Shown here one piece after another: positions 1-64,000 of a DNA stretch of 64,000 nucleotides. Numbering within the stretch: position 1 is the stretch's first letter; every line of letters starts with the position of its first letter. The stretch covers positions 62,001-126,000 of the forward strand of contig JAHJTN010000001.1 of NCBI GenBank assembly GCA_018829465.1. Direction: 5' to 3'. The stretch is from Bacteroidota bacterium. GTDB lineage: Bacteria; Bacteroidota; Bacteroidia; Flavobacteriales; Flavobacteriaceae. The translations under genes were made by a program, and so were the position numbers. A model generated the notes under the pieces. That model did not search any database. It saw only the letters and a program-made list of their open reading frames with translations, and was not told the DNA's origin.

Positions 1-43
1 TAGTTAACGGTAATTTGATATTTTGAATTTGAAATTAAAAATT

Positions 44-367
44 ATGACATTAGAAGGAAAACATTCATTTGGAAGCATCGGGGAAACTCGTGTAACCTTT
101 GTGGAGAAAAACGTGGATGAAAAACGAAAAGATTTTCTCGAAAAACTATTAACTCACAACGGATTTGAAGTGGTCATAGATCCGGTCGTTAAAAAAGCAG
201 AAGAAGATCCGCAACTATACACTGTGGCCGTAACCGATATGGTGTTCAATCCGACTATTTGGATATATGGACGCAAACTTAAAACTTTAGACGGACACAA
301 AGTAACGCCTGCATACTGGGAACAAAAAGACACGCTTACGAATCCACAATACTGGAAAAATTCTTAG
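44..367 (+). CDS. conserved hypothetical protein, 107 aa
   Basis: Small soluble protein with no signal peptide or membrane segment. It is rich in charged residues, with an aromatic C-terminal third (IWIYGRK, PAYWEQK, PQYWKN). I chose the ATG at 44. An in-frame TTG at 23 would add seven residues but lies in AT-rich leader sequence. I do not recognise a characterised family; it resembles short uncharacterised Bacteroidota proteins. The next gene downstream has its own promoter box, so this one is probably a single gene or the end of an operon that starts left of the window. Function unknown. Confidence 0.7.
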   Translation: MTLEGKHSFGSIGETRVTFVEKNVDEKRKDFLEKLLTHNGFEVVIDPVVKKAEEDPQLYTVAVTDMVFNPTIWIYGRKLKTLDGHKVTPAYWEQKDTLTNPQYWKNS

Positions 368-457
368 CCTGCGGTTAGCCCTCCTATTTTACATCTGACC
401 ATTTTCATAGCTTGTTAAAATTTAACAAGTTAAAAACTATTGTGTAAAAGGTTTTTA

Positions 458-465
458 TAACTTTG
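458..465 (+). promoter_or_regulatory. -7 promoter box (TAACTTTG) of the DUF6503-like gene
   Basis: TAACTTTG fits the Bacteroidota housekeeping -7 consensus TAnnTTTG and lies 40 bases ahead of the ATG at 506. A TTG at 440-442 is the nearest -33 candidate, but its 15-base spacing is shorter than usual. Confidence 0.5.
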
Positions 466-505
466 TAGGAAACCCGCTATTTTATTCTAACCAAAATTAA
501 AACCA

Positions 506-1435
506 ATGAAAGCGACTCAAACCAACGTATCAAACACCATAAGATTTTTATTGATATTCTTTACGCTTTTGATGTTGAATGCCTGTCGCCAAAACGACGG
601 AAAAACACAACCGCAAGTTGTGGCCAACCAACAGGAACCACCTGAGATGGTACCCAAGAGTTGGATAGAAAACCGGGTGCACAAAGCCTCCGAAAAACTC
701 CAAAAAACAGCTGCGGGAAAAATAGTTTGGCAAGCAATGGAAGCGCATGGCGGGCTCAAAAAATACTATAAAAATGGCTATCTGTCTTTTCATTTCAACT
801 ATCAACCGCTAGGCGAAGGCGTTCCAAGAAATACGTACCAAGTGGTGGATACTTGGCGCAATTTGGCACGCCATAAAGAAGCCTTGGATACGAGTTTACA
901 ATACGGATGGAATGGAAAAGTAGCTTGGGAGGTCAAAAAAGATAGCACTTCCATCCCTTACAATACGCGATTTTGGGCACTCACTCCCTACTATTTTGCG
1001 GCCATCCCTTTTGTGTTGGAAGGTGCCGGTGTAAACTTGGAACAATTGCCCGACGAAAACTTCAAAAGTAAAACTTGGGATGTGGTCAAAGTAACCTTTG
1101 ATCCGGGAACCGGAGATGCACCCGACGATTACTACATATTGTATTTTGACAAAACGGACCATACGCTCGGAGTCATCAGGTATATCGTGAGCTATCCGGC
1201 ATATTTTAAGAAAGGCGAGCACATGCCCGAAAAATTTATGGATGTGATCGGCAAGCAAGTGGTTGATGGCATCGTTTTTCCCGAGGCTTACAAAACGTAC
1301 TGGCTGGGCAAAGACAACCAACCCACCCAATACATTACAGAAATCACGCTCAGTGAAGTTTCGTTTGTAAACAGTGTCCAAGCCGGCTATTTTGATCCGC
1401 CTGCAGGTGCTAAAATCATCGAAGGATTGGAGTAA
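506..1435 (+). CDS. DUF6503-like lipoprotein, 309 aa
   Basis: Probable cell-envelope lipoprotein. A hydrophobic N-terminal segment ends in a lipobox (LLMLNAC), so the mature protein would start at Cys27. The stretch after about residue 70 (KIVWQAMEAHGG) and the later repeated pattern of short beta strands resemble DUF6503 proteins, which are common in Flavobacteriia and have no known activity. The fold may be a LolA/LolB-like half-barrel, but that is inference. It has its own -7 box and is followed by about 250 bases without a gene. The length looks complete and I see no damage. Confidence 0.75.
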   Translation: MKATQTNVSNTIRFLLIFFTLLMLNACRQNDGKTQPQVVANQQEPPEMVPKSWIENRVHKASEKLQKTAAGKIVWQAMEAHGGLKKYYKNGYLSFHFNYQPLGEGVPRNTYQVVDTWRNLARHKEALDTSLQYGWNGKVAWEVKKDSTSIPYNTRFWALTPYYFAAIPFVLEGAGVNLEQLPDENFKSKTWDVVKVTFDPGTGDAPDDYYILYFDKTDHTLGVIRYIVSYPAYFKKGEHMPEKFMDVIGKQVVDGIVFPEAYKTYWLGKDNQPTQYITEITLSEVSFVNSVQAGYFDPPAGAKIIEGLE

Positions 1436-1689
1436 ATAATTGAGGAAATAGTTTTCGGCTTAATTTAAAAATTGAATACTTTCTAAACCCAAAAAAAGTG
1501 GTTTGGTGAGGTTGCATAATTTTTTCAGAAAGAACACAAAGAGATTTCGAAATACACAAAGTCAATCAAAATACCCTAACGGTTTATGTTTAATGCCGGT
1601 TTAGAGCAAATGCAATACGATGTAAAGAATGACAGGGAAAACTATTCAAGTTTTTTGCTGACTGTTTGAAGAACGCCTAGATCATACAA

Positions 1690-2139
1690 TTAAAAAGCGC
1701 AATTTTTGGGTAAGGGTTTTTGTAGGGCAAAATCGAGGGCAAAGTCAGCCTTTGTCTGGTTTTTCTCAAAACCTGTTGCCACACTTCCGCTAAAGACCTC
1801 TGTGCTGTATCCGGAAGTGTTCATGTGAACCCGAATGATTACCTTTTGATGTTGATCAATTTTAACTGGCCCACCCCATCGGGTAAAAGGTTGTTCATCG
1901 GAGTGACTGTGCATCAATATACGTCTGTAAAAAAGTGTTTGCCCGTTATCTGAAATTACTTCCCACCAATCTGCATACTGCTTGCATCCCAAATCGGGAC
2001 TCTTGATGCTAACTGAAAAACGGTAATGGTTCGGTTTGCCGGAAACCTCCACACCAAGAACCTCAGCTTGAGAATGGCTTTGGCCAAAACTGTGGGAAAC
2101 CGTCAGTATTAAAAAAGCAAATGCGAAAGACTTAAGCAT
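1690..2139 (-). CDS. secreted hypothetical protein, 149 aa
   Basis: An N-terminal signal peptide of about 19 residues (MLKSFAFAFLILTVSHSFG then QS) is followed by a beta-rich domain with two central Cys-aromatic patches (GCKQYADWWEV, HMNTSGYS) and a Cys close to the C-terminus. I do not recognise a family. The start is one base after the stop of the 65-aa membrane protein upstream, so the two are almost certainly co-transcribed from the promoter at 2356-2363. Function unknown; the context suggests a periplasmic or envelope role. Confidence 0.7.
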   Translation of the reverse strand: MLKSFAFAFLILTVSHSFGQSHSQAEVLGVEVSGKPNHYRFSVSIKSPDLGCKQYADWWEVISDNGQTLFYRRILMHSHSDEQPFTRWGGPVKIDQHQKVIIRVHMNTSGYSTEVFSGSVATGFEKNQTKADFALDFALQKPLPKNCAF

Positions 2140-2140
2140 C

Positions 2141-2338
2141 TCAAGATTTCATTTTATCTTTTATCGATTTGGAAATCAAATAAATAAAGATAATTACCAG
2201 CACACATAGCGAAACGATGGCACTGCCTAAAGCAATGGTACTGTCCTTGCTAAACGGATCGTTTAAATCCATTTGAACCAAATTAAAAACGGCTAAAGCC
2301 AAAGCCAACAATGCCAATAAATACCAAACTACACGCAT
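2141..2338 (-). CDS. small two-helix membrane protein, 65 aa
   Basis: Two hydrophobic segments (about residues 4-21 and 36-56) flank a short acidic loop (DLNDPFSKD), and the C-terminus is lysine-rich. It is the first gene of a two-gene operon with the secreted protein downstream. A TAAATTTG box lies at 2356-2363, giving a leader of only about a dozen bases. The family is not recognised. The size and position fit a small inner-membrane accessory protein, but no function can be assigned. Confidence 0.65.
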   Translation of the reverse strand: MRVVWYLLALLALALAVFNLVQMDLNDPFSKDSTIALGSAIVSLCVLVIIFIYLISKSIKDKMKS

Positions 2339-2355
2339 ATTTCAAAAATTTTATG

Positions 2356-2363
2356 CAAATTTA
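2356..2363 (-). promoter_or_regulatory. -7 promoter box (TAAATTTG) for the 65-aa/149-aa operon
   Basis: Read on the minus strand the bases are TAAATTTG, matching TAnnTTTG. The ATG at 2338 follows about 18 bases later. Confidence 0.5.
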
Positions 2364-2423
2364 GTTATTATAGTTTACAATAAATGCTGTTTCATCAAGC
2401 TTCGTCTGCAAACAACAACGAGC

Positions 2424-3005
2424 CTATGCAAACAAGTCCTTGACATTGGCCGCAAAAAGTTTGACCGCAATAGCCATCAGGATAATGCCAAATACTTTCC
2501 GGATAATGTTGATGCCCGATTTGCCAAACATGCGTTCTATTTTGGCAGAAGATTTTAATACAATATACACAAAAACCGAATTGATCAGAATAGCAATGCC
2601 GATGTTGACGGCTTGAAATTCGGCTCGCAATGACAGGATGGACGTCATGGTACCGGCACCGGCGATAAGCGGAAAAGCTATCGGCACTATGGAAGCCGTT
2701 TCCGGAGCCTCGTCTTTGTAGAGCGTGATACCCAAAATCATTTCAAGTGAAAGAAAAAACAAGACAAATGAACCCGCAACCGCAAAGGAATTTACATCAA
2801 TGCCTATAAACTTTAAGATTTCTTCGCCCAAAAACATAAAAAGAATCATGATGATGGCAGCAACGATGGTCGCTTTTTCAGACTGAATGTGTCCAACTTT
2901 TTTTCGAAGTTCAATTATAATAGGAATGCTGCCAATGATGTCTATCACAGCAAACAAAATCATACCGGAGGTCGCAATTTCTTTCCAACTAATGCCCATA
3001 TTCAA
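2424..3005 (-). CDS. MarC family (UPF0056) integral membrane protein
   Basis: Polytopic inner-membrane protein of 193 residues with about six hydrophobic helices, matching MarC/YchE-type UPF0056 proteins in length and pattern. Typical features are an early helix with FAVIDIIGSIPI, a KATIVAA segment, and the PIAFPLIAGAGTM motif near residue 107. MarC was once tied to multiple antibiotic resistance, but that role has been withdrawn and the transport substrate is unknown. A second Met two codons in (2999) is an equally good start, because the -7 box at 3014-3021 would leave almost no leader before 3005. It is monocistronic. Confidence 0.9.
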   Translation of the reverse strand: MNMGISWKEIATSGMILFAVIDIIGSIPIIIELRKKVGHIQSEKATIVAAIIMILFMFLGEEILKFIGIDVNSFAVAGSFVLFFLSLEMILGITLYKDEAPETASIVPIAFPLIAGAGTMTSILSLRAEFQAVNIGIAILINSVFVYIVLKSSAKIERMFGKSGINIIRKVFGIILMAIAVKLFAANVKDLFA

Positions 3006-3013
3006 ATTTTTCG

Positions 3014-3021
3014 CAAAAGTA
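3014..3021 (-). promoter_or_regulatory. -7 promoter box (TACTTTTG) for marC-family gene
   Basis: Minus-strand TACTTTTG matches TAnnTTTG and sits only 9-15 bases before the two possible starts, which favours the second ATG (2999). Confidence 0.45.
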
Positions 3022-3113
3022 GTTATTCAAAACCAAATGACATCTTAGATATTGGGTTAATTTACCGTTATCATTTACTAACAGAAAAAAGACAATTCAA
3101 ATTAGCAAACCAC

Positions 3114-3659
3114 TCATGCAGAGGCGTTTTCGAAAAAACTAAAAACGTTGTTGCTGTAACTTCGGGAATTCACATAGTGTGGCAGTGTTTTCACATCAGT
3201 ACGTTTGCTGTGTTCCAAAATCAAAAGACCATCCGGCATCAGCAGCTTTCTTTCGAAGACAATTTTCGGAATCTTCTGATACACTTCATCGCCAATATCG
3301 TAAGGTGGATCGACAAAAATAACGTCCCACTTTTGAGAGGTCTTTTCCAAAAAAACAATCAAATCTGCCTGTTGCGCTACAATTGGAAAATCGAATGCGG
3401 TGGCTGTGCTTTTTACAAAGGCAACACATTTCCTGTCTGCATCCACAGCATCTATGTGCAATACGCCTCGTGAGGCAAACTCAAAAGCAATGCTTCCTGT
3501 GCCTGTACACAAATCCAATACGCGTATTTCATCGAAATAAACTTGGTTGTTCAGCAAATTAAATAGAGCTTCTTTGGCAAAATCTGTTGTCGGTCTGACC
3601 GGAAGATTTTTAGGTATTTGTAGTTTTCGACCCTTGTGGGTGCCAGATATAATTCTCAT
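3114..3659 (-). CDS. rsmD: 16S rRNA (guanine(966)-N(2))-methyltransferase RsmD
   Basis: SAM-dependent methyltransferase that modifies G966 of 16S rRNA in the small-subunit head. The 181 residues show the RsmD signature RPTTDFAKEALFN (22-34), the SAM-binding glycine loop LDLCTGTGSIAFE (48-60), and the catalytic DPPYD motif (117-121). Length is normal. It starts three bases after the DUF3822 gene ends, and that gene overlaps the one before it, so rsmD is third in a three-gene operon. Confidence 0.95.
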   Translation of the reverse strand: MRIISGTHKGRKLQIPKNLPVRPTTDFAKEALFNLLNNQVYFDEIRVLDLCTGTGSIAFEFASRGVLHIDAVDADRKCVAFVKSTATAFDFPIVAQQADLIVFLEKTSQKWDVIFVDPPYDIGDEVYQKIPKIVFERKLLMPDGLLILEHSKRTDVKTLPHYVNSRSYSNNVFSFFENASA

Positions 3660-3662
3660 GAT

Positions 3663-4454
3663 TTAGGCGTGCATCAAAATAAAATTTTTGGTGTTTTCGG
3701 TGTCTGTTTGGCGGTTGTTTATTACGTCCGAATCAACCGGCAAGTAAACTTTTATCAAATCGATTAATTCATCTTTACCGCTGAAATCTCCTAAGAGAAT
3801 CAATCCGTAATCGGCATTAAAATGGATTCTTTGCATACAAAATAAGGTGAAATACAGCACGTCTTCAGCTGTGGTGTATGCAAATTGGTTGTAGAGTTGC
3901 AGTTTGCCGTTTTTGACAGCCACACATTCAAACTGATGATGGTCAAAATGCAAATAAACCTGCTCACGTTGCATGCCTGCTTCTTTGTTCAAAATGTTTT
4001 CGACCAAAACTGTTGCATGGTGCTTGTATTGAAAAGTGCCAAAGGCGTCAATAAAAAAATTGTTGATGTTTACAAAAGGCAGATAGACATTTACCATGTC
4101 GTTGTTGTTGATGATGTCGTAAGATATAAAATCTGTAGGCATCAAGGCTACATTAAATTTGAGATAATCTGCCAAATGGGCTTCTTTAAAAAAGGCTTTG
4201 GGCACAAAAGAAGACCAGTCGTTTTTGTGAATCACCGTCAATTGGTCAAAGTCTTTAACGGATATCGATTTTTCGGTAAAAAAGTCTGAAAGCGCATCGA
4301 GCAATTCTGAGGGCTGTGAAACTTTTATGTCCTTTTTAGTGACTTGAGACACTCCATCCGGGGCTCGAACAAAAAAAGAAAGTCCGGTCAAACTCACTTG
4401 AACGGACAAACTTTTATGATACTGTAAGGTTTTGCTACTCGTCGTTGCTACCAT
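3663..4454 (-). CDS. DUF3822 family protein, 263 aa
   Basis: Soluble protein of the Bacteroidota-specific DUF3822 family. The sequence looks like a duplicated actin-like (ASKHA) fold: alternating beta strands, with segments such as LSFFVRAPDG near the N-terminus and YGLILLGDFSGKDELIDLI near the C-terminus. Its partner and activity are unknown. Its start overlaps the end of the upstream membrane-protein gene by 20 bases and rsmD follows after three bases, so the three genes are translated from one mRNA. The association with rsmD points loosely to housekeeping or ribosome-related work; that is inference. Confidence 0.85.
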   Translation of the reverse strand: MVATTSSKTLQYHKSLSVQVSLTGLSFFVRAPDGVSQVTKKDIKVSQPSELLDALSDFFTEKSISVKDFDQLTVIHKNDWSSFVPKAFFKEAHLADYLKFNVALMPTDFISYDIINNNDMVNVYLPFVNINNFFIDAFGTFQYKHHATVLVENILNKEAGMQREQVYLHFDHHQFECVAVKNGKLQLYNQFAYTTAEDVLYFTLFCMQRIHFNADYGLILLGDFSGKDELIDLIKVYLPVDSDVINNRQTDTENTKNFILMHA

Positions 4455-5085
4455 AGTTTTTGGGCCAGTTCCCGTTGGTGTTTACCTCCGTGAGCGAGCC
4501 CACGCGTAGGTGCGTACCGTTTACACCGTCAACAGAAACTACTTGATTTTCTTGGACTAACAAATTGGAATCCTGATCAAATAGAATGTCGTTTTTAGCG
4601 GCTTTCACTTCAAAAACGGGAATTTTGATGTTGTTCTGCTCTAAAAAACCGGCTTTTAAATCGAATTTTTTACTGACGCCTTCAATAGGGATGTTGGCCA
4701 TAGTTTTGTATCGGTCAGAATTCTTAAAGAGCGAGTCTTTAACAGATGCATAACCCAAGGTATCAACTATAACAATGTCTTTCAATGTAGTGACACCGTA
4801 TCTTTTGGTCATTACTTCATCTACAATGCTGGAGTCTCTTCTTTGGGTGATGGTAAACCTGGCAGTATCAATAAATTTAACCAGGCTGTCAAAAGAAGGT
4901 GCAAAATATCCGGTGACGGTTCTGTGTGCCAATTGGGCAACACGTATATCTTTGAGGTTTTCTATGACTTTGGCATAACGCACTTGTTTTACCTTGTTAA
5001 ACGCTACTGGTCCGGTAACGGAATTGTAAACCAAATAGGCCAGTCCGAAGATAACTAACCATAAGAAAAGGCGTAAAATTTTCAT
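4435..5085 (-). CDS. membrane-anchored hypothetical protein, 216 aa
   Basis: One N-terminal membrane anchor (about residues 4-22) is followed by a soluble, probably periplasmic region. The region begins with a helical stretch (YAKVIENLKDIRVAQLAHR) resembling the start of pilin-like or DUF-type flavobacterial envelope proteins. No enzyme motif is visible. It is the first gene of the operon with the DUF3822 protein and rsmD. A TAAATTTG box lies at 5118-5125. I do not recognise a named family beyond conserved flavobacterial hypothetical proteins. Confidence 0.75.
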   Translation of the reverse strand: MKILRLFLWLVIFGLAYLVYNSVTGPVAFNKVKQVRYAKVIENLKDIRVAQLAHRTVTGYFAPSFDSLVKFIDTARFTITQRRDSSIVDEVMTKRYGVTTLKDIVIVDTLGYASVKDSLFKNSDRYKTMANIPIEGVSKKFDLKAGFLEQNNIKIPVFEVKAAKNDILFDQDSNLLVQENQVVSVDGVNGTHLRVGSLTEVNTNGNWPKNYGSNDE

Positions 5086-5117
5086 TTTTGTTGTGTTTTT
5101 CAGTTTTTGATGATAGG

Positions 5118-5125
5118 CAAATTTA
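5118..5125 (-). promoter_or_regulatory. -7 promoter box (TAAATTTG) for the membrane protein-DUF3822-rsmD operon
   Basis: Minus-strand TAAATTTG, about 33 bases before the ATG at 5085. It lies in the 197-base divergent gap shared with the DUF2911 gene. Confidence 0.5.
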
Positions 5126-5282
5126 CATTTTTTTTTTAATCATTCACTTTTATTTAAAATTTTCAGCAGGAAAAAAAAGTTAAAAAATTCTACTTGCTTG
5201 TTTTTTGCCAATTTATCAGTGTTTTCTGCAAAATTGATAATTTTTAAATATTTTTACACAAACAAACCAAAATTCAACAACC

Positions 5283-6134
5283 ATGAAAAATTTTAAATAC
5301 GTTTGCTTCTCGGTAATGGGCTTACTGAGCTTTCTTTCGGCCTCTGCACAAATAGAAACACCTGCACCCAGCCCTTTTTCTAAAACCGAACAAATGGTAG
5401 GGCTCACAAAGGTTACTCTGGAATATTCCAGACCTTCCATGAGAGAACGCAAAATCTTTGGTGACCTTGTACCTTGGGAACAGCTATGGAGAACAGGAGC
5501 CAACGCCAATACCAAAATTACCTTTTCAGACGATGTGGTCATAGACGGAAAAACCTTAGCTGCCGGTACCTACGCCCTGTTTTCAAAACCGGATCCGGCA
5601 TTTTGGGAGTTGATTTTTTATACAGATACTAACAATGGTGGGCTGCCTGCCAAATGGGATGAGTCCAAAGTAGCCCTTCGGGTGATGGCGGATATGGAAG
5701 AATTTCCCGTTCCGGTAGAAACTTTTACCATTGCCTTTGGCGATCTTACCAATAGCAGTGCCTCACTCATCCTTATTTGGGAAGAATTCTATGCAAAAAT
5801 GAAGTTTGAAGTGCCCACCAAAGAAAAAGCTATGGCCAGTATCCAAAAAGTGATGAACGGGCCGTCTGCAGGAGATTATTTCGCAGCAGCCCAATACTAT
5901 TTTGAATCGGGCGAAGACTTCAAACAAGCTTTGGATTGGGTAAACAAATCCATTGCGTTGGCCACTTCTGAACAATTCTGGGTTTTTCGACTAAAATCTC
6001 AAATTCAAGCCGAATTGGGCGATTTTAAAGGGGCAATTGCTACTGCCCAAAAATCGCTCGAACTCTCCGAAAAAGCCGGCAATAAAGATTATGTAAAACT
6101 CAACAAAGACGCCATTGCCGCATGGCGTAATTAA
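5283..6134 (+). CDS. DUF2911 protein with C-terminal TPR region, 283 aa
   Basis: Secreted protein. The signal peptide ends in SASA, then Q. The DUF2911 domain spans about residues 30-165, with typical elements RPSMRERKIFGDLVPW, LWRTGANANT and GTYALFSKP. The C-terminal 110 residues are helical and resemble two or three tetratricopeptide-type repeats (YYFESGEDFKQALDWVNKS; ELGDFKGAIATAQKSLELS), which usually bind proteins. DUF2911 proteins are widespread in Bacteroidota envelopes with no established activity. The gene is divergent from the rsmD operon and stands alone. Confidence 0.9.
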   Translation: MKNFKYVCFSVMGLLSFLSASAQIETPAPSPFSKTEQMVGLTKVTLEYSRPSMRERKIFGDLVPWEQLWRTGANANTKITFSDDVVIDGKTLAAGTYALFSKPDPAFWELIFYTDTNNGGLPAKWDESKVALRVMADMEEFPVPVETFTIAFGDLTNSSASLILIWEEFYAKMKFEVPTKEKAMASIQKVMNGPSAGDYFAAAQYYFESGEDFKQALDWVNKSIALATSEQFWVFRLKSQIQAELGDFKGAIATAQKSLELSEKAGNKDYVKLNKDAIAAWRN

Positions 6135-6230
6135 AAAAGCACAGACAACGGTTTGAAGCTTTCCGCTTTCCCATGTCAATGCATCCAAAAAAGTACAAAC
6201 GCTTTTGGAATATTGTTTTATACAAGACCG

Positions 6231-6562
6231 ATGAAAGAAGAAGACAGAAGAAGTTTTGAAGATGCCCTGCGTATTGCTATCGAAAAAACTAAAAACAGTA
6301 TAGATTTCTATAGAGATTTATCCAAACCCGTGGCACCTGACGATGCCATAGGGCGCGTTTCTCGTATGGATGCCATCAACAATGGTAGCATTAACAAGGC
6401 TGCTTTGGAGAAGGCTGAAAAAAATTGGAAAAACTCAATTTGGCACTGCAAAATATAGATGATCCCGATTTTGGCACCTGTGCCAAATGCAACCAAAACA
6501 TTCCTCTACAAAGACTCCTCGCAGTTCCCGAAAGCAGATTTTGCATGAGTTGCGCTGTGTAA
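6231..6562 (+). pseudogene. DksA/TraR-type C4 zinc-finger gene split by a -1 frameshift
   Basis: The frame starting at ATG 6231 encodes an acidic coiled-coil half (to about 6417) and then runs into a stop at 6456-6458. If one extra A is placed in the seven-A run at 6418-6424, the reading continues in the next frame to the TAA at 6560-6562. The restored half contains a perfect C-x2-C-x17-C-x2-C zinc finger (CAKC ... CMSC), the hallmark of DksA/TraR proteins that bind the RNA polymerase secondary channel. The restored length is about 110 residues, normal for short TraR-like members. The fault is either a homopolymer sequencing error, a true inactivating mutation, or slippage on the A-run. The Rrf2 gene follows closely. 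Confidence 0.85.
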
Positions 6563-6573
6563 AATTTAATTTC

Positions 6574-6587
6574 GGACAAATTTGTCC
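6574..6587. promoter_or_regulatory. candidate Rrf2 operator: perfect 14-bp palindrome
   Basis: GGACAAATTTGTCC is a perfect inverted repeat. It covers the -33 element (TTTG, 6581-6584) of the promoter that precedes the Rrf2 gene, the right place for an autorepressor site. The assignment to the Rrf2 protein is inference. Confidence 0.6.
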
Positions 6588-6611
6588 TTTATTGTTTTTT
6601 TCTTATCTTTG
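6581..6611 (+). promoter_or_regulatory. promoter of the Rrf2-ric operon
   Basis: The -33 TTTG (6581-6584) and -7 TATCTTTG (6604-6611) are separated by 19 bases, a textbook Bacteroidota promoter. Transcription should start near 6617, about 11 bases ahead of the ATG at 6629. Confidence 0.75.
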
Positions 6612-6628
6612 TATCAAAATTACAGCCT

Positions 6629-7069
6629 ATGTTTTCCAAAGCTTGCGAGTATGCCATTCGGGCCACGCTTCACATAGCAGCTCATGCTTCTATAGAAAAT
6701 AAAATTTCCATCAAAGAAATTGCTTCGGCTATAGACTCGCCGGTAGCTTTTACCGCCAAAATATTGCAGCAACTGGTCAAAAATAATATAGTGGAATCTA
6801 CTAAAGGACCAAGCGGTGGTTTTTTTGTTTTGGAAGAAACTACCCACAAAACACATTTGGGTGACATCGTACAAGCCATAGACGGAGATGCGATTTTTAG
6901 AGGTTGTGGTCTGGGTTTAGCTACTTGTGACGCTGAGTGTCCCTGTCCCGTACACAACCAATTTCTGAGTATTAGAAATGACCTGAGTGCTATGTTGCAA
7001 GGCACCACCTTGTTCGATTTGATGGATGGTCTGCACAAGGGGGAAACTTTTTTAAAGCGCGTTTCCTGA
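6629..7069 (+). CDS. Rrf2 family transcriptional regulator (NsrR/IscR-like)
   Basis: DNA-binding regulator of 146 residues. A winged helix-turn-helix fills the first 75 residues, with ISIKEIASAI and the wing sequence KGPSGGF. The C-terminal half carries a cysteine cluster at 93, 100, 104 and 106 (C-x6-C-x3-C-x1-C), in the region where NsrR, IscR and RirA bind an iron-sulfur cluster, but with different spacing. It is the first gene of an operon with ric and a polytopic membrane protein, so the likely signal is nitric oxide or iron-sulfur damage. It probably represses its own operon through the palindrome at 6574-6587; this is inference from position. Confidence 0.9.
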   Translation: MFSKACEYAIRATLHIAAHASIENKISIKEIASAIDSPVAFTAKILQQLVKNNIVESTKGPSGGFFVLEETTHKTHLGDIVQAIDGDAIFRGCGLGLATCDAECPCPVHNQFLSIRNDLSAMLQGTTLFDLMDGLHKGETFLKRVS

Positions 7070-7099
7070 ACAATTTATATCTCATTTAAAATAAACATC

Positions 7100-7828
7100 A
7101 TGAATATTACTGCACAAGCTATGATTGGCGAATTGGTAGCCAAAGACTACCGCACCGCCACGGTTTTTAAAAAACACAAAATAGACTTTTGCTGCAACGG
7201 CGGCCGAAGCATTGCAGAAGCCTGCGAAAAGAAAAAAATAGACAGCCAAACTTTGCTTACGCAACTACAGGAGGCTGTGCAATCTGGAAATTCGGAGCGT
7301 ATAGATTTTCAAACTTGGCCGGCAGATTTGTTGATTGACTATATCGAAAAAAAACACCACCGCTACGTAGAAGAGCGCATTCCTATTTTGAAGGAATTTC
7401 TTCAGAAGGTAGCCACGGTCCACGGGCACCACAGAACGGAATTGCTTGAAGTTAGGGCAGAGTTTGATGCTGCCTCGGCTGCTTTGGCGGCGCACATGAA
7501 AAAAGAAGAAATCATCTTATTTCCCTATATCAAAAAAATGCTGCAAGCCAAATCAGCAAACAAGGCTCCACAGCTACCTCCTTTTGGTTCCGTAGAAAAT
7601 CCCATTAAAATGATGCATCAAGAACACGATACAGAAGGCGAACGTTTCCGGAAAATTGAACAACTCACCAACGATTATCAGCCCCCTGAGGAAGCTTGTA
7701 ATACCTACAGGGTAAGTTATGCCATGCTAAAAGAATTTCAGGACGATCTGCACCAACACATCCATCTGGAAAACAACATATTGTTCCCTAAAGCCATTGC
7801 CTTGGAAGCTGAATTGACCGGCTGCTAA
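7100..7828 (+). CDS. ric: iron-sulfur cluster repair di-iron protein RIC (YtfE/ScdA)
   Basis: Cytoplasmic di-iron protein that helps restore iron-sulfur clusters damaged by nitric oxide or oxidants. The 242 residues show the ScdA N-terminal domain (about 1-60) with the CCNGG motif (C31, C32), then a hemerythrin-like four-helix domain with iron-ligand histidines and glutamates in HHRYVEER, HGHHRTEL, HMKKEE, HQEHDTEGER and HIHLENN. Length matches E. coli YtfE (about 220) and S. aureus ScdA. It lies 30 bases behind the Rrf2 gene and 18 ahead of the membrane protein, in one operon. Confidence 0.95.
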   Translation: MNITAQAMIGELVAKDYRTATVFKKHKIDFCCNGGRSIAEACEKKKIDSQTLLTQLQEAVQSGNSERIDFQTWPADLLIDYIEKKHHRYVEERIPILKEFLQKVATVHGHHRTELLEVRAEFDAASAALAAHMKKEEIILFPYIKKMLQAKSANKAPQLPPFGSVENPIKMMHQEHDTEGERFRKIEQLTNDYQPPEEACNTYRVSYAMLKEFQDDLHQHIHLENNILFPKAIALEAELTGC

Positions 7829-7846
7829 AAGTTTGACTACTTTCGT

Positions 7847-9085
7847 ATGCTAAATACGTCTGAGATGACTTTTCCCCGAAGTTGGATTTCCATTGCCTTG
7901 TTTAATTTAACCATAGCTGCGTCCTTTGGCTTATTGCTTAGGTCGCAGTATTTGTTTGCGCTACCGTTTCAGTATCGTTTTGTGACGCATGCCCATTCGC
8001 ACGTAGCCATGCTGGGATGGGTCTATTTGGTTTTGTTTGCTTGCATCGTGTGTGTGTTTATACCCGAAGACCTAAAAAAATTCAGAAAACTCTTTTGGGT
8101 TACCCAATTTTCAGTCATCGGTATGATGTGTAGTTTCCCATTTCAAGGTTACGCTGTATTTTCCATCATTTTTTCGACACTTCATATTTTTTGCAGTTAC
8201 GCATTTGTCTTAAAAGTTTGGCCAAAACTTCGCGCAAGCAGTCAAATGGCCACTCGGTTTCTCAAAACGGCTTTTATTCTGATGCTGATTTCCACCGCCG
8301 GAGTTTGGTCACTTGGTCCTATTATGGCTTCGGGTGGCAACGGCACAGCTGCCTACCATATCGCCATTCAAACGTTTTTGCACCTCCAATTCAACGGCTG
8401 GTTTTTATTTGCCGTACTGGCAATTTTCATTAAAATCTGCGAGAGAAACGGGATTATTTTCCCTAGTAGAAGTTCAAATTTGTTTCTCATTTCCCTGATT
8501 TTGGCTACAGTTTTCACGCTAGCGCTTCCCATCAGTTGGTTTTGGGATGCTAACAGCTTGGGATTCTTAAATACCATAGGCGTGTTCAGTCAGTTTGCAG
8601 CCTTGTTTATTGCGATCAAAATCTTTTTAGCCACAAAGTTTTCTGTTCCATCGAAGCCTTCCAACATCATTCGTGCTGCCTTGATTTTGGGAGCCACGAG
8701 TTTGATCCTCAAAATAGTGTTGCAGGTGTTTTCAATTTTTCCGAATTGGGCACTGCGCTCCTTTCAAATTAAAAATTTCGTGATAGGATTTATTCACCTG
8801 ACCATGCTCGGTCTTATTTCCGGATTTTTGTTCTATTTTATTTTTCAGGTATTTTCAAAACTCGCCAAAAAGAAGGTTGTTACATTCGGATTTTTTCTAT
8901 TGATAGCCGGCTTTGTTTTATCCGAAACTTGGTTGTTTGTGCAAGGGTTTATGTTTTATATGGGTTATGGACTGCTTCCTGCTTATTATGAGGCACTCTT
9001 TGCGACGAGTATTTTGCTTTGGTTCGGAATTTTATTGATTTTTGTCCGTTTCTCGTTCTTTTGCAAAAAAGATAAAACCGAATAG
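7847..9085 (+). CDS. polytopic histidine-rich membrane protein, possible heme-copper-oxidase relative
   Basis: About 11-12 hydrophobic helices over 412 residues. Histidines fall inside or at the edges of helices: the H-x-H-x-H motif ahead of VAMLGW (near 48-52), STLHIF (near 112), YHIAIQTFLHLQFNGWF (near 167-182) and FIHLTMLG (near 315). This pattern recalls heme and metal ligands of the CcoN/NorB superfamily, but the protein is shorter than NorB and I cannot confirm the full ligand set. It is third in the operon with Rrf2 and RIC, so a role in nitric-oxide handling or sensing is plausible. An ATG at 7865 is an alternative start. The annotation as an oxidase-like protein is tentative. Confidence 0.65.
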   Translation: MLNTSEMTFPRSWISIALFNLTIAASFGLLLRSQYLFALPFQYRFVTHAHSHVAMLGWVYLVLFACIVCVFIPEDLKKFRKLFWVTQFSVIGMMCSFPFQGYAVFSIIFSTLHIFCSYAFVLKVWPKLRASSQMATRFLKTAFILMLISTAGVWSLGPIMASGGNGTAAYHIAIQTFLHLQFNGWFLFAVLAIFIKICERNGIIFPSRSSNLFLISLILATVFTLALPISWFWDANSLGFLNTIGVFSQFAALFIAIKIFLATKFSVPSKPSNIIRAALILGATSLILKIVLQVFSIFPNWALRSFQIKNFVIGFIHLTMLGLISGFLFYFIFQVFSKLAKKKVVTFGFFLLIAGFVLSETWLFVQGFMFYMGYGLLPAYYEALFATSILLWFGILLIFVRFSFFCKKDKTE

Positions 9086-9129
9086 TTAAGTGTTGACACA
9101 TTTTAACGACATAACCTAAAAAGTAATTT

Positions 9130-9699
9130 ATGGAAAAAGTGTACAAACGAGTTTCGGACGCTGCTATCACGCTCACCGAATTAATGCTTCCCTCCCACTC
9201 CAATTTTAGTGGAAAAATTCACGGTGGCTATATCATGTCGCTCATGGATCAAATTGCCTTTGCTTGCGCATCCAAGCACTCTCAAAAATACTGTGTCACG
9301 GCAGCTGTGGAACGCGTAGATTTTTTAAACCCTATAGATGTCGGCGAATTGGTTACCCTAAAAGCATCTATCAACTATGTAGGAAACACCTCTATGGTGG
9401 TGGGCATAAGGGTTGAAGCTGAAAACATTTTGGAAGGCAGTTGTAAACACTGCAACTCTTCCTACTTTACCATGGTTGCCAAAGACAAAAGCGGAAAAAA
9501 TGCCCAAGTGCCCGGTTTGATTTTGGAATCAAAGGAAGAAGTTCGTCGCTATGTAACTGCTATCCTACGCATGCAGGAGAAAAAACACCAACATCCGGCT
9601 TTCGACGAAAAAACTTTTGAGATGGCCGACTATGCATTCTTGTTACGCGACAAACCCATCAAACTGCAATTGGGAGAAGGTGAAAATTTAGAAATTTAA
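9130..9699 (+). CDS. acyl-CoA thioesterase (hotdog fold), 189 aa
   Basis: Cytoplasmic hydrolase that splits acyl-CoA into free acid and CoA. A single hotdog domain (about 10-130) shows the YciA/ACOT signature GKIHGGYIMSLMDQIAFACA, with the conserved Asp next to the central helix, then CVTAAVERVDFLNPIDVGE. The C-terminal 50 residues are an added tail, making it longer than YciA (about 130 aa). It lies 44 bases after the membrane protein and may be read from the same transcript, although its function is unrelated. Confidence 0.9.
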   Translation: MEKVYKRVSDAAITLTELMLPSHSNFSGKIHGGYIMSLMDQIAFACASKHSQKYCVTAAVERVDFLNPIDVGELVTLKASINYVGNTSMVVGIRVEAENILEGSCKHCNSSYFTMVAKDKSGKNAQVPGLILESKEEVRRYVTAILRMQEKKHQHPAFDEKTFEMADYAFLLRDKPIKLQLGEGENLEI

Positions 9700-9763
9700 A
9701 TTTGTGATTTTATCAAAAGAAAGCTTAATTGAACATTAACTCTTCATTTTAAATTATACAAAA

Positions 9764-9794
9764 TTTGTAAATTCTGTTTTTATTCATAACTTTA
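9764..9794 (+). promoter_or_regulatory. promoter of the lipocalin-like gene
   Basis: TTTG (9764-9767) and TAACTTTA (9787-9794) are separated by 19 bases. The last base of the -7 box departs from consensus. Confidence 0.5.
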
Positions 9795-9835
9795 TTGTGA
9801 ATTTCACACTTCAAACTCACTAAAAACTAACAGTT

Positions 9836-10285
9836 ATGAAAACTAAAATCTTTCTTATCACAATGACCAGTGTTGTCTTGATGGCTTTTGTAGATTGGCA
9901 AGACAGCGAAAACGACACAAACAAAATGGAAGGTCCCTGGCAGTTGAGGAGCATTCATTTATATGAGGACAACAAGATTTCAGATTCTATTGTATCAAAT
10001 GATGAATACAAACAGATAAAAATATACAGCAACGGAAAAGTGATGTGGACACGTTACGTACCCAAAGACGAAGATGAATGGTTTGGCTACGGCAACTACG
10101 AAGTAACCAACGGCCAACTGATTGAAACCCTTGAGTATGGTTCGGCCGCCATGATGAAAGTTATAGACACCAACCGCGTGTTTACTTTCAAGCTGGAAAT
10201 TTCAGACAACACTTACTCCCAAATCTCTGTGGACGCTAAAGGAAATTATACCCAAGCCGAAAATTATGTCCGCATCGGGCATTGA
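9836..10285 (+). CDS. secreted lipocalin-like hypothetical protein, 149 aa
   Basis: N-terminal hydrophobic signal segment (MKTKIFLITMTSVVLMAF), then a small beta-barrel-like domain starting with GPWQLRSIHLYED. This start is common to Bacteroidota lipocalin-like/DUF4488-type proteins. Later strands include YKQIKIYSNGKVMWTRYVP and FGYGNYEVTNGQLIETLEYG. Such proteins usually bind small ligands, but no ligand can be named. It has its own promoter and is convergent with hisS. Confidence 0.75.
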   Translation: MKTKIFLITMTSVVLMAFVDWQDSENDTNKMEGPWQLRSIHLYEDNKISDSIVSNDEYKQIKIYSNGKVMWTRYVPKDEDEWFGYGNYEVTNGQLIETLEYGSAAMMKVIDTNRVFTFKLEISDNTYSQISVDAKGNYTQAENYVRIGH

Positions 10286-10397
10286 TTCTTGTAAGAGATC
10301 TAAGTGAGGTTGGAAATTATTTGATGGTCGAATGGTTTTAAATAATCTTTCCAAATTCATGTTCCTATTAAACGCAGTAGAAAAAAAGTTGGTTGGA

Positions 10398-11783
10398 TTA
10401 TGCAATGTCCTCATGTACAAATAAAGCAGCTAACTCGGCAAATGTCAAGGATTTTTGTTCGCCCGTTTTCATATTTTTCAGGGTAAAAACCTGATTCTTG
10501 CGTTCCGCTTCACCTACAAAAACGACCATAGGAATGTGGCGTTTGTCTGCATAAGCAAGTTGCTTTTGGGGCTTGGCGGCATCCGGGTACAACTCGGCTA
10601 TCACCCCTTTCTCCCTGAGTTTTTGAACCGCATCGAAGGCGTAGGCTGCATCGGTATCGCCAAAATTGACAAACAATACTTGTGTACTTTCACTGATGGT
10701 TTCCGGAAAAAGTCTCAAGGTTTCTAGGGCGATATAAATCCGGTCCAAACCAAATGAAACGCCTACGCCGCTTATGTTTTTGAGGCCGAAAACACCGGTA
10801 AGGTCGTCGTAGCGACCGCCGCCACCTATGGAGCCGATACCAACTGAAGCAGGTGCAGCAACCTCAAGTATGGCACCGGTGTAGTAGTTGAGTCCGCGCG
10901 CAAGCGTGAGATCGAGCCGAAGTGTAGTGGCCCTTAACCCTTGTGCAGCCACTTGTGCCTCTATAAATTTCAACTCTTGTATGCCTTCCAATCCGCTTCT
11001 ATTGCCTTGAAAGAGCGATTCGAGTTGTGTCAATTTTTCAGAGAAATTTCCGGAAATATCAAAAACGGGATTCAATTTATCTATGGCTTGCTGTGAAATA
11101 CCTCTGTCTAAAAGTTCTTGGATGACCGCCTCTTTACCTATTTTGTCCAACTTGTCTAAAGCCACCGTAAAATCGATGAGTTTGTCTTCTGCATTCATTA
11201 AAACAGCCAAGCCGGAAAGAATTTTTCTGTGGTTGATTTTAATGGTCACGCTTGGGAGTTGGAGGTTGTTAAAAACACGATCGTAAAGCAAGATAAATTC
11301 TACTTCTTGCCAAAGCGACTTGGAACCCACTACGTCTGCATCGCATTGGTAAAATTCTCTAAAGCGTCCTTTTTGAGGTCGATCTGCACGCCAAACCGGT
11401 TGTATTTGATACCTCTTAAACGGAAAAACCAAGTCGTTTTGGTGCTGAACAACGAAGCGGGCAAAAGGTACGGTGAGGTCGTAGCGAAGCGCTTTTTCGG
11501 TCAGATAAGCGGCTGCTTTGGCACTGTCTTTTGCTTGTAGGATATCTTGTGGCACTTTGGCGAGAAAGTCGCCTGAGTTGAGAATTTTAAAGATGAGCCT
11601 ATCGCCTTCGTCGCCGTATTTGCCGAGGAGTGTGTCGTTGTTTTCGAAGGCGGGTGTTTCTATAGCCTGAAATCCAAAGTGCTTGAATTGGGTTTTAATT
11701 TTGTCGATGATATAGTTGCGTTTGGCCAATTCGAGTGTAGCAAAATCGCGGGTGCCTTTGGGCGTGTTGGGTTTTTGAGCCAT
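10398..11783 (-). CDS. hisS: histidyl-tRNA synthetase
   Basis: Class II aminoacyl-tRNA synthetase that charges tRNA-His. The 461 residues begin MAQKPNTPKGTRDF, the typical HisRS N-terminus. Motif 2 is RPQKGRFREFYQCDAD (135-150). The histidine-binding segment is ARGLNYYTG, followed by a GGGGRYDDL motif and a C-terminal anticodon-binding domain. An upstream in-frame ATG at 11825 is rejected because a -7 box (TATATTTG, 11802-11809) lies inside that extension. It is divergent from the FtsX-type permease. Confidence 0.97.
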   Translation of the reverse strand: MAQKPNTPKGTRDFATLELAKRNYIIDKIKTQFKHFGFQAIETPAFENNDTLLGKYGDEGDRLIFKILNSGDFLAKVPQDILQAKDSAKAAAYLTEKALRYDLTVPFARFVVQHQNDLVFPFKRYQIQPVWRADRPQKGRFREFYQCDADVVGSKSLWQEVEFILLYDRVFNNLQLPSVTIKINHRKILSGLAVLMNAEDKLIDFTVALDKLDKIGKEAVIQELLDRGISQQAIDKLNPVFDISGNFSEKLTQLESLFQGNRSGLEGIQELKFIEAQVAAQGLRATTLRLDLTLARGLNYYTGAILEVAAPASVGIGSIGGGGRYDDLTGVFGLKNISGVGVSFGLDRIYIALETLRLFPETISESTQVLFVNFGDTDAAYAFDAVQKLREKGVIAELYPDAAKPQKQLAYADKRHIPMVVFVGEAERKNQVFTLKNMKTGEQKSLTFAELAALFVHEDIA

Positions 11784-11801
11784 AGCGCTTTTATGTTTGT
11801 G

Positions 11802-11809
11802 CAAATATA
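11802..11809 (-). promoter_or_regulatory. -7 promoter box (TATATTTG) of hisS
   Basis: Minus-strand TATATTTG, 19 bases ahead of the ATG at 11783, so the leader is about 12 bases. It decides the hisS start. Confidence 0.6.
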
Positions 11810-11853
11810 CAAAGTTGGTTGGCAAATGAAGTTGTATAGGAAGTGCGTTTTTT

Positions 11854-11982
11854 GCGTGAGGGATGGGAGCGGCAGCGCCCCTTGTCGGCCTTGGGCCGAC
11901 ATGGGACCTATAGCGGACAGCCCGGTGCTACCAATTCTTTTTTTAGAGAATTGGTAGCACACGCCCAAAAAATATCCCTTAG
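11854..11982. repeat. composite inverted-repeat intergenic element
   Basis: The element contains a 7-bp stem with a 3-base loop (11884-11890 with 11894-11900), a perfect 14-bp stem with an 8-base loop (11925-11938 with 11947-11960), and outer matching arms AGGGAT (11859-11864) and ATCCCT (11974-11979). It lies between divergent genes, so it is not a simple terminator. The layout, including TATAGCGGACAGCCC, resembles dispersed palindromic repeats seen between genes in flavobacterial chromosomes. No second copy is present in this window. Confidence 0.6.
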
Positions 11983-11984
11983 CA

Positions 11985-12001
11985 TGGTGGTGGTGGTGGT
12001 G
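11985..12001. repeat. short TGG triplet repeat (5.7 units)
   Basis: Five TGG units plus TG lie 33 bases ahead of the permease start. Too short to call functional. Confidence 0.6.
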
Positions 12002-12033
12002 TTTTACGTATTTTTATCGAAAAATTAGGTTAT

Positions 12034-13275
12034 ATGTTTTCTCTGTTTCGTGAAAATGTTCGAATTGCGGTAGATTCTATCAAAGGTCAGTTGTTGCGAA
12101 CCATCCTTACGGTGTTGATTATTGCGATTGGCATTACGGCTTTGGTGGGGATTTTGAGCGGTGTAAAGGCTTTGGAGAATACGATTTCGGGCGATTTTGT
12201 GTCGATGGGCGCCAATACTTTTAACATCAGGCAGTATGAATTAACCGTGCGCAGACGCGGTGGCGGTGAGCGGGAAAAGGTAAACCCGGTGATATCATAT
12301 CGCGATGCAAAGGATTTTAAAGATACTTATGATTTTCCCGGTGCGGATGTTTCTATATTTTTTACGGCAACGGGGACTGCTGAAGTGAAGTTTGAGAGCC
12401 AAAAGACCGATCCGGAAGTTGCGGTTTTAGGCGTAGATGAAAACTTTTTTAAGAATGCGGGCTTGGAGGTGGACAATGGTAGGGATTTTAACACCTTTGA
12501 TATTTCGAACAATAACAATGTGTGCGTATTGGGTTCGGATGTGGTGAAAGCGCTTTTTGAAAACGTAAATCCCGTTGGGAAAATCATCAGCGTGCGCGGC
12601 ATGAAATTTACCGTTGTTGGCACTTTGGCATCTAAGGGTGGTTCGTTTGGCAACAATCAGGATTTGCGGGTGATGATTCCGATTCAACTGGCTCGGACTA
12701 CTTTTTCTGTGCCTAATTTGAACTACAGTGTAAGTGTAAATATTCCTCAAAAAGATTTGTATGACAATGCGCAAGGATTGGCGATACAGACTTTTAGAAA
12801 TGTGCGAAAGCTAAATCCGGTAGAGGAAAATAATTTTGGCATTGAACGCAGTGATGATTTGCTGAACACTTTTTTAAACATTACGAGTGCGCTAAACATT
12901 GCGGCCGTCATCATCAGCCTGATTACTATTTTTGGGTCGTCTATTGCTTTGATGAACATTATGCTGGTTTCTGTGACCGAACGCACGCGTGAAATTGGCA
13001 TTCGAAAATCTTTGGGCGCTAAACGCCGCACGATTGCTTCGCAATTTTTTATTGAAACGGTGATTATTGGTCAGTTGGGCGGTTTTTTTGGCATCGTATT
13101 GGGGCTGGCCGTGGGAGTTGGTTTTGCGCGCGTGACAGATTTGGACTTTGCTATGCCCTGGGGTGCCATGACTTGGGCAATTATAGTGTCGTTTGTCGTA
13201 GCGGTGATTTCAGGTTCTTTTCCAGCGATCAAAGCTTCTAAACTGGATCCTATAGAATCGCTTCGATATGAGTGA
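12034..13275 (+). CDS. ABC transporter permease, MacB/FtsX type
   Basis: Inner-membrane permease of 413 residues. One N-terminal helix (about 21-43) is followed by a large periplasmic MacB core domain (about 50-270), then three helices in the C-terminal FtsX domain, with the typical ALMNIMLVSVTERTREIGIR segment before helix 3 and a PAIKASKLDPIESLRYE ending. MacB-type systems couple cytoplasmic ATP hydrolysis to mechanical work on periplasmic substrates or lipoproteins. No ATPase or membrane-fusion gene lies next to it, so its partners are encoded elsewhere. Substrate unknown. Confidence 0.92.
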   Translation: MFSLFRENVRIAVDSIKGQLLRTILTVLIIAIGITALVGILSGVKALENTISGDFVSMGANTFNIRQYELTVRRRGGGEREKVNPVISYRDAKDFKDTYDFPGADVSIFFTATGTAEVKFESQKTDPEVAVLGVDENFFKNAGLEVDNGRDFNTFDISNNNNVCVLGSDVVKALFENVNPVGKIISVRGMKFTVVGTLASKGGSFGNNQDLRVMIPIQLARTTFSVPNLNYSVSVNIPQKDLYDNAQGLAIQTFRNVRKLNPVEENNFGIERSDDLLNTFLNITSALNIAAVIISLITIFGSSIALMNIMLVSVTERTREIGIRKSLGAKRRTIASQFFIETVIIGQLGGFFGIVLGLAVGVGFARVTDLDFAMPWGAMTWAIIVSFVVAVISGSFPAIKASKLDPIESLRYE

Positions 13276-13364
13276 GATTGTTAATTGATAGTATGTTTTC
13301 AAAGACGAAACACCCATGTAAAAAATTTGAACACAGAGGCATAATGAGTTAGGGTGTTCCATTC

Positions 13365-13423
13365 CTGTGCTGAGCACAGTCGAAGCATGACCGATAAAAA
13401 CACTTGTATTGAGCGAAGTCGAA
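13365..13423. repeat. dispersed CTGAGC-AGTCGAAG repeat, two units
   Basis: The first unit has a palindrome of CTGTGCT and AGCACAG around one base (13365-13379), followed by TCGAAGC. The second unit is TTGAGCGAAGTCGAA (13409-13423). This word family recurs at 13982, 21928, 54739 and 59491 in this window and is common in intergenic DNA of Bacteroidota. Confidence 0.6.
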
Positions 13424-13440
13424 ATAAATAATATAAACAG

Positions 13441-13974
13441 ATGAATAAAATAGTATTTATATCCCTTTTTGGAATGCTTTCCCTTTTTTCAACAAAGGCA
13501 CAAGAGTCTTATGCATATTGGACTTTAGAGCAAAGTCTCCCCGATTGGGCTTTTGAAGTTTTTCAAAAACAGGCTGTTTCAAAATCGCATTTGCTTTCCA
13601 ATTATGTGAATCCGTTTTATTTTGAGGCGGATTTTAACGGCGACAATTCTTTGGATATTGCCCTACTTATTGAAGAAAAAAGTAGCCAGCTAAAAGGTAT
13701 TTTGATTATTCACGGCGAAACGAATCAGTACTTTGTCTTGGGTGCCGGAAAGATATTTGACAATCGGATTGATGATTTTTCGTGGATGGATGTTTGGAAG
13801 CTATACCGACACAAAAAAGCATATGAATTGATAATTTCTGATGCGGGTGAAATTGAAGGCGACAGGGAGTTTGTTTTGCCATACACCGGTATCGAAATCA
13901 TTGCCTTAGAAGCTTCTAGCGGTCTTATTTATTGGGATGGCAAGCAATATCTGTGGGCACAAATGAGTGATTGA
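13441..13974 (+). CDS. secreted hypothetical protein with calcium-loop-like motif, 177 aa
   Basis: A signal peptide (about 1-20, ending STKAQ) is followed by a domain with the segment EADFNGDNSLDIALLIEE near residue 60. Its DFNGDNSLD core fits the DxNxDxxxD calcium-binding loop seen in FG-GAP and VCBS proteins, where a beta strand with alternating hydrophobics follows. Only one clear copy is visible. The family is not recognised. Intergenic repeats on both sides separate it from neighbours, so it is probably a single gene. Confidence 0.7.
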   Translation: MNKIVFISLFGMLSLFSTKAQESYAYWTLEQSLPDWAFEVFQKQAVSKSHLLSNYVNPFYFEADFNGDNSLDIALLIEEKSSQLKGILIIHGETNQYFVLGAGKIFDNRIDDFSWMDVWKLYRHKKAYELIISDAGEIEGDREFVLPYTGIEIIALEASSGLIYWDGKQYLWAQMSD

Positions 13975-13981
13975 AATGAAT

Positions 13982-13997
13982 CCTCGACTGCGTTCGG
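13982..13997. repeat. degenerate CTCGACTGCGTTCGG repeat copy
   Basis: Diverged member of the CTGAGC/TCGAAG intergenic word family, read on the opposite strand to the 13365 copy. Confidence 0.4.
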
Positions 13998-14110
13998 CTA
14001 GAGAATCCGGAATAAAAGAGTCGTTTATGTGTAAATGATCAATCGAACGCCGCATTGTTGACAATTCAACCTTTTAATTTCTTGTATCAAACTACATTAA
14101 AAAGCATAAT

Positions 14111-14140
14111 AAAAAAAGCCCGCACTGTTGCGGGCTTTTT
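14111..14140. terminator. bidirectional intrinsic terminator
   Basis: The stem AAAGCCCGCA / TGCGGGCTTT with a 4-base loop has an A-run on one side and a T-run on the other. It can end both the 13441 gene (plus) and the Oar-like receptor gene (minus). Confidence 0.85.
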
Positions 14141-14160
14141 AGTGATCTTAAGGTTAAGGC

Positions 14161-17100
14161 TTAGAAAATATATCTTACACCCAACTGCATTTGCCAACGC
14201 GATTCCAAATCTACACGATTGGTAAATGTTTTCTTTTGTGAAGGGTCAAAGCTAAAAATAGGCCTGTTGTTTTCTACCCGTACACCAATGGGTTGGGTGT
14301 TCGTAGGTACTTCAATCACGCCCCAATCAGAATCTATAAGGTTGCCGAAATTCAAAATATCCACACTAATTTGGATGGTATTCATTTGTCCGCCAACGAG
14401 TTTGAAATTGTAATCTTGTAAAAACTTCACATCGATGCGGTCTCTCCAAGGGCTTAAGATTTGATTTCTCCCGGCGAAACTACCCCGACGGTCGCGAAGG
14501 TATTCGTCTTGTTGAATAAACGCATCAAAAGCGGCTCTTTGTTCGGCTTGAGTGGTTAAATCACCTTCAAACTGCATCAATTGGAGTTCTGCAGAGGTGG
14601 GTACATAAATCAAATCGTTGAGAAAAGAACCGTCGTTGTTGATGTCTCCCGAATAGGTGTAGCTAAACCTGCCTCCTTCTGCAAACTCAAAAAAGCTGGA
14701 AACCGTGGTAGCCCACTTGCCTTTTCCATAAGTCCATCGCTTGTTGAGCTGCCCGACAATTCTATGACGGTCGCCAAACAATGCCGGACCGCTTACGGCA
14801 ACGTTCACATTGCCCAATGCGGGGTTTCTGTCAAAACCGTCACTAGAAATTTCAGCATCTATAGAACTCGCATCTCTGGCTTCCAAAAAATTGTAGGCAA
14901 CGCTGGCAAAGAAATCGCCGGCAAATTGTTTTTGCAACTTCATGCTCCAGTTTAGCGAATATCCTACGCCGGTATTGGTAAACACATACGCATTGGTAGG
15001 CGAACCGAATACCTGAGAACGGTCAGAATTGAGATAAACCGGGCGGTTGTCCACACCGTCTAAGCGACCGGTAGGAATGCCCGCACCGAAGTTGCGCACC
15101 ATTTGCGCGTTGATGTCGCGTGTAAAAATAAGGTCTGTAGTGGCTACCACACCATTTTTAAACTTGTAATCAATCCCGAGGCTGTTTCTCCAGACTTGCG
15201 GAAATTCGAAATCAGGAGCTGTAGTGGTGAAGAAAAAGAAATCGGGGTTAGCTACTTGGTTGCCAATCCAAACAAACGGAAGACGACCCGTAAAAATGCC
15301 CGATCCACCGCGAACCTGGAACACTTTGTCATTAAAGACGTCCCAATTAAAGCCTATACGCGGCGACCAAAGTGCTTTTTGAGCAGGCAAATCTAAGCTA
15401 TTGAGAAAAACAGGATTGCCTTTTTCGTCAAAATATTGAATGGTGGGGTCGTAAGTGCCGCCATCTGAAAGCAAACCGCCTTTGCGCGCAATATTTTCTT
15501 TGATTTTATCTTTGGTATCAAAATAAAGTGGCAAATCAAAACGAAGTCCGTAAGTGAGTTTAAAATTATCGGCTATATTCCATTCGTCTTGCACATAAGC
15601 CGCCCACTGACCCACGTTGGTTTCGGCAAGCGCCCATGTGTTGTTGGCGTCGTTGTTATCGCTTACATTTTGTGCGAAAGCCAAAGCCGCAGCAACTGTT
15701 CCGTCTTGCACAGCTTGCTGAAATTCTGCCACACTGTCAAAACCGGGGCCAAAGGTACCGCCTTTAAAACCGGGTGCATCCAACACTCCTAAATTGAATG
15801 AATTGTTGAAAGAAAACTTCTCGAAGGTGGTTCCAACAGTAAGGGTATGGCTACCTAAAAAGATGTTGAAGTTATTGGTAGCTTGCCATACTTTTTGTTC
15901 CAATCGGTTGTTGATGGAGAAAGGCTCGTGGCCGGCCACAATATACCGCGTGCCGTCTTTGTTGATATTGATAACAGGTGCCGGAGCAGAAAACGGATTT
16001 CTAAAATCGTTGAAACGGGTGAAGCCGGCTTGGAATTTATTGGTGTATTTGTTTCCGAAATTGGAGTTTAACTCCACCAACCAAGATTGAATTTCGTTGT
16101 TGATTTGATAACCCGCATTTTGAAATTGCAGGGTAATTTGATCTGGGCCTCTTCTGCCGATGGCGTTCGGGTTTGCCGGCAAATCACGAGAAGCATCCAA
16201 AAAATTATAGATAACTGCCAAACGGTGGTTCTGATTGATGTTCCAATCAATTTTCAGGATTCCTTTTGTAGATTCTGTATCGTGTTTGAATCTTTCAAAG
16301 GGTCCGGTTTGGTAGCCCAATCCGCCGAGCAATGAAGACACCAACTCGAGGTCAGACGCTTCTACTCTGGAAATATTAGAGCCGGATAAACCCGGTCTTG
16401 CTGCCAAGAAGTTTGATCCTAAATCTTCTCTTTCGTCCAATTCAAAATTGGCAAAGAAAAAAAGTTTGTTTTTGATGATAGGGCCGCCAAAACTAACACC
16501 GGTTTGAATTTGCGTCAAGTCCGGTACAAAAACTTTGTCACCCTCTACCTCATCACCGGTAAAGTTATCATCGCGGTAGAAAAAATAGGTAGTGCCGTGA
16601 AATTCGTTCGTGCCGCTTTTGGTCACAGCATTGACACCCGCGCCTGTAAAACCGGCTTGCGTAACATCGTAGGGAGCCAAAGAAACTTGGATTTGCTCTA
16701 TGGCATCCAAAGAAATAGGTTGTGCATTGGTTTGCCCACCCGGTGTAGCTGCATCAAGTCCAAACGGATTGTTGAAAATAGAACCGTCCAAAGAAAAATT
16801 GTTAAACTGGTCATTTCTACCTCCGAAAGAGTTGCCTGTTGCTGTAGGCTCAAGCCGATAAAAGTCTTGCGCAGAACGCGAAATGGTAGGCAATCGGGAC
16901 AGTTCTTTTCTACCAATGTTGGTTTCGGGTCCGGTGCGGTCGCTGTTGAAAGTGGTATTTCTACCGCCCGTGACCACTACCTCGGAAAGTTGCTCCGTGG
17001 CGGACGCCATCTGAACCTCCAGGTTGTAGGTTTGACCCAAGTCTAGAAAGACATCGGTTCGTTCAAAGTTTGTAAATCCCACATAGGATACCGTAATTTT

Positions 17101-17325
17101 GTAAGGGCCACCCACGCGCAGGTTGAGCAAATTGACTCGACCGTCTATGTTGGTCACCGTGCCGTAATTGGTACCCGTGGGAACGTGGATAGCTACCACT
17201 GTTGCGCCGGGAAGCGGCTCGTTGTTGTCATCCGTCACAACACCGCGAATGTTGGAGGTTGTGGTTTGGGCAAAAGAAATGATTGTACAGAGCAAAAGCC
17301 CTGAAAAGAGGAGTTTTTTAAACAT
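14161..17325 (-). CDS. TonB-dependent receptor, Oar-like, with N-terminal carboxypeptidase-regulatory domain
   Basis: Outer-membrane protein of 1054 residues. A 20-residue signal peptide ends ISFAQ. A CarboxypepD-regulatory-like beta sandwich (about 25-105, with VVTDDNNEPLPGATVVA) is followed by a TonB plug region (about 110-240) and a long beta barrel ending in LGVRYIF, whose terminal Phe suits Bam-dependent insertion. The plug contains Oar-type segments such as LPTISRSAQDFYRLEP. Oar-like receptors take up large nutrients or help protein secretion; the substrate here is unknown. No SusD-like partner is adjacent, so it is not a SusCD pair. The start at 17325 is preferred over an ATG 19 codons upstream because it begins the signal peptide. 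Confidence 0.93.
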   Translation of the reverse strand: MFKKLLFSGLLLCTIISFAQTTTSNIRGVVTDDNNEPLPGATVVAIHVPTGTNYGTVTNIDGRVNLLNLRVGGPYKITVSYVGFTNFERTDVFLDLGQTYNLEVQMASATEQLSEVVVTGGRNTTFNSDRTGPETNIGRKELSRLPTISRSAQDFYRLEPTATGNSFGGRNDQFNNFSLDGSIFNNPFGLDAATPGGQTNAQPISLDAIEQIQVSLAPYDVTQAGFTGAGVNAVTKSGTNEFHGTTYFFYRDDNFTGDEVEGDKVFVPDLTQIQTGVSFGGPIIKNKLFFFANFELDEREDLGSNFLAARPGLSGSNISRVEASDLELVSSLLGGLGYQTGPFERFKHDTESTKGILKIDWNINQNHRLAVIYNFLDASRDLPANPNAIGRRGPDQITLQFQNAGYQINNEIQSWLVELNSNFGNKYTNKFQAGFTRFNDFRNPFSAPAPVININKDGTRYIVAGHEPFSINNRLEQKVWQATNNFNIFLGSHTLTVGTTFEKFSFNNSFNLGVLDAPGFKGGTFGPGFDSVAEFQQAVQDGTVAAALAFAQNVSDNNDANNTWALAETNVGQWAAYVQDEWNIADNFKLTYGLRFDLPLYFDTKDKIKENIARKGGLLSDGGTYDPTIQYFDEKGNPVFLNSLDLPAQKALWSPRIGFNWDVFNDKVFQVRGGSGIFTGRLPFVWIGNQVANPDFFFFTTTAPDFEFPQVWRNSLGIDYKFKNGVVATTDLIFTRDINAQMVRNFGAGIPTGRLDGVDNRPVYLNSDRSQVFGSPTNAYVFTNTGVGYSLNWSMKLQKQFAGDFFASVAYNFLEARDASSIDAEISSDGFDRNPALGNVNVAVSGPALFGDRHRIVGQLNKRWTYGKGKWATTVSSFFEFAEGGRFSYTYSGDINNDGSFLNDLIYVPTSAELQLMQFEGDLTTQAEQRAAFDAFIQQDEYLRDRRGSFAGRNQILSPWRDRIDVKFLQDYNFKLVGGQMNTIQISVDILNFGNLIDSDWGVIEVPTNTQPIGVRVENNRPIFSFDPSQKKTFTNRVDLESRWQMQLGVRYIF

Positions 17326-17370
17326 TTTTGTTAGATTTAACGTTTGGTCTAACAAATGTATGTCAAAAAA

Positions 17371-17393
17371 AAAGCCATGCAACGCATGGCTTT
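17371..17393 (-). terminator. intrinsic terminator of the rpsF-rpsR-rplI operon
   Basis: The stem GCCATGC / GCATGGC (17374-17380 with 17384-17390) has a 3-base loop. On the minus strand it is followed by a run of nine or more T. It lies 23 bases after the rplI stop. Confidence 0.85.
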
Positions 17394-17415
17394 ATGTTTT
17401 TATTAACGTTTATTG

Positions 17416-17871
17416 TTAATTAATTGCCTCGGCAACAACTTCGAAAGGGAATTCAACAATTACAGATCTGTGCAGTCGGATAGAAGCCGTATGCTGCCCT
17501 GTAGTTTTGATAGTACCTCCGGGAATAGAAATGAATTTTTTTTCTATTTCGTGTCCGTTTTTAGCAAGTGCTTCGGCAACGTCTGCACTGTTGATAGAGC
17601 CAAATAGTTTTCCGGATCCACCGGCTTTAGAAGTCAATTTAATGTCTAAAGTCTTCAGGCTTTCGGCTGTTTTATTGGCTTGGTCAATGAGTTTTTGCTC
17701 TTTGAACGCTTGTTGTTTGAGGGTTTCTGTCAAAACTTTTCTAGCAGAAGGTGTTGCCATAATGGCAAAACCTTGAGGAATCAAAAAGTTGCGTCCGTAA
17801 CCGTTCTTTACGCTTACGATATCATTCTTAAAACCGAGGTTTTCAACATCTTGTTTTAGTATCAGTTCCAT
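17416..17871 (-). CDS. rplI: 50S ribosomal protein L9
   Basis: Large-subunit protein that binds 23S rRNA near L1. The 151 residues begin MELILKQDVENLGFKNDIV and continue with KNGYGRNFLIPQGFA, the conserved N-terminal RNA-binding domain. A long connecting helix and the C-terminal domain (GKLFGSINSADVAEAL) follow. It is the last gene of the rpsF-rpsR-rplI operon, 13 bases behind rpsR, and is followed by a strong terminator. Confidence 0.97.
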   Translation of the reverse strand: MELILKQDVENLGFKNDIVSVKNGYGRNFLIPQGFAIMATPSARKVLTETLKQQAFKEQKLIDQANKTAESLKTLDIKLTSKAGGSGKLFGSINSADVAEALAKNGHEIEKKFISIPGGTIKTTGQHTASIRLHRSVIVEFPFEVVAEAIN

Positions 17872-17884
17872 GTCGGCTTTGTTT

Positions 17885-18190
17885 TTATTTTAATAAATCT
17901 GTTTCAAAAGGAACTAGGGCCAAGTGACGGGCTCTCTTAACGGCTTGCGCCACTTTTCTTTGGTATTTCAAAGAAGTTCCGGTAAGTCTTCTGGGAAGAA
18001 TTTTTCCTTGTTCGTTTACAAAGCTCAAGAGAAAATCCGGGTCTTTATAGTCTATATATTTAATACCGGATCTTTTGAAACGACAATATTTTTTTACGGT
18101 TGCAGTTTCTATATTTAGCGGGGTCAAATAACGAATTTCACCCTCTTTTTTGCTGGAAGCTTGTTGCTCGATTACAGTAGTCTCTGACAT
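17885..18190 (-). CDS. rpsR: 30S ribosomal protein S18
   Basis: Small-subunit protein that pairs with S6 on the 16S central domain. It has 101 residues. The core shows [16 protein letters not shown], then [19 protein letters not shown] and the C-terminal basic motif [18 protein letters not shown]. The N-terminal 25 residues are a Bacteroidota-type extension. It lies five bases after rpsF. Confidence 0.97.
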
Positions 18191-18195
18191 GATGA

Positions 18196-18537
18196 TTAGG
18201 CTTTAGCGGTTTGTAATTTTTTTCTTCTTTTCTCTGCCCAAGCCACAGCGTGCTTGTCTAGCTTAACCGTCAAAAAGCGCATGATGCGCTCGTCGCGTCT
18301 AAATTCAACCTCTAGAGGCAAGATGTGCTCTCCTGCGATTTGGAATTGGAACAAGTGGTAAAAGCCACTTTTTTTGTTTTGAATCGGGTAGGCGAATTTT
18401 TTGAGGCCCCAATCTTCTTTAGCGACAAATTCGCCACCGCGTGAAGTCAGAAAACTTTCAAATTTCTCTACTGTTTCCTTTATCTGGGTATCAGATAAAA
18501 CGGGATTCAAAATGAAAACAGTTTCATAATGGTTCAT
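18196..18537 (-). CDS. rpsF: 30S ribosomal protein S6
   Basis: Small-subunit protein that binds S18. The 113 residues start [16 protein letters not shown], the standard S6 beginning, with the [17 protein letters not shown] segment in the middle and a lysine-rich tail. It is the first gene of the three-gene ribosomal operon and has a clear promoter at 18563-18593. Confidence 0.97.
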
Positions 18538-18562
18538 AAAAAATGATTTTTAAAATGGTTTG

Positions 18563-18593
18563 CAAAATTAGTGCATTTGTTTGAATCCGCAAA
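18563..18593 (-). promoter_or_regulatory. promoter of the rpsF operon
   Basis: On the minus strand, TTTG (18590-18593) and TAATTTTG (18563-18570) are separated by 19 bases. The leader before the ATG at 18537 is about 20 bases. Confidence 0.75.
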
Positions 18594-18680
18594 TCTTTTG
18601 CATAAAAAAACTTTTACAAAAATACGATGAAAATATTTACATTTAAAACAAGGCATCGAACAACCTAAAAGCAACTGTGT

Positions 18681-18688
18681 TATCTTTG
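18681..18688 (+). promoter_or_regulatory. -7 promoter box (TATCTTTG) of the MFS transporter gene
   Basis: TATCTTTG lies 13 bases ahead of the ATG at 18701. It overlaps an in-frame GTG start at 18677, which argues against that start and predicts a leader of only a few bases. Confidence 0.6.
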
Positions 18689-18700
18689 CCAAAAAAAAGG

Positions 18701-19909
18701 ATGCTCCAAATTTTCCGTTTCGCGCGTCAGAACACTTCTCTTTTACTTTTTGGGTTTTTGCTGACCTTCTTCTCCGGTTTCGGACAAACGTTTTTTATTT
18801 CGCTTTTTGTGCCTAGCATACAGCAGTATTTTCAAATATCCGATGGTTTTTTTAGCGGGTTGTATGCCTTGTCAACGGTTTTGAGTGCCGCAACACTTTC
18901 CTGGGTGGGCAAATATATCGATATGGTTCGCCTGCCGCGTTTCACCATTCGAGTCATGCTCGGACTTTCACTATCGCTGCTCTTTATCTCACAGACCTAT
19001 TATTTACCCGTTTTGGTTTTGGCCATCTTTACCATGCGATTGTTTGGCCAGGGTTTGATGACGCATACCTCTTTGACATCTATGGGTAAATTTTTTGACG
19101 CCGACAGGGGAAAAGCCATCAGCCTGGCTGCTTTGGGACATCCGGCAGGAGAAGCTGTTTTTCCGATTCTCTTTGTTACACTCATTGCATTGGTAGGTTG
19201 GCGTATGAGTATGCTTATCGCCTCCCTGATGGTTTTTATGTTTATTCCGGTGGCTTTGTTTTTTCTTTTTAAAAATCGAGATTTTTCCCGGTTAAGAAAA
19301 CTGTTGCCTTCTATCTCCAAAGACCCGGAAGAGATTAAAAAAGCACGGCCTTTGCAATTTCTCAAATCAAAGGCGTTTTGGATTTTGGCACCAAACAATT
19401 TTGCATCGGCGAGCATCGGTACAGCTTTTATTTTTTTTCAGCTCAAATTGGGGTTGACACGCGGTTGGAGCGAGGCGTTTATGGCTTCGAGTTTTGTGGC
19501 TTACGCACTAGCCGGCGCAAGCAGTTCCATAGTTGGTGGCTTGCTCACCGATCGGTTTTCTGCCAAGTCTATTTATCCTTTCACTTTAGTACCTTTTATG
19601 GTGGGTCTCATTTTATTCTTGATCGTTTCAGAAGCTTGGGTTTACCCTGCGTTTCTTGCAAGTATAGGTATGACGAACGGTTTTAGCAATCCGGTAAAAA
19701 ATGCGGCGCTTGCAGAAATATACGGCACCAAATTCTTAGGAAGCGTGCGGAGTCTTTTTATCACGGTTATGATTTTTTCAACGGCTTTGGGACCTGTGGT
19801 GTTTGGCACCTTGTTAGACGCAAATGTTTCTTTTCAATTGCTGGGACTGCTCAGTTTGGCTGCAATGGTTTTGTGTACCCTCAACGCGCTCAGGATATAC
19901 AAGTTATAA
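18701..19909 (+). CDS. MFS transporter, 402 aa
   Basis: Major facilitator superfamily membrane transporter with about 12 helices. The central break lies near residue 205, where a basic loop (FSRLRKLLPSISKDPEEIKKA) joins two six-helix halves. The arrangement and the segment GLMTHTSLTSMGKFFDADRGKAIS resemble oxalate/formate or monocarboxylate-type (OFA-like) MFS members, but the substrate cannot be read from sequence. It is monocistronic and convergent with the DUF4294 gene. Confidence 0.9.
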   Translation: MLQIFRFARQNTSLLLFGFLLTFFSGFGQTFFISLFVPSIQQYFQISDGFFSGLYALSTVLSAATLSWVGKYIDMVRLPRFTIRVMLGLSLSLLFISQTYYLPVLVLAIFTMRLFGQGLMTHTSLTSMGKFFDADRGKAISLAALGHPAGEAVFPILFVTLIALVGWRMSMLIASLMVFMFIPVALFFLFKNRDFSRLRKLLPSISKDPEEIKKARPLQFLKSKAFWILAPNNFASASIGTAFIFFQLKLGLTRGWSEAFMASSFVAYALAGASSSIVGGLLTDRFSAKSIYPFTLVPFMVGLILFLIVSEAWVYPAFLASIGMTNGFSNPVKNAALAEIYGTKFLGSVRSLFITVMIFSTALGPVVFGTLLDANVSFQLLGLLSLAAMVLCTLNALRIYKL

Positions 19910-19932
19910 AAAATATAGGAAATTGGGTGTAA

Positions 19933-20571
19933 TTAGTTAGAGGCCGTCCACTTTTTGGCCAAATCTTCGTAGTTGATTTCAAAGGCCGGTTTTTGAGGCT
20001 TTAAAATACCGTATCTAAAGTACTTTTGAAGTATGCTTTCAATCATAAAATCTTCTTCTTCAGATTCCGGGTGGTATTCTGTTTTCAAAGACAAATCAAA
20101 CATGCCGGCTGTAGTGTTGTACCAAAATGCATTCCAACCACTTCGGTATGCTTTAATAAGATCATAGGTGGTTTGTCCGGTTTGGCGGTGAATGAGCTTC
20201 ATGAGTATGCGCCCGTCTGTTCGGCTCATTTTTTTTAATTCGGCTTCAAATTCGTCTTCCATGTAATTTTGTACCAAGCGAATATATTTTTTCTTTTCGT
20301 ATTTGGAATCGAACGCTTCGAGGCGTTCGTTTAAAACGACAAGTCTCTCGGCCGCTAACTTAGAATACGGATATACTTTGATGACCTTTCGTGTTAAATA
20401 TGCCAAGCGTTTGGCGCGCGCTGCACTTTTGTTTTCAGAAACCGTCACTTCTTGCAGTGCAATCATTGGCACCAAAGTGGTATCGCGGACAAGTGTATCC
20501 TGACGAGGGGTTACTTGCGCGGTGAGCAAGTTACCGACCAACAAAATTGCAATCGCGATAAGTGTGCGCAT
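19933..20571 (-). CDS. DUF4294 family secreted protein, 212 aa
   Basis: The signal peptide (1-18, ending LLTAQ) is followed by an acidic region and the helical DUF4294 domain (about 55-190), with YLTRKVIKVYPYSKLAAERL, EFEAELKKMSRTDGRILMKLIHRQTG and SGWNAFWYNTTA. The family is limited to Bacteroidota and uncharacterised. The many basic and aromatic residues suggest a periplasmic or envelope binding role; that is inference. A TAATTTTG box at 20590-20597 drives it. Confidence 0.88.
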   Translation of the reverse strand: MRTLIAIAILLVGNLLTAQVTPRQDTLVRDTTLVPMIALQEVTVSENKSAARAKRLAYLTRKVIKVYPYSKLAAERLVVLNERLEAFDSKYEKKKYIRLVQNYMEDEFEAELKKMSRTDGRILMKLIHRQTGQTTYDLIKAYRSGWNAFWYNTTAGMFDLSLKTEYHPESEEEDFMIESILQKYFRYGILKPQKPAFEINYEDLAKKWTASN

Positions 20572-20589
20572 TTCATAGAGTTTGAATCA

Positions 20590-20597
20590 CAAAATTA
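20590..20597 (-). promoter_or_regulatory. -7 promoter box (TAATTTTG) of the DUF4294 gene
   Basis: Minus-strand TAATTTTG, 19 bases ahead of the ATG at 20571, with TTTG at 20614-20617 as a -33 candidate (16-base gap). It overlaps the divergent promoter of the M42 gene. Confidence 0.55.
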
Positions 20598-20617
20598 AGT
20601 AAATTTTACAGACCAAA

Positions 20618-20648
20618 TTGTTAATTCTTACAGAGTTGTCTATCTTCG
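20618..20648 (+). promoter_or_regulatory. promoter of the M42 peptidase gene
   Basis: TTG (20618-20620) and TATCTTCG (20641-20648) are separated by 20 bases. The -7 box has one mismatch to consensus. Confidence 0.5.
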
Positions 20649-20666
20649 CTCAAATTTTTAAAAACC

Positions 20667-21755
20667 ATGAGCAAAAAGAGCATTCTCAATAAAAAATCTT
20701 TAACATTTTTAGAAAAATACCTCAATAACGCTTCGCCCACCGGTGCGGAATACAGTGGTCAGAAAATCTGGATGGAATATTTGAAACCCTATGTGGATAC
20801 TTTTATCACGGATAATTATGGAACTGCCGTAGGCATTATCAATCCGGATGCGTCATTTAAGGTAGTCATTGAAGGGCATGCTGATGAAATTTCTTGGTAT
20901 GTGAATTACATCACAGATAACGGACTCATTTATGTCATTAGAAACGGCGGCAGCGACCACCAAATTGCTCCTTCAAAAAAAGTAAATATACACACAAAAA
21001 AAGGCTTGGTAACCGGTATTTTCGGATGGCCGGCTATCCATACACGAAACCGCGGCAAAGAGGAAGCACCCGCTTTGGATAATATTTTTATAGACGTGGG
21101 TTGTAAAAACAAAAAAGAAGTGGAAGCACTTGGCGTGCATGTAGGCTGTATGATTACCTATCCGGACACCTTTTTTGTGCTCAACAAAAACTATTTTGTC
21201 TGTCGGGCATTAGACAACAGAATGGGCGGGTTTATGATAGCTGAAGTGGCCCGATTGCTGCACGAAAACCATAAAAAATTGCCCTTTGGGCTATACATTA
21301 CCAACTCTGTGCAGGAAGAAATTGGACTTCGCGGTGCCGAAATGATCACACATACCATCAAGCCCCATGCGGCCATTGTGACCGATGTCTGCCACGATAC
21401 CACTACGCCGATGATTGAGAAAAAAAGAGAAGGAGAAACAGAAATTGGAAAAGGTCCGGTGATTTCTTATGCGCCGGCCGTGCAACACAAGGTGCGCGAT
21501 TTGATTATAGAAACCGCCGAGCGCGAAAAAATTCCGTTTCAACGTCTTGCTTCCTCGCGCGCTACCGGCACCGACACCGATGCGTTTGCTTACAGTAACG
21601 GCGGTGTGCCATCAGCACTTATTTCGCTGCCTTTGCGCTATATGCATACCACGGTTGAAATGGTGCATAGAGATGATGTAGAAAACGTCATCAAACTGAT
21701 TTATGAAAGTTTGTTGCAGATAGAAAACGGACAGTCTTTTAGCTACTTTGATTGA
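20667..21755 (+). CDS. M42 family aminopeptidase
   Basis: Cytoplasmic di-metal aminopeptidase of the M42 family (glutamyl/tetrahedral TET-like peptidases), which trims peptides from the N-terminus. The 362 residues carry the expected metal ligands and catalytic residues: H71 and D73 in EGHADEIS, D183 in RALDNRMGG, E217-E218 in SVQEEIGLRGA, D240 in VTDVCHD, and a histidine in the C-terminal MHTTVEMVHRDD segment. Length is normal. It was often misannotated as endoglucanase M or cellulase. It is monocistronic. Confidence 0.93.
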   Translation: MSKKSILNKKSLTFLEKYLNNASPTGAEYSGQKIWMEYLKPYVDTFITDNYGTAVGIINPDASFKVVIEGHADEISWYVNYITDNGLIYVIRNGGSDHQIAPSKKVNIHTKKGLVTGIFGWPAIHTRNRGKEEAPALDNIFIDVGCKNKKEVEALGVHVGCMITYPDTFFVLNKNYFVCRALDNRMGGFMIAEVARLLHENHKKLPFGLYITNSVQEEIGLRGAEMITHTIKPHAAIVTDVCHDTTTPMIEKKREGETEIGKGPVISYAPAVQHKVRDLIIETAEREKIPFQRLASSRATGTDTDAFAYSNGGVPSALISLPLRYMHTTVEMVHRDDVENVIKLIYESLLQIENGQSFSYFD

Positions 21756-22079
21756 TTTTAGAAAGGTGTCATACAACTGTAAACCGAAATCTTTAAAAGC
21801 ATTTTAGGGTTACAAAAACTGAATTTTGTCAAATAATGTGAGTTCGGCATAAGAAAACAAGAAATCACAGCTTATTATCTGAGAACAAACGCGTCAATCA
21901 TTTATGTTCATTTTCTTTGCTTGTCCAACCCTTCGACTACGCTCAGGGTGACGACGAACCAAAAGAAAGGACACTTTTACGAGGTATTTTTGCTGTGCAA
22001 AAGCTTGCAAAGCTCCGCGCTGCTAAAGTTTAATCGATATTTCTATTAGGTTTTTTATAAAAATAATATAGAACAGGCG
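21756..22079. other. 324-base intergenic region with one repeat
   Basis: Convergent gap between the M42 gene and the AraC/alkyltransferase gene. The only recognisable feature is the repeat at 21928-21949. I see no convincing ORF, RNA gene or strong terminator. Confidence 0.5.
21928..21949. repeat. dispersed TTCGACTACGCTCAGG repeat
   Basis: ACCCT and AGGGT arms enclose TCGACTACGCTC. It belongs to the same word family as the copies at 13365, 54739 and 59491. Confidence 0.6.
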
Positions 22080-22928
22080 TTAAATACTTTGCAGATGGGT
22101 TTTAGCCCCTTCCCAACCGATGATGGCTGTTTTTCTTGTGTTGCCCCACCTATACTCGCCAAACATTCCGGTTGATTGGATAACCCGGTGACAAGGGATC
22201 AGAAAAGCAATCGGATTGCTTCCTATGGCTGTACCCACTGCTCTTGAAGCCTTTTGATTGTTGATTTTATTCGCAACCGCACCATAGGTTGTCAATTGGC
22301 CCATCGGAATTTTTAAAAGTGTTTGCCACACCTTGAGTTGAAAATCTGTCCCTTTTAAATGTAGTTTTATCGCTTTTAACCGGCTCCAATCTTTCGTAAA
22401 AATATAGCGAGCATTTTGTTGCGCTTCATCTAACTGCTGTTTGAAACGCGCATTTGGAAAAAGGCTTTGCAGGTGTTGAAATGCAACAGATGCATCTTCG
22501 GAAAAAGCCATAAAACAGATGCCTTTTTCTGTAGAAGCTACCAAAATGTTTCCAAAAGGACTATCGGCAAAACTGTAGTTTACAGCTAAGTTTTTCCCTC
22601 CGTTTTTATATTCGGCGGGGGTCATGCCTTCAATGTTAACGAACAAATCGTGTAAACGACCTGTGCCCGAAAGCCCTGTTTGGTAAGCCGCTTCAAAAAG
22701 CGTAGCTTGATTTTCTTTTAAAAGTCTTTTGGCGTATTCGACTGTTGTGTATTGCAGAAATTTCTTTGGACTTGTACCTGCCCAATCGCTGAAAAGTCGT
22801 TGAAAATGAAACGGGCTCAGGTGTACTTTTTCTGCAACTTCGTCCAGATTGGGTTGTATTTTAAAATTTTGTTTAATATACGCAATTGCCTCTGCAATTC
22901 GGTTGTAGTTGATTTGTTGCTGGTTCAT
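22080..22928 (-). CDS. AraC-type regulator fused to O6-alkylguanine-DNA alkyltransferase
   Basis: Bifunctional protein of 282 residues. An AraC helix-turn-helix pair spans about 8-110 (LDEVAEKVHLSPFHFQRLF; LFEAAYQTGLSGTGRLHDLF). The C-terminal half is an Ogt/Ada-C alkyltransferase with the active-site PCHRV motif, acceptor Cys246, and the GNTRKTAIIGWE ending. It removes methyl groups from guanine O6 by transfer to its own cysteine. Unlike E. coli Ada it lacks the N-terminal zinc domain that senses phosphotriester methylation, so how the HTH part would be switched is unclear. It is a single gene. Confidence 0.93.
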   Translation of the reverse strand: MNQQQINYNRIAEAIAYIKQNFKIQPNLDEVAEKVHLSPFHFQRLFSDWAGTSPKKFLQYTTVEYAKRLLKENQATLFEAAYQTGLSGTGRLHDLFVNIEGMTPAEYKNGGKNLAVNYSFADSPFGNILVASTEKGICFMAFSEDASVAFQHLQSLFPNARFKQQLDEAQQNARYIFTKDWSRLKAIKLHLKGTDFQLKVWQTLLKIPMGQLTTYGAVANKINNQKASRAVGTAIGSNPIAFLIPCHRVIQSTGMFGEYRWGNTRKTAIIGWEGAKTHLQSI

Positions 22929-23045
22929 TATTTCAAATTTTATGGCAAAATTGGTAAGAAGTTTGTGCTTATAAAATCCGAAACTTGCTCATTTTTTGCT
23001 TGTCAAGTTTTTGAAGGTATTGTTAGAAGTATTGAGGCGAGATTC

Positions 23046-24098
23046 TTATTTTAAATCCTTCAAAAGCTCGTACTTTTTCTGTTTTTCTTGCCATCGCTTT
23101 ATCGCATATTGTTGCATATCCTCTATCTTGTCTTTTTCATCGACGATTTCAAAACCCAAAAGTGATTCTATGATGTCTTCAAGTGTTGTAATGCCGTCCA
23201 TGCCACCATACTCATCCACAATTAACGAAATGTGTTCTTTTCTGTGAAGCATTTCTTCCCAAGCGTCAAATAAGGTCATGTTTTCTGGAAAGTGAACAAT
23301 ATCTCTTTTGATGTCTTTTAATTTCATATTGAATTGGTCTTCAGCTAATTTTTCAAAAACAAGTTCTCTAAATATATAGCCGGTAACATTGTCTTTATTA
23401 TCTTGAAAAATAGGGATTCTTGAAAAATGTAAAAATTCTTTATTCTTCAAAAAATCCTCTAAAGTCATGTCCTCATTTGCCGTCACCACAACGATTCTGG
23501 GTGTCATTACCTCCTTTATTTTAAGACTTTTTAGTTTTATAAGATTTTGTATGATTTTGTTTTCTTTGTCTGCAAAAATACCTTCCTGTGTACCAATGCT
23601 TGCCAAAGCAGATATTTCTTCTCTGCTCGTGGTAAGCTCGGTTTTACTTCTTGACAACATTTTTGTCAAAATGGATGAAATCCATACTAAAGGATACGTA
23701 ATGAAAATCATACCCTTTATGATTTTAGAAGAGATATTCACCAGCTCTTTGTTGTAGTTTGCACCTAGTGTTTTGGGGATGATTTCTGTGACAACTAAAA
23801 TGAGTATCGTTAAAACGGCAGACACAATGCCGAAATAGGCCTCACCAAACACTATTGTTGCTTGAGCACCTACTCCTGCGGCACCTACGGTATGGGCTAC
23901 TGTGTTTAGTGAAAGGATAGCTGACAGTGGTTTGTCAACATCTTCTTTTAGCCCAAGCATTGTTTCAGCCCTTTTGTCTCCATTTTCTACTTGTGATCTT
24001 AGAAAAGAGATGGGCGTCGATAATAATACGGCCTCCATTACAGAGCATAAGAAAGAGATGAATAAGGCAATAAAGAGATAGAATAGTAAAAGTGCCAT
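23046..24098 (-). CDS. CNNM (DUF21) and CBS-pair membrane protein
   Basis: Inner-membrane protein of 350 residues related to CorB/CorC-type magnesium exporters. A DUF21/CNNM region with three to four helices fills about 1-165 (VTEIIPKTLGANY is the typical signature). A CBS pair follows at about 195-315 (VMTPRIVVVTANEDMTLEDFL; ISLIVDEYGGMDGITTLEDIIESLLG). The usual C-terminal CorC_HlyC domain is absent, and the protein ends in a short charged tail. The gene is much more AT-rich than its surroundings, as is the next gene upstream. A -7 box (TATTTTTG) lies at 24141-24148. Confidence 0.9.
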   Translation of the reverse strand: MALLLFYLFIALFISFLCSVMEAVLLSTPISFLRSQVENGDKRAETMLGLKEDVDKPLSAILSLNTVAHTVGAAGVGAQATIVFGEAYFGIVSAVLTILILVVTEIIPKTLGANYNKELVNISSKIIKGMIFITYPLVWISSILTKMLSRSKTELTTSREEISALASIGTQEGIFADKENKIIQNLIKLKSLKIKEVMTPRIVVVTANEDMTLEDFLKNKEFLHFSRIPIFQDNKDNVTGYIFRELVFEKLAEDQFNMKLKDIKRDIVHFPENMTLFDAWEEMLHRKEHISLIVDEYGGMDGITTLEDIIESLLGFEIVDEKDKIEDMQQYAIKRWQEKQKKYELLKDLK

Positions 24099-24140
24099 AC
24101 TGACGGTTTGTGTATTGTTTTACTGTATCGTTATTTTATG

Positions 24141-24148
24141 CAAAAATA
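24141..24148 (-). promoter_or_regulatory. -7 promoter box (TATTTTTG) of the CNNM gene
   Basis: Minus-strand TATTTTTG matches TAnnTTTG and lies about 43 bases ahead of the ATG at 24098. Confidence 0.4.
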
Positions 24149-24287
24149 CCGCAAACGGATCGATGTTTGGTGTAGTTGTGGTTTAGAAATACGAGGCTTT
24201 TCGATCAGAGGTAAAGCTAACAAAAAACTACAAAATTTTGAATCGACAGCCTGTCTAACAATGAGTTACACACGGTGTTGTTTTGCA

Positions 24288-24890
24288 TTATTTTTTTTCA
24301 ATTATTTTCTTCAGGTCGTCAATACTTTTTACAACGTCTTTCAAATCTTTTTCTATCAAATAACTTTGCTTTTTATGATGATTTAAATCCAATATTATTT
24401 TTTCCGAAAATTTCATTTTAAAACAATCTTCATAATCCAATTGAACCATAAATTTATCTGGATTTTTATCAAAAAAACTTGAAGTCGACGATATGTAAGT
24501 TTCTATCATTTTTTTTGGGGGATAGAAATCAATTTTATCATTGAAAATTGTCGAATTAATAGTTTCTTCTTTCTTTCCAAGTTCAAAGTCTGGTGTAACT
24601 TTAACCTTAACATTTAATGCTGGTGTCTTTCCTATATTTTCAAGTTCAAAGTGTAAATCGCCTTTCGGGCTTTTAAAGTCAGCTACTATATATGGTCGTC
24701 TTTCTAAATACGATTCCATTTTCATTCGCTCTAACATTTCCCAAGTGAAAACTACATAGAAATAGGTCAGTAATGTAAGTCCAAAATTTAAATAATTTCC
24801 AGAATTTAAGTCCGCTTTTTCTGTTATTGCCAAAACAAAAAAAGCGATAAATATTATTGCAGGAATAATGTATTTAAAAACTGTTTTCAT
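24288..24890 (-). CDS. two-helix membrane protein with soluble beta domain, 200 aa
   Basis: Two N-terminal helices (about 5-23 and 33-52) are followed by a soluble domain that opens with RRPYIVADF and contains NIGKTPALNVKVKVTP. This resembles the beta-sandwich part of many uncharacterised two-helix proteins found in accessory regions. The C-terminus is a lysine-rich helix. The family is not recognised and no catalytic motif is visible. The AT content is high (about 22% G+C on one sampled line), like the neighbouring CNNM gene, so the pair may have been acquired together. Confidence 0.7.
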   Translation of the reverse strand: MKTVFKYIIPAIIFIAFFVLAITEKADLNSGNYLNFGLTLLTYFYVVFTWEMLERMKMESYLERRPYIVADFKSPKGDLHFELENIGKTPALNVKVKVTPDFELGKKEETINSTIFNDKIDFYPPKKMIETYISSTSSFFDKNPDKFMVQLDYEDCFKMKFSEKIILDLNHHKKQSYLIEKDLKDVVKSIDDLKKIIEKK

Positions 24891-24902
24891 AATGCATTAC
24901 AA

Positions 24903-27425
24903 CTACATCATATCCCCAAAAAACACGGCGTTCATCAGTAGTTTGTTGGTGCCATACCAAAAAGCCCTAAAATTGGTATTGTCTGTAAAACCGACAATCG
25001 TTCCGCTTCCCATCGTTTTTATTTTGACCGGAACGGTGTTTTTGATGAGCTTGGCGTTTTCCTTGGATATGTAACCGCTTATCAAAGGATTGGCTGTGTA
25101 TTGCAGCGGATTGTTGTAGCTCTGTTCATCTGCTTTTACAAAAATGGTCGTGTTTCTAAACATCGGGATGCGGTTGTTTTTGTATCCAAAATTAATGGGA
25201 TGTGAACGATCGATACGCACATCGAATATGGCACCAAAAATACCTTGTGCGCCACGGTAGTCGTCTTTTTGTTCAAAATTGATGGTTTTTGCCACCAAAG
25301 GTTCCGAAACAAAGTCCATTTCCATCAATTTGCTTGAATTGAGCCAACGCAAAGTATTTTGATATGCAATTAAAGTGCCTCCATCGCGCACCCACCGTTC
25401 TAGGGTTTTAGATTGATTTTCACTAAAAATGCGACCAAAAGAATTTGCTACAATCAAGGTTGTATAATCCCAAAGGTTGGCGCGGTCAAAATCTCGGGTA
25501 TCCAGCTTGGTGATTTTCATGTCATAACGTTGGTCAAACAAATGCCAGATTTCACCGGCATCATAACTATCCACCCCGTCTCCAACCAACAAGGCCACCT
25601 TTTTATGCGAAACATTCTGAAAAAACCGGCTTCCCAAATCAATGCCCACAGGCGTAAGCCCGGTGCCGACACCTTCAAAAACCACGTGGCTGTCGGCGGC
25701 TGTTTGCTGAAGAAAATCGTAGAGTGTATCTGTGCTCAAAGGCTGGTTATGGGTTTGTATCATCAAAGTGCCATAGTCATAGCTTTTCCCATTTAGGGTA
25801 AATTGTTTCAAAGCCGTTTTGACAATGAGTTTCTTTTCCAGAAGTGCATTGAGCGCTTTAGGTGAATAGTATTCATGCCATTCCATAAGATAGGCATAGT
25901 TGCTTTTTGCAGTAACTTTCCCTTGCAGTGGCGGTGCATCGGCTATCTCGGCACCCAACTGCGCTGTGGAGGTCACGTCTGCCCTATCCATATTGAAAGC
26001 ATGTGCAAAAGACCAGGCAGAAATATCGTAGAACAAGCTGTCTTCAAATTGGGTTCTGTCTTCAAAAATACCTTGAATCAACCTGTAATTGTTCTGATTG
26101 GTTGGCACTGCATAAGCATATCCTTTTTTGAAATTTTTACCCGATGCGCTAAAATCATTGTTTATTTCATGTACTTTTATTTTATGCCTCAAAAGCACTT
26201 CTGCAAGCGCGGCCGTTTTGGAATAGTCTTTAGAGTCGCCAAAAACGATGGCTTTTACTTTATCTTTTGCGGCAAGGTTTCGGCTATCTGCAAAAAAAGT
26301 GCGTTGGTGCTCCAGCAACTTTATGCGCATGTTCTTTCCGGCTTCCAAAGTGGACAAGGCGGCGGTAAACTGATTGCGAATGGTGAAAGGAAATGTCAAC
26401 AATCCGTTGGCGGTTTCCTGCGCGTGACCTCTTGAGCTGGCTTGCTCAAAAAGAATACCTATGGCGCCATTAACATCCGGATAGGTCGAACCTTTGCCGT
26501 AATAAAAATCGTCATAACTCTCTTCTGTATAGTACATAGAACCGATTTTGTCCAAGGCTTTAGCATGGAAGGTTCCTATTTCTGCGGTTAATTCCTGATT
26601 TGATTTTGGCGTCAGCGGATGCGTGCGCGACGGTATGCCGGGTTGAAAGAAGAAAGTGGCATTGGTTCCCATCTCGTGGTGGTCTGTGAGTACATTGGGC
26701 ATCCAACTCCTAAAAGTTTTGATACGTATTTTAGATTCGGGCAACTGCACGGGAAGCCAATCTCTATTCATGTCAAACCAGTAGTGATTGGTGCGTCCGC
26801 CGGGCCATACCTCTCTGTATTCACGGTCATTGGGATCCGGATTTACGTTTTTTGCCTTGTTGGTGTTTGCCCAATATGAAAATCGTTGAAGCCCATCCGG
26901 ATTGAAAGAGGGGTCAAACAAAATGACTGTATTGTTGAGCAAATCATCTATCTCAGGCCCTTGTGCGGCTGCCAAATAGTAGGCCACCAACAGGCCGGCA
27001 TTGGCACCACTGGGTTCGTTGCCGTGTATTGAAAAGCCCTGATACACCACGAGCGGCATTTCGGACAGGTTGAGGCTGCTTCCGGCTGGCTCTATGAGTT
27101 GAAGGTGCTGCGTCCGGATTTGTTCAATATTTTGATGGTTTTTAGGTGCGGTAATGGTCAGTAAAATCAAAGGCCGGTCTTCGTAATTGGTGCCTCTGTT
27201 CTCTAGGGTAATGCGATCCGAACTCGCCGCCAAAGTTCGCATATACATCAGCAACTGGTCGTGAGAAACGTGCCAAGTACCTACTTGATAGCCCAAAACA
27301 CTTTCGGGTGTGGGAATTTCGGGGTTGTAAGTGACGTCTTGGGGCAAGTAGTAATTGATGTCGGGCACTTGTGCCTGTGCAAAACTTGAACAAATAAGTA
27401 GGAGGAGTAAGGTTAATTTTTTCAT
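24903..27425 (-). CDS. M14 family zinc carboxypeptidase, secreted, 840 aa
   Basis: Secreted metallopeptidase. The signal peptide (1-18) ends FAQAQ. The M14 catalytic domain spans about 45-380. Zinc ligands H134 and E137 lie in SIHGNEPSG, and the substrate-binding and third-ligand region shows FDPSFNPDG, MNRDW and TDHHEMG. The remaining 450 residues include a Rossmann/GATase-like region (VALLVGDGVDSYDAGEIWHL; LIVANSFGRIF; WVRDGGTLIAYQN) and a C-terminal beta part, as in large Bacteroidota M14 peptidases. A structured repeat lies just upstream (27458-27513). Specificity unknown. Confidence 0.93.
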   Translation of the reverse strand: MKKLTLLLLLICSSFAQAQVPDINYYLPQDVTYNPEIPTPESVLGYQVGTWHVSHDQLLMYMRTLAASSDRITLENRGTNYEDRPLILLTITAPKNHQNIEQIRTQHLQLIEPAGSSLNLSEMPLVVYQGFSIHGNEPSGANAGLLVAYYLAAAQGPEIDDLLNNTVILFDPSFNPDGLQRFSYWANTNKAKNVNPDPNDREYREVWPGGRTNHYWFDMNRDWLPVQLPESKIRIKTFRSWMPNVLTDHHEMGTNATFFFQPGIPSRTHPLTPKSNQELTAEIGTFHAKALDKIGSMYYTEESYDDFYYGKGSTYPDVNGAIGILFEQASSRGHAQETANGLLTFPFTIRNQFTAALSTLEAGKNMRIKLLEHQRTFFADSRNLAAKDKVKAIVFGDSKDYSKTAALAEVLLRHKIKVHEINNDFSASGKNFKKGYAYAVPTNQNNYRLIQGIFEDRTQFEDSLFYDISAWSFAHAFNMDRADVTSTAQLGAEIADAPPLQGKVTAKSNYAYLMEWHEYYSPKALNALLEKKLIVKTALKQFTLNGKSYDYGTLMIQTHNQPLSTDTLYDFLQQTAADSHVVFEGVGTGLTPVGIDLGSRFFQNVSHKKVALLVGDGVDSYDAGEIWHLFDQRYDMKITKLDTRDFDRANLWDYTTLIVANSFGRIFSENQSKTLERWVRDGGTLIAYQNTLRWLNSSKLMEMDFVSEPLVAKTINFEQKDDYRGAQGIFGAIFDVRIDRSHPINFGYKNNRIPMFRNTTIFVKADEQSYNNPLQYTANPLISGYISKENAKLIKNTVPVKIKTMGSGTIVGFTDNTNFRAFWYGTNKLLMNAVFFGDMM

Positions 27426-27457
27426 GTGTTTATTTTTATGGTTATTAAGAGGTCACT

Positions 27458-27513
27458 TTGAACGCCCCAAATAATCATGCTCCTGTGTGCAAAATTTTTA
27501 CATGGGCGTTTCA
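27458..27513. repeat. structured dispersed repeat, copy 1
   Basis: A 36-base loop region is closed by GAACGCCC (27460-27467) and GGGCGTTT (27504-27511). It aligns with copy 2 at 54776-54831: the loops match at 32 of 36 positions, and the stems differ by one compensated base pair (C-G here, T-A there). It lies 33 bases ahead of the M14 peptidase gene. Confidence 0.75.
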
Positions 27514-27536
27514 TTGGGTTATATTTAGTTTGTTAA

Positions 27537-27570
27537 AAATAAAAAAACCACCTGAATTGATATCAGATGG
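27537..27570 (-). terminator. intrinsic terminator of the DUF3276 gene
   Basis: On the minus strand, CCATCTGA and TCAGGTGG (one wobble) form a stem with a 7-base loop, followed by a T-run. It sits about 30 bases after the stop at 27601. Confidence 0.75.
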
Positions 27571-27600
27571 CTCTGTAATTGGGTAAGTTTTAACAAAAAA

Positions 27601-27993
27601 TTAAATGTCTTCAAATTTAATATCTGTAAAGTTTTTTGGAACATCGGTTACTTCGTCCAGTGTTTCTGCATCATGGTCTTCGCCTTCGCGTTTAAAATCT
27701 TTCTGATGCCTTTCACTGATGACCTCTTCTCCCTTTTCGTTGTAAACAAAATCGGTCATTTCTTTTAAAATTTCCTGAAAGGGTTCAAAGTCTTCTTTAT
27801 ACAGGTAGATTTTGTGTTTCTGATAGCGAAACGAACCATCGTCGTGTGTAAACTTTTTGCTTTCTGTCAAGGTCAGGTAGTAGTCTCCGGCGCGCGTAGA
27901 TCTCACATCAAAAAAGTAGGTTCTTCTGCCGGCTCGGAGTACTTTAGAGAAAATTTCTTCTCTGTCATTGTCTCTGGTATCTTTTTCACTCAT
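27601..27993 (-). CDS. PUR-domain (DUF3276) nucleic-acid-binding protein, 130 aa
   Basis: Small cytoplasmic protein of the DUF3276/PUR family, related to eukaryotic Pur-alpha, which binds single-stranded DNA or RNA. The PUR repeat covers about 13-90: EEIFSKVLRAGRRTYFFDVRSTRAGDYYLTLTES in outline, with the second half KIYLYKEDFEPFQEILKEM. An acidic C-terminal tail follows. Length is normal for the family, which is nearly universal in Bacteroidota. It has a clear terminator and is monocistronic. Confidence 0.9.
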   Translation of the reverse strand: MSEKDTRDNDREEIFSKVLRAGRRTYFFDVRSTRAGDYYLTLTESKKFTHDDGSFRYQKHKIYLYKEDFEPFQEILKEMTDFVYNEKGEEVISERHQKDFKREGEDHDAETLDEVTDVPKNFTDIKFEDI

Positions 27994-28070
27994 AATCCTT
28001 ACATCTTAATGGTTAATAATGTTTTTTAGCTATCAAAAGTGAAAAAATTTGTCAAGCTATGCAAAAAAAA

Positions 28071-29828
28071 TCACGAATCTTTTTCAGAAAGTTGCTTTTC
28101 GTACAGATTTTTGTAGTAACCCTCCGTTTTAATAAGCTCATTGTGTGAACCTTCCTGTATAATTTGTCCCGCATCAAGTACAATAATCTTGTCGGCATTT
28201 TTGGCAGATGAAACCCGATGACTCACAATCACCGTGGTGATGCCGGAGGCTATTTTGAGAATGTTGCTGAGAATTTCCTCTTCGGTCTCTGTGTCAACGG
28301 CAGAAAGACAATCGTCCAACAATAAAATTTTTGGTTTTCTGATGAGTGCTCTGGCTATGGAAAGTCGCTGTTTTTGACCACCGGAAAGCGTGATGCCACG
28401 CTCGCCCAACACGGTTTCGTATTGATTTTTGAAAGTGAGGATGTTGTGGTGTATGTGCGCATATTTTGCATAGGCTTCAATTTCAGCATCGTCTGCATCT
28501 ACGTTTCCAAACCGAATGTTGTTTCTGATGGTATCTGAAAACAAAAAGGCGTGTTGTGGCACTGCGCCTATGTTTTTTCTCAAAGAATCCAGATGCATTT
28601 CTTTTACATTCTTATCATCGATGCAAACCGCACCGGCTGACACATCATAGGTACGCGAAATCAAATCGAGTACGGTGGATTTTCCGGAGCCTGTTTTGCC
28701 TAAAATGGCCAAGGTTTTTCCGGCAGCAACTTCAAAACTAATATTTTTTAAGGCTGTAATGTGGGTATCGTCGTAGGTAAACGTCACGTTTTTAAAACTG
28801 ATTTTTCCTACAATATTTTCAGGAATATCTGTTTGGCTCACAATATCGGGTTTCACTTCCAAAAACTCATTGATGCGCTTTTGAGAAGCTTCTGCCCGCT
28901 GCACTATAGACGACACCCAACCCACTGTGGCGACCGGCCAGGTAAGCATGTTGACATAAATCAGAAACTCTGCCAACATACCAATATTTTGAATTTTCCC
29001 GTCTATATAGATCTTACCGCCCAACCAAATTACAACCACGTTGCTAATGCCAATTAAAAGTACCATCAACGGGAAAAACAAGGCTTGCACCTTGGCCAAA
29101 TCGAGGTTTTTTTGTAGGCTCTCATTGGCCAAAACCACAGATTGTTTGTGCGTTTGATCTTCTAACACATAGGCCTTTATGACTGAAATTCCTGAAAAAG
29201 TTTCTTGAGAAAAAGTAGAGAGTTTGGAGAGAAATTGCTGTACTATCGTACTTTTTTTGTGAATGTTCCTGCTGAGTTGATAAATAGAATAAGACAAAAT
29301 CGGCAGAGGAATTAAAGTGTAGAACGTAAGCATGGGGTTTTTGTAAAACATAAGCGGCACCACGATGACAAAGAGTATGCCTGTTTGTATGCTGTACATC
29401 AATGCCGGACCTGCAAACATGCGCACTTGCCCAACGTCTTCACTGATGCGACTCATCAAATCGCCGGTTCTGTTTTTTTTATAAAAATTCAGCGAAAGTT
29501 TTTCATAGTGCTGAAAAATCTCATTCTTCAAGTCAAATTCAATATAGCGAGAAACATTAATGATGTATTGCCGCATGGCGTAGGTAAAAATACCTGAAAG
29601 CGCCGTAGCAGTTAAAATCAGAAATATATTCCAAGCCAATTCACTTTTAACCAAGGCCGTGTCTGTGAGCAACCCATTTGAATAATCTTCTACCGCGTCT
29701 AGTATTTTACCAATACTCACAGGCATCACTAACGAAAACACCCTTGCGAGTATCGTGATAAACAAACCGATGATGAGTTTGGTTCTGTATTTGTAAAAAT
29801 ATTTATTGAGATGCTTTAAGGCTTTCAT
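28071..29828 (-). CDS. ABC transporter, fused permease and ATPase (MsbA-like exporter)
   Basis: Half-transporter of 585 residues that works as a homodimer or with a second half. The N-terminal membrane domain has six helices (about 1-310). The ATPase domain carries Walker A LGKTGSGKS, the signature LSGGQKQR, Walker B ILLLDDCLSAVD, and the switch histidine in VSHRVS. The family exports lipids, peptides or drugs; the substrate is unknown. The start at 29828 is chosen because a -7 box (29847-29854) lies inside the longer reading frame that begins at 29867. It is a single gene. Confidence 0.93.
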   Translation of the reverse strand: MKALKHLNKYFYKYRTKLIIGLFITILARVFSLVMPVSIGKILDAVEDYSNGLLTDTALVKSELAWNIFLILTATALSGIFTYAMRQYIINVSRYIEFDLKNEIFQHYEKLSLNFYKKNRTGDLMSRISEDVGQVRMFAGPALMYSIQTGILFVIVVPLMFYKNPMLTFYTLIPLPILSYSIYQLSRNIHKKSTIVQQFLSKLSTFSQETFSGISVIKAYVLEDQTHKQSVVLANESLQKNLDLAKVQALFFPLMVLLIGISNVVVIWLGGKIYIDGKIQNIGMLAEFLIYVNMLTWPVATVGWVSSIVQRAEASQKRINEFLEVKPDIVSQTDIPENIVGKISFKNVTFTYDDTHITALKNISFEVAAGKTLAILGKTGSGKSTVLDLISRTYDVSAGAVCIDDKNVKEMHLDSLRKNIGAVPQHAFLFSDTIRNNIRFGNVDADDAEIEAYAKYAHIHHNILTFKNQYETVLGERGITLSGGQKQRLSIARALIRKPKILLLDDCLSAVDTETEEEILSNILKIASGITTVIVSHRVSSAKNADKIIVLDAGQIIQEGSHNELIKTEGYYKNLYEKQLSEKDS

Positions 29829-29846
29829 GCTGCTTCTTTGACCCGG

Positions 29847-29854
29847 CAAAGCTA
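29847..29854 (-). promoter_or_regulatory. -7 promoter box (TAGCTTTG) of the ABC exporter gene
   Basis: Minus-strand TAGCTTTG, 19 bases ahead of the ATG at 29828. It supports that start. Confidence 0.5.
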
Positions 29855-30035
29855 CGAAATTTGACAAGGGATAAAACCACTTGGTTTGGCGTAAATTTTA
29901 AGAAAACGTTCAAAAGTATAAAAATCAATAAGCAAAAAACCATTTTAACGCCACCCAAAGCGACTTCTCAATCAAAAAACACTTCACTTAACCAAAATAT
30001 AAAAGCTGTGCAAGGTAATTTACAGGCAAAATAAT

Positions 30036-30043
30036 TACTTTTG
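30036..30043 (+). promoter_or_regulatory. -7 promoter box (TACTTTTG) of nusB
   Basis: TACTTTTG, 33 bases ahead of the ATG at 30077. No clear -33 box is visible. Confidence 0.45.
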
Positions 30044-30076
30044 CACACTAATTAACCTACTGTAAAGTTCTTTTCC

Positions 30077-31021
30077 ATGCTCAACAGACGACAGCTCCGC
30101 GTAAAAGTCATGCAAACGCTTTATGCCATGCATTTGTCAGGTTCCGACAACCTCAACAGCCAAAAGAAGTTTTTGAACAAGAGTATGGAAGACATGGAAA
30201 TCTTGTACTACCTACTCATAGACCTGCTCTATCAGTTACATGTTTTGCACGAAGATCAGTATCAAAAAACCTTGAAAAAACACATCCCTGTAGAATCTGA
30301 CAAATTTATCAGTAAGAAGTTTTTGAATAACGCCGTGCTAAACTTAGTGAGAAACAGCGAAGTCTTAGCCGAAAAAACGACCTCGCTTAAATCAAACTTT
30401 TGGAAATCGCACGAAGAATACGTGCGCCTGATTTATGACAAGGTCATTGCTTCGGATTGTTATCTGCAATACATTCAGAGCACAGAAACGGATTTTAATA
30501 AGGACAAAGAATTTATCGCTACTCTATATTCGGAAGTAATTGCACCCGACGAAAAATTATATGAATTCTTGGAAGACAACAACCTCACTTGGATTGACGA
30601 TTTGCCGTTGGTCAATACTTTTTTGTTGCGTCAAATTAAATCGCTCACGCCAGCCAAGCCCGATAATAAATTGATTATCAAACTTTTTAAAGATGAGGAT
30701 GACCGAAAGTTTGCTATGGAGTTGTTGGAAAAAGTAGCGCTCAATGCCGTCGATTTTGATAAAGAAATTGAAGGCCATACACCCAATTGGGACAAAGATC
30801 GCATAGCCGAGGTAGATACGGTGCTCATTCGGATGGCTCTGTGCGAATTTTTAAAATTCCCGTCTGTGCCCACGCGTGTCACCATCAACGAATATATAGA
30901 AATTGCCAAAGAATACGCCACGCCAAAAAGTAGCATCTTCCTAAACGGTTTATTAGACACTTTGGAGAAAAAGTACCAAAAAGAAAATCGCATTCAAAAG
31001 GTCGGACGCGGTCTGCTATGA
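30077..31021 (+). CDS. nusB: transcription antitermination factor NusB, long form
   Basis: RNA-binding factor that with NusE/S10 forms the rRNA antitermination complex. The canonical NusB fold (about 130 residues) is split. The start MLNRRQLRVKVMQTLYA fits helix 1. A large helical insertion follows, and the classical C-terminal part appears at about 215-305 (FAMELLEKVALN; IAEVDTVLIRMALCEFL; VTINEYIEIAKEYATPKSSIFLNGLLDTL). The 314-residue length is typical of Bacteroidota. It heads a set with the DUF1573 lipoprotein and yajC, a common Bacteroidota gene order. Confidence 0.93.
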   Translation: MLNRRQLRVKVMQTLYAMHLSGSDNLNSQKKFLNKSMEDMEILYYLLIDLLYQLHVLHEDQYQKTLKKHIPVESDKFISKKFLNNAVLNLVRNSEVLAEKTTSLKSNFWKSHEEYVRLIYDKVIASDCYLQYIQSTETDFNKDKEFIATLYSEVIAPDEKLYEFLEDNNLTWIDDLPLVNTFLLRQIKSLTPAKPDNKLIIKLFKDEDDRKFAMELLEKVALNAVDFDKEIEGHTPNWDKDRIAEVDTVLIRMALCEFLKFPSVPTRVTINEYIEIAKEYATPKSSIFLNGLLDTLEKKYQKENRIQKVGRGLL

Positions 31022-31034
31022 TTTTATTTTTTTA

Positions 31035-31042
31035 TATCTTTG
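31035..31042 (+). promoter_or_regulatory. -7 promoter box (TATCTTTG) of the DUF1573 gene
   Basis: TATCTTTG, 33 bases ahead of the ATG at 31076. It allows the DUF1573-yajC pair to be transcribed apart from nusB. Confidence 0.5.
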
Positions 31043-31075
31043 GAAACTAATTATTAATCCGATAAAACATCTATT

Positions 31076-31564
31076 ATGAAAAGGAAAATCTTTATGTTGA
31101 GTTCTCTTTTGGTTTTGGTCTTTTCGCTTTCATGTAAAGAAAATGCCTCCTCAAAAATCAATCAAGAAAACCTTAACGCCGTTCAGCAAGAAACTGCCAA
31201 AGCCGGTGAATATCCACAATTTACTTTCGATAAAACCGAACACGATTTTGGCACCATCAATGAGGGCGATATCGCAAAGACTACTTTTAAATTTACCAAC
31301 ACAGGTAAAAGCCCGCTTATCATAGCACGTGCATTGGGCAGTTGCGGTTGTACCGTTCCCAGCTATCCAAAAGAAGCCATTGCTCCCGGTGAATCCGGAG
31401 AAATTCAAGTAGCTTTCGACTCTAGCGGCAAACCCAATCTACAACAAAAAGTAGTCACACTTTTTGCCAATACAGAAAAGGGCAAAGAGTTGCTTAAAAT
31501 AAAAGCTGTTGTCACTCCTGATCCAAACAAAGCAGCCTCTTACCAAAACAACCCTATTAACTAA
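31076..31564 (+). CDS. DUF1573 domain lipoprotein, 162 aa
   Basis: Lipoprotein with lipobox FSLSC (mature Cys21). A DUF1573 Ig-like domain (about 48-150) starts with the hallmark FDKTEHDFGTINEGD and continues with FTNTGKSPLIIARALGSCGCTVPSYP. These domains occur in Bacteroidota envelope proteins and resemble ASPM/SPD-2/Hydin-type sandwiches. No enzymatic role is known. It lies six bases ahead of yajC, so the two are co-translated. Confidence 0.92.
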   Translation: MKRKIFMLSSLLVLVFSLSCKENASSKINQENLNAVQQETAKAGEYPQFTFDKTEHDFGTINEGDIAKTTFKFTNTGKSPLIIARALGSCGCTVPSYPKEAIAPGESGEIQVAFDSSGKPNLQQKVVTLFANTEKGKELLKIKAVVTPDPNKAASYQNNPIN

Positions 31565-31570
31565 AACAAC

Positions 31571-31864
31571 ATGCAAGGACTTGGAAGTTTTTTACCGCTC
31601 ATCTTAATTTTTTTCGTGATGTATTTTTTTATGATACGTCCGCAGATTAAGCGACAAAAACAAGAAAAACAATTTTTATCCGGTATCAAAAAAGGTGATC
31701 GAATTGTCACCAAAAGCGGATTACACGCCAAAGTGCTCGATTTTGGAGACAACGAAGAATCCTTGATTTTGGATATAGGCGCAGGAAAAGCAAAGTTTGA
31801 ACGATCTGCCATTTCTATGGAAATGAGCGTCAAAGCAAACAAGCCCGCAGAAGAAAAAAAGTAG
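31571..31864 (+). CDS. yajC: preprotein translocase subunit YajC
   Basis: Small inner-membrane protein that associates with SecDF in the Sec translocon. The 97 residues have one N-terminal helix (FLPLILIFFVMYFFMI) followed by RPQIKRQKQEKQFLSGIKKG in outline and GDRIVTKSGLHAKV, the standard YajC signature. It is last in the nusB-DUF1573-yajC set and is followed by a bidirectional terminator. Confidence 0.95.
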   Translation: MQGLGSFLPLILIFFVMYFFMIRPQIKRQKQEKQFLSGIKKGDRIVTKSGLHAKVLDFGDNEESLILDIGAGKAKFERSAISMEMSVKANKPAEEKK

Positions 31865-31880
31865 CATTATACCTACATCA

Positions 31881-31913
31881 AAAAAAACCACCCAAATACC
31901 GGGTGGTTTTTTT
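31881..31913. terminator. bidirectional intrinsic terminator
   Basis: CCACCC and GGGTGG enclose a 7-base loop, with seven A before and seven T after. It serves yajC (plus) and the M20 hydrolase gene (minus). Confidence 0.88.
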
Positions 31914-31940
31914 GTATAACCTAGTGCCACTTTATCGCTT

Positions 31941-33230
31941 TTATTTCAAATTCAAATAGTCAACAGCTACTTGGGTGTAAGCTTTTACGCCGGTAATCAT
32001 TCCGCTTTCGTCTATAAAAAAATCAGGCGTGTGGTGCGAGGGCGCATCAGATTCTTTCATGCTGAGTGGCGTACCGCCTACAAAAAAGTAAAAACCCGGC
32101 ACTTCTTTTTGGAAGAAAGAAAAATCTTCAGCACCTGTTATGGCCGGTACTAAATTTACGTGTTCTTTTCCGGCTACTTTTTCTAAACTCGGCAACATTT
32201 TAGCTGTCAAATCAGGGTCGTTGTAGGTAATCAATGCACCATCGCTGATAGAAACCGTCGCTTCGGCGCGGTAGGCTTTAGCAATGGTAGTCACCATTTC
32301 TTTCATCCGATCGTTGAGTTTTTTCTGCATGTCGTAGTCAAGCGTACGGATGGTGCCCACAATCTGTGCAGATTCGGGGATAATATTGTTTCGAATACCG
32401 GCATTTATCATCCCCACAGATACAACAGCCGCTTCTTTAGTAAGTTGGGCTTCGCGGCTCACCAAAGTTTGCAAACCGTTGATAATTTGCGCCGACACCA
32501 TGATAGGATCTACGCTGTTCCAAGGTGTAGAACCATGAGCCTGTTTGCCTTTTACAATGATTTCATAGCGCTGAGCGGCTGCCATGGCTCCGGCAGGTTT
32601 GTAGTTGATTTTCCCCACATGGGTCCCGGAACTGATATGGATGCCAAAAATGGCGTCAACCTTAAATGTTTTTAACACACCTTCTTTAACCATCAATTTG
32701 GCTCCGCCTTCTTCACCCGGAGGTGCACCTTCTTCGGCAGGTTGAAATATAAATACCACATTGCCTTTTAGGTCATTTTTCATCTTGCTTAAAATCTCAG
32801 CGGCACCCATCAACATGGCCACGTGCGTATCGTGACCACAAGCGTGCATCACACCGCTTTCTTTGCCGTTATAGATGGCTGTAACATTCGATTTGAAAGG
32901 CAAATCTACGCGTTCGGTAACCGGCAGGGCATCCATATCTGCGCGCAAGGCGACGGTTTTTCCGGGCTTATCACCTTTCAACACGCCCACCACACCGGTT
33001 TTTGCAATGCCTGTGTGCACCTCAATCCCAAGACTTTCAAGGTGTTTGGCAATTTTTTCGGCTGTTTTAAACTCGCGGTTAGACAATTCTGGATTTTCAT
33101 GAATATCGCGTCGCCAATCTATAACTTTGGTTTCAATGGCATCCGCATAGGTCGCAATTTTTTTGTCTGTTGACTGTGCAACTGAAGCCAGCCCGAGTGA
33201 GAGCGATAGTAATAAAAAACATTTCTTCAT
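31941..33230 (-). CDS. M20 family amidohydrolase, secreted, 429 aa
   Basis: Zinc-dependent amidohydrolase of the M20D group (indole-acetyl-amino-acid hydrolase, hippuricase-like), which splits N-acyl amino acids. A signal peptide (about 1-18) sends it out of the cytoplasm. The metal site shows MHACGHDTHVAMLMGAA and PAEEGAPPGEEGGAK; the C-terminal ligand lies in ITGAEDFSFF. The dimerisation lid is at about 210-320. It is second in an operon with the DsrE-like protein, with an 18-base gap. Confidence 0.92.
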   Translation of the reverse strand: MKKCFLLLSLSLGLASVAQSTDKKIATYADAIETKVIDWRRDIHENPELSNREFKTAEKIAKHLESLGIEVHTGIAKTGVVGVLKGDKPGKTVALRADMDALPVTERVDLPFKSNVTAIYNGKESGVMHACGHDTHVAMLMGAAEILSKMKNDLKGNVVFIFQPAEEGAPPGEEGGAKLMVKEGVLKTFKVDAIFGIHISSGTHVGKINYKPAGAMAAAQRYEIIVKGKQAHGSTPWNSVDPIMVSAQIINGLQTLVSREAQLTKEAAVVSVGMINAGIRNNIIPESAQIVGTIRTLDYDMQKKLNDRMKEMVTTIAKAYRAEATVSISDGALITYNDPDLTAKMLPSLEKVAGKEHVNLVPAITGAEDFSFFQKEVPGFYFFVGGTPLSMKESDAPSHHTPDFFIDESGMITGVKAYTQVAVDYLNLK

Positions 33231-33248
33231 TTTAAAAATATTTAAGGT

Positions 33249-33782
33249 TTAGAAAATCATTTTGTAATCTTGGTTTTGTAACTGTAAAATGGCGGTCATG
33301 GCGGAGAGTGCTACCATGACATCCGGGTTTCTCTTTTCGGGAGTGATACCTCTGTGTGCTGCGGTTTGCCCGCATAAAATAATTTGTGCATCGGCAGCTT
33401 TCAGTTGTTGGATCAAGGCTGTATTTGGATTTTTGATTCCGTGTTTCTCCATATAAGCTTCATCATTCAAAACAGTATCGAATGCTCCACCGTGTACAAC
33501 CAAGGCAACATGGAGCTGAGACAACGGAATGCCGGCATCGGTATGCATGTTCAGAAATCGGGCGGCCGTGTTAAAAAACGGATGTACTTGTGATTTTTCA
33601 GTTGATGCATCTACCATATCAAACAAAACTCGAAAAACCTGCGCCTTGTCGGTTTTAAATTCGGGTTGGTCAACACGGTAAAATTTGCCAAAGTCGGGCA
33701 CAGCAACTCCGGCAGTTTGTGTTTGAGAAAAACCAATAAGGCAACTCAAACAAAATGAGATCATTAAAAAAGTCTTTTGCAT
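33249..33782 (-). CDS. secreted DsrE-like protein, 177 aa
   Basis: A signal peptide (MQKTFLMISFCLSCLIGFSQ) is followed by a DsrE/DsrF-like domain (about 45-177): FRVLFDMVDAS, LHVALVVHGGAFD, LKAADAQIILCGQTAAHRG and LSAMTAILQLQNQDYKMI. DsrE proteins relay sulfur or have unknown roles; this secreted type keeps one Cys in the position of the DsrE active cysteine (ILCGQ). The longer frame starting at 33887 is rejected because the signal peptide begins at 33782. It forms an operon with the M20 hydrolase. Confidence 0.88.
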   Translation of the reverse strand: MQKTFLMISFCLSCLIGFSQTQTAGVAVPDFGKFYRVDQPEFKTDKAQVFRVLFDMVDASTEKSQVHPFFNTAARFLNMHTDAGIPLSQLHVALVVHGGAFDTVLNDEAYMEKHGIKNPNTALIQQLKAADAQIILCGQTAAHRGITPEKRNPDVMVALSAMTAILQLQNQDYKMIF

Positions 33783-33869
33783 AATTTCAAGTATTTGTGA
33801 GTCTAAATATAGTAAAACAAATTTGCTGTGTATAAAAAATGACAAATCCTTTTTAAAAAGACTTGGGTA

Positions 33870-36218
33870 ATGATTAATTTCACCCACTTTAATTTTAGTT
33901 CACCTTTGGAAGATATCATAACAAGCCTAAACGAAGCACAACGGCAACCGGTGGTTCATAAAGAAGGACCGCTCATGGTCATAGCCGGTGCAGGTTCCGG
34001 AAAAACCCGGGTACTCACCTACCGCATTGCCTATTTGATGCATCGTGGGGTAGATGCTTTTTCAATACTTGCGCTCACTTTCACCAACAAAGCTGCCCGA
34101 GAAATGAAAAACCGAATTGCTACACTGGTTGGCGTCTCAGAAGCCAAAAATCTTTGGATGGGTACTTTTCACTCCATTTTTGCTAAAATTCTTCGGTTTG
34201 AAGCAGATAAACTTGGTTTTCCGTCTAATTTCACCATTTATGACACCCAAGACAGCGTTCGGCTCATTACGTCAATTATCAAAGAAATGAATTTGGACAA
34301 AGATGTGTATAAACCCAAACAGGTTTTTCAGAGGATTTCAGCATACAAAAACAATTTGATTACCGTCAAGGCTTATTTCAACAACCCCGAACTGCAAGAA
34401 GCAGATGCCATGGCAAAGCGTCCGCGATTGGGCGAAATTTACCACAACTACGTGGAGCGATGCTTCAAAGCCGGTGCCATGGACTTTGATGATTTACTGC
34501 TGCGCACCAATGAGTTGCTGTCTCGTTTTCCGGAAGTTTTAATGAAATATCAAAATCGCTTTCGGTATATTTTGGTAGATGAGTATCAGGATACCAACCA
34601 TTCGCAATATTTGATTGTGAAGATGCTGTCCGATCGCTTTCAGAACATCTGTGTGGTTGGCGATGATTCTCAAAGTATTTACGCATTTCGCGGTGCAAAT
34701 ATTCAGAATATTTTCAATTTTCAGCGCGATTATGAAAACGTAGCCGTTTACAGGTTGGAACAAAACTACCGTTCTACAAAAAACATCGTAGAAGCGACTA
34801 ACAGTCTGATTGAAAAAAACAAACAAAAGCTCGATAAAACCATCTGGACAGCCAATGACGAAGGCGACAAAATCCTTGTAAAAAGACTGCTTACCGATGG
34901 TGAAGAAGGGCGGTATGTGGCGAATTCTATTTTTGAAACCCAAATGCAACTACAGCTTCGAAACCGTGATTTTGCCGTGTTGTATCGGACGAATGCCCAA
35001 TCCAGATCTCTTGAAGACGCCCTGCGAAAACACAACATTCCCTATCGCATTTTTGGCGGACTTTCTTTCTACCAGAGAAAAGAAATTAAAGACGTACTGG
35101 CCTATTTGAGACTCATTATCAATCCTAAAGATGAGGAAGCTTTGATGCGCATCATCAACTATCCGGCTAGAGGTATTGGAAATTCAACCCTCGAAAAACT
35201 GACCGTCGCTGCCAACCACTACAAGAGATCTATCTTTGAAGTCATTCAACACCTCGACAAAATAGACCTCAAAATCAATTCGGGTACTCGGCAACGCTTG
35301 GAGGATTTTGTAACCATGATTCTCAGTTTTCAAGTGCTCAATCAAACCTATAACGCATTCGATTTGGCGTCACATGTAGTCCGAAAAACCGGACTCTTAC
35401 AAGAGTTGAAAAAAGATGGCACGCCCGAAGGCATTTCGCGAATCGAAAACATAGAAGAGTTGCTCAACGGACTCAAAGACTTTATAGAAGGCCAACAAGA
35501 AATTGAAGGCATGACGGGTTCGCTTACCGAATTTTTGGAAGATGTGGCATTGGCATCAGACCTCGACAAAGGTGGCGAACACGAAGACCGCGTTTCTCTG
35601 ATGACGGTACACATGGCCAAAGGTCTCGAATTTCCCTACGTTTATGTAGTGGGCATGGAAGAAGATTTGTTTCCAAGCGCCATGAGCATGAATACGCGTT
35701 CGGAACTTGAAGAAGAGCGAAGGTTATTTTACGTAGCCTTGACCCGCGCCGAGAAAAAAGCCGTGATCACTTTTACACAATCGCGCTACAGATGGGGCAA
35801 GCTCACAGACGCTGAGCCAAGCCGGTTTATAGAAGAAATAGACAGCCAATATTTAGACTACCAAGACTTCGACAAAAAACCGTCTTTTAGGGGTTTTCAA
35901 AACGATATTTTTGGCGAGCCCGATTTGTCTAAACTACGACTTAAAAAACCTGTTTCCGGCGAACCTCCAAAAGGTCCAAACGAAAACCAACTGCGAAAGT
36001 TGCGAAAAATAAAACCCGAAATTGGCCAATCGCAAACCAACAATTTATTTGACAACAAATTGACCGTAGGCAACTTGGTATTGCACGAAAGATTTGGCAA
36101 AGGGGAAGTGGTGCAAATTGAAGGGGTTGGGAGCGATCAAAAAGCCGAAATCAAATTTGAAGTTGGTGGATTGAAGAAAATTTTATTGCGGTTTGCCAAG
36201 TTGAAAGTTATCGGATAG
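33870..36218 (+). CDS. pcrA: UvrD/PcrA-type ATP-dependent DNA helicase
   Basis: Superfamily 1A 3'-5' helicase for DNA repair and replication-fork processing. The 782 residues contain motif Q (LNEAQRQPVVH), Walker A AGAGSGKT, motif Ia LALTFTNKAAREMKNR, motif II VDEYQDTN, motif III GDDSQSIYAFRGA, motif IV YRSTKNI, motif V VHMAKGLEFPYVYVVG, and motif VI ALTRAEK. A Tudor-like C-terminal domain begins near 725 (LVLHERFGKGEVVQIEG), as in PcrA. The N-terminal dozen residues are uncertain: a TTG at 33905 could be the start instead. Confidence 0.95.
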   Translation: MINFTHFNFSSPLEDIITSLNEAQRQPVVHKEGPLMVIAGAGSGKTRVLTYRIAYLMHRGVDAFSILALTFTNKAAREMKNRIATLVGVSEAKNLWMGTFHSIFAKILRFEADKLGFPSNFTIYDTQDSVRLITSIIKEMNLDKDVYKPKQVFQRISAYKNNLITVKAYFNNPELQEADAMAKRPRLGEIYHNYVERCFKAGAMDFDDLLLRTNELLSRFPEVLMKYQNRFRYILVDEYQDTNHSQYLIVKMLSDRFQNICVVGDDSQSIYAFRGANIQNIFNFQRDYENVAVYRLEQNYRSTKNIVEATNSLIEKNKQKLDKTIWTANDEGDKILVKRLLTDGEEGRYVANSIFETQMQLQLRNRDFAVLYRTNAQSRSLEDALRKHNIPYRIFGGLSFYQRKEIKDVLAYLRLIINPKDEEALMRIINYPARGIGNSTLEKLTVAANHYKRSIFEVIQHLDKIDLKINSGTRQRLEDFVTMILSFQVLNQTYNAFDLASHVVRKTGLLQELKKDGTPEGISRIENIEELLNGLKDFIEGQQEIEGMTGSLTEFLEDVALASDLDKGGEHEDRVSLMTVHMAKGLEFPYVYVVGMEEDLFPSAMSMNTRSELEEERRLFYVALTRAEKKAVITFTQSRYRWGKLTDAEPSRFIEEIDSQYLDYQDFDKKPSFRGFQNDIFGEPDLSKLRLKKPVSGEPPKGPNENQLRKLRKIKPEIGQSQTNNLFDNKLTVGNLVLHERFGKGEVVQIEGVGSDQKAEIKFEVGGLKKILLRFAKLKVIG

Positions 36219-36220
36219 CA

Positions 36221-38344
36221 TCAACCCATCATACCTTCCAATATTTCTATAGCGGCTTCGCTAATTTTTGTGCCCGGGCCAAAAACGGCTGCCACACCGG
36301 CATCGAACAAAAAAGGATAGTCTTGTTGCGGAATAACCCCGCCCACAATCACCATAATATCTTCTCTTCCATATTTTTTCAGGGCTTCAATCACCTGTGG
36401 AACCAAGGTTTTATGACCCGCCGCAAGTGAAGACACGCCGAGTATATGCACGTCGTTTTCCACGGCTTGTTTGGCGGTTTCAGCAGGTGTCTGAAACAAA
36501 GGCCCCACATCCACATCAAAACCCAAGTCGGCATAACTGCTCGCCACCACTTTGGCGCCGCGGTCGTGCCCGTCTTGGCCCATTTTGGCAATCATAATTC
36601 GAGGTCGGCGGCCTTCTTGTTCGGCAAACCGATCTGACAATTGCCGTGCCTTTTCAAAAGATGGATCCTGTTTCATTTCTCTTTTATAAACGCCACTGAC
36701 CGTTTCATTTTGAGCCTGGTGTCTGCCATACACTTTTTCTAGTGCGTAGGAAATCTCGCCCAAAGTTGCCCTAGCACGTGCCGCTTTTACACTCAAAGCT
36801 AACAAATTTTCCCGATTTGATGTCGATGCAGCTGTCAATTCGTCTAAAAGTTTGACGACCTGCTCCTCGTCTCTCAACGCTTTTACGGATGCCAATCGTT
36901 TGAGTTGGGCTTCCCTTACCGCTTGGTTGTCAACTTCCAAAATTTGTATAGTCGATTCCTCGTCAGATTGGTATTTATTTACTCCAACTATAATATCTTT
37001 TTCGCTGTCTATTTTGGCCTGTTTGCTTGCGGCCGCCTCTTCTATGCGGAGTTTTGGAATACCGGCTTCCAAAGCCTTGGTCATCCCGCCCATTTCTTCA
37101 ATTTCACGAATCAGTGCCCAAGCTTTATCGGCTATGTCGGCAGTAAGCGATTCTACAAAATAACTCCCTGCCCATGGATCCACGGTTTTGGTAATAAAGG
37201 TTTCTTCTTGAAGAAACAATTGCGTATTGCGTGCTATACGCGCCGAAAAATCGGTAGGCAAGGCAATGGCTTCATCCAAGGCATTGGTGTGTAGCGATTG
37301 CGTACCGCCAAATGCCGCTGCGGCAGCTTCTATACAGGTGCGTGCCACGTTGTTGAAAGGATCTTGTTCGGTAAGGCTCCATCCACTGGTTTGGCAATGG
37401 GTGCGGAGCATCAGCGATTTGTCCGATTTGGGTTTGAATCCCTTGATGAATTTGGCCCAAAGCAAACGCGCGGCACGCATCTTGGCAATTTCCATAAAAT
37501 GGTTCATTCCGACAGCCCAGAAGAAGGAAATTCGCGGGGCAAAGTCATCAATAGAAAGTCCGGCCGCTAAACCTGCTCTAATATATTCCAAACCGTCTGC
37601 CAAAGTATAAGCCAGTTCAATATCTGCTGTGGCGCCTGCTTCTTGCATGTGGTATCCGGACACGCTGATAGAATTAAATTTTGGCATATGCTTGGCCGTA
37701 TATGCAAAAATATCTGAAACAATACGCATAGAAGGTGCTGGCGGATAAATATAGGTATTGCGCACCATAAATTCTTTTAAAATATCGTTCTGTATGGTTC
37801 CGGATAGCTTGTCCGGAGATACGCCTTGTTCCTCTGCCGCCACTATGTAGAAAGCCATAATAGGCAAAACGGCACCATTCATGGTCATAGATACCGACAT
37901 TTCGTCTAAAGGAATCTGATTGAAAAGAATTTTCATGTCCTCAACGGTATCGATGGCAACGCCGGCCTTGCCCACATCGCCCACCACCCTTTCGTGGTCG
38001 CTGTCGTAACCCCTGTGTGTGGCCAAATCAAAAGCTACGGAAAGTCCTTTTTGACCGGCTGTCAAATTTTTTCTGTAAAAAGCATTGCTTTCCTCCGCAG
38101 TAGAAAAACCGGCATATTGACGAATTGTCCAAGGACGTTGAACAAACATGCTCGGATAGGGTCCTCTGAGAAAAGGGGCAAATCCGGCGGCAAATCCGGT
38201 GTGTTTTAATTTTTTAAAATCAGATGCATTATAAAGTTGTTTGATGTCAATTTTTTCTGAGGTAGAAAACACAGCAGTCTTCTTCGGACGGCTACCGGCG
38301 TGTTTTTCTATCAATTTCAGATTTTGAACGGACTTTTTACGCAT
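36221..38344 (-). CDS. methylmalonyl-CoA mutase, large subunit
   Basis: Adenosylcobalamin-dependent isomerase that interconverts succinyl-CoA and (R)-methylmalonyl-CoA for propionate metabolism. The 707 residues show the catalytic barrel ([34 protein letters not shown]) and a C-terminal B12-binding domain (from about 575) with the base-off motif DGHDRG and later [14 protein letters not shown]. The small subunit, usually next door, is not in this window. It starts six bases after the GH13 gene stops, so it is probably co-transcribed with it, although no metabolic link is obvious. Confidence 0.95.
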
Positions 38345-38350
38345 AAAAAA

Positions 38351-40228
38351 TTAATCAACTATTTTTAAAATATACGAGCCTAATGGCAAAACTTCCAATG
38401 AAATAGCACCTTGACCCTCTGAGATTTTCAACTCAAATACATTGGAATTGTCTAACTGATCGAGCAATGAATAAGTACCGTCTTCTAAATCCCACTGATG
38501 AAGAATACTTTGCGGAATTTTTAAGTCTAAAGCATAGGTTTGTGCTGCATCAAAATTGCTTAAAATGATGAGTTTTTCGGTTTCGGACCAGCGTGCAAAA
38601 CTGTACAGTCGCTCGTTGTAATTTTGAGTACGCTCGCGGTTGTAGCGATGGATTTCTTCAAATTTTCCCATCAAGGCTGTACTTTTGGCTGTGAAGTTTA
38701 ACAGGCGAACATAGTAGTTGCGCAATTGTTTTTCGGAGGCTGAAAGTTGTCCGCCGTCAAATGCACCTTTGTTCATCCATCTTTGGTGATGTGGCACACC
38801 TATATAATCAAAAATACTGGTACGGGTAGGTGCGCCAAATCCGGCCTTTTCTGCACCGGGTTCGCCAACTTCCTGACCAAAATACAACATGGTAGGCGAT
38901 GTGCTTATTGTCGCCGAAACCACCATGGCCGGAAGTGCTTTGCGCGGGTCGCCTGCAAAATCGGGGCTGGCAATTCGCTGCTCGTCGTGGTTTTCCAAAA
39001 AGTGCAACATGTGGTGCTCAATATCTGCCAATCGGTGTTGAATATCGGTGATGTAATCTGTACTGCTTCGTCCTTGTATAATGGCTTTTAGGGTGTCGTA
39101 CAATTCTACTTTATCGTAGAGATAATCCATTTTACCCAAGCGAATATAATTTCGATATTCTGCCGGATTGTAAACTTCTGCCAACAAAAAAGCATCCGGG
39201 TTTTGGTGTTTGATGGCTGCGTTCATGTAGCTCCAAAATTCTACGGGTACCATTTCGGCCATATCAAAACGAAAACCATCTACACCTTTGTCGAGCCAGT
39301 AAAGCGCAATATTCTTAAACTTGTGCCAAGAGTCCGGCACGTCTTTATCCTGCCAGTACGCGTAATGTGTAGCCAAATCTGCGGTGTCAAAACCCTCAGG
39401 AAGCGCAGGAAAATCTTTGGAACCATCCGGACGGATTCCATAATTTATCTTTACCGTTTCGTACCAATCATTGATATCCGGCTTGGGTGCGCGCGATCCG
39501 TTTCCGGTCCACTTTGCGGGAATTTCGGTAAACTTTTCATCAGCCAATGCGTGCGATTCGCCACCAAGGGGTTGATAATAGTCTGCTGTGGGCACTTCAA
39601 ACTGAGAATTGGGAATGTAATAAAAATTGTTGTTGCGAGCATATTCTTGACGCGTATCGTCATGTTCGCCAAAATCTGCTTCTCCGTCCGGTTTTGATAG
39701 GCTTTTATAATGTCTGGCTACATGATTTGGAACGATATCTATCAGTACTTTCATGCCGTGCTTGTGGGTGCGTTGAACGAGCGCTTCAAATTCGGCCAGC
39801 CGGTTTGCCGGATTGTCTGCCAAATCCGGATTGACATTGTAGTAATCTTTTACGGCATAAGGCGAACCCGCCCGTCCTTTAACCACGTCAGGATCGTCGT
39901 TGTCTATGCCAAATTGGGTGTAATCTCTAATGACGGCATGATGGGGTACGCCGGTGTACCAAACATGAGTGACACCTATTTTTTTAATTTCTTTCAGGGC
40001 TGTGTCTGTAAAATCGCTGAATTTTCCAACGCCGTTTTCTTCAATCGTGCCCCAAGGCTTGTTTGTGGTATTTTGATTGCCAAATAATCTTGTAAAAACT
40101 TGATATATAACGACTTTACCTTCCTTTAAATCCATAGGTTCTTCTGCAATTTTGGTTACGGTTTTTTGCTTGCACGCCCCGAAGAGTGCAATCAAAACCG
40201 AAAACGTCATGATTTGAAATTTTTTCAT
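38351..40228 (-). CDS. alpha-amylase family (GH13) glycoside hydrolase, lipoprotein
   Basis: Surface or periplasmic lipoprotein of 625 residues: signal and lipobox at FGAC (residue 19), then a GH13 catalytic barrel. The three catalytic acids are visible in GFRFDMAEM (nucleophile Asp), LLAEVYNP (acid/base Glu) and FLENHDEQR (transition-state Asp). VLIDIVPNHV is conserved region I. It cleaves or transfers alpha-glucans; exact specificity is unknown. The ATG at 40228 is preferred over 40237 because Met-Lys-Lys suits a lipoprotein signal. The -7 box lies at 40295-40302. Confidence 0.9.
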   Translation of the reverse strand: MKKFQIMTFSVLIALFGACKQKTVTKIAEEPMDLKEGKVVIYQVFTRLFGNQNTTNKPWGTIEENGVGKFSDFTDTALKEIKKIGVTHVWYTGVPHHAVIRDYTQFGIDNDDPDVVKGRAGSPYAVKDYYNVNPDLADNPANRLAEFEALVQRTHKHGMKVLIDIVPNHVARHYKSLSKPDGEADFGEHDDTRQEYARNNNFYYIPNSQFEVPTADYYQPLGGESHALADEKFTEIPAKWTGNGSRAPKPDINDWYETVKINYGIRPDGSKDFPALPEGFDTADLATHYAYWQDKDVPDSWHKFKNIALYWLDKGVDGFRFDMAEMVPVEFWSYMNAAIKHQNPDAFLLAEVYNPAEYRNYIRLGKMDYLYDKVELYDTLKAIIQGRSSTDYITDIQHRLADIEHHMLHFLENHDEQRIASPDFAGDPRKALPAMVVSATISTSPTMLYFGQEVGEPGAEKAGFGAPTRTSIFDYIGVPHHQRWMNKGAFDGGQLSASEKQLRNYYVRLLNFTAKSTALMGKFEEIHRYNRERTQNYNERLYSFARWSETEKLIILSNFDAAQTYALDLKIPQSILHQWDLEDGTYSLLDQLDNSNVFELKISEGQGAISLEVLPLGSYILKIVD

Positions 40229-40294
40229 TAGAAACACTTTTAGCGAGATGCGACATTCAAAAGCATATCCTTTTTGAGTGATGCCGCACCTTTA

Positions 40295-40302
40295 CAAAGT
40301 TA
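40295..40302 (-). promoter_or_regulatory. -7 promoter box (TAACTTTG) of the GH13-mutase operon
   Basis: Minus-strand TAACTTTG, about 67 bases ahead of the ATG at 40228. The leader is longer than most in this window. Confidence 0.45.
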
Positions 40303-40401
40303 TGAAAAGAAATGGCATTGTAAAGCCGATTGGAGTCTTTTGATGGGCAGATAATTAAAAAAAAACTGTGACTGCTCTACAAGTAATAAATTTTCAGAAA
40401 A

Positions 40402-42012
40402 TTATCCTTTAGGACCGCCCGCTACGATTTCCTCATTGGCAAATTCTTTGAACTTTTCAAAGTTTTTTCGAAACGCATCTGCCAAAATTCGCGCTTTTTT
40501 GTAGTAGGCTGCATCGTCATTCCAGGTTTCTTTCTGGCTGAGCACGCTGTCCGGAACGCCCGGACATTTTTTAGGTTGTGCCACACCAAAAATACTGTGA
40601 ATATGATAGTTTTCTTCATTTACATCTTCCGGAAAATCGCCATTGAGGGCTGCGGTAATCATGGCGCGCGTGTAAGCCAATTTCATGCGTTTGCCCACAC
40701 CGTAAGGATCACCCGCCCATCCGGTATTGACCAGCCAAACATTGGTGTTGTTTTGCTTTATTTTATCGCTCAGCATCTCTGCATATACGGCAGGATGCAA
40801 GGGCATAAAAGGTGCACCAAAACAAGCGGAAAAATTGGGTTGAGGTTCGTTGACGCCCTCTTCCGTCCCGGCAACCTTGGCAGTATAGCCCGATATAAAA
40901 TGATAGGCCGCTTGCCCGGGTGTGAGTTTTGAAATGGGCGGTAAAACACCGAAAGCATCTGCCGTGAGAAAGAAAATATTTTTAGGATTGTGTCCAATAG
41001 AACCCTCTTGAATGTTATCTATGTGGTACAAAGGGTAGCTCACGCGGGTATTTTGTGTGATAGAAGTATCGCTATAGTCCACTTCTCCTGCCTCGTTGAG
41101 TATGACATTTTCGAGTATCGCGCCTTTTTTAATGGCTCTGAAAATTTCGGGTTCGCTTTCCTCCGTCAGGTTTATTACTTTGGCGTAGCAACCACCTTCA
41201 AAATTGAATATGGTGTTTTCGGGAGTCCAACCGTGTTCGTCGTCGCCAATTAACTTTCTATTGGGGTCAGCAGACAAAGTAGTTTTGCCTGTGCCGGACA
41301 ATCCAAAAAACACCGCGGTATCTCCATCAGCGCCCACGTTGGCGCTACAATGCATTGGCAAAGTTTTTTTAAAAACGGGAAGTTCAAAATTTAGAGCCGA
41401 AAAAATGCCTTTTTTCATTTCGCCGGTATAGCCCGTTCCGCCTACGATTGCTATTTTTTTGGTAAAATTCAAAATGGCAAAATTGCCCTGACGCGTTCCG
41501 TCCACTTCCGGGTCTGCTTCAAAGCCGGGCGCATCTATAACCAACCAATCATGTGTAAAATTATCTCCTTTTGCACTTTCAGGTCTGATAAACATATTGT
41601 AAATAAAAAGTGCGCTCCACGGATATTCGGTTATAAAACGAATCTGTGTGCGGTAATTTGCATCGGCACAGGCGATTGCATCTCTGACAAACACGTCTTT
41701 GCCGGAAAAATAATTTGTAATTTTATGATAGAGCCGATCAAACTTCTCGGCATCGAACGGAAGGTTGATATCGCCCCACCAAACTTTATTGCGTGTGATG
41801 TCATCTTCCACTATAAATCGGTCTTTGGGTGAGCGTCCAGTAAACTTTCCTGTATTGATAGCCAATGCACCATTGGCAGCCTCCCGTCCCATTTTCAAAT
41901 CAATGGTCATTTGGTGAAGTAGATTGGGATCTAGTTGATACATCACCTTTTTAGGGTGGATGCCATATGGTTTAAGAGAAATTTGGTTTGTTATATGAGG
42001 TTGTACAGCCAT
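40402..42012 (-). CDS. pckA: phosphoenolpyruvate carboxykinase (ATP)
   Basis: Gluconeogenic enzyme: oxaloacetate + ATP gives phosphoenolpyruvate + ADP + CO2. The 536 residues start MAVQPHITNQ. Key sites are GRSPKDRF near the start, the P-loop GLSGTGKTTLSADPNR, the metal-binding IGDDEHGW, the EGGCYAK segment, and the C-terminal INTGWAGDPYGVGKRM-like segment. Length is normal. A start 12 codons upstream is rejected because the family begins at this Met and the -7 box (42046-42053) overlaps the upstream frame. It is a single gene. Confidence 0.97.
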   Translation of the reverse strand: MAVQPHITNQISLKPYGIHPKKVMYQLDPNLLHQMTIDLKMGREAANGALAINTGKFTGRSPKDRFIVEDDITRNKVWWGDINLPFDAEKFDRLYHKITNYFSGKDVFVRDAIACADANYRTQIRFITEYPWSALFIYNMFIRPESAKGDNFTHDWLVIDAPGFEADPEVDGTRQGNFAILNFTKKIAIVGGTGYTGEMKKGIFSALNFELPVFKKTLPMHCSANVGADGDTAVFFGLSGTGKTTLSADPNRKLIGDDEHGWTPENTIFNFEGGCYAKVINLTEESEPEIFRAIKKGAILENVILNEAGEVDYSDTSITQNTRVSYPLYHIDNIQEGSIGHNPKNIFFLTADAFGVLPPISKLTPGQAAYHFISGYTAKVAGTEEGVNEPQPNFSACFGAPFMPLHPAVYAEMLSDKIKQNNTNVWLVNTGWAGDPYGVGKRMKLAYTRAMITAALNGDFPEDVNEENYHIHSIFGVAQPKKCPGVPDSVLSQKETWNDDAAYYKKARILADAFRKNFEKFKEFANEEIVAGGPKG

Positions 42013-42045
42013 GAGATTTTGTTTAAATTTAATTGCTTTGCTTAG

Positions 42046-42053
42046 CAAATTTA
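42046..42053 (-). promoter_or_regulatory. -7 promoter box (TAAATTTG) of pckA
   Basis: Minus-strand TAAATTTG, 34 bases ahead of the ATG at 42012. Confidence 0.5.
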
Positions 42054-42357
42054 AAAAAATGTAACATTTAGCTTCATTTTCAGGTAAGATTTAAAAAGTA
42101 TTCATGAAAAACACGGAAACGCTGACAATTGAATTGCACAATTAACAAAGTACAGCGTACATTGTTTGATAAAACGAACAATAACAGCTGTTTTTATCAA
42201 AGAAACACTCGGTCTTTAAGATGGGCTACTCGGCACGCCGAAGTCTCCTGATTCTAAGATTTGGGGTAGTTTATAACCAAATAGAAGATTTTTACTATTT
42301 TTGGAAGTATGCAAAGGTGTGTAGAAATTATAAAATAACCTTGGCTGTGCTAGTTTA
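42054..42357. other. about 300-base AT-rich divergent intergenic region
   Basis: I see no RNA gene, repeat family member or convincing ORF here beyond the pckA promoter at its left edge. Confidence 0.4.
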
Positions 42358-42843
42358 ATGAATGGTAAGATGGTAAGATTAAAGATGAAACGGCTAATTA
42401 ATTTAACTTTAAGCAAAAGAGAGAAGTGGCTATTTACTTTTGTCTTGACATTAACATTTTCATCTATTATCATAGGGAAATATCAGAATATAAACTTAAT
42501 TGAAAATGGAAATTATACTATTGGCTATATTACTGCACTGACACATAGCAAGGTATCTGATATGGAATATATTTTTCAAGTTAAAGGGAAAAAACACAGG
42601 ACAACAGGTTATAGTTTAGACAAAAAGAAAAGAAAAATAGGAGGCCGATTCTTTGTAATATTTAACAAGAACAGGCCAAAAAATAGCGAGCTTTTTGTGC
42701 AACTCCCCGTCCCGGACAGCATTCAAAAAGCGCCTTATGGTGGTTGGGATAAATTGCCGATTCCTGAATATCAAAAATATGTGGATGATTATTTTGAAAA
42801 AGCAACTCATAATTGGTTTATGAGATTTATTCCACCTTGGTAA
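42358..42843 (+). CDS. AT-rich membrane-anchored hypothetical protein, 161 aa
   Basis: A single hydrophobic helix (about 24-40) follows a basic N-terminus. The outer region then contains IGYITALTHSKVSDMEYIFQVKGKKHRT in outline, like the beta-rich DUF3592-type proteins, and a conserved-looking GGRFFVIFNKNRPKNSELF segment. ATGs at 42370 and 42385 are possible starts. G+C is about 25% on one sampled line, far below its neighbours, which suggests recent acquisition. Family and function are not recognised. Confidence 0.65.
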   Translation: MNGKMVRLKMKRLINLTLSKREKWLFTFVLTLTFSSIIIGKYQNINLIENGNYTIGYITALTHSKVSDMEYIFQVKGKKHRTTGYSLDKKKRKIGGRFFVIFNKNRPKNSELFVQLPVPDSIQKAPYGGWDKLPIPEYQKYVDDYFEKATHNWFMRFIPPW

Positions 42844-42939
42844 AAAATGTAAATGAGTTTACCCTTATAAACCCTTACTATCATTATTTTGTTTACTTTA
42901 GATAATCTTAAAAATTCATAAACCTTTAATTTTAAAACC

Positions 42940-43365
42940 ATGGGATGTTATAATTCGACCGTTATCAATGCAGCAGCCGAAAAAGTATGGGCTGTTTTAA
43001 AGAATTTTCACGACTTGTCTTGGAGCAAAAATGTCGTTCAAAAAGTAGATGCTATCGGAGACAAACAAGGGCACGAAATAGGTGCCAAAAGAGTTCTAAA
43101 CGACGCCTTCCATGAAACCCTGCTTTCTATCGATGCATCAAATATGACCTTCACCTATAGCATAGACGACGGTCCGGCTGTGGTTTCAAAAGACAATGTA
43201 GATGGATACGTAGGCAAGGTGACTGTTTTTCCCGTATCGGACAACAACACATCTTTTGTGCTGTGGACTTCCCATTGGGAATCTGCCAAAGAAGGCGATG
43301 TAGCCGCGTTTTGCAACCCCATTTATCACGCACTTCTACAAGACCTAAAGCTACATTTTTCTTAA
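42940..43365 (+). CDS. SRPBCC (Bet v1-like / polyketide cyclase) protein, 141 aa
   Basis: Small cytoplasmic protein with the START/Bet v1-like fold. It opens with INAAAEKVWAVLKNFHDLSWSK in outline, the classical strand-helix start of polyketide-cyclase and MxaD-like SRPBCC proteins, and ends with a long C-terminal helix (AFCNPIYHALLQDLKLHF). The cavity usually binds hydrophobic ligands; no ligand can be inferred. It lies 70 bases ahead of comM but has no obvious shared role. Confidence 0.88.
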   Translation: MGCYNSTVINAAAEKVWAVLKNFHDLSWSKNVVQKVDAIGDKQGHEIGAKRVLNDAFHETLLSIDASNMTFTYSIDDGPAVVSKDNVDGYVGKVTVFPVSDNNTSFVLWTSHWESAKEGDVAAFCNPIYHALLQDLKLHFS

Positions 43366-43435
43366 ACTTCGGACTTGCCAAAGGCACATTAAAATAACGA
43401 AACATTTTTTACTATTTTAGCGTAAAGTATCGCTT

Positions 43436-44974
43436 ATGCTCATCAAAGTATTTGGAAGTGCTGTTTTTGGCGTAGAAGCAACTACCATCACAGTAGAAGT
43501 CAACATAGATAAGGGCATCGGCTACCACTTGGTTGGTTTGCCCGACAATGCCATCAAAGAGAGTAATTACAGAATAGCTGCCTCGCTCAAAAACAACGGC
43601 TATGCCATTCCGGGTAAGAAAATCACCATCAATATGGCACCTGCCGATTTGCGCAAAGAAGGTTCAGCCTACGATTTGACGTTGGCCATGGGCATTTTGG
43701 CGGCTTCAAACCAAATCGATTTACAAAACCAACTGGAAGATTACCTGATTATGGGAGAACTTTCGCTAGATGGAAGTTTGCAACCCATCAAGGGGGCTTT
43801 ACCTATCGCCATCAAAGCCAAAGAAGAGGGCTTTAAAGGTTTTTTTCTTCCCATTCAAAACAAAGATGAAGCGGCCATTGTGAGCGGTCTTGATGTGTAC
43901 GGCGTTGAAAACATCAAACAAGTGATTGATTTTTTTGAAGGCAGTTCAAGTCTTCAACCCACAGTAATCGACATCAAAGAAGCATTCTACAAAAACCTCG
44001 ATTATCCGGAGTTCGATTTTTCGGAAGTACGCGGACAGGAATCCATTAAAAGATGTATGGAAATCGCCGCAGCCGGCGGTCACAACATCATATTGATTGG
44101 CCCTCCAGGTGCGGGAAAAACCATGCTAGCGAAGAGATTGCCCAGTATTTTGCCACCCATGACTATTGACGAAGCCCTGGAAACTACTAAAATACATTCC
44201 GTAGCCGGAAAAGTCAAAGAAACCGGCATCCTCACGCAAAGACCATTTCGAAGCCCGCATCACACCATTTCAGATGTGGCTTTGGTAGGTGGTGGCACGT
44301 ATCCGCAACCCGGCGAAATTTCGTTGGCGCACAACGGTGTATTGTTTTTGGACGAACTGCCCGAATTTAAACGCACCGTTTTGGAAGTCATGCGGCAACC
44401 TTTGGAAGATCGGGAAGTAACCATTTCGCGAGCCAAATTTACCGTTACCTACCCTAGTAGTTTTATGTTAGTAGCCAGCATGAATCCATCACCAAGTGGT
44501 TATTTTAATGACCCCAACGCTCCTGTAACCTCCTCACCTGCTGAAATGCAGCGCTATTTGGGTAAAATTTCCGGTCCTCTTTTAGATCGAATTGATATCC
44601 ATATTGAAGTGACGCCTGTGCCTTTTGAAAAACTATCCGAAGACAGAAAAGGCGAAAGCAGTCTGGAAATCCGTAACAGGGTAATGGCTGCGCGTGTTAG
44701 GCAAACTGATCGGTTTAAAGAGTTAGACAACCTTCACTACAACGCGCAAATGAATACCAAGCACATCCGGAAATTTTGTGCCTTGGACGAAACCTCCAAA
44801 CACTTGTTGAAAACTGCCATGGAGCGGCTCAATTTATCTGCAAGAGCCTATGACCGAATCCTCAAAGTTTCGAGAACGATAGCCGATTTGGAAGGCGCAG
44901 ACAGCATCTGTAGCACACATATTGCCGAGGCTATCCAATACAGAAGTCTGGACAGAGACGGCTGGCTGGGCTAA
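43436..44974 (+). CDS. comM: YifB/ComM family AAA+ ATPase (Mg-chelatase-like)
   Basis: ATPase of 512 residues. Naturally competent bacteria need ComM to extend branch migration during chromosomal transformation. The N-terminal ChlI-like domain (about 1-170) is followed by the AAA+ module: Walker A IGPPGAGKTMLAKRL, Walker B VLFLDELPEF, the conserved RPFRSPHHTISDVALVGGG stretch, and a C-terminal domain with LSARAYDRILKVSRTIADLEG in outline. Length and motifs are complete. It is convergent with yebC with only three bases between stops. Confidence 0.94.
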   Translation: MLIKVFGSAVFGVEATTITVEVNIDKGIGYHLVGLPDNAIKESNYRIAASLKNNGYAIPGKKITINMAPADLRKEGSAYDLTLAMGILAASNQIDLQNQLEDYLIMGELSLDGSLQPIKGALPIAIKAKEEGFKGFFLPIQNKDEAAIVSGLDVYGVENIKQVIDFFEGSSSLQPTVIDIKEAFYKNLDYPEFDFSEVRGQESIKRCMEIAAAGGHNIILIGPPGAGKTMLAKRLPSILPPMTIDEALETTKIHSVAGKVKETGILTQRPFRSPHHTISDVALVGGGTYPQPGEISLAHNGVLFLDELPEFKRTVLEVMRQPLEDREVTISRAKFTVTYPSSFMLVASMNPSPSGYFNDPNAPVTSSPAEMQRYLGKISGPLLDRIDIHIEVTPVPFEKLSEDRKGESSLEIRNRVMAARVRQTDRFKELDNLHYNAQMNTKHIRKFCALDETSKHLLKTAMERLNLSARAYDRILKVSRTIADLEGADSICSTHIAEAIQYRSLDRDGWLG

Positions 44975-44977
44975 AAG

Positions 44978-45697
44978 TTACCCTTCGGACTCTTCCATGG
45001 TGTGATACACGTTCTGTACATCCTCGTCTTCTTCTATTTTCTCTAGAAGTTTTTCTACATCGGCTACTTCTTCTTGGGTCAGTTTTTTGGTTACTTGGGG
45101 GATGCGTTCAAATCCGGATGAAAGGATTTCAATATGCCTGTTTTCCAGTTCTTTTTGGATAGCACCGAAGGCTTCGAAAGGTGCGTAAATCAAAATACCG
45201 TCTTCGTCTATAAATACCTCTTCCACACCAAAATCAATCAAATCGAGTTCGAGTGCTTCGTGGTCTATACCTTCATTGGGTATGCGGAAGTTGCAGGTGT
45301 GGTCAAACATAAATTCCACAGAGCCTGAAGTGCCGAGGCTGCCATTGTATTTATTGAAATAGCTGCGGATGTTAGCCACAGTGCGGTTGTTGTTGTCTGT
45401 AGCCGTTTCTACCAAGATTGCAATTCCATGTGGCGCATATCCTTCGTATAAAATCTCTTTGTAGTCTGCTTGGTTTTTATCAGAAGCTTTTTTGATGGCG
45501 CGTTCCACATTCTCCTTGGGCATGTTGACGGACTTCGCATTTTGAATGACTGCCCTCAGTCGTGCGTTAGATTCGGGGTTTGGGCCGCCTTCTTTAACCG
45601 CCATTACAATGTCTTTCCCAATACGTGTAAATGCTTTGGACATGGCAGACCAACGCTTCATTTTTCTCGCTTTTCTAAATTCAAAAGCTCTTCCCAT
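44978..45697 (-). CDS. YebC/PmpR family regulator
   Basis: Protein of 239 residues of the YebC family. Some members bind DNA as regulators; others act on ribosomes at polyproline stalls. It shows MGRAFEFRKARKMKRW, the TRIGKDIVMAVKEGGPNPESN core, NMPKENVERAIKKA, and YEGYAPHGIAILVE. The first 11 codons of the longer frame (from 45730) are rejected: the family starts at MGRAFE, and a TAATTTTG promoter box lies at 45718-45725. It is transcribed separately from the gcvT-pterin dehydratase pair. Confidence 0.94.
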   Translation of the reverse strand: MGRAFEFRKARKMKRWSAMSKAFTRIGKDIVMAVKEGGPNPESNARLRAVIQNAKSVNMPKENVERAIKKASDKNQADYKEILYEGYAPHGIAILVETATDNNNRTVANIRSYFNKYNGSLGTSGSVEFMFDHTCNFRIPNEGIDHEALELDLIDFGVEEVFIDEDGILIYAPFEAFGAIQKELENRHIEILSSGFERIPQVTKKLTQEEVADVEKLLEKIEEDEDVQNVYHTMEESEG

Positions 45698-45717
45698 AAT
45701 ATCGATTTTTAGCGACG

Positions 45718-45725
45718 CAAAATTA
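45718..45725 (-). promoter_or_regulatory. -7 promoter box (TAATTTTG) of yebC
   Basis: Minus-strand TAATTTTG, 21 bases ahead of the ATG at 45697. It decides the yebC start. Confidence 0.6.
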
Positions 45726-45738
45726 AACATTCATCAGA

Positions 45739-46029
45739 CTAGACAAAACAAGAAACTGCTTTTTCTATGCGTTCGGCCAAATCAAAATCCTTAACTGTAA
45801 TACCATCCGCATCGTGTGTAGAGAGTGTGATGGTAAGTTTGTTGTACACATTAAACCACTCCGGGTGGTGGTTGATCGTTTCCGCTTCAAAAGCGATTCG
45901 GGTCATGGCCGAGAAGGCCGTTTTAAAATCGGCGAAAGTGAAGGTTTTTTCAATGGCATCTTTTTTAAGCCGCCAACCTTGCAGCTTGCTCAATTTTGCC
46001 ACAACTTCATCTTGTGATAATTTGTCCAT
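45739..46029 (-). CDS. phhB: 4a-hydroxytetrahydrobiopterin dehydratase
   Basis: Pterin-4a-carbinolamine dehydratase of 96 residues that regenerates the pterin cofactor after aromatic amino acid hydroxylation. The active-site motif INHHPEWFNVYN is intact, preceded by GWRLKKDAIEKTFTF and followed by LSTHDADGITVKDFDLAERIE. It lies 12 bases behind gcvT and is probably co-transcribed with it. No phenylalanine hydroxylase gene is in the window, so its exact substrate in this organism is open. Confidence 0.95.
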   Translation of the reverse strand: MDKLSQDEVVAKLSKLQGWRLKKDAIEKTFTFADFKTAFSAMTRIAFEAETINHHPEWFNVYNKLTITLSTHDADGITVKDFDLAERIEKAVSCFV

Positions 46030-46041
46030 TGTGAAAAAAAA

Positions 46042-47130
46042 TTATGGTTTTTTATAAAAAGGCAACTTGACGATTCGAGCCGGCAAGAGGTTCTTGCGAA
46101 TTTGAATGTAAATTACGGTATCTTCTATGGCCAGTTCGGCAGGCACATAACCCAACCCAATGCCTTTGTTGAGGCTAGGCGACAATGTGCCGCTGGTGAC
46201 TACACCTATGGCATGGCCATCGGCATTTGCAATTTCATATCCATGTCTGGGAATGCCTTTTTCCAAAAGTTCAAAACCAATTAATTTTCGCTTCGGCCCG
46301 ATTGCTTTTTCTGTCCTGAGGTTTTCTGCATTGACAAAGTCTTTGGTGAATTTGGTAATCCAACCCAAACCGGCTTCTATGGGCGAAGTGGTTTCGTCTA
46401 TATCATTGCCGTAAAGGCAAAATCCCATTTCGAGCCTAAGGGTATCCCGTGCGGCCAATCCGATGGGTTTGATACCGTACGTTTTTCCGGCTTCAAAAAC
46501 TTGCTGCCATATCTGTTTGACTTCGCTGTTCTTGCAATAAATTTCAAAGCCGCCACTACCTGTGTATCCGGTAGCGGAAATAATGACGTGTGCCGCACCC
46601 GCAAAATCCCCAACTTCAAAATGATAATATTTAATGGCTGACAGATCAACCGAGGTGAGTGCTTGCATAGAAGCGATGGCTTTGGGACCTTGAATGGCTA
46701 AAAGGGAATAATCGTCTGAAATATCCCGCATATCAGCACCTATGGCTTCGTTGTATTTGGAAATCCAATTCCAATCTTTCTCTATGTTGGAAGCGTTCAC
46801 TACCAACAAATAAGTTTCTTCTTTGACGCGATAGACAATCAAATCATCTACAATACCTCCGCTTTCATTGGGCATACAAGAATATTGTGCGCGACCTATA
46901 GTCAGGGTTGCTGCATCGTTTGAAGTTACTTTTTGTATCAGCGACAAGGCCTTGGGACCTTCTATCAAAAATTCGCCCATGTGGCTGACGTCAAAAACAC
47001 CTACACCATTGCGAACTGTATGGTGCTCTGCAATGACGCCCTCGTACTGAACGGGCATGTTAAAACCTGCAAATGGCACCATTTTGGCACCTAAATCTAA
47101 ATGAACTTGGGAAAGCGCAGTCTGCTTCAT
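46042..47130 (-). CDS. gcvT: glycine cleavage system aminomethyltransferase (T protein)
   Basis: Tetrahydrofolate-dependent enzyme of the glycine cleavage complex. It takes the aminomethyl group from the H-protein lipoyl arm and releases ammonia and 5,10-methylene-THF. The 362 residues show [25 protein letters not shown], the folate-binding region with [14 protein letters not shown], and [20 protein letters not shown]. The start at 47130 fits the family; the longer frame (47178) crosses the -7 box at 47148-47155. Confidence 0.96.
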
Positions 47131-47147
47131 ATATTGTTTGTTTATCG

Positions 47148-47155
47148 CAAAGGTA
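47148..47155 (-). promoter_or_regulatory. -7 promoter box (TACCTTTG) of gcvT
   Basis: Minus-strand TACCTTTG, 18 bases ahead of the ATG at 47130. The leader is about 12 bases. Confidence 0.6.
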
Positions 47156-47587
47156 TTTAAAAGAACTAGGAAAGGCAACGGATTTGATATTGATTTGCTT
47201 TGAATTACTTGTTAGTTAATCCTTAGTTGGTCTGTTTATGTTAGTAAGCCTATAAATATTTATCAAGATAAAATTACTACTTCCTAAAAATCTAGACTCG
47301 TAGGAAATCTTAAAATTGTTTGTAATTATTAATGTCTGTGTTGTATATTTTTCTGGTTCTGATGGAACTAACGAAAGTGGTGTTGGTGCGCATTCCTCTG
47401 AATGACTGATACATTTTTCCTACCTGGCATGGTTAAGACTGCTAAGGCCAACATCTTTAAAACCAACGGTCAACTTACACAACAATTGTTAAATTTTAAA
47501 GAAACTATATTTATATATCATTTAATATCACTAATTTAGGCTTTTAAATTTGATTTACAAAAAAAACTAACATAAATTCTTATAATT
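47156..47587. other. 430-base divergent intergenic region
   Basis: AT-rich spacer between gcvT and the carboxypeptidase-regulatory-domain gene. A TAAATTTG box at 47545-47552 (plus strand, 36 bases ahead of the 47588 start) may be that gene's promoter. I see no other repeat, RNA or ORF. Confidence 0.4.
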
Positions 47588-48949
47588 ATGGAAACGAACC
47601 TCTCAAAAAAAGACAAAAAACATGTGTTGTCCTTAGTATTCACATGTTTGTTTATGACATTATTTGTATCCGTACAAGGTGCTGTGTTCTTCCAAGACAA
47701 GCCAGAAAATTCGACATTTAAGCAATTTAACGGTGAAGTTGAGGACAGTCAAACCAAAAATCCGTTGGTTTTTGCAACCGTTACTTTGGAAGGCACCAAC
47801 ATCAGTACGGTAACCAATGCCGAAGGACAATTTTCTATCAAAGTTCCCATCGATTTGGCAAATGGAAATCTCACCATTTCATTTCTCGGCTACAAAACAG
47901 CTACTTTTCCGTTGCGTCAATTTGAGGGAAATAGAAATCAAGTCACACTTGACATATTGGTTACAGAACTGCCGGAAATTAACATCGTAGCGCCCAAGAA
48001 TGCCGAAACACTTGTCCGGGAAACCCTTCGCAAAAAAGGGGAAAACTATTTTACAGATCCCACTGTGATGACGGCGTTTTACAGAGAAACCATTAAGCGA
48101 AGACGCACCAACGTCTCGCTTTCCGAAGCCGTTGTCAATATTTATAAATCACCCTACTCATCCACGCGTAGAGATGCTATGGAGTTGTATAAATCTCGAA
48201 AAAGTACCGATTATACGAAGTTGGACACCTTGGCATTAAAACTCCAAGGCGGCCCATTCAACACCTTGTTTGTCGATATCATGAAATACCCCGAATATAT
48301 TTTTACGGAAGAGACCATGGCCGATTATGAATTTAATTTTGAAAACGCTACGCGAATTAACAACAAACTCATCTATGTGGTCAATTTTAAACAAAGACCC
48401 GAAATCGTAGAACCTTTGTACAAAGGCAAACTGTATATAGATGCCGAGAAAAAAATCTTGACGAGTGCCATCTTCTCTCTAAATATTACCGATCCGGATC
48501 TAGCATCCGCCATGTTCGTTAGAAAAAAACCGACCGATGTACGCGTGTGGCCTACCGATGTGGCCTACCGAGTGGATTATAGAGAAAAAAACGGAAAATG
48601 GTACTACGGGTATAGCAATGTGTTGCTGGAATTTAAAGTAGATTGGAAAAACCGTCTGTTCAATTCGCGCTATACTTTGACCAGTGAAATGGCCATCACC
48701 GACTGGGAACCTAATCTTACTGACAACAGACTTTCCAATCGGGAAAAAATCAGAACCAATATGATTTTGAGTGACGAAGCTTCGGGCTTTTCCGACCCCG
48801 ATTTTTGGGGCGCCTACAATATCATAGAACCTGAAAAATCTATAGAATCCGCCATTAAAAAAATTCAAAGGCAATTGGAAAAATCTAAAGCTCCGGACGG
48901 ACAAACCGAAGCAAAAAACCCAATTAAAGGACGCGTGACTTTCAATTAG
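47588..48949 (+). CDS. carboxypeptidase-like regulatory domain protein, 453 aa
   Basis: Envelope protein. An N-terminal hydrophobic segment (about 15-35) acts as signal or anchor. A CarboxypepD-regulatory-like domain (about 50-125) follows, with EDSQTKNPLVFATVTLEGTN in outline and ISFLGYKTATF. The C-terminal 300 residues include strands typical of outer-membrane-associated Bacteroidota proteins (LYIDAEKKILTSAIFSL; WYYGYSNVLLEFKVDW). They resemble proteins annotated only by their regulatory domain. It may sit at the outer membrane, but the function is unknown. Convergent with mocA with a two-base gap. Confidence 0.82.
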   Translation: METNLSKKDKKHVLSLVFTCLFMTLFVSVQGAVFFQDKPENSTFKQFNGEVEDSQTKNPLVFATVTLEGTNISTVTNAEGQFSIKVPIDLANGNLTISFLGYKTATFPLRQFEGNRNQVTLDILVTELPEINIVAPKNAETLVRETLRKKGENYFTDPTVMTAFYRETIKRRRTNVSLSEAVVNIYKSPYSSTRRDAMELYKSRKSTDYTKLDTLALKLQGGPFNTLFVDIMKYPEYIFTEETMADYEFNFENATRINNKLIYVVNFKQRPEIVEPLYKGKLYIDAEKKILTSAIFSLNITDPDLASAMFVRKKPTDVRVWPTDVAYRVDYREKNGKWYYGYSNVLLEFKVDWKNRLFNSRYTLTSEMAITDWEPNLTDNRLSNREKIRTNMILSDEASGFSDPDFWGAYNIIEPEKSIESAIKKIQRQLEKSKAPDGQTEAKNPIKGRVTFN

Positions 48950-48951
48950 GC

Positions 48952-49572
48952 TCAACCTTTTTGAGGACTGCCAAACATTCTATAAACCTGATGATAAACT
49001 TCAGGTGTATCAATATCTGTTGTTCTACCATCTGAATTGACAACAATTACGTTACACTTTTCAGCATGGATAAGTTGGCTAGCGCCTTTATCACCGCTCA
49101 ATTCGCTTAACGCATCCAAATAAGAAATAGGGAAAACAGCCGGGACGCCACATTTCCTTTCGTAAGCAGTGGCCACAATTTTATCGGAATTTTCATCAAA
49201 TATTTGGAGCATGGTATTTAGATAATCGGCATCTAAAAGTGGTTGGTCGGCCAGCGTGATGAGGATGCCGCCTGCTTCAACTTTTTCCTTTGCAAAATGA
49301 TGGGCTGCCGCCAGTATCGATGTACCCAAACCCAATCTCCAGGCTGTGTTTTCCAAAATCTTCACAGGATATTTTTTAATTTGATTCATAATCTCCTCAA
49401 AATTCGCTCCCAGAACGACATAAACTTCCGACACTTTGGTTTGTAAATGCTGTGCAATCACATGCTCAATGAGCGTGTGTTTACCCCATGGCAAAAGTTG
49501 CTTGGTTTTTCCCATTCTTTTAGCTTCACCCGCTGCCAAAACTACCGAAACTATTTTTTTAGATTTCTTCAT
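48952..49572 (-). CDS. mocA: molybdenum cofactor cytidylyltransferase-like (MocA family) NTP transferase
   Basis: Probable enzyme that attaches CMP to molybdopterin to give the MCD form used by xanthine-oxidase-type hydroxylases. The 206 residues have the nucleotide-binding start VVLAAGEAKRMGKTKQLLPW, a TLADQPLLD motif for the metal-binding Asp, and the AVFPISYLDAL region typical of MocA/CoxD-type transferases. The start overlaps the xdhC stop by four bases (ATGA), so translation is coupled. It is the last gene of the molybdenum module and would supply the cofactor to the IorAB enzyme. Confidence 0.9.
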   Translation of the reverse strand: MKKSKKIVSVVLAAGEAKRMGKTKQLLPWGKHTLIEHVIAQHLQTKVSEVYVVLGANFEEIMNQIKKYPVKILENTAWRLGLGTSILAAAHHFAKEKVEAGGILITLADQPLLDADYLNTMLQIFDENSDKIVATAYERKCGVPAVFPISYLDALSELSGDKGASQLIHAEKCNVIVVNSDGRTTDIDTPEVYHQVYRMFGSPQKG

Positions 49573-50609
49573 TCTGCTTGGCTATGAATGCGGCCTTTGC
49601 GCATTTTTAAAGGCAATCCATCTTGTTTTCTGATGACGGATAAAATTTCGGCAACGATAGAAACAGCTATTTCCTGGGCGGTTTCGGCGCCCAAATTCAA
49701 TTCGGCCGGCCCGTGTATGTTGGTGAAGAAAGCCTCTTCAACTTCGGGTGCATGTTCAATAAACTCACCCAATAGTTTTTCCCTTCTTTTGGACGGTCCC
49801 AACAAGCCCAAATAGTCAAAACGTATATCTTTAAGGGCCAGTAAAAACTTCAAATCGGTCACGTAGCTGTGTGTCATCAAAACAACTGCTGAACCGGAAT
49901 CGAAATGGGTTACATCCAAAGTTTCGGGGCTGCTGTGGAGCAAAGCATTTGCGCCCGGGAAATTCTCTATGGTTTTCGGGTCTTTTGGCGAAGCGATGAC
50001 GGTCACTTCCCAACCTAAAAAAGAAGCCGCCACACAAAGTTCGACCGCATCGTGTTCGCTGCCGACAATCACCAACCGGAAACAAGGTTTTAGTTCGTTT
50101 TCAAAAAATGAAATATCGGCATCTGCCAAAGCCGATTGAACATCAAAATTTGGCGAAACCGTTAAAAAAGCATCATTGGAAAAAAAGTAAGCCGTACCAA
50201 ATTTTTCTGAACATGTAAGGTCGTCTTTGGTATAAAAAGTTTTGGTTGTGAAGTTCGTACGGTTGGCAAGTGCGTTTTGAAATTCCTGCATCCAGATCTC
50301 TGAGGGTTCAAAGGGTTCAATCAGGATATACAAAATCCCTTCGCAGCCCAATCTGTAACGGCCGTCATAAGTCATTACCTTGGCTTTGCCGTCCTGAAAA
50401 ACACTTTGCGCCTGATGCAAAATTTCTTTTTCCACACAACCGCCGCTGACGGCACCAATCATCTGTCCGCCTTCTACGATAAGCATCGACACGCCCGGCC
50501 TTCGGTAAGAAGAACCTTCGAGTGCCACAACCGTTGCCAAGACGGTTTTTTTGTCCCCAGCTTTGGCTATGGCGTAATGTTGCAGTATTTTTTTGAGTTC
50601 GTGTGTCAT
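49569..50609 (-). CDS. XdhC/CoxI family molybdenum-hydroxylase maturation protein
   Basis: Chaperone that binds MCD, helps add the terminal sulfido ligand, and inserts the cofactor into xanthine-oxidase-family enzymes. The 346 residues contain an XdhC_CoxI domain near the N-terminus (LEGSSYRRPGVSMLI, GAVSGGCVEKEI) and a C-terminal Rossmann domain (FRLVIVGSEHDAVELC, MTHSYVTDL, YLGLLGPSKRREKL, GPAELNLGAETAQEIAVSI in outline). The start is placed at 50609, since the longer frame would run far into moeA. Strong support for a mature hydroxylase partner at 56546-59305. Confidence 0.92.
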   Translation of the reverse strand: MTHELKKILQHYAIAKAGDKKTVLATVVALEGSSYRRPGVSMLIVEGGQMIGAVSGGCVEKEILHQAQSVFQDGKAKVMTYDGRYRLGCEGILYILIEPFEPSEIWMQEFQNALANRTNFTTKTFYTKDDLTCSEKFGTAYFFSNDAFLTVSPNFDVQSALADADISFFENELKPCFRLVIVGSEHDAVELCVAASFLGWEVTVIASPKDPKTIENFPGANALLHSSPETLDVTHFDSGSAVVLMTHSYVTDLKFLLALKDIRFDYLGLLGPSKRREKLLGEFIEHAPEVEEAFFTNIHGPAELNLGAETAQEIAVSIVAEILSVIRKQDGLPLKMRKGRIHSQAE

Positions 50610-50620
50610 GGAATCAGATT

Positions 50621-51820
50621 TTAAATGATTTTCCGTGTCGGGATAAATGAAACACACGAGCCTTTCCGAACCGTTCCCTTTCCGGCTTCAATCTTTACAA
50701 ACCCGTCACTTCGCGCCAAACTGGTCAAATCGCCCGATCCGTTTTCGGGAATGGCTTCGGCAAAAAGCTGGCCACTTTCAAAATGGGTTTTTACTTTGAT
50801 AAATTTAGTCAAAGTTTCCGAACCGGTAATTTCTCTCGTCAAAATGGCCTCAAAAGCTGTGGATTTTAGCCCAAAACACGCTTGCAACCAATCTTTAAAA
50901 TAGATGTGGTAATTGGCAAAAGTGGAAACCGGGTTGCCGGGGAATGAAAAAATGACCGTTTTCAATTCGGGATGGACACCAAACCAAAAAGGCTTGCCGG
51001 GCTGTTGCATCACAAAATGAAATACTTTTTCTACGCCGAGTTGGGCTAAAATCCCGGGGATGTAATCATATTTCCCTTTTGAAACGCCGCCGCTCAATAA
51101 CAACACATCGTAGGTTTTGAGTGCTTCGGACAACTTCTCCCGGATGATGGCCGGCTCATCGGCCAAATGCAACAAGTCTGCCTTAATTCTTTCGGCTTCC
51201 AACAATGCGTGCAGCGAATAACTGTTCGACTTTCTGATTTGGTGCGGCAAGGGTTTTTGGTTTATATCCACCAATTCGTTTCCGGTCGATACGATGGCAA
51301 CCTTTGGATTTTTAAAAACCGAAACCTCGGAAATCCCGACTGAGGCGAGCACGCCTATTTCCGCCGAAGTTATTTTCAGCGGTGCTTTCAACAGCAAATC
51401 GCCTTGCTTTTCGTCACTTCCTTTTCGGTGGATGTTTTGCCCAATTTGAGGTTTTTTGAGAATGACGGCCGTGCCGTTTTTGATTTCGGTTTCTTCATAC
51501 ATGATCACGGTGTCCGTGTTGTCGGGAAGCACCGCGCCTGTCATAATCTCGATGCAGTTTGAAACACTTTTTAATGAAACCTGTGGCGAACCGGCACTTG
51601 CAATACCTTCAATCGGAAACGCGTTGATGCCTTTATGGATGGCTTCATAATTGATGGCAATCCCGTCTTTGGTAGCGCGGTGAAAGGGCGGAAAATCCCG
51701 GTCTGCAAACACATCAGTTGCTAAAATCCTATCGGTCGATGCTGTGATATGAACCGTTTCCAACCCCCAAGAGGCGGTGTTTTTCATCACTTCGGTATGT
51801 GCTTTTTCGAATGTAATCAT
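50621..51820 (-). CDS. moeA: molybdopterin molybdenumtransferase MoeA
   Basis: Inserts molybdenum into adenylated molybdopterin. The 399 residues have all the usual domains: the PPFHRATKDGIAI segment near 42, the EIMTGAVLPDNTDTVIMYE motif, the LSGGVSKGKYDYI catalytic region (about 240), and IFSFPGNPVSTFANYHIYF. Length matches E. coli MoeA (411). It sits one base after the TauE/SafE gene stop. Its usual partner MogA/MoaB, which makes the adenylated substrate, is not in the cluster. Confidence 0.95.
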   Translation of the reverse strand: MITFEKAHTEVMKNTASWGLETVHITASTDRILATDVFADRDFPPFHRATKDGIAINYEAIHKGINAFPIEGIASAGSPQVSLKSVSNCIEIMTGAVLPDNTDTVIMYEETEIKNGTAVILKKPQIGQNIHRKGSDEKQGDLLLKAPLKITSAEIGVLASVGISEVSVFKNPKVAIVSTGNELVDINQKPLPHQIRKSNSYSLHALLEAERIKADLLHLADEPAIIREKLSEALKTYDVLLLSGGVSKGKYDYIPGILAQLGVEKVFHFVMQQPGKPFWFGVHPELKTVIFSFPGNPVSTFANYHIYFKDWLQACFGLKSTAFEAILTREITGSETLTKFIKVKTHFESGQLFAEAIPENGSGDLTSLARSDGFVKIEAGKGTVRKGSCVSFIPTRKII

Positions 51821-51821
51821 C

Positions 51822-52601
51822 TCAGAAATTTATTTGAAAACCGTTGACCAACAAAACCCGGATGCCTACGCTAAAAACCAAAAGTGCGGTCAACCGTTTG
51901 ATGCCGTTTCCGCTAAGTTTTCGCAGGGTTATCCTGGCGCCCAACTGTCCGCCCAACAGCACCACAAACATCAGACCGAGGGCGTATAAAACCGGGACTT
52001 GAAAAGTGTCGTTTACAACCAATCCGGCCAAGCCCGAAATCGAATTTACCAAAATAAAAAAACTCGTCAACGCGGCGATGGTCAACGATTTTTCCCAACG
52101 CAAATGATTCAAGACCGGGGCCAAGAAAATCCCGCCTCCGATGCCGACCAAGCCTGCTAAAAAACCGATTGCCCCTCCCAATAGATAATTTACGAAAACT
52201 GGATATTCCTTATAAGGCTCCGATTGGCCTCTTTTTTTAAGGGTTTGCACCACCAAAGCGACAGACGAAACGATGAGTGTGATGCCCAAAATGACAAAAA
52301 AAACATGCTCTTTCAGCCGGAAGGAAGCGCCCAAAAAACTCAACGGAATGCTCGTGAGGACGAAAGGTAGAAATTTTTTGATCTCGAAAAGCCCCTTTTT
52401 GTAATACAAAAAACAACTCCCTGAAACCACTACTAGGTTGCAAAGCAAGGCGATGCTACGGATGGTGTAAAATTCTGTCAGAAAAAGTGCCAAGAGTGCC
52501 AAATAACTGGAGCCGCCGCCAAAACCCACCGAAGAATACAAGGTGGCAACCACAAAAAAACCGAAGCAGAGCAAAATAAAATTGTCAATGTCCAATAGCA
52601 T
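51822..52601 (-). CDS. TauE/SafE family membrane transporter, 259 aa
   Basis: Inner-membrane permease with about eight helices and two related halves (SVGFGGGSSYLALLALF near 25-41 and VGIGGGIFLAPVL near 155-167), the signature of the TauE/SafE family. Family members move sulfite, sulfoacetate or other organosulfur anions, usually outward. It is embedded between moeB and moeA, overlapping moeB by 17 bases, so it is co-expressed with cofactor synthesis. A link to sulfur metabolism for dithiolene or sulfido formation, or to oxyanion transport in place of ModABC, is possible but unproven. Confidence 0.9.
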   Translation of the reverse strand: MLLDIDNFILLCFGFFVVATLYSSVGFGGGSSYLALLALFLTEFYTIRSIALLCNLVVVSGSCFLYYKKGLFEIKKFLPFVLTSIPLSFLGASFRLKEHVFFVILGITLIVSSVALVVQTLKKRGQSEPYKEYPVFVNYLLGGAIGFLAGLVGIGGGIFLAPVLNHLRWEKSLTIAALTSFFILVNSISGLAGLVVNDTFQVPVLYALGLMFVVLLGGQLGARITLRKLSGNGIKRLTALLVFSVGIRVLLVNGFQINF

Positions 52602-53661
52602 ATTTTCGGTATTGGTTAAGCCCGCCTTCCAAATTGTATAACTCAGATGCCGGATGGTTTTTTTGTATTATTTGGATGGCTTTCAAACTTCGGACACCCG
52701 ACTGGCAAACCAGATAAACAGCTTTAGAAAAATCAATCTCATCAAGCCTGTTTTCAATGACATCTAAAGGAATATTTCGGCTGTTTTCTATATGAAATTG
52801 CATAAACTCTTCCGGGCTGCGGACGTCTGCCAACTGAATGGTTTTTTTTGTTTCCAAAAGATTTATAAATTCTTCGACAGCAATAGTTTGATGATTCGGA
52901 CAAGTTTCAATCGCATAGTTTTTTTGAAGGCTTTTTATCCGGAGGTTTTCTGTTATCGGCGTAAATTTTATCTTGAATGCATTTTGTTTCAGGCCATCGT
53001 AAATCAACAAGCTGCCTGACAAAATTTCGCCGATTCCCGCAATTACTTTCACGGCTTCCAAAGCTTGAAAATTTCCCACTATTCCCGGGATGATGCCCAA
53101 AACACCGTTGGTATTGCAATCCGGGATTTGCGCCGGGTCGGGCATGTCGGGAAACAGGCAGCGGTAGGTAGGCCCGCCTTTGTAATTAAAAACGCTGACT
53201 TGGCCTTCAAAACCGTGTAAAGCCCCGTAAACAAAAGGTTTGTTTAAAATCACGCAGGCATCGTTCACCAAATACCGCGTCGGGAAATTATCGGAACAAT
53301 CCATCACCAAATCGAAGTCGGAAATGATTTTTAAAGCATTTTCAACATCCAGAAAAGTATCGAAAAGTTCAATTTTTGTGCTTGAATTTTGCATGGAAAG
53401 TTTCTTGGCAATTGCTTCAATTTTCGGCTTGCCGATATCGCTTTCATCATACAATACCTGGCGGTGCAAATTGGTGATGTCCACCGTATCGTGTTCAACA
53501 ATACCGAGCGTGCCGGTTCCCATGGCGTTCAGATATTGCAAAACCGGAACGCCCAACCCGCCTGCGCCCACCACCAAAACCTTTGCTTTTTGAAGTTTTG
53601 ACTGAGCATCCGAAGCAAATTCGGCCAAGCTGGTTTGCCTGATGTAACGTTCGGTGCGCAT
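52585..53661 (-). CDS. moeB: MoeB-type adenylyltransferase fused to rhodanese domain
   Basis: Activates the C-terminal glycine of MoaD with ATP and, through its rhodanese domain, can supply sulfur to make the thiocarboxylate. The 358 residues show the ATP-binding VVGAGGLGVP (31-40), DNFPTRY with Asp at 124, the catalytic-cysteine region DCNTNGVLG (C182), and a rhodanese domain (about 263-356) with active loop CQSGVRS (C319), the MOCS3 layout. The zinc ligands look altered: T165-YR-C168 and C254-PN-H257 replace two CxxC pairs. It follows mobA with a two-base gap. Confidence 0.93.
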   Translation of the reverse strand: MRTERYIRQTSLAEFASDAQSKLQKAKVLVVGAGGLGVPVLQYLNAMGTGTLGIVEHDTVDITNLHRQVLYDESDIGKPKIEAIAKKLSMQNSSTKIELFDTFLDVENALKIISDFDLVMDCSDNFPTRYLVNDACVILNKPFVYGALHGFEGQVSVFNYKGGPTYRCLFPDMPDPAQIPDCNTNGVLGIIPGIVGNFQALEAVKVIAGIGEILSGSLLIYDGLKQNAFKIKFTPITENLRIKSLQKNYAIETCPNHQTIAVEEFINLLETKKTIQLADVRSPEEFMQFHIENSRNIPLDVIENRLDEIDFSKAVYLVCQSGVRSLKAIQIIQKNHPASELYNLEGGLNQYRKYAIGH

Positions 53662-53663
53662 CT

Positions 53664-54251
53664 TTATAATTTTGTAATTACTTCGTTATAGTCTTCCATC
53701 GAATTGGCGTTAAACAACACCTTGTCATCTTCCGGGAAAACCAGTTGAATGTCCGAATTGATAAGAAATTTTCTGGGGCAACTGCCTGCGCCGGCTTTGA
53801 GGTTTTCCTCCGCCTTTTGCAATGCCATGCTTTCCCAAATGGCACAAAGGGGTTCGGGAAGTTTGCTAGCATGGGTGGCAAAAGCGGTTGCAAATTTCTT
53901 CGGATTTCTTTTTTGAATCAAACGTTCAAGGGAATTTTTATCAATCAAAGGCAAATCGCACGCCAACACCAACCAGGCAGCTTCCGGAAATTTGTGGTGC
54001 GCACTCAGCAAGCCGTTGAACGGGCCGCGGTGCTGGTTTTCGTCAACGATGATTTTCACATCGTGCGAAACTTCAGGCATTTGTTCTTCGCTGACACTCA
54101 GAAAAACTTTGTCGCATAATTTACCCAAAAGGTTCAGTAAATATTCGCGGTGCGGGATGCCGTGATAGTTGATTGATCCCTTGTCAATCCCCATCCTTGT
54201 GCTTTTTCCGCCGGAGAGCACAAGGCCAAATAGTTTATCTTTTAAAATCAT
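53664..54251 (-). CDS. mobA: molybdenum cofactor guanylyltransferase
   Basis: Attaches GMP to molybdopterin to form MGD for DMSO-reductase-type enzymes. The 195 residues start MILKDKLFGLVLSGGKSTRMG in outline. The LSGGxSxRMGxDK nucleotide-binding motif and the ACDLPLIDKNSLERL metal-binding region are intact. The start at 54251 overlaps moaC by 17 bases; the longer frame from 54377 lies inside moaC and is rejected. No MGD-type enzyme is encoded in this window. Confidence 0.93.
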   Translation of the reverse strand: MILKDKLFGLVLSGGKSTRMGIDKGSINYHGIPHREYLLNLLGKLCDKVFLSVSEEQMPEVSHDVKIIVDENQHRGPFNGLLSAHHKFPEAAWLVLACDLPLIDKNSLERLIQKRNPKKFATAFATHASKLPEPLCAIWESMALQKAEENLKAGAGSCPRKFLINSDIQLVFPEDDKVLFNANSMEDYNEVITKL

Positions 54252-54708
54252 TTTTCCCGCCTGTTTTTTGTTCGAGCCTGATGTCTGTGATTTGTATGTC
54301 ATGCGACAAGGCTTTGCACATGTCGTAAACCGTGAGCGCGCTGATGCTGGCCCCGGTGAGTGCTTCCATTTCCACACCTGTTTTTTCGGTACATTTCACG
54401 GTACATTGAATGTGAAATACCGGGGCTTCCGGCACGATTTGAATATCTATTTTGGAAATTGGGAGCGTATGGCAAAGCGGAATTAAATCGGCGGTTTTTT
54501 TGACAGCCTGAATCCCCGCGATGACCGCAGTTTGGATGATGCTTCCTTTTTTTCCCACAAAACCCTGGGCTTCCAATTCCGCGAAAACTGCTGCCGGAAA
54601 AATCACTTTGCCCGAAGCTGTTGCCACGCGTACGGAGCTGTTTTTATCCGTCACATCTACCATTTGGATGTCACCGTTTTCGGAGATATGAGAGAGTTGT
54701 TTTTTCAT
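54235..54708 (-). CDS. moaC: cyclic pyranopterin monophosphate synthase MoaC
   Basis: Second step of molybdenum cofactor synthesis: converts 3',8-cyclo-GTP (made by MoaA) into cyclic pyranopterin monophosphate. The 157 residues contain MVDVTDKNSSVRVATASGK, the catalytic LIPLCHTLPISK motif, and MEALTGASISALTVYDMCKA in outline. Length is typical. It follows moaA after a 147-base gap that holds two repeat elements, an unusual break in an otherwise tight operon, and overlaps mobA. Confidence 0.96.
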   Translation of the reverse strand: MKKQLSHISENGDIQMVDVTDKNSSVRVATASGKVIFPAAVFAELEAQGFVGKKGSIIQTAVIAGIQAVKKTADLIPLCHTLPISKIDIQIVPEAPVFHIQCTVKCTEKTGVEMEALTGASISALTVYDMCKALSHDIQITDIRLEQKTGGKNDFKR

Positions 54709-54738
54709 GTGTCTATAATTATTTATTTTCAGCGGTCA

Positions 54739-54775
54739 TGCTTCGACCCCGACGCTTCGGGGCTCAGCACAGGCA
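54739..54775. repeat. dispersed TTCGAC...CTCAGCACAG repeat with hairpin
   Basis: CCCCG and CGGGG (54747-54751 with 54758-54762) form a stem inside a copy of the TTCGAC/CTCAGC word family. It abuts the structured repeat at 54776. Confidence 0.6.
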
Positions 54776-54831
54776 TGGAATGCCCTAAATAATCATGCCC
54801 GTGTGTGCAAAATTTTCACATGGGCATTTCA
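54776..54831. repeat. structured dispersed repeat, copy 2
   Basis: A 10-bp stem (54776-54785 with 54822-54831, one wobble pair) closes a 36-base loop with an inner 5-bp stem (54801-54805 with 54817-54821). The sequence aligns with copy 1 at 27458-27513, with a compensatory pair change in the outer stem. It lies in the gap between moaA and moaC. Confidence 0.75.
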
Positions 54832-54855
54832 TGCCGTGAAGTTAAACAGAACTTT

Positions 54856-55839
54856 TCACCCGCCAATGGAAGTCATCGAATTATCAAATACGCCCCGGTT
54901 TTGTTGTTGGGCTTCAAATCCGTTTGCAGCCCTTGTGCTGATGGCTTTCTGGATTTCATCCCGGAGGTTTTCCTTAGCTTGATGAGCTCTTAAAACCTCG
55001 CGGATGTTTGCCACGGGTTTGCCGTACAAACAGGTGATCACATCGCCGGTGGCCGAAATGCGCAGGCGGTTGCAACTCCCGCAAAAAGTCCGGCTGAAAG
55101 AGGGGATCAACCCGAAACTTCCTACGTGGTTTTTAATCTTATAATTGATGGAAGTGGAGGTTTTTTCGGAGGGGATCAGCGTGATGTCGGGATATTTTGT
55201 TTGGATGTATTCCAAAATGTATTTATAGTCCCATTTAATCGTATTGAAAGTCCTTGAACCACCGTTAAAAGGCATTTCTTCCAAAAACCGGACAGAAACG
55301 TTGTGGTGCTTGGTCAGTTCCAAAATCGGTAAGATATCTTGGGTGTTTTGTCCGTCAAGTACCACAAAATTGATACGAATGTTAAAATCTTCGTCTATCA
55401 ATCGAAGGAGGTTACGGTGCACAATTTCGTATTGGCTGCGCCGGGTGATTTTTTCAAAAGTCTCTTTGTCAATGGCATCCAAGCTCAAATTGATATTGGT
55501 AATGCCCAATGCTTTTAATTCATCAATGTGATTTCCAATCAGGGTGGCATTGGTGGTCACAGATATGTCTTTTAGTGCTTTTATTCCGGCAAGTTTTCGC
55601 ATCAAAACCATCAAATCTTTTCTGACAAAAGGTTCGCCACCCGTGATACGGATTTTATCGATACCGAGTTCGACCAAATTTTCACTGACTGTGATGAGCT
55701 CTTCAATGGAAAGCAATTTGTTGTTCTCGGCAAAATTGATGCCCGCTTCCGGCATGCAGTAGTTGCACCTAAGGTTGCAGCGGTCTGTAACCGCCAAGCG
55801 CAGGTAGTTTATCTTTCTATTGTGATTGTCTATTAGCAT
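54856..55839 (-). CDS. moaA: GTP 3',8-cyclase MoaA
   Basis: Radical-SAM enzyme for the first step of molybdenum cofactor synthesis from GTP. The 327 residues have the radical-SAM CxxxCxxC cluster (C21, C25, C28 in RCNLRCNYC), the GGEP SAM motif (67-70), and the C-terminal substrate-cluster cysteines C253, C256 and C270. The chain ends in GG, as needed for the radical-SAM GG motif of MoaA. It lies nine bases after moaE and shares the transcript. Confidence 0.97.
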   Translation of the reverse strand: MLIDNHNRKINYLRLAVTDRCNLRCNYCMPEAGINFAENNKLLSIEELITVSENLVELGIDKIRITGGEPFVRKDLMVLMRKLAGIKALKDISVTTNATLIGNHIDELKALGITNINLSLDAIDKETFEKITRRSQYEIVHRNLLRLIDEDFNIRINFVVLDGQNTQDILPILELTKHHNVSVRFLEEMPFNGGSRTFNTIKWDYKYILEYIQTKYPDITLIPSEKTSTSINYKIKNHVGSFGLIPSFSRTFCGSCNRLRISATGDVITCLYGKPVANIREVLRAHQAKENLRDEIQKAISTRAANGFEAQQQNRGVFDNSMTSIGG

Positions 55840-55848
55840 AAAAATCGT

Positions 55849-56265
55849 TTACGGATGGGCGGAAACCCACACCGATTTGTTTTTAAAAAACTCTTTTTTC
55901 CAGATGGGCACTTTTTGTTTCAGGGTGTCAATCAGATACCTGCACGCTTCGAAGCAGGCATCGCGGTGGGCTGATGAAGCCCCGACAACAACAACGGGTT
56001 CTGTGGGTTTTTTCGAGCCCACGGCATGCTTGACGATAACTTTATTGAGTGCCCATTTTTGAGTGGCTTCATCGATGATTTTTTCGATTTCGCTGATGGC
56101 CATCGATTCGTAAGACTCAAAAAACAAGGAAGTAACCTCCTCATTATTCGTCTGTTGGCGTACCGTTCCTATAAAAACACAAATGCCCCCACTATCGGGG
56201 TGGGACAGTTCTTCATAGATTGTTGTGCAATCAATGGATTCGGATATTTGAATGATTCTTTCCAT
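55849..56265 (-). CDS. moaE: molybdopterin synthase large subunit MoaE
   Basis: Catalytic subunit that, with thiocarboxylated MoaD, adds the dithiolene sulfurs to cyclic pyranopterin. The 138 residues show GGICVFIGTVR, HAVGSKKPTEP, SSAHRDACFEACRYLID and the active-site lysine stretch KQKVPIWKKEFF (K118, K123, K124). Length is normal. The stop-start gap to moaD is two bases. Confidence 0.96.
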   Translation of the reverse strand: MERIIQISESIDCTTIYEELSHPDSGGICVFIGTVRQQTNNEEVTSLFFESYESMAISEIEKIIDEATQKWALNKVIVKHAVGSKKPTEPVVVVGASSAHRDACFEACRYLIDTLKQKVPIWKKEFFKNKSVWVSAHP

Positions 56266-56267
56266 AA

Positions 56268-56519
56268 TCAGCCGCCGCTTACGGGTGGAATAAGTGCGAT
56301 TTCGTCAGTTTCATTTATCGAAGTATGGTCTGATGCGTATTGATTGTTGACGGCTACCGCCAATGAACTGATGTTGCACAAGCCCGGAAAAGTTTCTTTT
56401 AAATAGCCTTTGAGTGATGCAACATCCGCTATGCCAAGTTCCGATTTTTTTGATGCGGGAACGGTAAAAGTGGATGCGCCCACGATGTTTTTCGTGATTC
56501 CGAATAACAGGATTTCCAT
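56268..56519 (-). CDS. moaD: molybdopterin synthase sulfur carrier MoaD
   Basis: Ubiquitin-fold sulfur carrier of 83 residues. The C-terminal Gly-Gly (ALIPPVSGG) is adenylylated by the MoeB-type protein at 52585-53661 and carries sulfur to MoaE. The fold is clear from SLAVAVNNQYASDHTSINETDEIALIPP in outline. It is directly ahead of moaE and 26 bases behind iorB, so it links the enzyme genes and cofactor genes in one unit. Confidence 0.94.
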   Translation of the reverse strand: MEILLFGITKNIVGASTFTVPASKKSELGIADVASLKGYLKETFPGLCNISSLAVAVNNQYASDHTSINETDEIALIPPVSGG

Positions 56520-56545
56520 GTAAATACGGTATTTAATTAATAATG

Positions 56546-58798
56546 CTAACCTAAAATTTGTTGACTTCCAATCAATGGCTGATCGTAATATCGCTTGCCG
56601 GTAGCGTTGTATAAGGCGTTTGCTAAAGCGCCCATGATAGGCGGAAAAGGCGGCTCTCCCAATCCGGTCGGATCTACATCGCTTTTTACGAAATGCACAT
56701 CGATATTTTTTGGGGCTTCGCTGTGGCGAATCAAACGGTAAGAATCAAAATTGTTTTGCTCGGGTTTCCCTTCACTGAAAGTCAAGTTCCCGTATAAAGC
56801 ACATCCAATGCCATCTACAATGCCACCTTCGGTAAGGTTGGTAGCAGCAATGGGGTTCACCACGATGCCACAATCGACGGCGCAAGTAACATTTTTGACT
56901 ACGGGTTTTCCGCTTTCCATTTCCAAGTCCAACACATGTGCTACGTATGAATTGTGGCAAAAATAAGCAGCCACACCCCTGCCTTTCTTATCGCGTTTGT
57001 CCCAATCAGACTTTTCCCGGACCAACTCCAGCACACCGGCATAGCGCGCAGCATCGTAATCGTTGTTTTCCCCGATCGGATTGGTTTTGGCGCGATTCAT
57101 CAAATCTAACCGGAATTGGATTGGGTCTTTGCCCGCAGCTTCTGCCACTTCATCGAGGAAAGATTGTTCGGCCCCGGCGATAAAGTTTGACCTGGGCGCC
57201 CTAAAAGCGCCTATGGAAATATTGGAATCAATCGCCCAAGATTCTGCGAGATAATTGTCAACTGCACCTGCGGGAAAACGGTTTTCAGCGAGGGGGCTTT
57301 CCGGAATACCACCTGCCCGGACATGGAAGGCAATCAGGTTGCCGTCTTTGTCCAATCCGGCACGGTAATAGGCGTGATAAGATGGCCGATAGATTCCATA
57401 AGACATATCGCTTTCACGTGTGTAAACCAACTTGACAGGCGCGTTCAGTTTTTGGGAAATAACAGCGGCCTCTACCCCAAAGTGTCCGTATAACCTTCGA
57501 CCAAATCCGCCACCCATCCGTGTCATTTGGATGTCGATTTTTTCAAGTGGCAACCCTAAGCGGGACGAGATGGTTTGCTCTAAAAACTCAGGTGTTTGTA
57601 TCGGCCCGACAAGTTCAGCTTTATCTGCCGTGACATGGGCAAAGAAATTCATCGGCTCCATGGTGTTGTGTGCCAAAAAAGGTGCTGTGTAGGTTCGTTC
57701 GATGATTTTTGCGGCCTTCTTAAAAGCAGCCTCCGGATTGCCGTCTTTTCGAACCACTTTACCCGGCTTAGTTCCATGCGCTGCCATGAGGGCTTTGTGG
57801 CTGCTTGTGCTTTCTGAACCGGCGGGCATGTTTCGTTCAATTTTAGTTCCCGGAGCATAACCGGAAAAGACATCTACATAATCTTCAATTTGTTCCCATT
57901 CTAAGTTTAATGCTTTTTTTGCATTTAACACTTCCCATGTTGAATTGCCCGCAACCACGACCAGCTCCGTGAAAGAGGTGGCATCGAAGGCGTTTTTAGA
58001 TGTTTCTGCCGTGTACGTCTCAATGGTGAACACATCTTTGATGCCGGGCATGGATTTGGCGGCCGAAGCGTCATACGATTTGAGTTTTAGGCCAAAAGCC
58101 GGCGGATGTGCCACCATGGCATACACCATGCCTTCGCGTTTGTAGTCGAGGCCGTACAGGGGTTTACCTGTGACAATTTTTAAGCCATCTACATTTTTGC
58201 GGGAAGTACCAATGATTTTAAAGTCATTTTTCTCTTTTAATTTTACTTCTTTTGGGATTTCTAATTGTGCCGCCGCGGAGGCCATTTCACCAAAACCGGC
58301 TTTTTGACCGCTACCGGCATGTGTCAGGTATCCTGCTTCAGTGGTAATCTCATCTACGGGCACGTTCCAAGCTTTGGCCGCTGCTTCTTTAAGCATTTGA
58401 CGGGCTGCGGCACCGGCCATGCGAAGGCCTTCCCACCCTTGGCGGATGGATTGGCTGCCCCCGGCGAGTTGGCGGGTAAAAATAGCCGTGTTGAGCGGTG
58501 CTTGTTCTACAATCACATTTTTCCAGTCCACATCGAGCTCCTCTGCTATGATCATCGGCATGGAGGTTTTTACGTTTTGGCCGATTTCGGGATTGGGCGA
58601 CATGATGGTGACAACGCCGTTTTCGCCGATTTTCAAAAATCCGGTGACTTTAAACCATTCTTTGGGCATGGTGAGTACAGCCTCAGGCTTGGACTGGCAT
58701 GAAACCAACCAGTTAAAGCCAATCATTAGGCCGCCTCCTGTGAGGCTTGTGATTTTCAAAAATGAACGTCGGTCGTATGAAGTTTTTACAAGTGTCAT
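56546..58798 (-). CDS. iorB: molybdenum hydroxylase large subunit, IorB type, Tat-exported
   Basis: Catalytic subunit of a xanthine-oxidase-family enzyme, close in layout to isoquinoline 1-oxidoreductase (IorB) and aldehyde dehydrogenases that work without a FAD subunit. The 750 residues open with a Tat signal (RRSFLK at 10-15) and a possible lipobox (LVSC, Cys34). Repeated MoCo-binding segments include MTRMGGGFGRRLYG and IGAFRAPRSNF. The active-site glutamate lies in GLGEPPFPP near the C-terminus. The likely reaction is oxidative hydroxylation of an aldehyde or N-heterocycle; the substrate is unknown. It pairs with the [2Fe-2S] subunit 36 bases upstream. Confidence 0.92.
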   Translation of the reverse strand: MTLVKTSYDRRSFLKITSLTGGGLMIGFNWLVSCQSKPEAVLTMPKEWFKVTGFLKIGENGVVTIMSPNPEIGQNVKTSMPMIIAEELDVDWKNVIVEQAPLNTAIFTRQLAGGSQSIRQGWEGLRMAGAAARQMLKEAAAKAWNVPVDEITTEAGYLTHAGSGQKAGFGEMASAAAQLEIPKEVKLKEKNDFKIIGTSRKNVDGLKIVTGKPLYGLDYKREGMVYAMVAHPPAFGLKLKSYDASAAKSMPGIKDVFTIETYTAETSKNAFDATSFTELVVVAGNSTWEVLNAKKALNLEWEQIEDYVDVFSGYAPGTKIERNMPAGSESTSSHKALMAAHGTKPGKVVRKDGNPEAAFKKAAKIIERTYTAPFLAHNTMEPMNFFAHVTADKAELVGPIQTPEFLEQTISSRLGLPLEKIDIQMTRMGGGFGRRLYGHFGVEAAVISQKLNAPVKLVYTRESDMSYGIYRPSYHAYYRAGLDKDGNLIAFHVRAGGIPESPLAENRFPAGAVDNYLAESWAIDSNISIGAFRAPRSNFIAGAEQSFLDEVAEAAGKDPIQFRLDLMNRAKTNPIGENNDYDAARYAGVLELVREKSDWDKRDKKGRGVAAYFCHNSYVAHVLDLEMESGKPVVKNVTCAVDCGIVVNPIAATNLTEGGIVDGIGCALYGNLTFSEGKPEQNNFDSYRLIRHSEAPKNIDVHFVKSDVDPTGLGEPPFPPIMGALANALYNATGKRYYDQPLIGSQQILG

Positions 58799-58834
58799 TT
58801 TCTGAGGGTTTTAGAAATTAAGTCAAGCTTGGTT

Positions 58835-59305
58835 TTAAGCGGCGCCGTTGATTTCGGCAGCTGCGGTTTTGATTGCTTTTTTGATACGGGTATAAGTGCC
58901 ACAGCGGCAGATATTTCCGTTCATTGCGGCTTCTATTTCCTCATCGCTCGGATTGGTATTGGCTTTAAGCAGGGCCGAAGCATTCATGATTTGCCCGGCC
59001 TGACAGTAGCCGCATTGCGGGACATCAATCTCCAACCAGGCTTTTTGTACCGGGTGGTCTCCGTTTTCAGAGAGCCCTTCAATGGTGGTGACGGGCATAT
59101 TGCCCACTTGGGAAACGGGCAGTTGGCACGAACGCATGGCCATGTCGCCCAAGTGAATGGTACATGCGCCGCAAGCAGCGATACCGCAACCGAACTTTGT
59201 CCCAACCATATTGAGGTGGTCGCGCAATACCCAAAGCATGGGCGTGGCGGGATCGGCCTCTACCTGATGGGTTTTTCCGTTGATGTTTAAATTGAATGTT
59301 GCCAT
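58835..59305 (-). CDS. iorA: [2Fe-2S] subunit of the molybdenum hydroxylase, IorA type
   Basis: Electron-transfer subunit of 156 residues. The plant-ferredoxin-type cluster is bound by C40, C45, C48 and C60. The second cluster, typical of molybdenum hydroxylases, is bound by C98, C101, C133 and C135 (QCGYC ... CRC). Both clusters are complete. It has no signal peptide, so it probably leaves the cell interior bound to the Tat-signal-bearing large subunit. It is the first gene of the module. I find no clear TAnnTTTG box ahead of it; the closest is a weak TAATTTAG. Confidence 0.93.
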
Positions 59306-59705
59306 AATATTGAAATAAGAGGGTGGAGTTTCATAAAAACGCTGACTAAATTAAAATAATAAAGTTTAATTATCAAATACTTACAAAATAATTAACGAAT
59401 ACTTGAACGTGTAAATTGTGGCCATTTTAAAAAAATTATACGAGTTTCTAATCTCTTGTTTCTGTCTCAAAAAACTTCAGCCTTACGGTCTCAGGCATGG
59501 TGGCTGAGCCTGTCGAAGCCACCGTTTCCCAATTTTCCTGATTCCTGAGTCCTGTTTCTTGTTTTAAAAAATTCCAGACTTCTCAAATCTTCGTAAAACT
59601 ACTCATTATATGCCTGCGGAAATTATAAAAATCAAACTACAATCTATGAAAATCAAGCACGATATATGCAATTCAGATGAATTATATGTGTTTGTAAAAG
59701 TCTAT
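59306..59705. other. 400-base intergenic region with one repeat
   Basis: Spacer between the molybdenum module and the NTF2-like genes. It contains the hairpin repeat at 59491-59523 and AT-rich sequence. No ORF or RNA gene is supported. Confidence 0.45.
59491..59523. repeat. dispersed CTGAGCCTGTCGAAGCC repeat with 6-bp stem
   Basis: GGTGGC (59499-59504) and GCCACC (59518-59523) close a 13-base loop containing TGAGCCTGTCGAA, a word common in Bacteroidota intergenic DNA. Confidence 0.65.
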
Positions 59706-60140
59706 TCACGGTGTGAGCATTTTTGTAAAAGAAAGCGAGCCCAGTTTCCATGCTCTGTCAACTTTAATATATACTTCTGTCACGATAAACGGATTGGTAA
59801 CTTCGTTTCCGCCTACTACAGCCAGCAGGGTAATCCTGTTCAGCAGGATGGCAGTATTGCCAATGATATTTACCGATACTTCATGAATATCCGCTTTCTT
59901 GTACCAAATTCCCCCGCTTTTGATGACGTTTACTTCTTGTTCTTTCCCCCATGAGCCGCCCATGTGGACAAAAACAGACTTTTCATCAAAAAGATTCGCT
60001 AATTTCTCCGTTTGCTTGTCTGCCATCCATTGCCATTTGTCTTTAGAAAGTTGCATAATTTCTGCTTCAACAGAAGTATTTTGTGCGGTTACGTTTGTAC
60101 CTACTAACATAATAAATAGCCCAATAACTGTTGCTTTCAT
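59706..60140 (-). CDS. secreted NTF2-like protein A (DUF4440 type), 144 aa
   Basis: A signal peptide (about 1-19, ending NVTAQ) is followed by a nuclear-transport-factor-2-like cone fold: LSKDKWQWMADKQTEKLANLF, KSVFVHMGGSW, and the C-terminal strand RAWKLGSLSFTKM. Such domains bind or turn over small molecules; no catalytic residue can be assigned. It is a clear paralogue of the gene upstream (60153-60614), with the segments QLSKDKWQWMADK and FVHM identical or nearly so. The two are 12 bases apart, in one operon. Confidence 0.88.
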   Translation of the reverse strand: MKATVIGLFIMLVGTNVTAQNTSVEAEIMQLSKDKWQWMADKQTEKLANLFDEKSVFVHMGGSWGKEQEVNVIKSGGIWYKKADIHEVSVNIIGNTAILLNRITLLAVVGGNEVTNPFIVTEVYIKVDRAWKLGSLSFTKMLTP

Positions 60141-60152
60141 ATAAGAGTTTTG

Positions 60153-60614
60153 TTAATGTTTAATCACATGGGTGTCCCGCACACTGCTGAATGTCAAGCC
60201 CAACAGTTTCCAATCTTTACCTTGTTTTTGATAGATTTCGGTCACTGTAAATTCATTCAAAGCCTCACTTCCCCTGACAATGGCCTCAAGTGTGATCCGG
60301 TTCCAGACGATGGCCGTTTTTCCGGAAATTTCTACCGCTACATCATGGACCTTGGCATTCTTGTACCAAATGCTCCCCGATTTAATGATTTCCAGTTCTT
60401 CCTCTTTTTTCCAAGTGCCACTCATGTGTACAAACTTGGATTTTTCATGGAAAAGGGGTTCCAGTTTGTCCACATTTTTATCAGCCATCCACTGCCATTT
60501 GTCTTTAGAGAGTTGGATAATCTCCTGTTCAGCTTTTGAAATGTCTGTGCCTGATTGTGCAAAAGAAAATTGTGTCATCAAGAGGATTGAAAATACTGAA
60601 ATTAATGCCTTCAT
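60153..60614 (-). CDS. secreted NTF2-like protein B (DUF4440 type), 153 aa
   Basis: First gene of the tandem pair. The signal peptide (about 1-19, ending FSFAQ) is followed by the NTF2-like domain: QLSKDKWQWMADKNVDKLEPL, SKFVHMSGTW, IIKSGSIWYKNAKVHDVAVEI in outline, and KDWKLLGLTF. It is shorter than typical enzymes of this fold and has no clear catalytic set. A divergent AraC-type regulator starts 214 bases away and is a good candidate to control the pair. Confidence 0.88.
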   Translation of the reverse strand: MKALISVFSILLMTQFSFAQSGTDISKAEQEIIQLSKDKWQWMADKNVDKLEPLFHEKSKFVHMSGTWKKEEELEIIKSGSIWYKNAKVHDVAVEISGKTAIVWNRITLEAIVRGSEALNEFTVTEIYQKQGKDWKLLGLTFSSVRDTHVIKH

Positions 60615-60801
60615 TTTGAAATTTTTTTAATGTTTGGGATTGAAAATTATTCTAATAACATGGGTTTTTAGTAAAAACGGTCAAAAAATGATTCCACAAA
60701 TATCAAAGCTTTTGGGTAGGTAAAAGGTATAAAAATTACGGCTTGTTATACCATTTTTACGGATTACACAACTTATATAGATTTAGGTATTGTAGAATTG
60801 C

Positions 60802-60809
60802 TAATTTTG
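60802..60809 (+). promoter_or_regulatory. -7 promoter box (TAATTTTG) of the AraC regulator
   Basis: TAATTTTG, 20 bases ahead of the ATG at 60829, in the divergent gap shared with the NTF2-like pair. Confidence 0.5.
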
Positions 60810-60828
60810 TTTCAAATTAAGATTAAAA

Positions 60829-61743
60829 ATGGAACTTTTATATCCAATAGACAACATAAATGATTGCAATGCCGCCAACAATCACAAAACGCTCCATCCT
60901 TTGGTAAGCGTTATCGATTTTTCAAAAGCAGATCCGCGAAATTGGGGCGATGCCACGTCAATAAAATTTCAGTACGGCCTGTATTGTATCTATCTAAAAG
61001 ACGTAAAATGCGGCGACATCAGGTATGGCCGTAATTATTATGATTACCAGGCCGGCACTTTGGTGTTTTTTGCGCCGGGACAAGTCGCAGAAATAGAAAA
61101 CCCGGGAGCGGGCTATCAACCGATGGGATATGGACTGATCTTTCATCCCGACCTGATACGCGGAACTTCCCTTTCCAAAAACATCAATGATTATAATTTT
61201 TTCAGCTATCAGTCAAACGAGGCTCTACATATCTCCGATGTTGAAAGGTTGTTGGTTTTGGACTGTTTTTCGAAAATAGAATCTGAATTGAAACAGCCTG
61301 TTGACAAGCACAGTAAAAAACTCATTGCCTCAAATATTGAGTTGTTCCTCAACTATTGTGAGCGTTTTTACGACCGTCAGTTTATCACTAGGGAAAATGA
61401 GAACAGGGGATTATTGGCAAAATTTGAAGAGCTATTAAACGATTATTTCTTATCGGGCAATCCTCAAACCAACGGCTTGCCTTCAGTTGCTTATTTTGCC
61501 GATGAGCTCCATTTGTCGGCAAACTATTTTGGTGACCTGATCAAAAGGGAAACCGGACAATCGGCAAAGGAATTTATCCTAAACAAAACGATTGAAGTAG
61601 CCAAGGGCAAAGTTTATGAAAGCGATAAAACAGTCAATGAAATCGCTTACGAACTCGGTTTCAAGTATCCGCAGCATTTCTCAAGGTTGTTTAAACAGAA
61701 AGTGGGCGTTACGCCGGGCAATTATCGGGGTTCGATGAATTAA
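60829..61743 (+). CDS. AraC family transcriptional regulator, 304 aa
   Basis: The N-terminal region (about 20-190) resembles a cupin-type sensor: the segments YDYQAGTLVFFAPGQVAEI and YQPMGYGLIFHPDLI are typical. The C-terminal AraC double helix-turn-helix (about 215-300) contains YFADELHLSANYFGDLIKRETGQ and EIAYELGFKYPQHFSRLFKQKVG. It is divergent from the NTF2-like pair and probably regulates it and itself. The inducer is unknown. Confidence 0.92.
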   Translation: MELLYPIDNINDCNAANNHKTLHPLVSVIDFSKADPRNWGDATSIKFQYGLYCIYLKDVKCGDIRYGRNYYDYQAGTLVFFAPGQVAEIENPGAGYQPMGYGLIFHPDLIRGTSLSKNINDYNFFSYQSNEALHISDVERLLVLDCFSKIESELKQPVDKHSKKLIASNIELFLNYCERFYDRQFITRENENRGLLAKFEELLNDYFLSGNPQTNGLPSVAYFADELHLSANYFGDLIKRETGQSAKEFILNKTIEVAKGKVYESDKTVNEIAYELGFKYPQHFSRLFKQKVGVTPGNYRGSMN

Positions 61744-61898
61744 AGAAATTAGGTTTTTTAATTTCGTTATGCACCTACACTCAGGTGGGGATTTTTATCA
61801 CTGAACTTCATTAGAATTACAGAACTCTGATTTAGCACTTCACTTTCATAGAGGCACTGAACCCCCATTTGCTTGTAGGTGCTGTTGGTGGCGGTTTT

Positions 61899-62201
61899 TT
61901 ATTGTATTGTGAAGTTTATTTTTCTACCAAGCCCATATTCTATAAGTTTATAAAGTGTTGAAAGTTGAATGTCGCTATGTCCGTTTTCAATGCGTGAAAT
62001 AAAACTTTTTTTAGCTCCAATTTTATCGGCAAGTTGCTCTTGTGTCAATTTTGCCAATTTTCTTTCTTCTTTTATTAATTCTCCAATCGCAAAAGACTTA
62101 GCTTTAATTTCAAAGTCAGTTCTTTCTATCGTGCCTGTTTCTCCGTATCTTTTGTTAAGATGTTGGGCGAAAGTTTTGATGTTTTTATTTTTTGTTTCCA
62201 T
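61899..62201 (-). CDS. HTH antitoxin of a type II toxin-antitoxin pair, 100 aa
   Basis: Small XRE-type DNA-binding protein. The helix-turn-helix is near residues 50-75: KLTQEQLADKIGAKKSFISRIENG, followed by a short C-terminal segment. In HigBA-like systems the antitoxin both neutralises the toxin and represses the operon. Its start overlaps the toxin gene by 17 bases, with the toxin first. G+C is very low, as in the toxin gene, which fits mobile or accessory DNA. Confidence 0.88.
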   Translation of the reverse strand: METKNKNIKTFAQHLNKRYGETGTIERTDFEIKAKSFAIGELIKEERKLAKLTQEQLADKIGAKKSFISRIENGHSDIQLSTLYKLIEYGLGRKINFTIQ

Positions 62202-62550
62202 TTTTGTTTTCTTTTTGTTCGTTAAAATATTCCTCCATTATTTTTTGTGCTTTACGCAATTCTTTTGTAGGTGTTTTTTGAGTTTTCTTTTGAAATCCAT
62301 TAAAAAGAACTACTAAATTTCCTTTGTCAAAACAGCAAAAAATCCTATAAATATTGCTTTCATATTCAATTCGTATTTCAAAAAGTCCTTTAACACCTTC
62401 TATACTTTTAAAAAATTTTGTAGGAACACGTTCAAGAATTGTCATCATAAACAGAACTTCGTCAATTTTGTCCTTTACTTTATTAGTCAAAGGTTCAAAA
62501 AAGTCATCAAAGTAGTCTTTATAAAAAACAATTTCTCTTATTATTTTCAC
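62185..62550 (-). CDS. RelE/HigB-like (Gp49 family) toxin, 121 aa
   Basis: Probable mRNA interferase that cuts ribosome-bound transcripts, controlled by the antitoxin gene that follows. The 121 residues show the Gp49-type core: LTNKVKDKIDEVLFMMTILERVPTKFFKSI in outline, then GLFEIRIEYESNIYRIFCCFDKGNLVVLFNGFQKKTQKTP, with the basic and aromatic residues typical of this toxin fold. A TAACTTTG box lies at 62555-62562, only about five bases ahead of the ATG, so the message may be leaderless. Confidence 0.88.
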   Translation of the reverse strand: MKIIREIVFYKDYFDDFFEPLTNKVKDKIDEVLFMMTILERVPTKFFKSIEGVKGLFEIRIEYESNIYRIFCCFDKGNLVVLFNGFQKKTQKTPTKELRKAQKIMEEYFNEQKENKNGNKK

Positions 62551-62554
62551 CCTG

Positions 62555-62562
62555 CAAAGTTA
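62555..62562 (-). promoter_or_regulatory. -7 promoter box (TAACTTTG) of the toxin-antitoxin operon
   Basis: Minus-strand TAACTTTG lies immediately ahead of the toxin ATG at 62550. Transcription would start at or near the start codon. Confidence 0.55.
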
Positions 62563-62725
62563 ACTAATAATGGAACATTTTTAAAATAAAAAAGCAATAA
62601 ATTTTCTATTGTTTTCTTTCCGCTGTGCGTTTGGCTCAAATTGCCACCAACAAGAGATATATAGAAAAATAGTTAGATATTTCATAACAAAATCATTACG
62701 TAACTGTGCCCATAACCACAAAAAA

Positions 62726-64000
62726 CTATCTCCCCAACAAAACCCCTTTCAACTCCTCATAAGAAGATATTCGGATACTCGTTTTGGGTTTGTCCATCAC
62801 CGAGGCAATCTGAGGCGGAATAGGGATTTGAAGGTTTAGGGTTTTCTCTACCTCCTCCAGAAATTTGACCGGGTGAGCTGTTTCTAAAAACAGTCCGTGG
62901 TATTTGGGATGGACGTTTAAGAATTTTTTCAGTCCCAAATATCCTACCGCGCCGTGCGGATCTGCCAAATATTTGTAAGATTCATAAAGTTTTTTCATGG
63001 CTTCACGCGTCTGTGCATCGTCAAAACTATAAGCTGAAAATTGACATTTCAGTGCTTCCAAATTCTGGTCGAAAAGTTGCTGAACCCTCACAAAATTGCT
63101 CGGATTTCCTACATCCATTGCGTTGGAAATGGTTGAAACCGAAGGTTTGGGCTCAAAGATACCGGAATTTAAAAAGGCCGGCACGGAATCGTTAACATTG
63201 GTCGAAGCCACGAAATGCGCAATGGGCAAACCGAGTTTTTGGGCCATAATCCCCGCACAAATATTACCAAAATTCCCACTCGGTACCGAAACCACCAAGG
63301 GCAAACCGGCGTGGTAAATCTGCTTTACAGCAAAGAAATAATAAAACATTTGAGGCAACCAACGCGCCACGTTGATGGAGTTGGCAGATGTGAGTGTAAG
63401 CGTTTTCAAATCGGTATCTAAAAAAGCATTTTTGACCATGTCTTGACAATCGTCGAAAGTGCCGTCAACTTCTAGGGCGGTAATATTTTGTCCGAGTGTG
63501 GTCAACTGTTTTTCCTGAATATCACTGACCTTTCCGCTCGGATACAAAATGACAACTTCCACACCTTTCACACCTAAAAAACCGTGGGCAACCGCACCGC
63601 CTGTATCTCCGGATGTAGCTACCAAAACGATTACTTTCTGGTCTTTTTTCTCCCGGTTGAAGTAGCCAAGACAGCGTGCCATAAACCTTGCACCCACGTC
63701 TTTAAAAGCCATGGTGGGGCCGTGAAAAAGTTCCAAAACGGCTACATCGTCCGAAATTTGTTCTACCGGAAAATCAAAATCGATGGTTTCACTAACGATG
63801 GTTCTTAAAATATCTACGGGAATTTCGTCTCCAATAAATTGTGAAATAGCCTTTAAGGCAATTTCTGTATTGTCTTTTTCGTGAAGCGAATTTATAAACG
63901 CCAAAGGCAAAGGTTTGATTTGTTCTGGGAAATACAAGCCTCTGTTTGGCGCTATGCCATTGACAACCGCTTCTTCAAAAGAAACACTATGGCTTTTATC
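62726..64000 (-). CDS. thrC: threonine synthase, 5' part beyond the window
   Basis: PLP enzyme that converts O-phosphohomoserine to threonine. The frame continues without a stop from 62726 to the right edge (425 codons visible); its first part lies outside the window. The catalytic lysine is in HGPTMAFKDVG. SGDTGGAVAHGFLG and VSVPSGNFGNICAGIMAQKLG in outline are the substrate and PLP-phosphate loops. A short reading from a TTG at 63937 is only an artefact of the track's start choice, since GIAPNRGLYFPEQ continues upstream. Confidence 0.95.
   Translation of the reverse strand, partial: DKSHSVSFEEAVVNGIAPNRGLYFPEQIKPLPLAFINSLHEKDNTEIALKAISQFIGDEIPVDILRTIVSETIDFDFPVEQISDDVAVLELFHGPTMAFKDVGARFMARCLGYFNREKKDQKVIVLVATSGDTGGAVAHGFLGVKGVEVVILYPSGKVSDIQEKQLTTLGQNITALEVDGTFDDCQDMVKNAFLDTDLKTLTLTSANSINVARWLPQMFYYFFAVKQIYHAGLPLVVSVPSGNFGNICAGIMAQKLGLPIAHFVASTNVNDSVPAFLNSGIFEPKPSVSTISNAMDVGNPSNFVRVQQLFDQNLEALKCQFSAYSFDDAQTREAMKKLYESYKYLADPHGAVGYLGLKKFLNVHPKYHGLFLETAHPVKFLEEVEKTLNLQIPIPPQIASVMDKPKTSIRISSYEELKGVLLGR

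Follow-up and report, generated by a model that had tools for sequence, protein, structure and literature searches.

What kind of element places the same hairpin ahead of unrelated genes, at 27458-27513 and 54776-54831, in the window (the whole 64,000-nt stretch of Bacteroidota DNA analysed here)? Both copies lie exactly where the first-pass annotation had put them, with a 36-nt loop identical at 32 of 36 positions, and in a repeat search the two stretches are the top-ranked dispersed repeat of the window (55 nt, 89%). The true unit is longer, 95 and 130 nt, and reaches the next start codon; this extent, a third copy at 13305-13446 and further genomic copies had escaped that annotation. All three window copies terminate in the start codon of a gene, and the remark that the copies flank unrelated genes, true as it stands, is understated in that each copy adjoins its gene's start codon. 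The features of the window are:

27420..27514, minus strand: complete 95-nt unit of element copy 1, bounded by the left and the right-end ATGAAA and including 27458-27513
27509..27514, minus strand: left ATGAAA of copy 1, the earlier start of the 840-aa gene and insertion target (empty site in two congeners)
27461..27510, minus strand: covarying hairpin of copy 1, arms 27504-27510 and 27461-27467, AACGCCC/GGGCGTT
27420..27425, minus strand: right-end ATGAAA of copy 1, the present start and second codon of the downstream gene
24903..27425, minus strand: zinc carboxypeptidase gene (Peptidase_M14), 840 aa, behind copy 1
54703..54832, minus strand: element copy 2, whole unit, 130 nt, with the optional extra hairpin
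54738..54777, minus strand: optional extra hairpin of copy 2, GCTTCGAC...GCTCAGCACAGG type, boundaries approximate
54235..54708, minus strand: moaC, which takes its start codon from the right end of copy 2
54856-55839: moaA, upstream of moaC
13305..13446, plus strand: element copy 3, with a decayed left ACGAAA, an extra hairpin and ATGAAT as its end
13441..13974, plus strand: 177-aa ORF of unknown family, beginning at the right end of copy 3

The unit is 88-138 nt long, lies on the strand opposite to the one first read, and is ordered 5'-ATGAAA-CGCCC-(about 37 nt)-GGGCG-TTCCATCTGACC-(20-30 nt A/T-rich)-TATAAACAG-ATGAAA-3'. The hairpin with the covarying stem is followed by TTCCATCTGACC, termed here the guide, then by the A/T-rich leader and finally by CAG-ATGAAA, in which the terminal ATGAAA supplies the start and second codon of the next gene. 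The hairpin foot is ATGAAA in 133 of 147 copies of this genome and in 50 of 52 foreign copies. The ends of the unit are direct ATGAAA repeats and the inverted repeat lies inside the left half; the terminal inverted repeats and target-site duplication of a DDE-type MITE are absent. In about 45 of the 147 copies, an extra hairpin of the GCTTCGACTGCGCTCAGCACAGG type replaces the CTG after CAT. The GCTTCGACTGCGCTCAGCACAGG palindrome is a second dispersed repeat, located in the window at 54738-54777 and 13361-13390 (both approximate) and occupying a fixed point in about a third of the elements; it probably represents a further REP family that lies nested within the guide region or has been exchanged with it. 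Two other variants occur. A sub-family with the stem CGAGC/GCGAG, which would pair only with tandem G-A mismatches, is arranged in tandem at the ends of several contigs (L112, L171 and others). Diverged elements at L329 and L331 (C27 about 36.4 kb and C16 about 174.5 kb) carry the palindrome CCTCACAGG...CCTGTGAGG of the genome's RAYT within the left half, together with a conserved stretch AATACCAATCCACCGATGCAGTTTCAG, and are possibly a composite element family.

A covariance-model search of the genome, a check that the first-pass annotation had proposed, detects 147 copies or more, of which three lie in the window and at least 144 beyond it; the figure is a lower bound, as the scan scored 150 candidates only. 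The right-end motif AATATAAACASATGAAA occurs 156 times at no more than one mismatch, and its reversed control 0 times; for the core pattern, shuffles give a chance expectation of zero. A chance likeness of two A/T-rich palindromes, conceivable while only a few copies were visible, is refuted by 147 copies against zero expected, and its probability is negligible.

The outer-stem pair that is C-G in copy 1 is T-A in copy 2, as first described, and this covariation is upheld over 32 and over 86 copies. In the set of 86, both the rate of standard pairs and the covariation score lie above all 500 shuffles, and the slid controls all collapse. The inner stem behaves differently: its G-T vs G-C difference had been read as compensatory, but of 32 aligned copies, read on the element's own strand, 29 have A at this position, 2 have G and 1 has T, so the change is one-sided and not compensatory. 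A hairpin within the loop has a mean stem of 2.33 vs a shuffled mean of 1.50 (maximum 2.25), and stems of at least 4 bp stay within the shuffled range, giving it weak support. A second pairing joins CATXTG, just past the stem, to the CAYATG of the right end; in 130 of 134 copies X is the complement of Y, and all four combinations (C:G, G:C, A:T and T:A) occur. The internal guide TTCCATXTG thus covaries with the right end CAYATGAAA, and its TTCCAT (or TTACAT) faces the left ATGAAA as well, so that a single internal guide could recognise the target as well as both ends. Folded as single-stranded DNA, one copy from another genome (G006) yields precisely these two pairings as hairpins, as predicted (z -2.0); window copy 1, folded on its own as RNA, does not stand out (z -0.94). 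No Rfam family matched at the gathering threshold, and four loci were without a match at E 0.1 as well.

Own-genome loci were analysed as stretches around the copies. An ORF of at least 60 aa opens exactly at the right end in 84 of the 97 terminal (non-tandem) copies with a recognisable right end; for comparison, any ATGAWN in the same loci opens an ORF at 80 aa in 21%. Of the 388 ATGAAA sites of a congener, 45 mark gene starts, 56 fall between genes and all others lie within them. With the intragenic sites excluded, gene starts account for 45 of 101, an expectation of about 45%, and the excess of start codons over it is significant (binomial p 1e-17), since selection against intragenic insertion alone predicts about 45%. 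A start-codon preference may act in addition to selection. Forty copies are followed by another head-to-tail copy within 150 bp, mostly at a spacing of 88-91 or 112-113 nt, with ATGAAA common to the neighbouring units, the pattern that successive insertions into one site would leave.

Orthologs of the 840-aa gene behind copy 1 are present in both congeners and lack the element there, and the empty site reads ...CACTAAATAACCACCC/ATGAGAAAACTA in these two genomes, vs AACTAAATATAACCCA/ATGAAACGCCC... in this one. The common upstream flank, AACTAAATA...ACCC, meets the ATG directly in the congeners; here, it meets the left ATGAAA of the element. Eight more element-bearing genes have element-free congener orthologs with the start codon kept, as judged at gene level, and ATGAAA opens the congener ortholog in 5 of these 9 genes. 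Upstream flanks are mostly too diverged for alignment, and the 840-aa gene is the one case with an alignable empty site; for moaC, the sole relative match is 37% identical and unusable as an ortholog. At C16:174731, a copy splits a lipoprotein-like coding sequence at an internal ATGAAA (Met-Lys), which suggests that the hexamer, and not the act of translation, can suffice as target. In genome G006, about nine copies that differ at 0-2 of 97 nt precede unrelated genes (argG-like, serC-like), a few of the copies in that genome being located in intergenic ATGAAA sites. From these comparisons of sequence, the element is very probably mobile and restores the start codon at which it lands. The first-pass alternative of selection on structure or a mobile palindromic element therefore holds in outline, in its compensatory stem changes and in mobility, and lacked the start-codon end of the copies.

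These observations also bear on a conserved cis-regulatory RNA leader, of riboswitch or attenuator type, controlling a regulon and spread by vertical descent and recombination. Such a leader would account for the invariable sense orientation directly before start codons, for the conserved structure and for the pairing of CATXTG with the start-codon region in RNA. The genes behind the copies are functionally unrelated, however, the same genes lack the element in congeners, and tandem arrays, near-identical recent copies, a copy within a coding sequence and the empty Rfam search all argue against it; this reading is disfavoured and highly improbable.

Insertion of a mobile element would proceed as follows. 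The unit would enter at the 3' side of ATGAAA, bringing its own end of A/T-rich leader and ATGAAA; the gene would keep its coding sequence and start codon and gain a new 5' leader, the old start codon remaining upstream. A single-strand transposase of the HUH/Y1 type (IS200/IS605- or REP-like), acting in trans, would bind the hairpin, and the internal guide would pair with ATGAAA at the left flank, at the right end and at the new target. In IS200/IS605, it is the left flank and the RE terminus that the guide base-pairs with (PMC6006769). An excised circle would carry the junction ...CAGATGAAA-CGCCC. The guide-pairing, IS200/605-like step is put forward tentatively, at somewhat less than an even chance, and the HUH/Y1 single-strand route is a plausible inference that likewise falls a little below even.

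The single Y1 protein of the genome is RAYT-like, 183 aa long, and flanked by a different palindrome, ACCTCACAGGTTTTGAAAACCTGTGAGGT. Its gene lies at L031 1474-2022 (C36, about 289575), between trpF- and trpB-like genes of a trp operon. At this locus, the only element match is the trpF copy, about 1 kb off across a gene; the ends of the element are absent from 29 Y1-transposase loci of other genomes, and among the inspected Y1 genes no IS200 with the ends of the element was found. The inspected IS200 and RAYT loci were set aside as candidate sources, their ends differing from those of the element. A search for an autonomous long form returned no transposase gene: the right ends that lack the core belong to elements, diverged or nested, that enclose another palindrome. 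Y1 genes are weakly enriched in element-rich genomes (21/30 vs 7/20, p 0.02), and a PF01797 match is absent in 9 of 30 of the element-rich genomes.

Two further readings have to be weighed against these results. A conventional REP/REPIN mobilised by the genome's own RAYT would explain a hairpin with conserved sequence at its 5' foot, the high copy number, the RAYT in the genome and the weak co-occurrence of Y1 proteins with the element. The GT[AG]G foot is absent, however, the RAYT is flanked by the other palindrome, Y1 matches are absent in many element-rich genomes, and REPs are found for the most part in the spaces between genes or downstream of them and not at start codons (PMC3733652), so that this reading is improbable. 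The REP-type transposase suspected by the first-pass annotation does exist in the genome; the palindrome that flanks it is another one, and it is at most a candidate for the cognate enzyme. Alternatively, the element may be moved by another class of enzyme that recognises ATGAAA, by leader-RNA reverse transcription, a tyrosine or DEDD recombinase or an unknown nuclease. No Y1 gene is linked to the element, the unit lies within 5' leaders and is likely transcribed, A-rich starts are targeted beyond what the hexamer alone predicts, and a lagging-strand bias is absent (52 leading vs 48 lagging copies in three complete genomes, with origins from coarse GC skew). Against this stand the covariation of guide and right end and the two-hairpin fold, which fit single-strand DNA processing, and no candidate gene was seen; another enzyme class is unlikely, less so than the RAYT reading. 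In one complete chromosome (G125), no copy was detected over about 1.5 Mb (about 0.44-1.97 Mb), and copies are frequent elsewhere on it.

The architecture recurs across the phylum. With a full-unit covariance model that has ATGAAA at both ends and demands no ORF downstream, 155 of 397 Flavobacteriaceae genomes and 108 of 237 genera match. In a phylum-wide sample, 21 of 395 genomes match, including other families, orders and classes, with the same architecture. An ORF begins exactly at the right-end ATG in about 43 of 53 inspected foreign loci (a tally of the listed loci). From the N-termini of their translations, we take the foreign downstream genes to include those for adenylate kinase, shikimate kinase, coaD, grpE, metG, pheT, cysK and lpxB. 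An exact-pattern search, too strict to return more than two matches among named genomes, identifies Flavobacteriaceae bacterium M30B34 and Labilibaculum sp. K2S as carriers with the same architecture; the same pattern is absent from viral contigs.

For the recipient gene, the consequence is a relocated start. In 125 of 131 copies, the frame that opens at the old start codon terminates ahead of the right-end ATG, in the other 6 the two overlap, and in none is the frame continuous with the gene; the right-end ATG, preceded by the A/T-rich stretch of the element, must then serve as the gene's translation start. Bacteroidota rarely use Shine-Dalgarno signals. In 23 of 52 foreign copies the upstream frame has four codons, typically MKHP-stop by reading of the sequences. 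A translated leader peptide was considered and rejected, the left-ATG frame (MKRPCKNFAHRSMIILGRSI-stop or MKHP-stop) not being conserved between copies.

In conclusion, the copies probably represent a family of miniature non-autonomous Bacteroidota elements that target ATGAAA, mostly a start codon with its Lys codon, perhaps by means of a guide and IS200/IS605-like logic. The broader proposal, which we hold to be about evenly balanced, is that phylum-wide elements evolved the start codon as landing site through an internal ATGAAA-complementary guide, that their own ribosome-accessible leader and start codon make insertion into essential genes survivable, and that, moved by a not-yet-recognised transposase, they have given new 5' leaders to about a hundred genes of a single genome. 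As a rule, mobile elements keep away from gene starts or damage them; this family, which regenerates the start codon, seems to have turned it into a refuge, and to have done so in housekeeping genes across Bacteroidota (such as moaC, grpE, adenylate kinase, coaD-like, argG-like and metG-like genes). The element would explain many 5' leaders in the phylum, change the annotation of 5' UTRs and start sites in these genomes and offer a naturally guided insertion system with a programmable-looking target. An earlier description was not found in open-access PMC text, and one elsewhere is possible; in this searched literature, a non-autonomous mobile hairpin element with this target and a start-codon-restoring end is without description.

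Among known systems, the CGTC-tagged REPs resemble the element as a repeat family for which a dedicated transposase was not found (PMC3733652), and differ from it in the CGTC tag, architecture and location. REP/REPIN sequences with their RAYT (TnpA-REP) share the high-copy hairpin repeats scattered in the genome and the tag at the 5' foot; the element, in contrast, has no GTAG or CGTC tag and is an approximately 90-nt unit with leader and start codon at gene starts, while the RAYT present here has its own palindrome and the copies do not flank the RAYT gene. The MITE-like Correia (CREE), BOX and RUP elements are likewise small and non-autonomous and can alter the expression of an adjacent gene, whereas the element lacks a terminal inverted repeat and TA duplication and forms a precise start-codon junction. 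In IS200/IS605-family elements (IS608, ISDra2) and their non-autonomous derivatives, the PATEs, the left end adjoins a short target and the right end finishes in a sequence that resembles it, terminal hairpins are present, no target duplication is needed and an internal guide pairs with the cleavage sites (PMC6006769). The element correspondingly has ATGAAA at both ends, with insertion 3' of a fixed short target resembling the right end (empty sites, tandems), and a subterminal hairpin with a guide that is complementary to the right end in 130 of 134 copies and predicted to pair with it. Unlike these systems, its single guide would pair with both ends and no cognate TnpA is identified; IS608 has a lagging-strand insertion bias, whereas the element is without replication-strand bias. 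In contrast to IS200/IS605, the element targets ATGAAA at start codons, and its right end restores the start codon.
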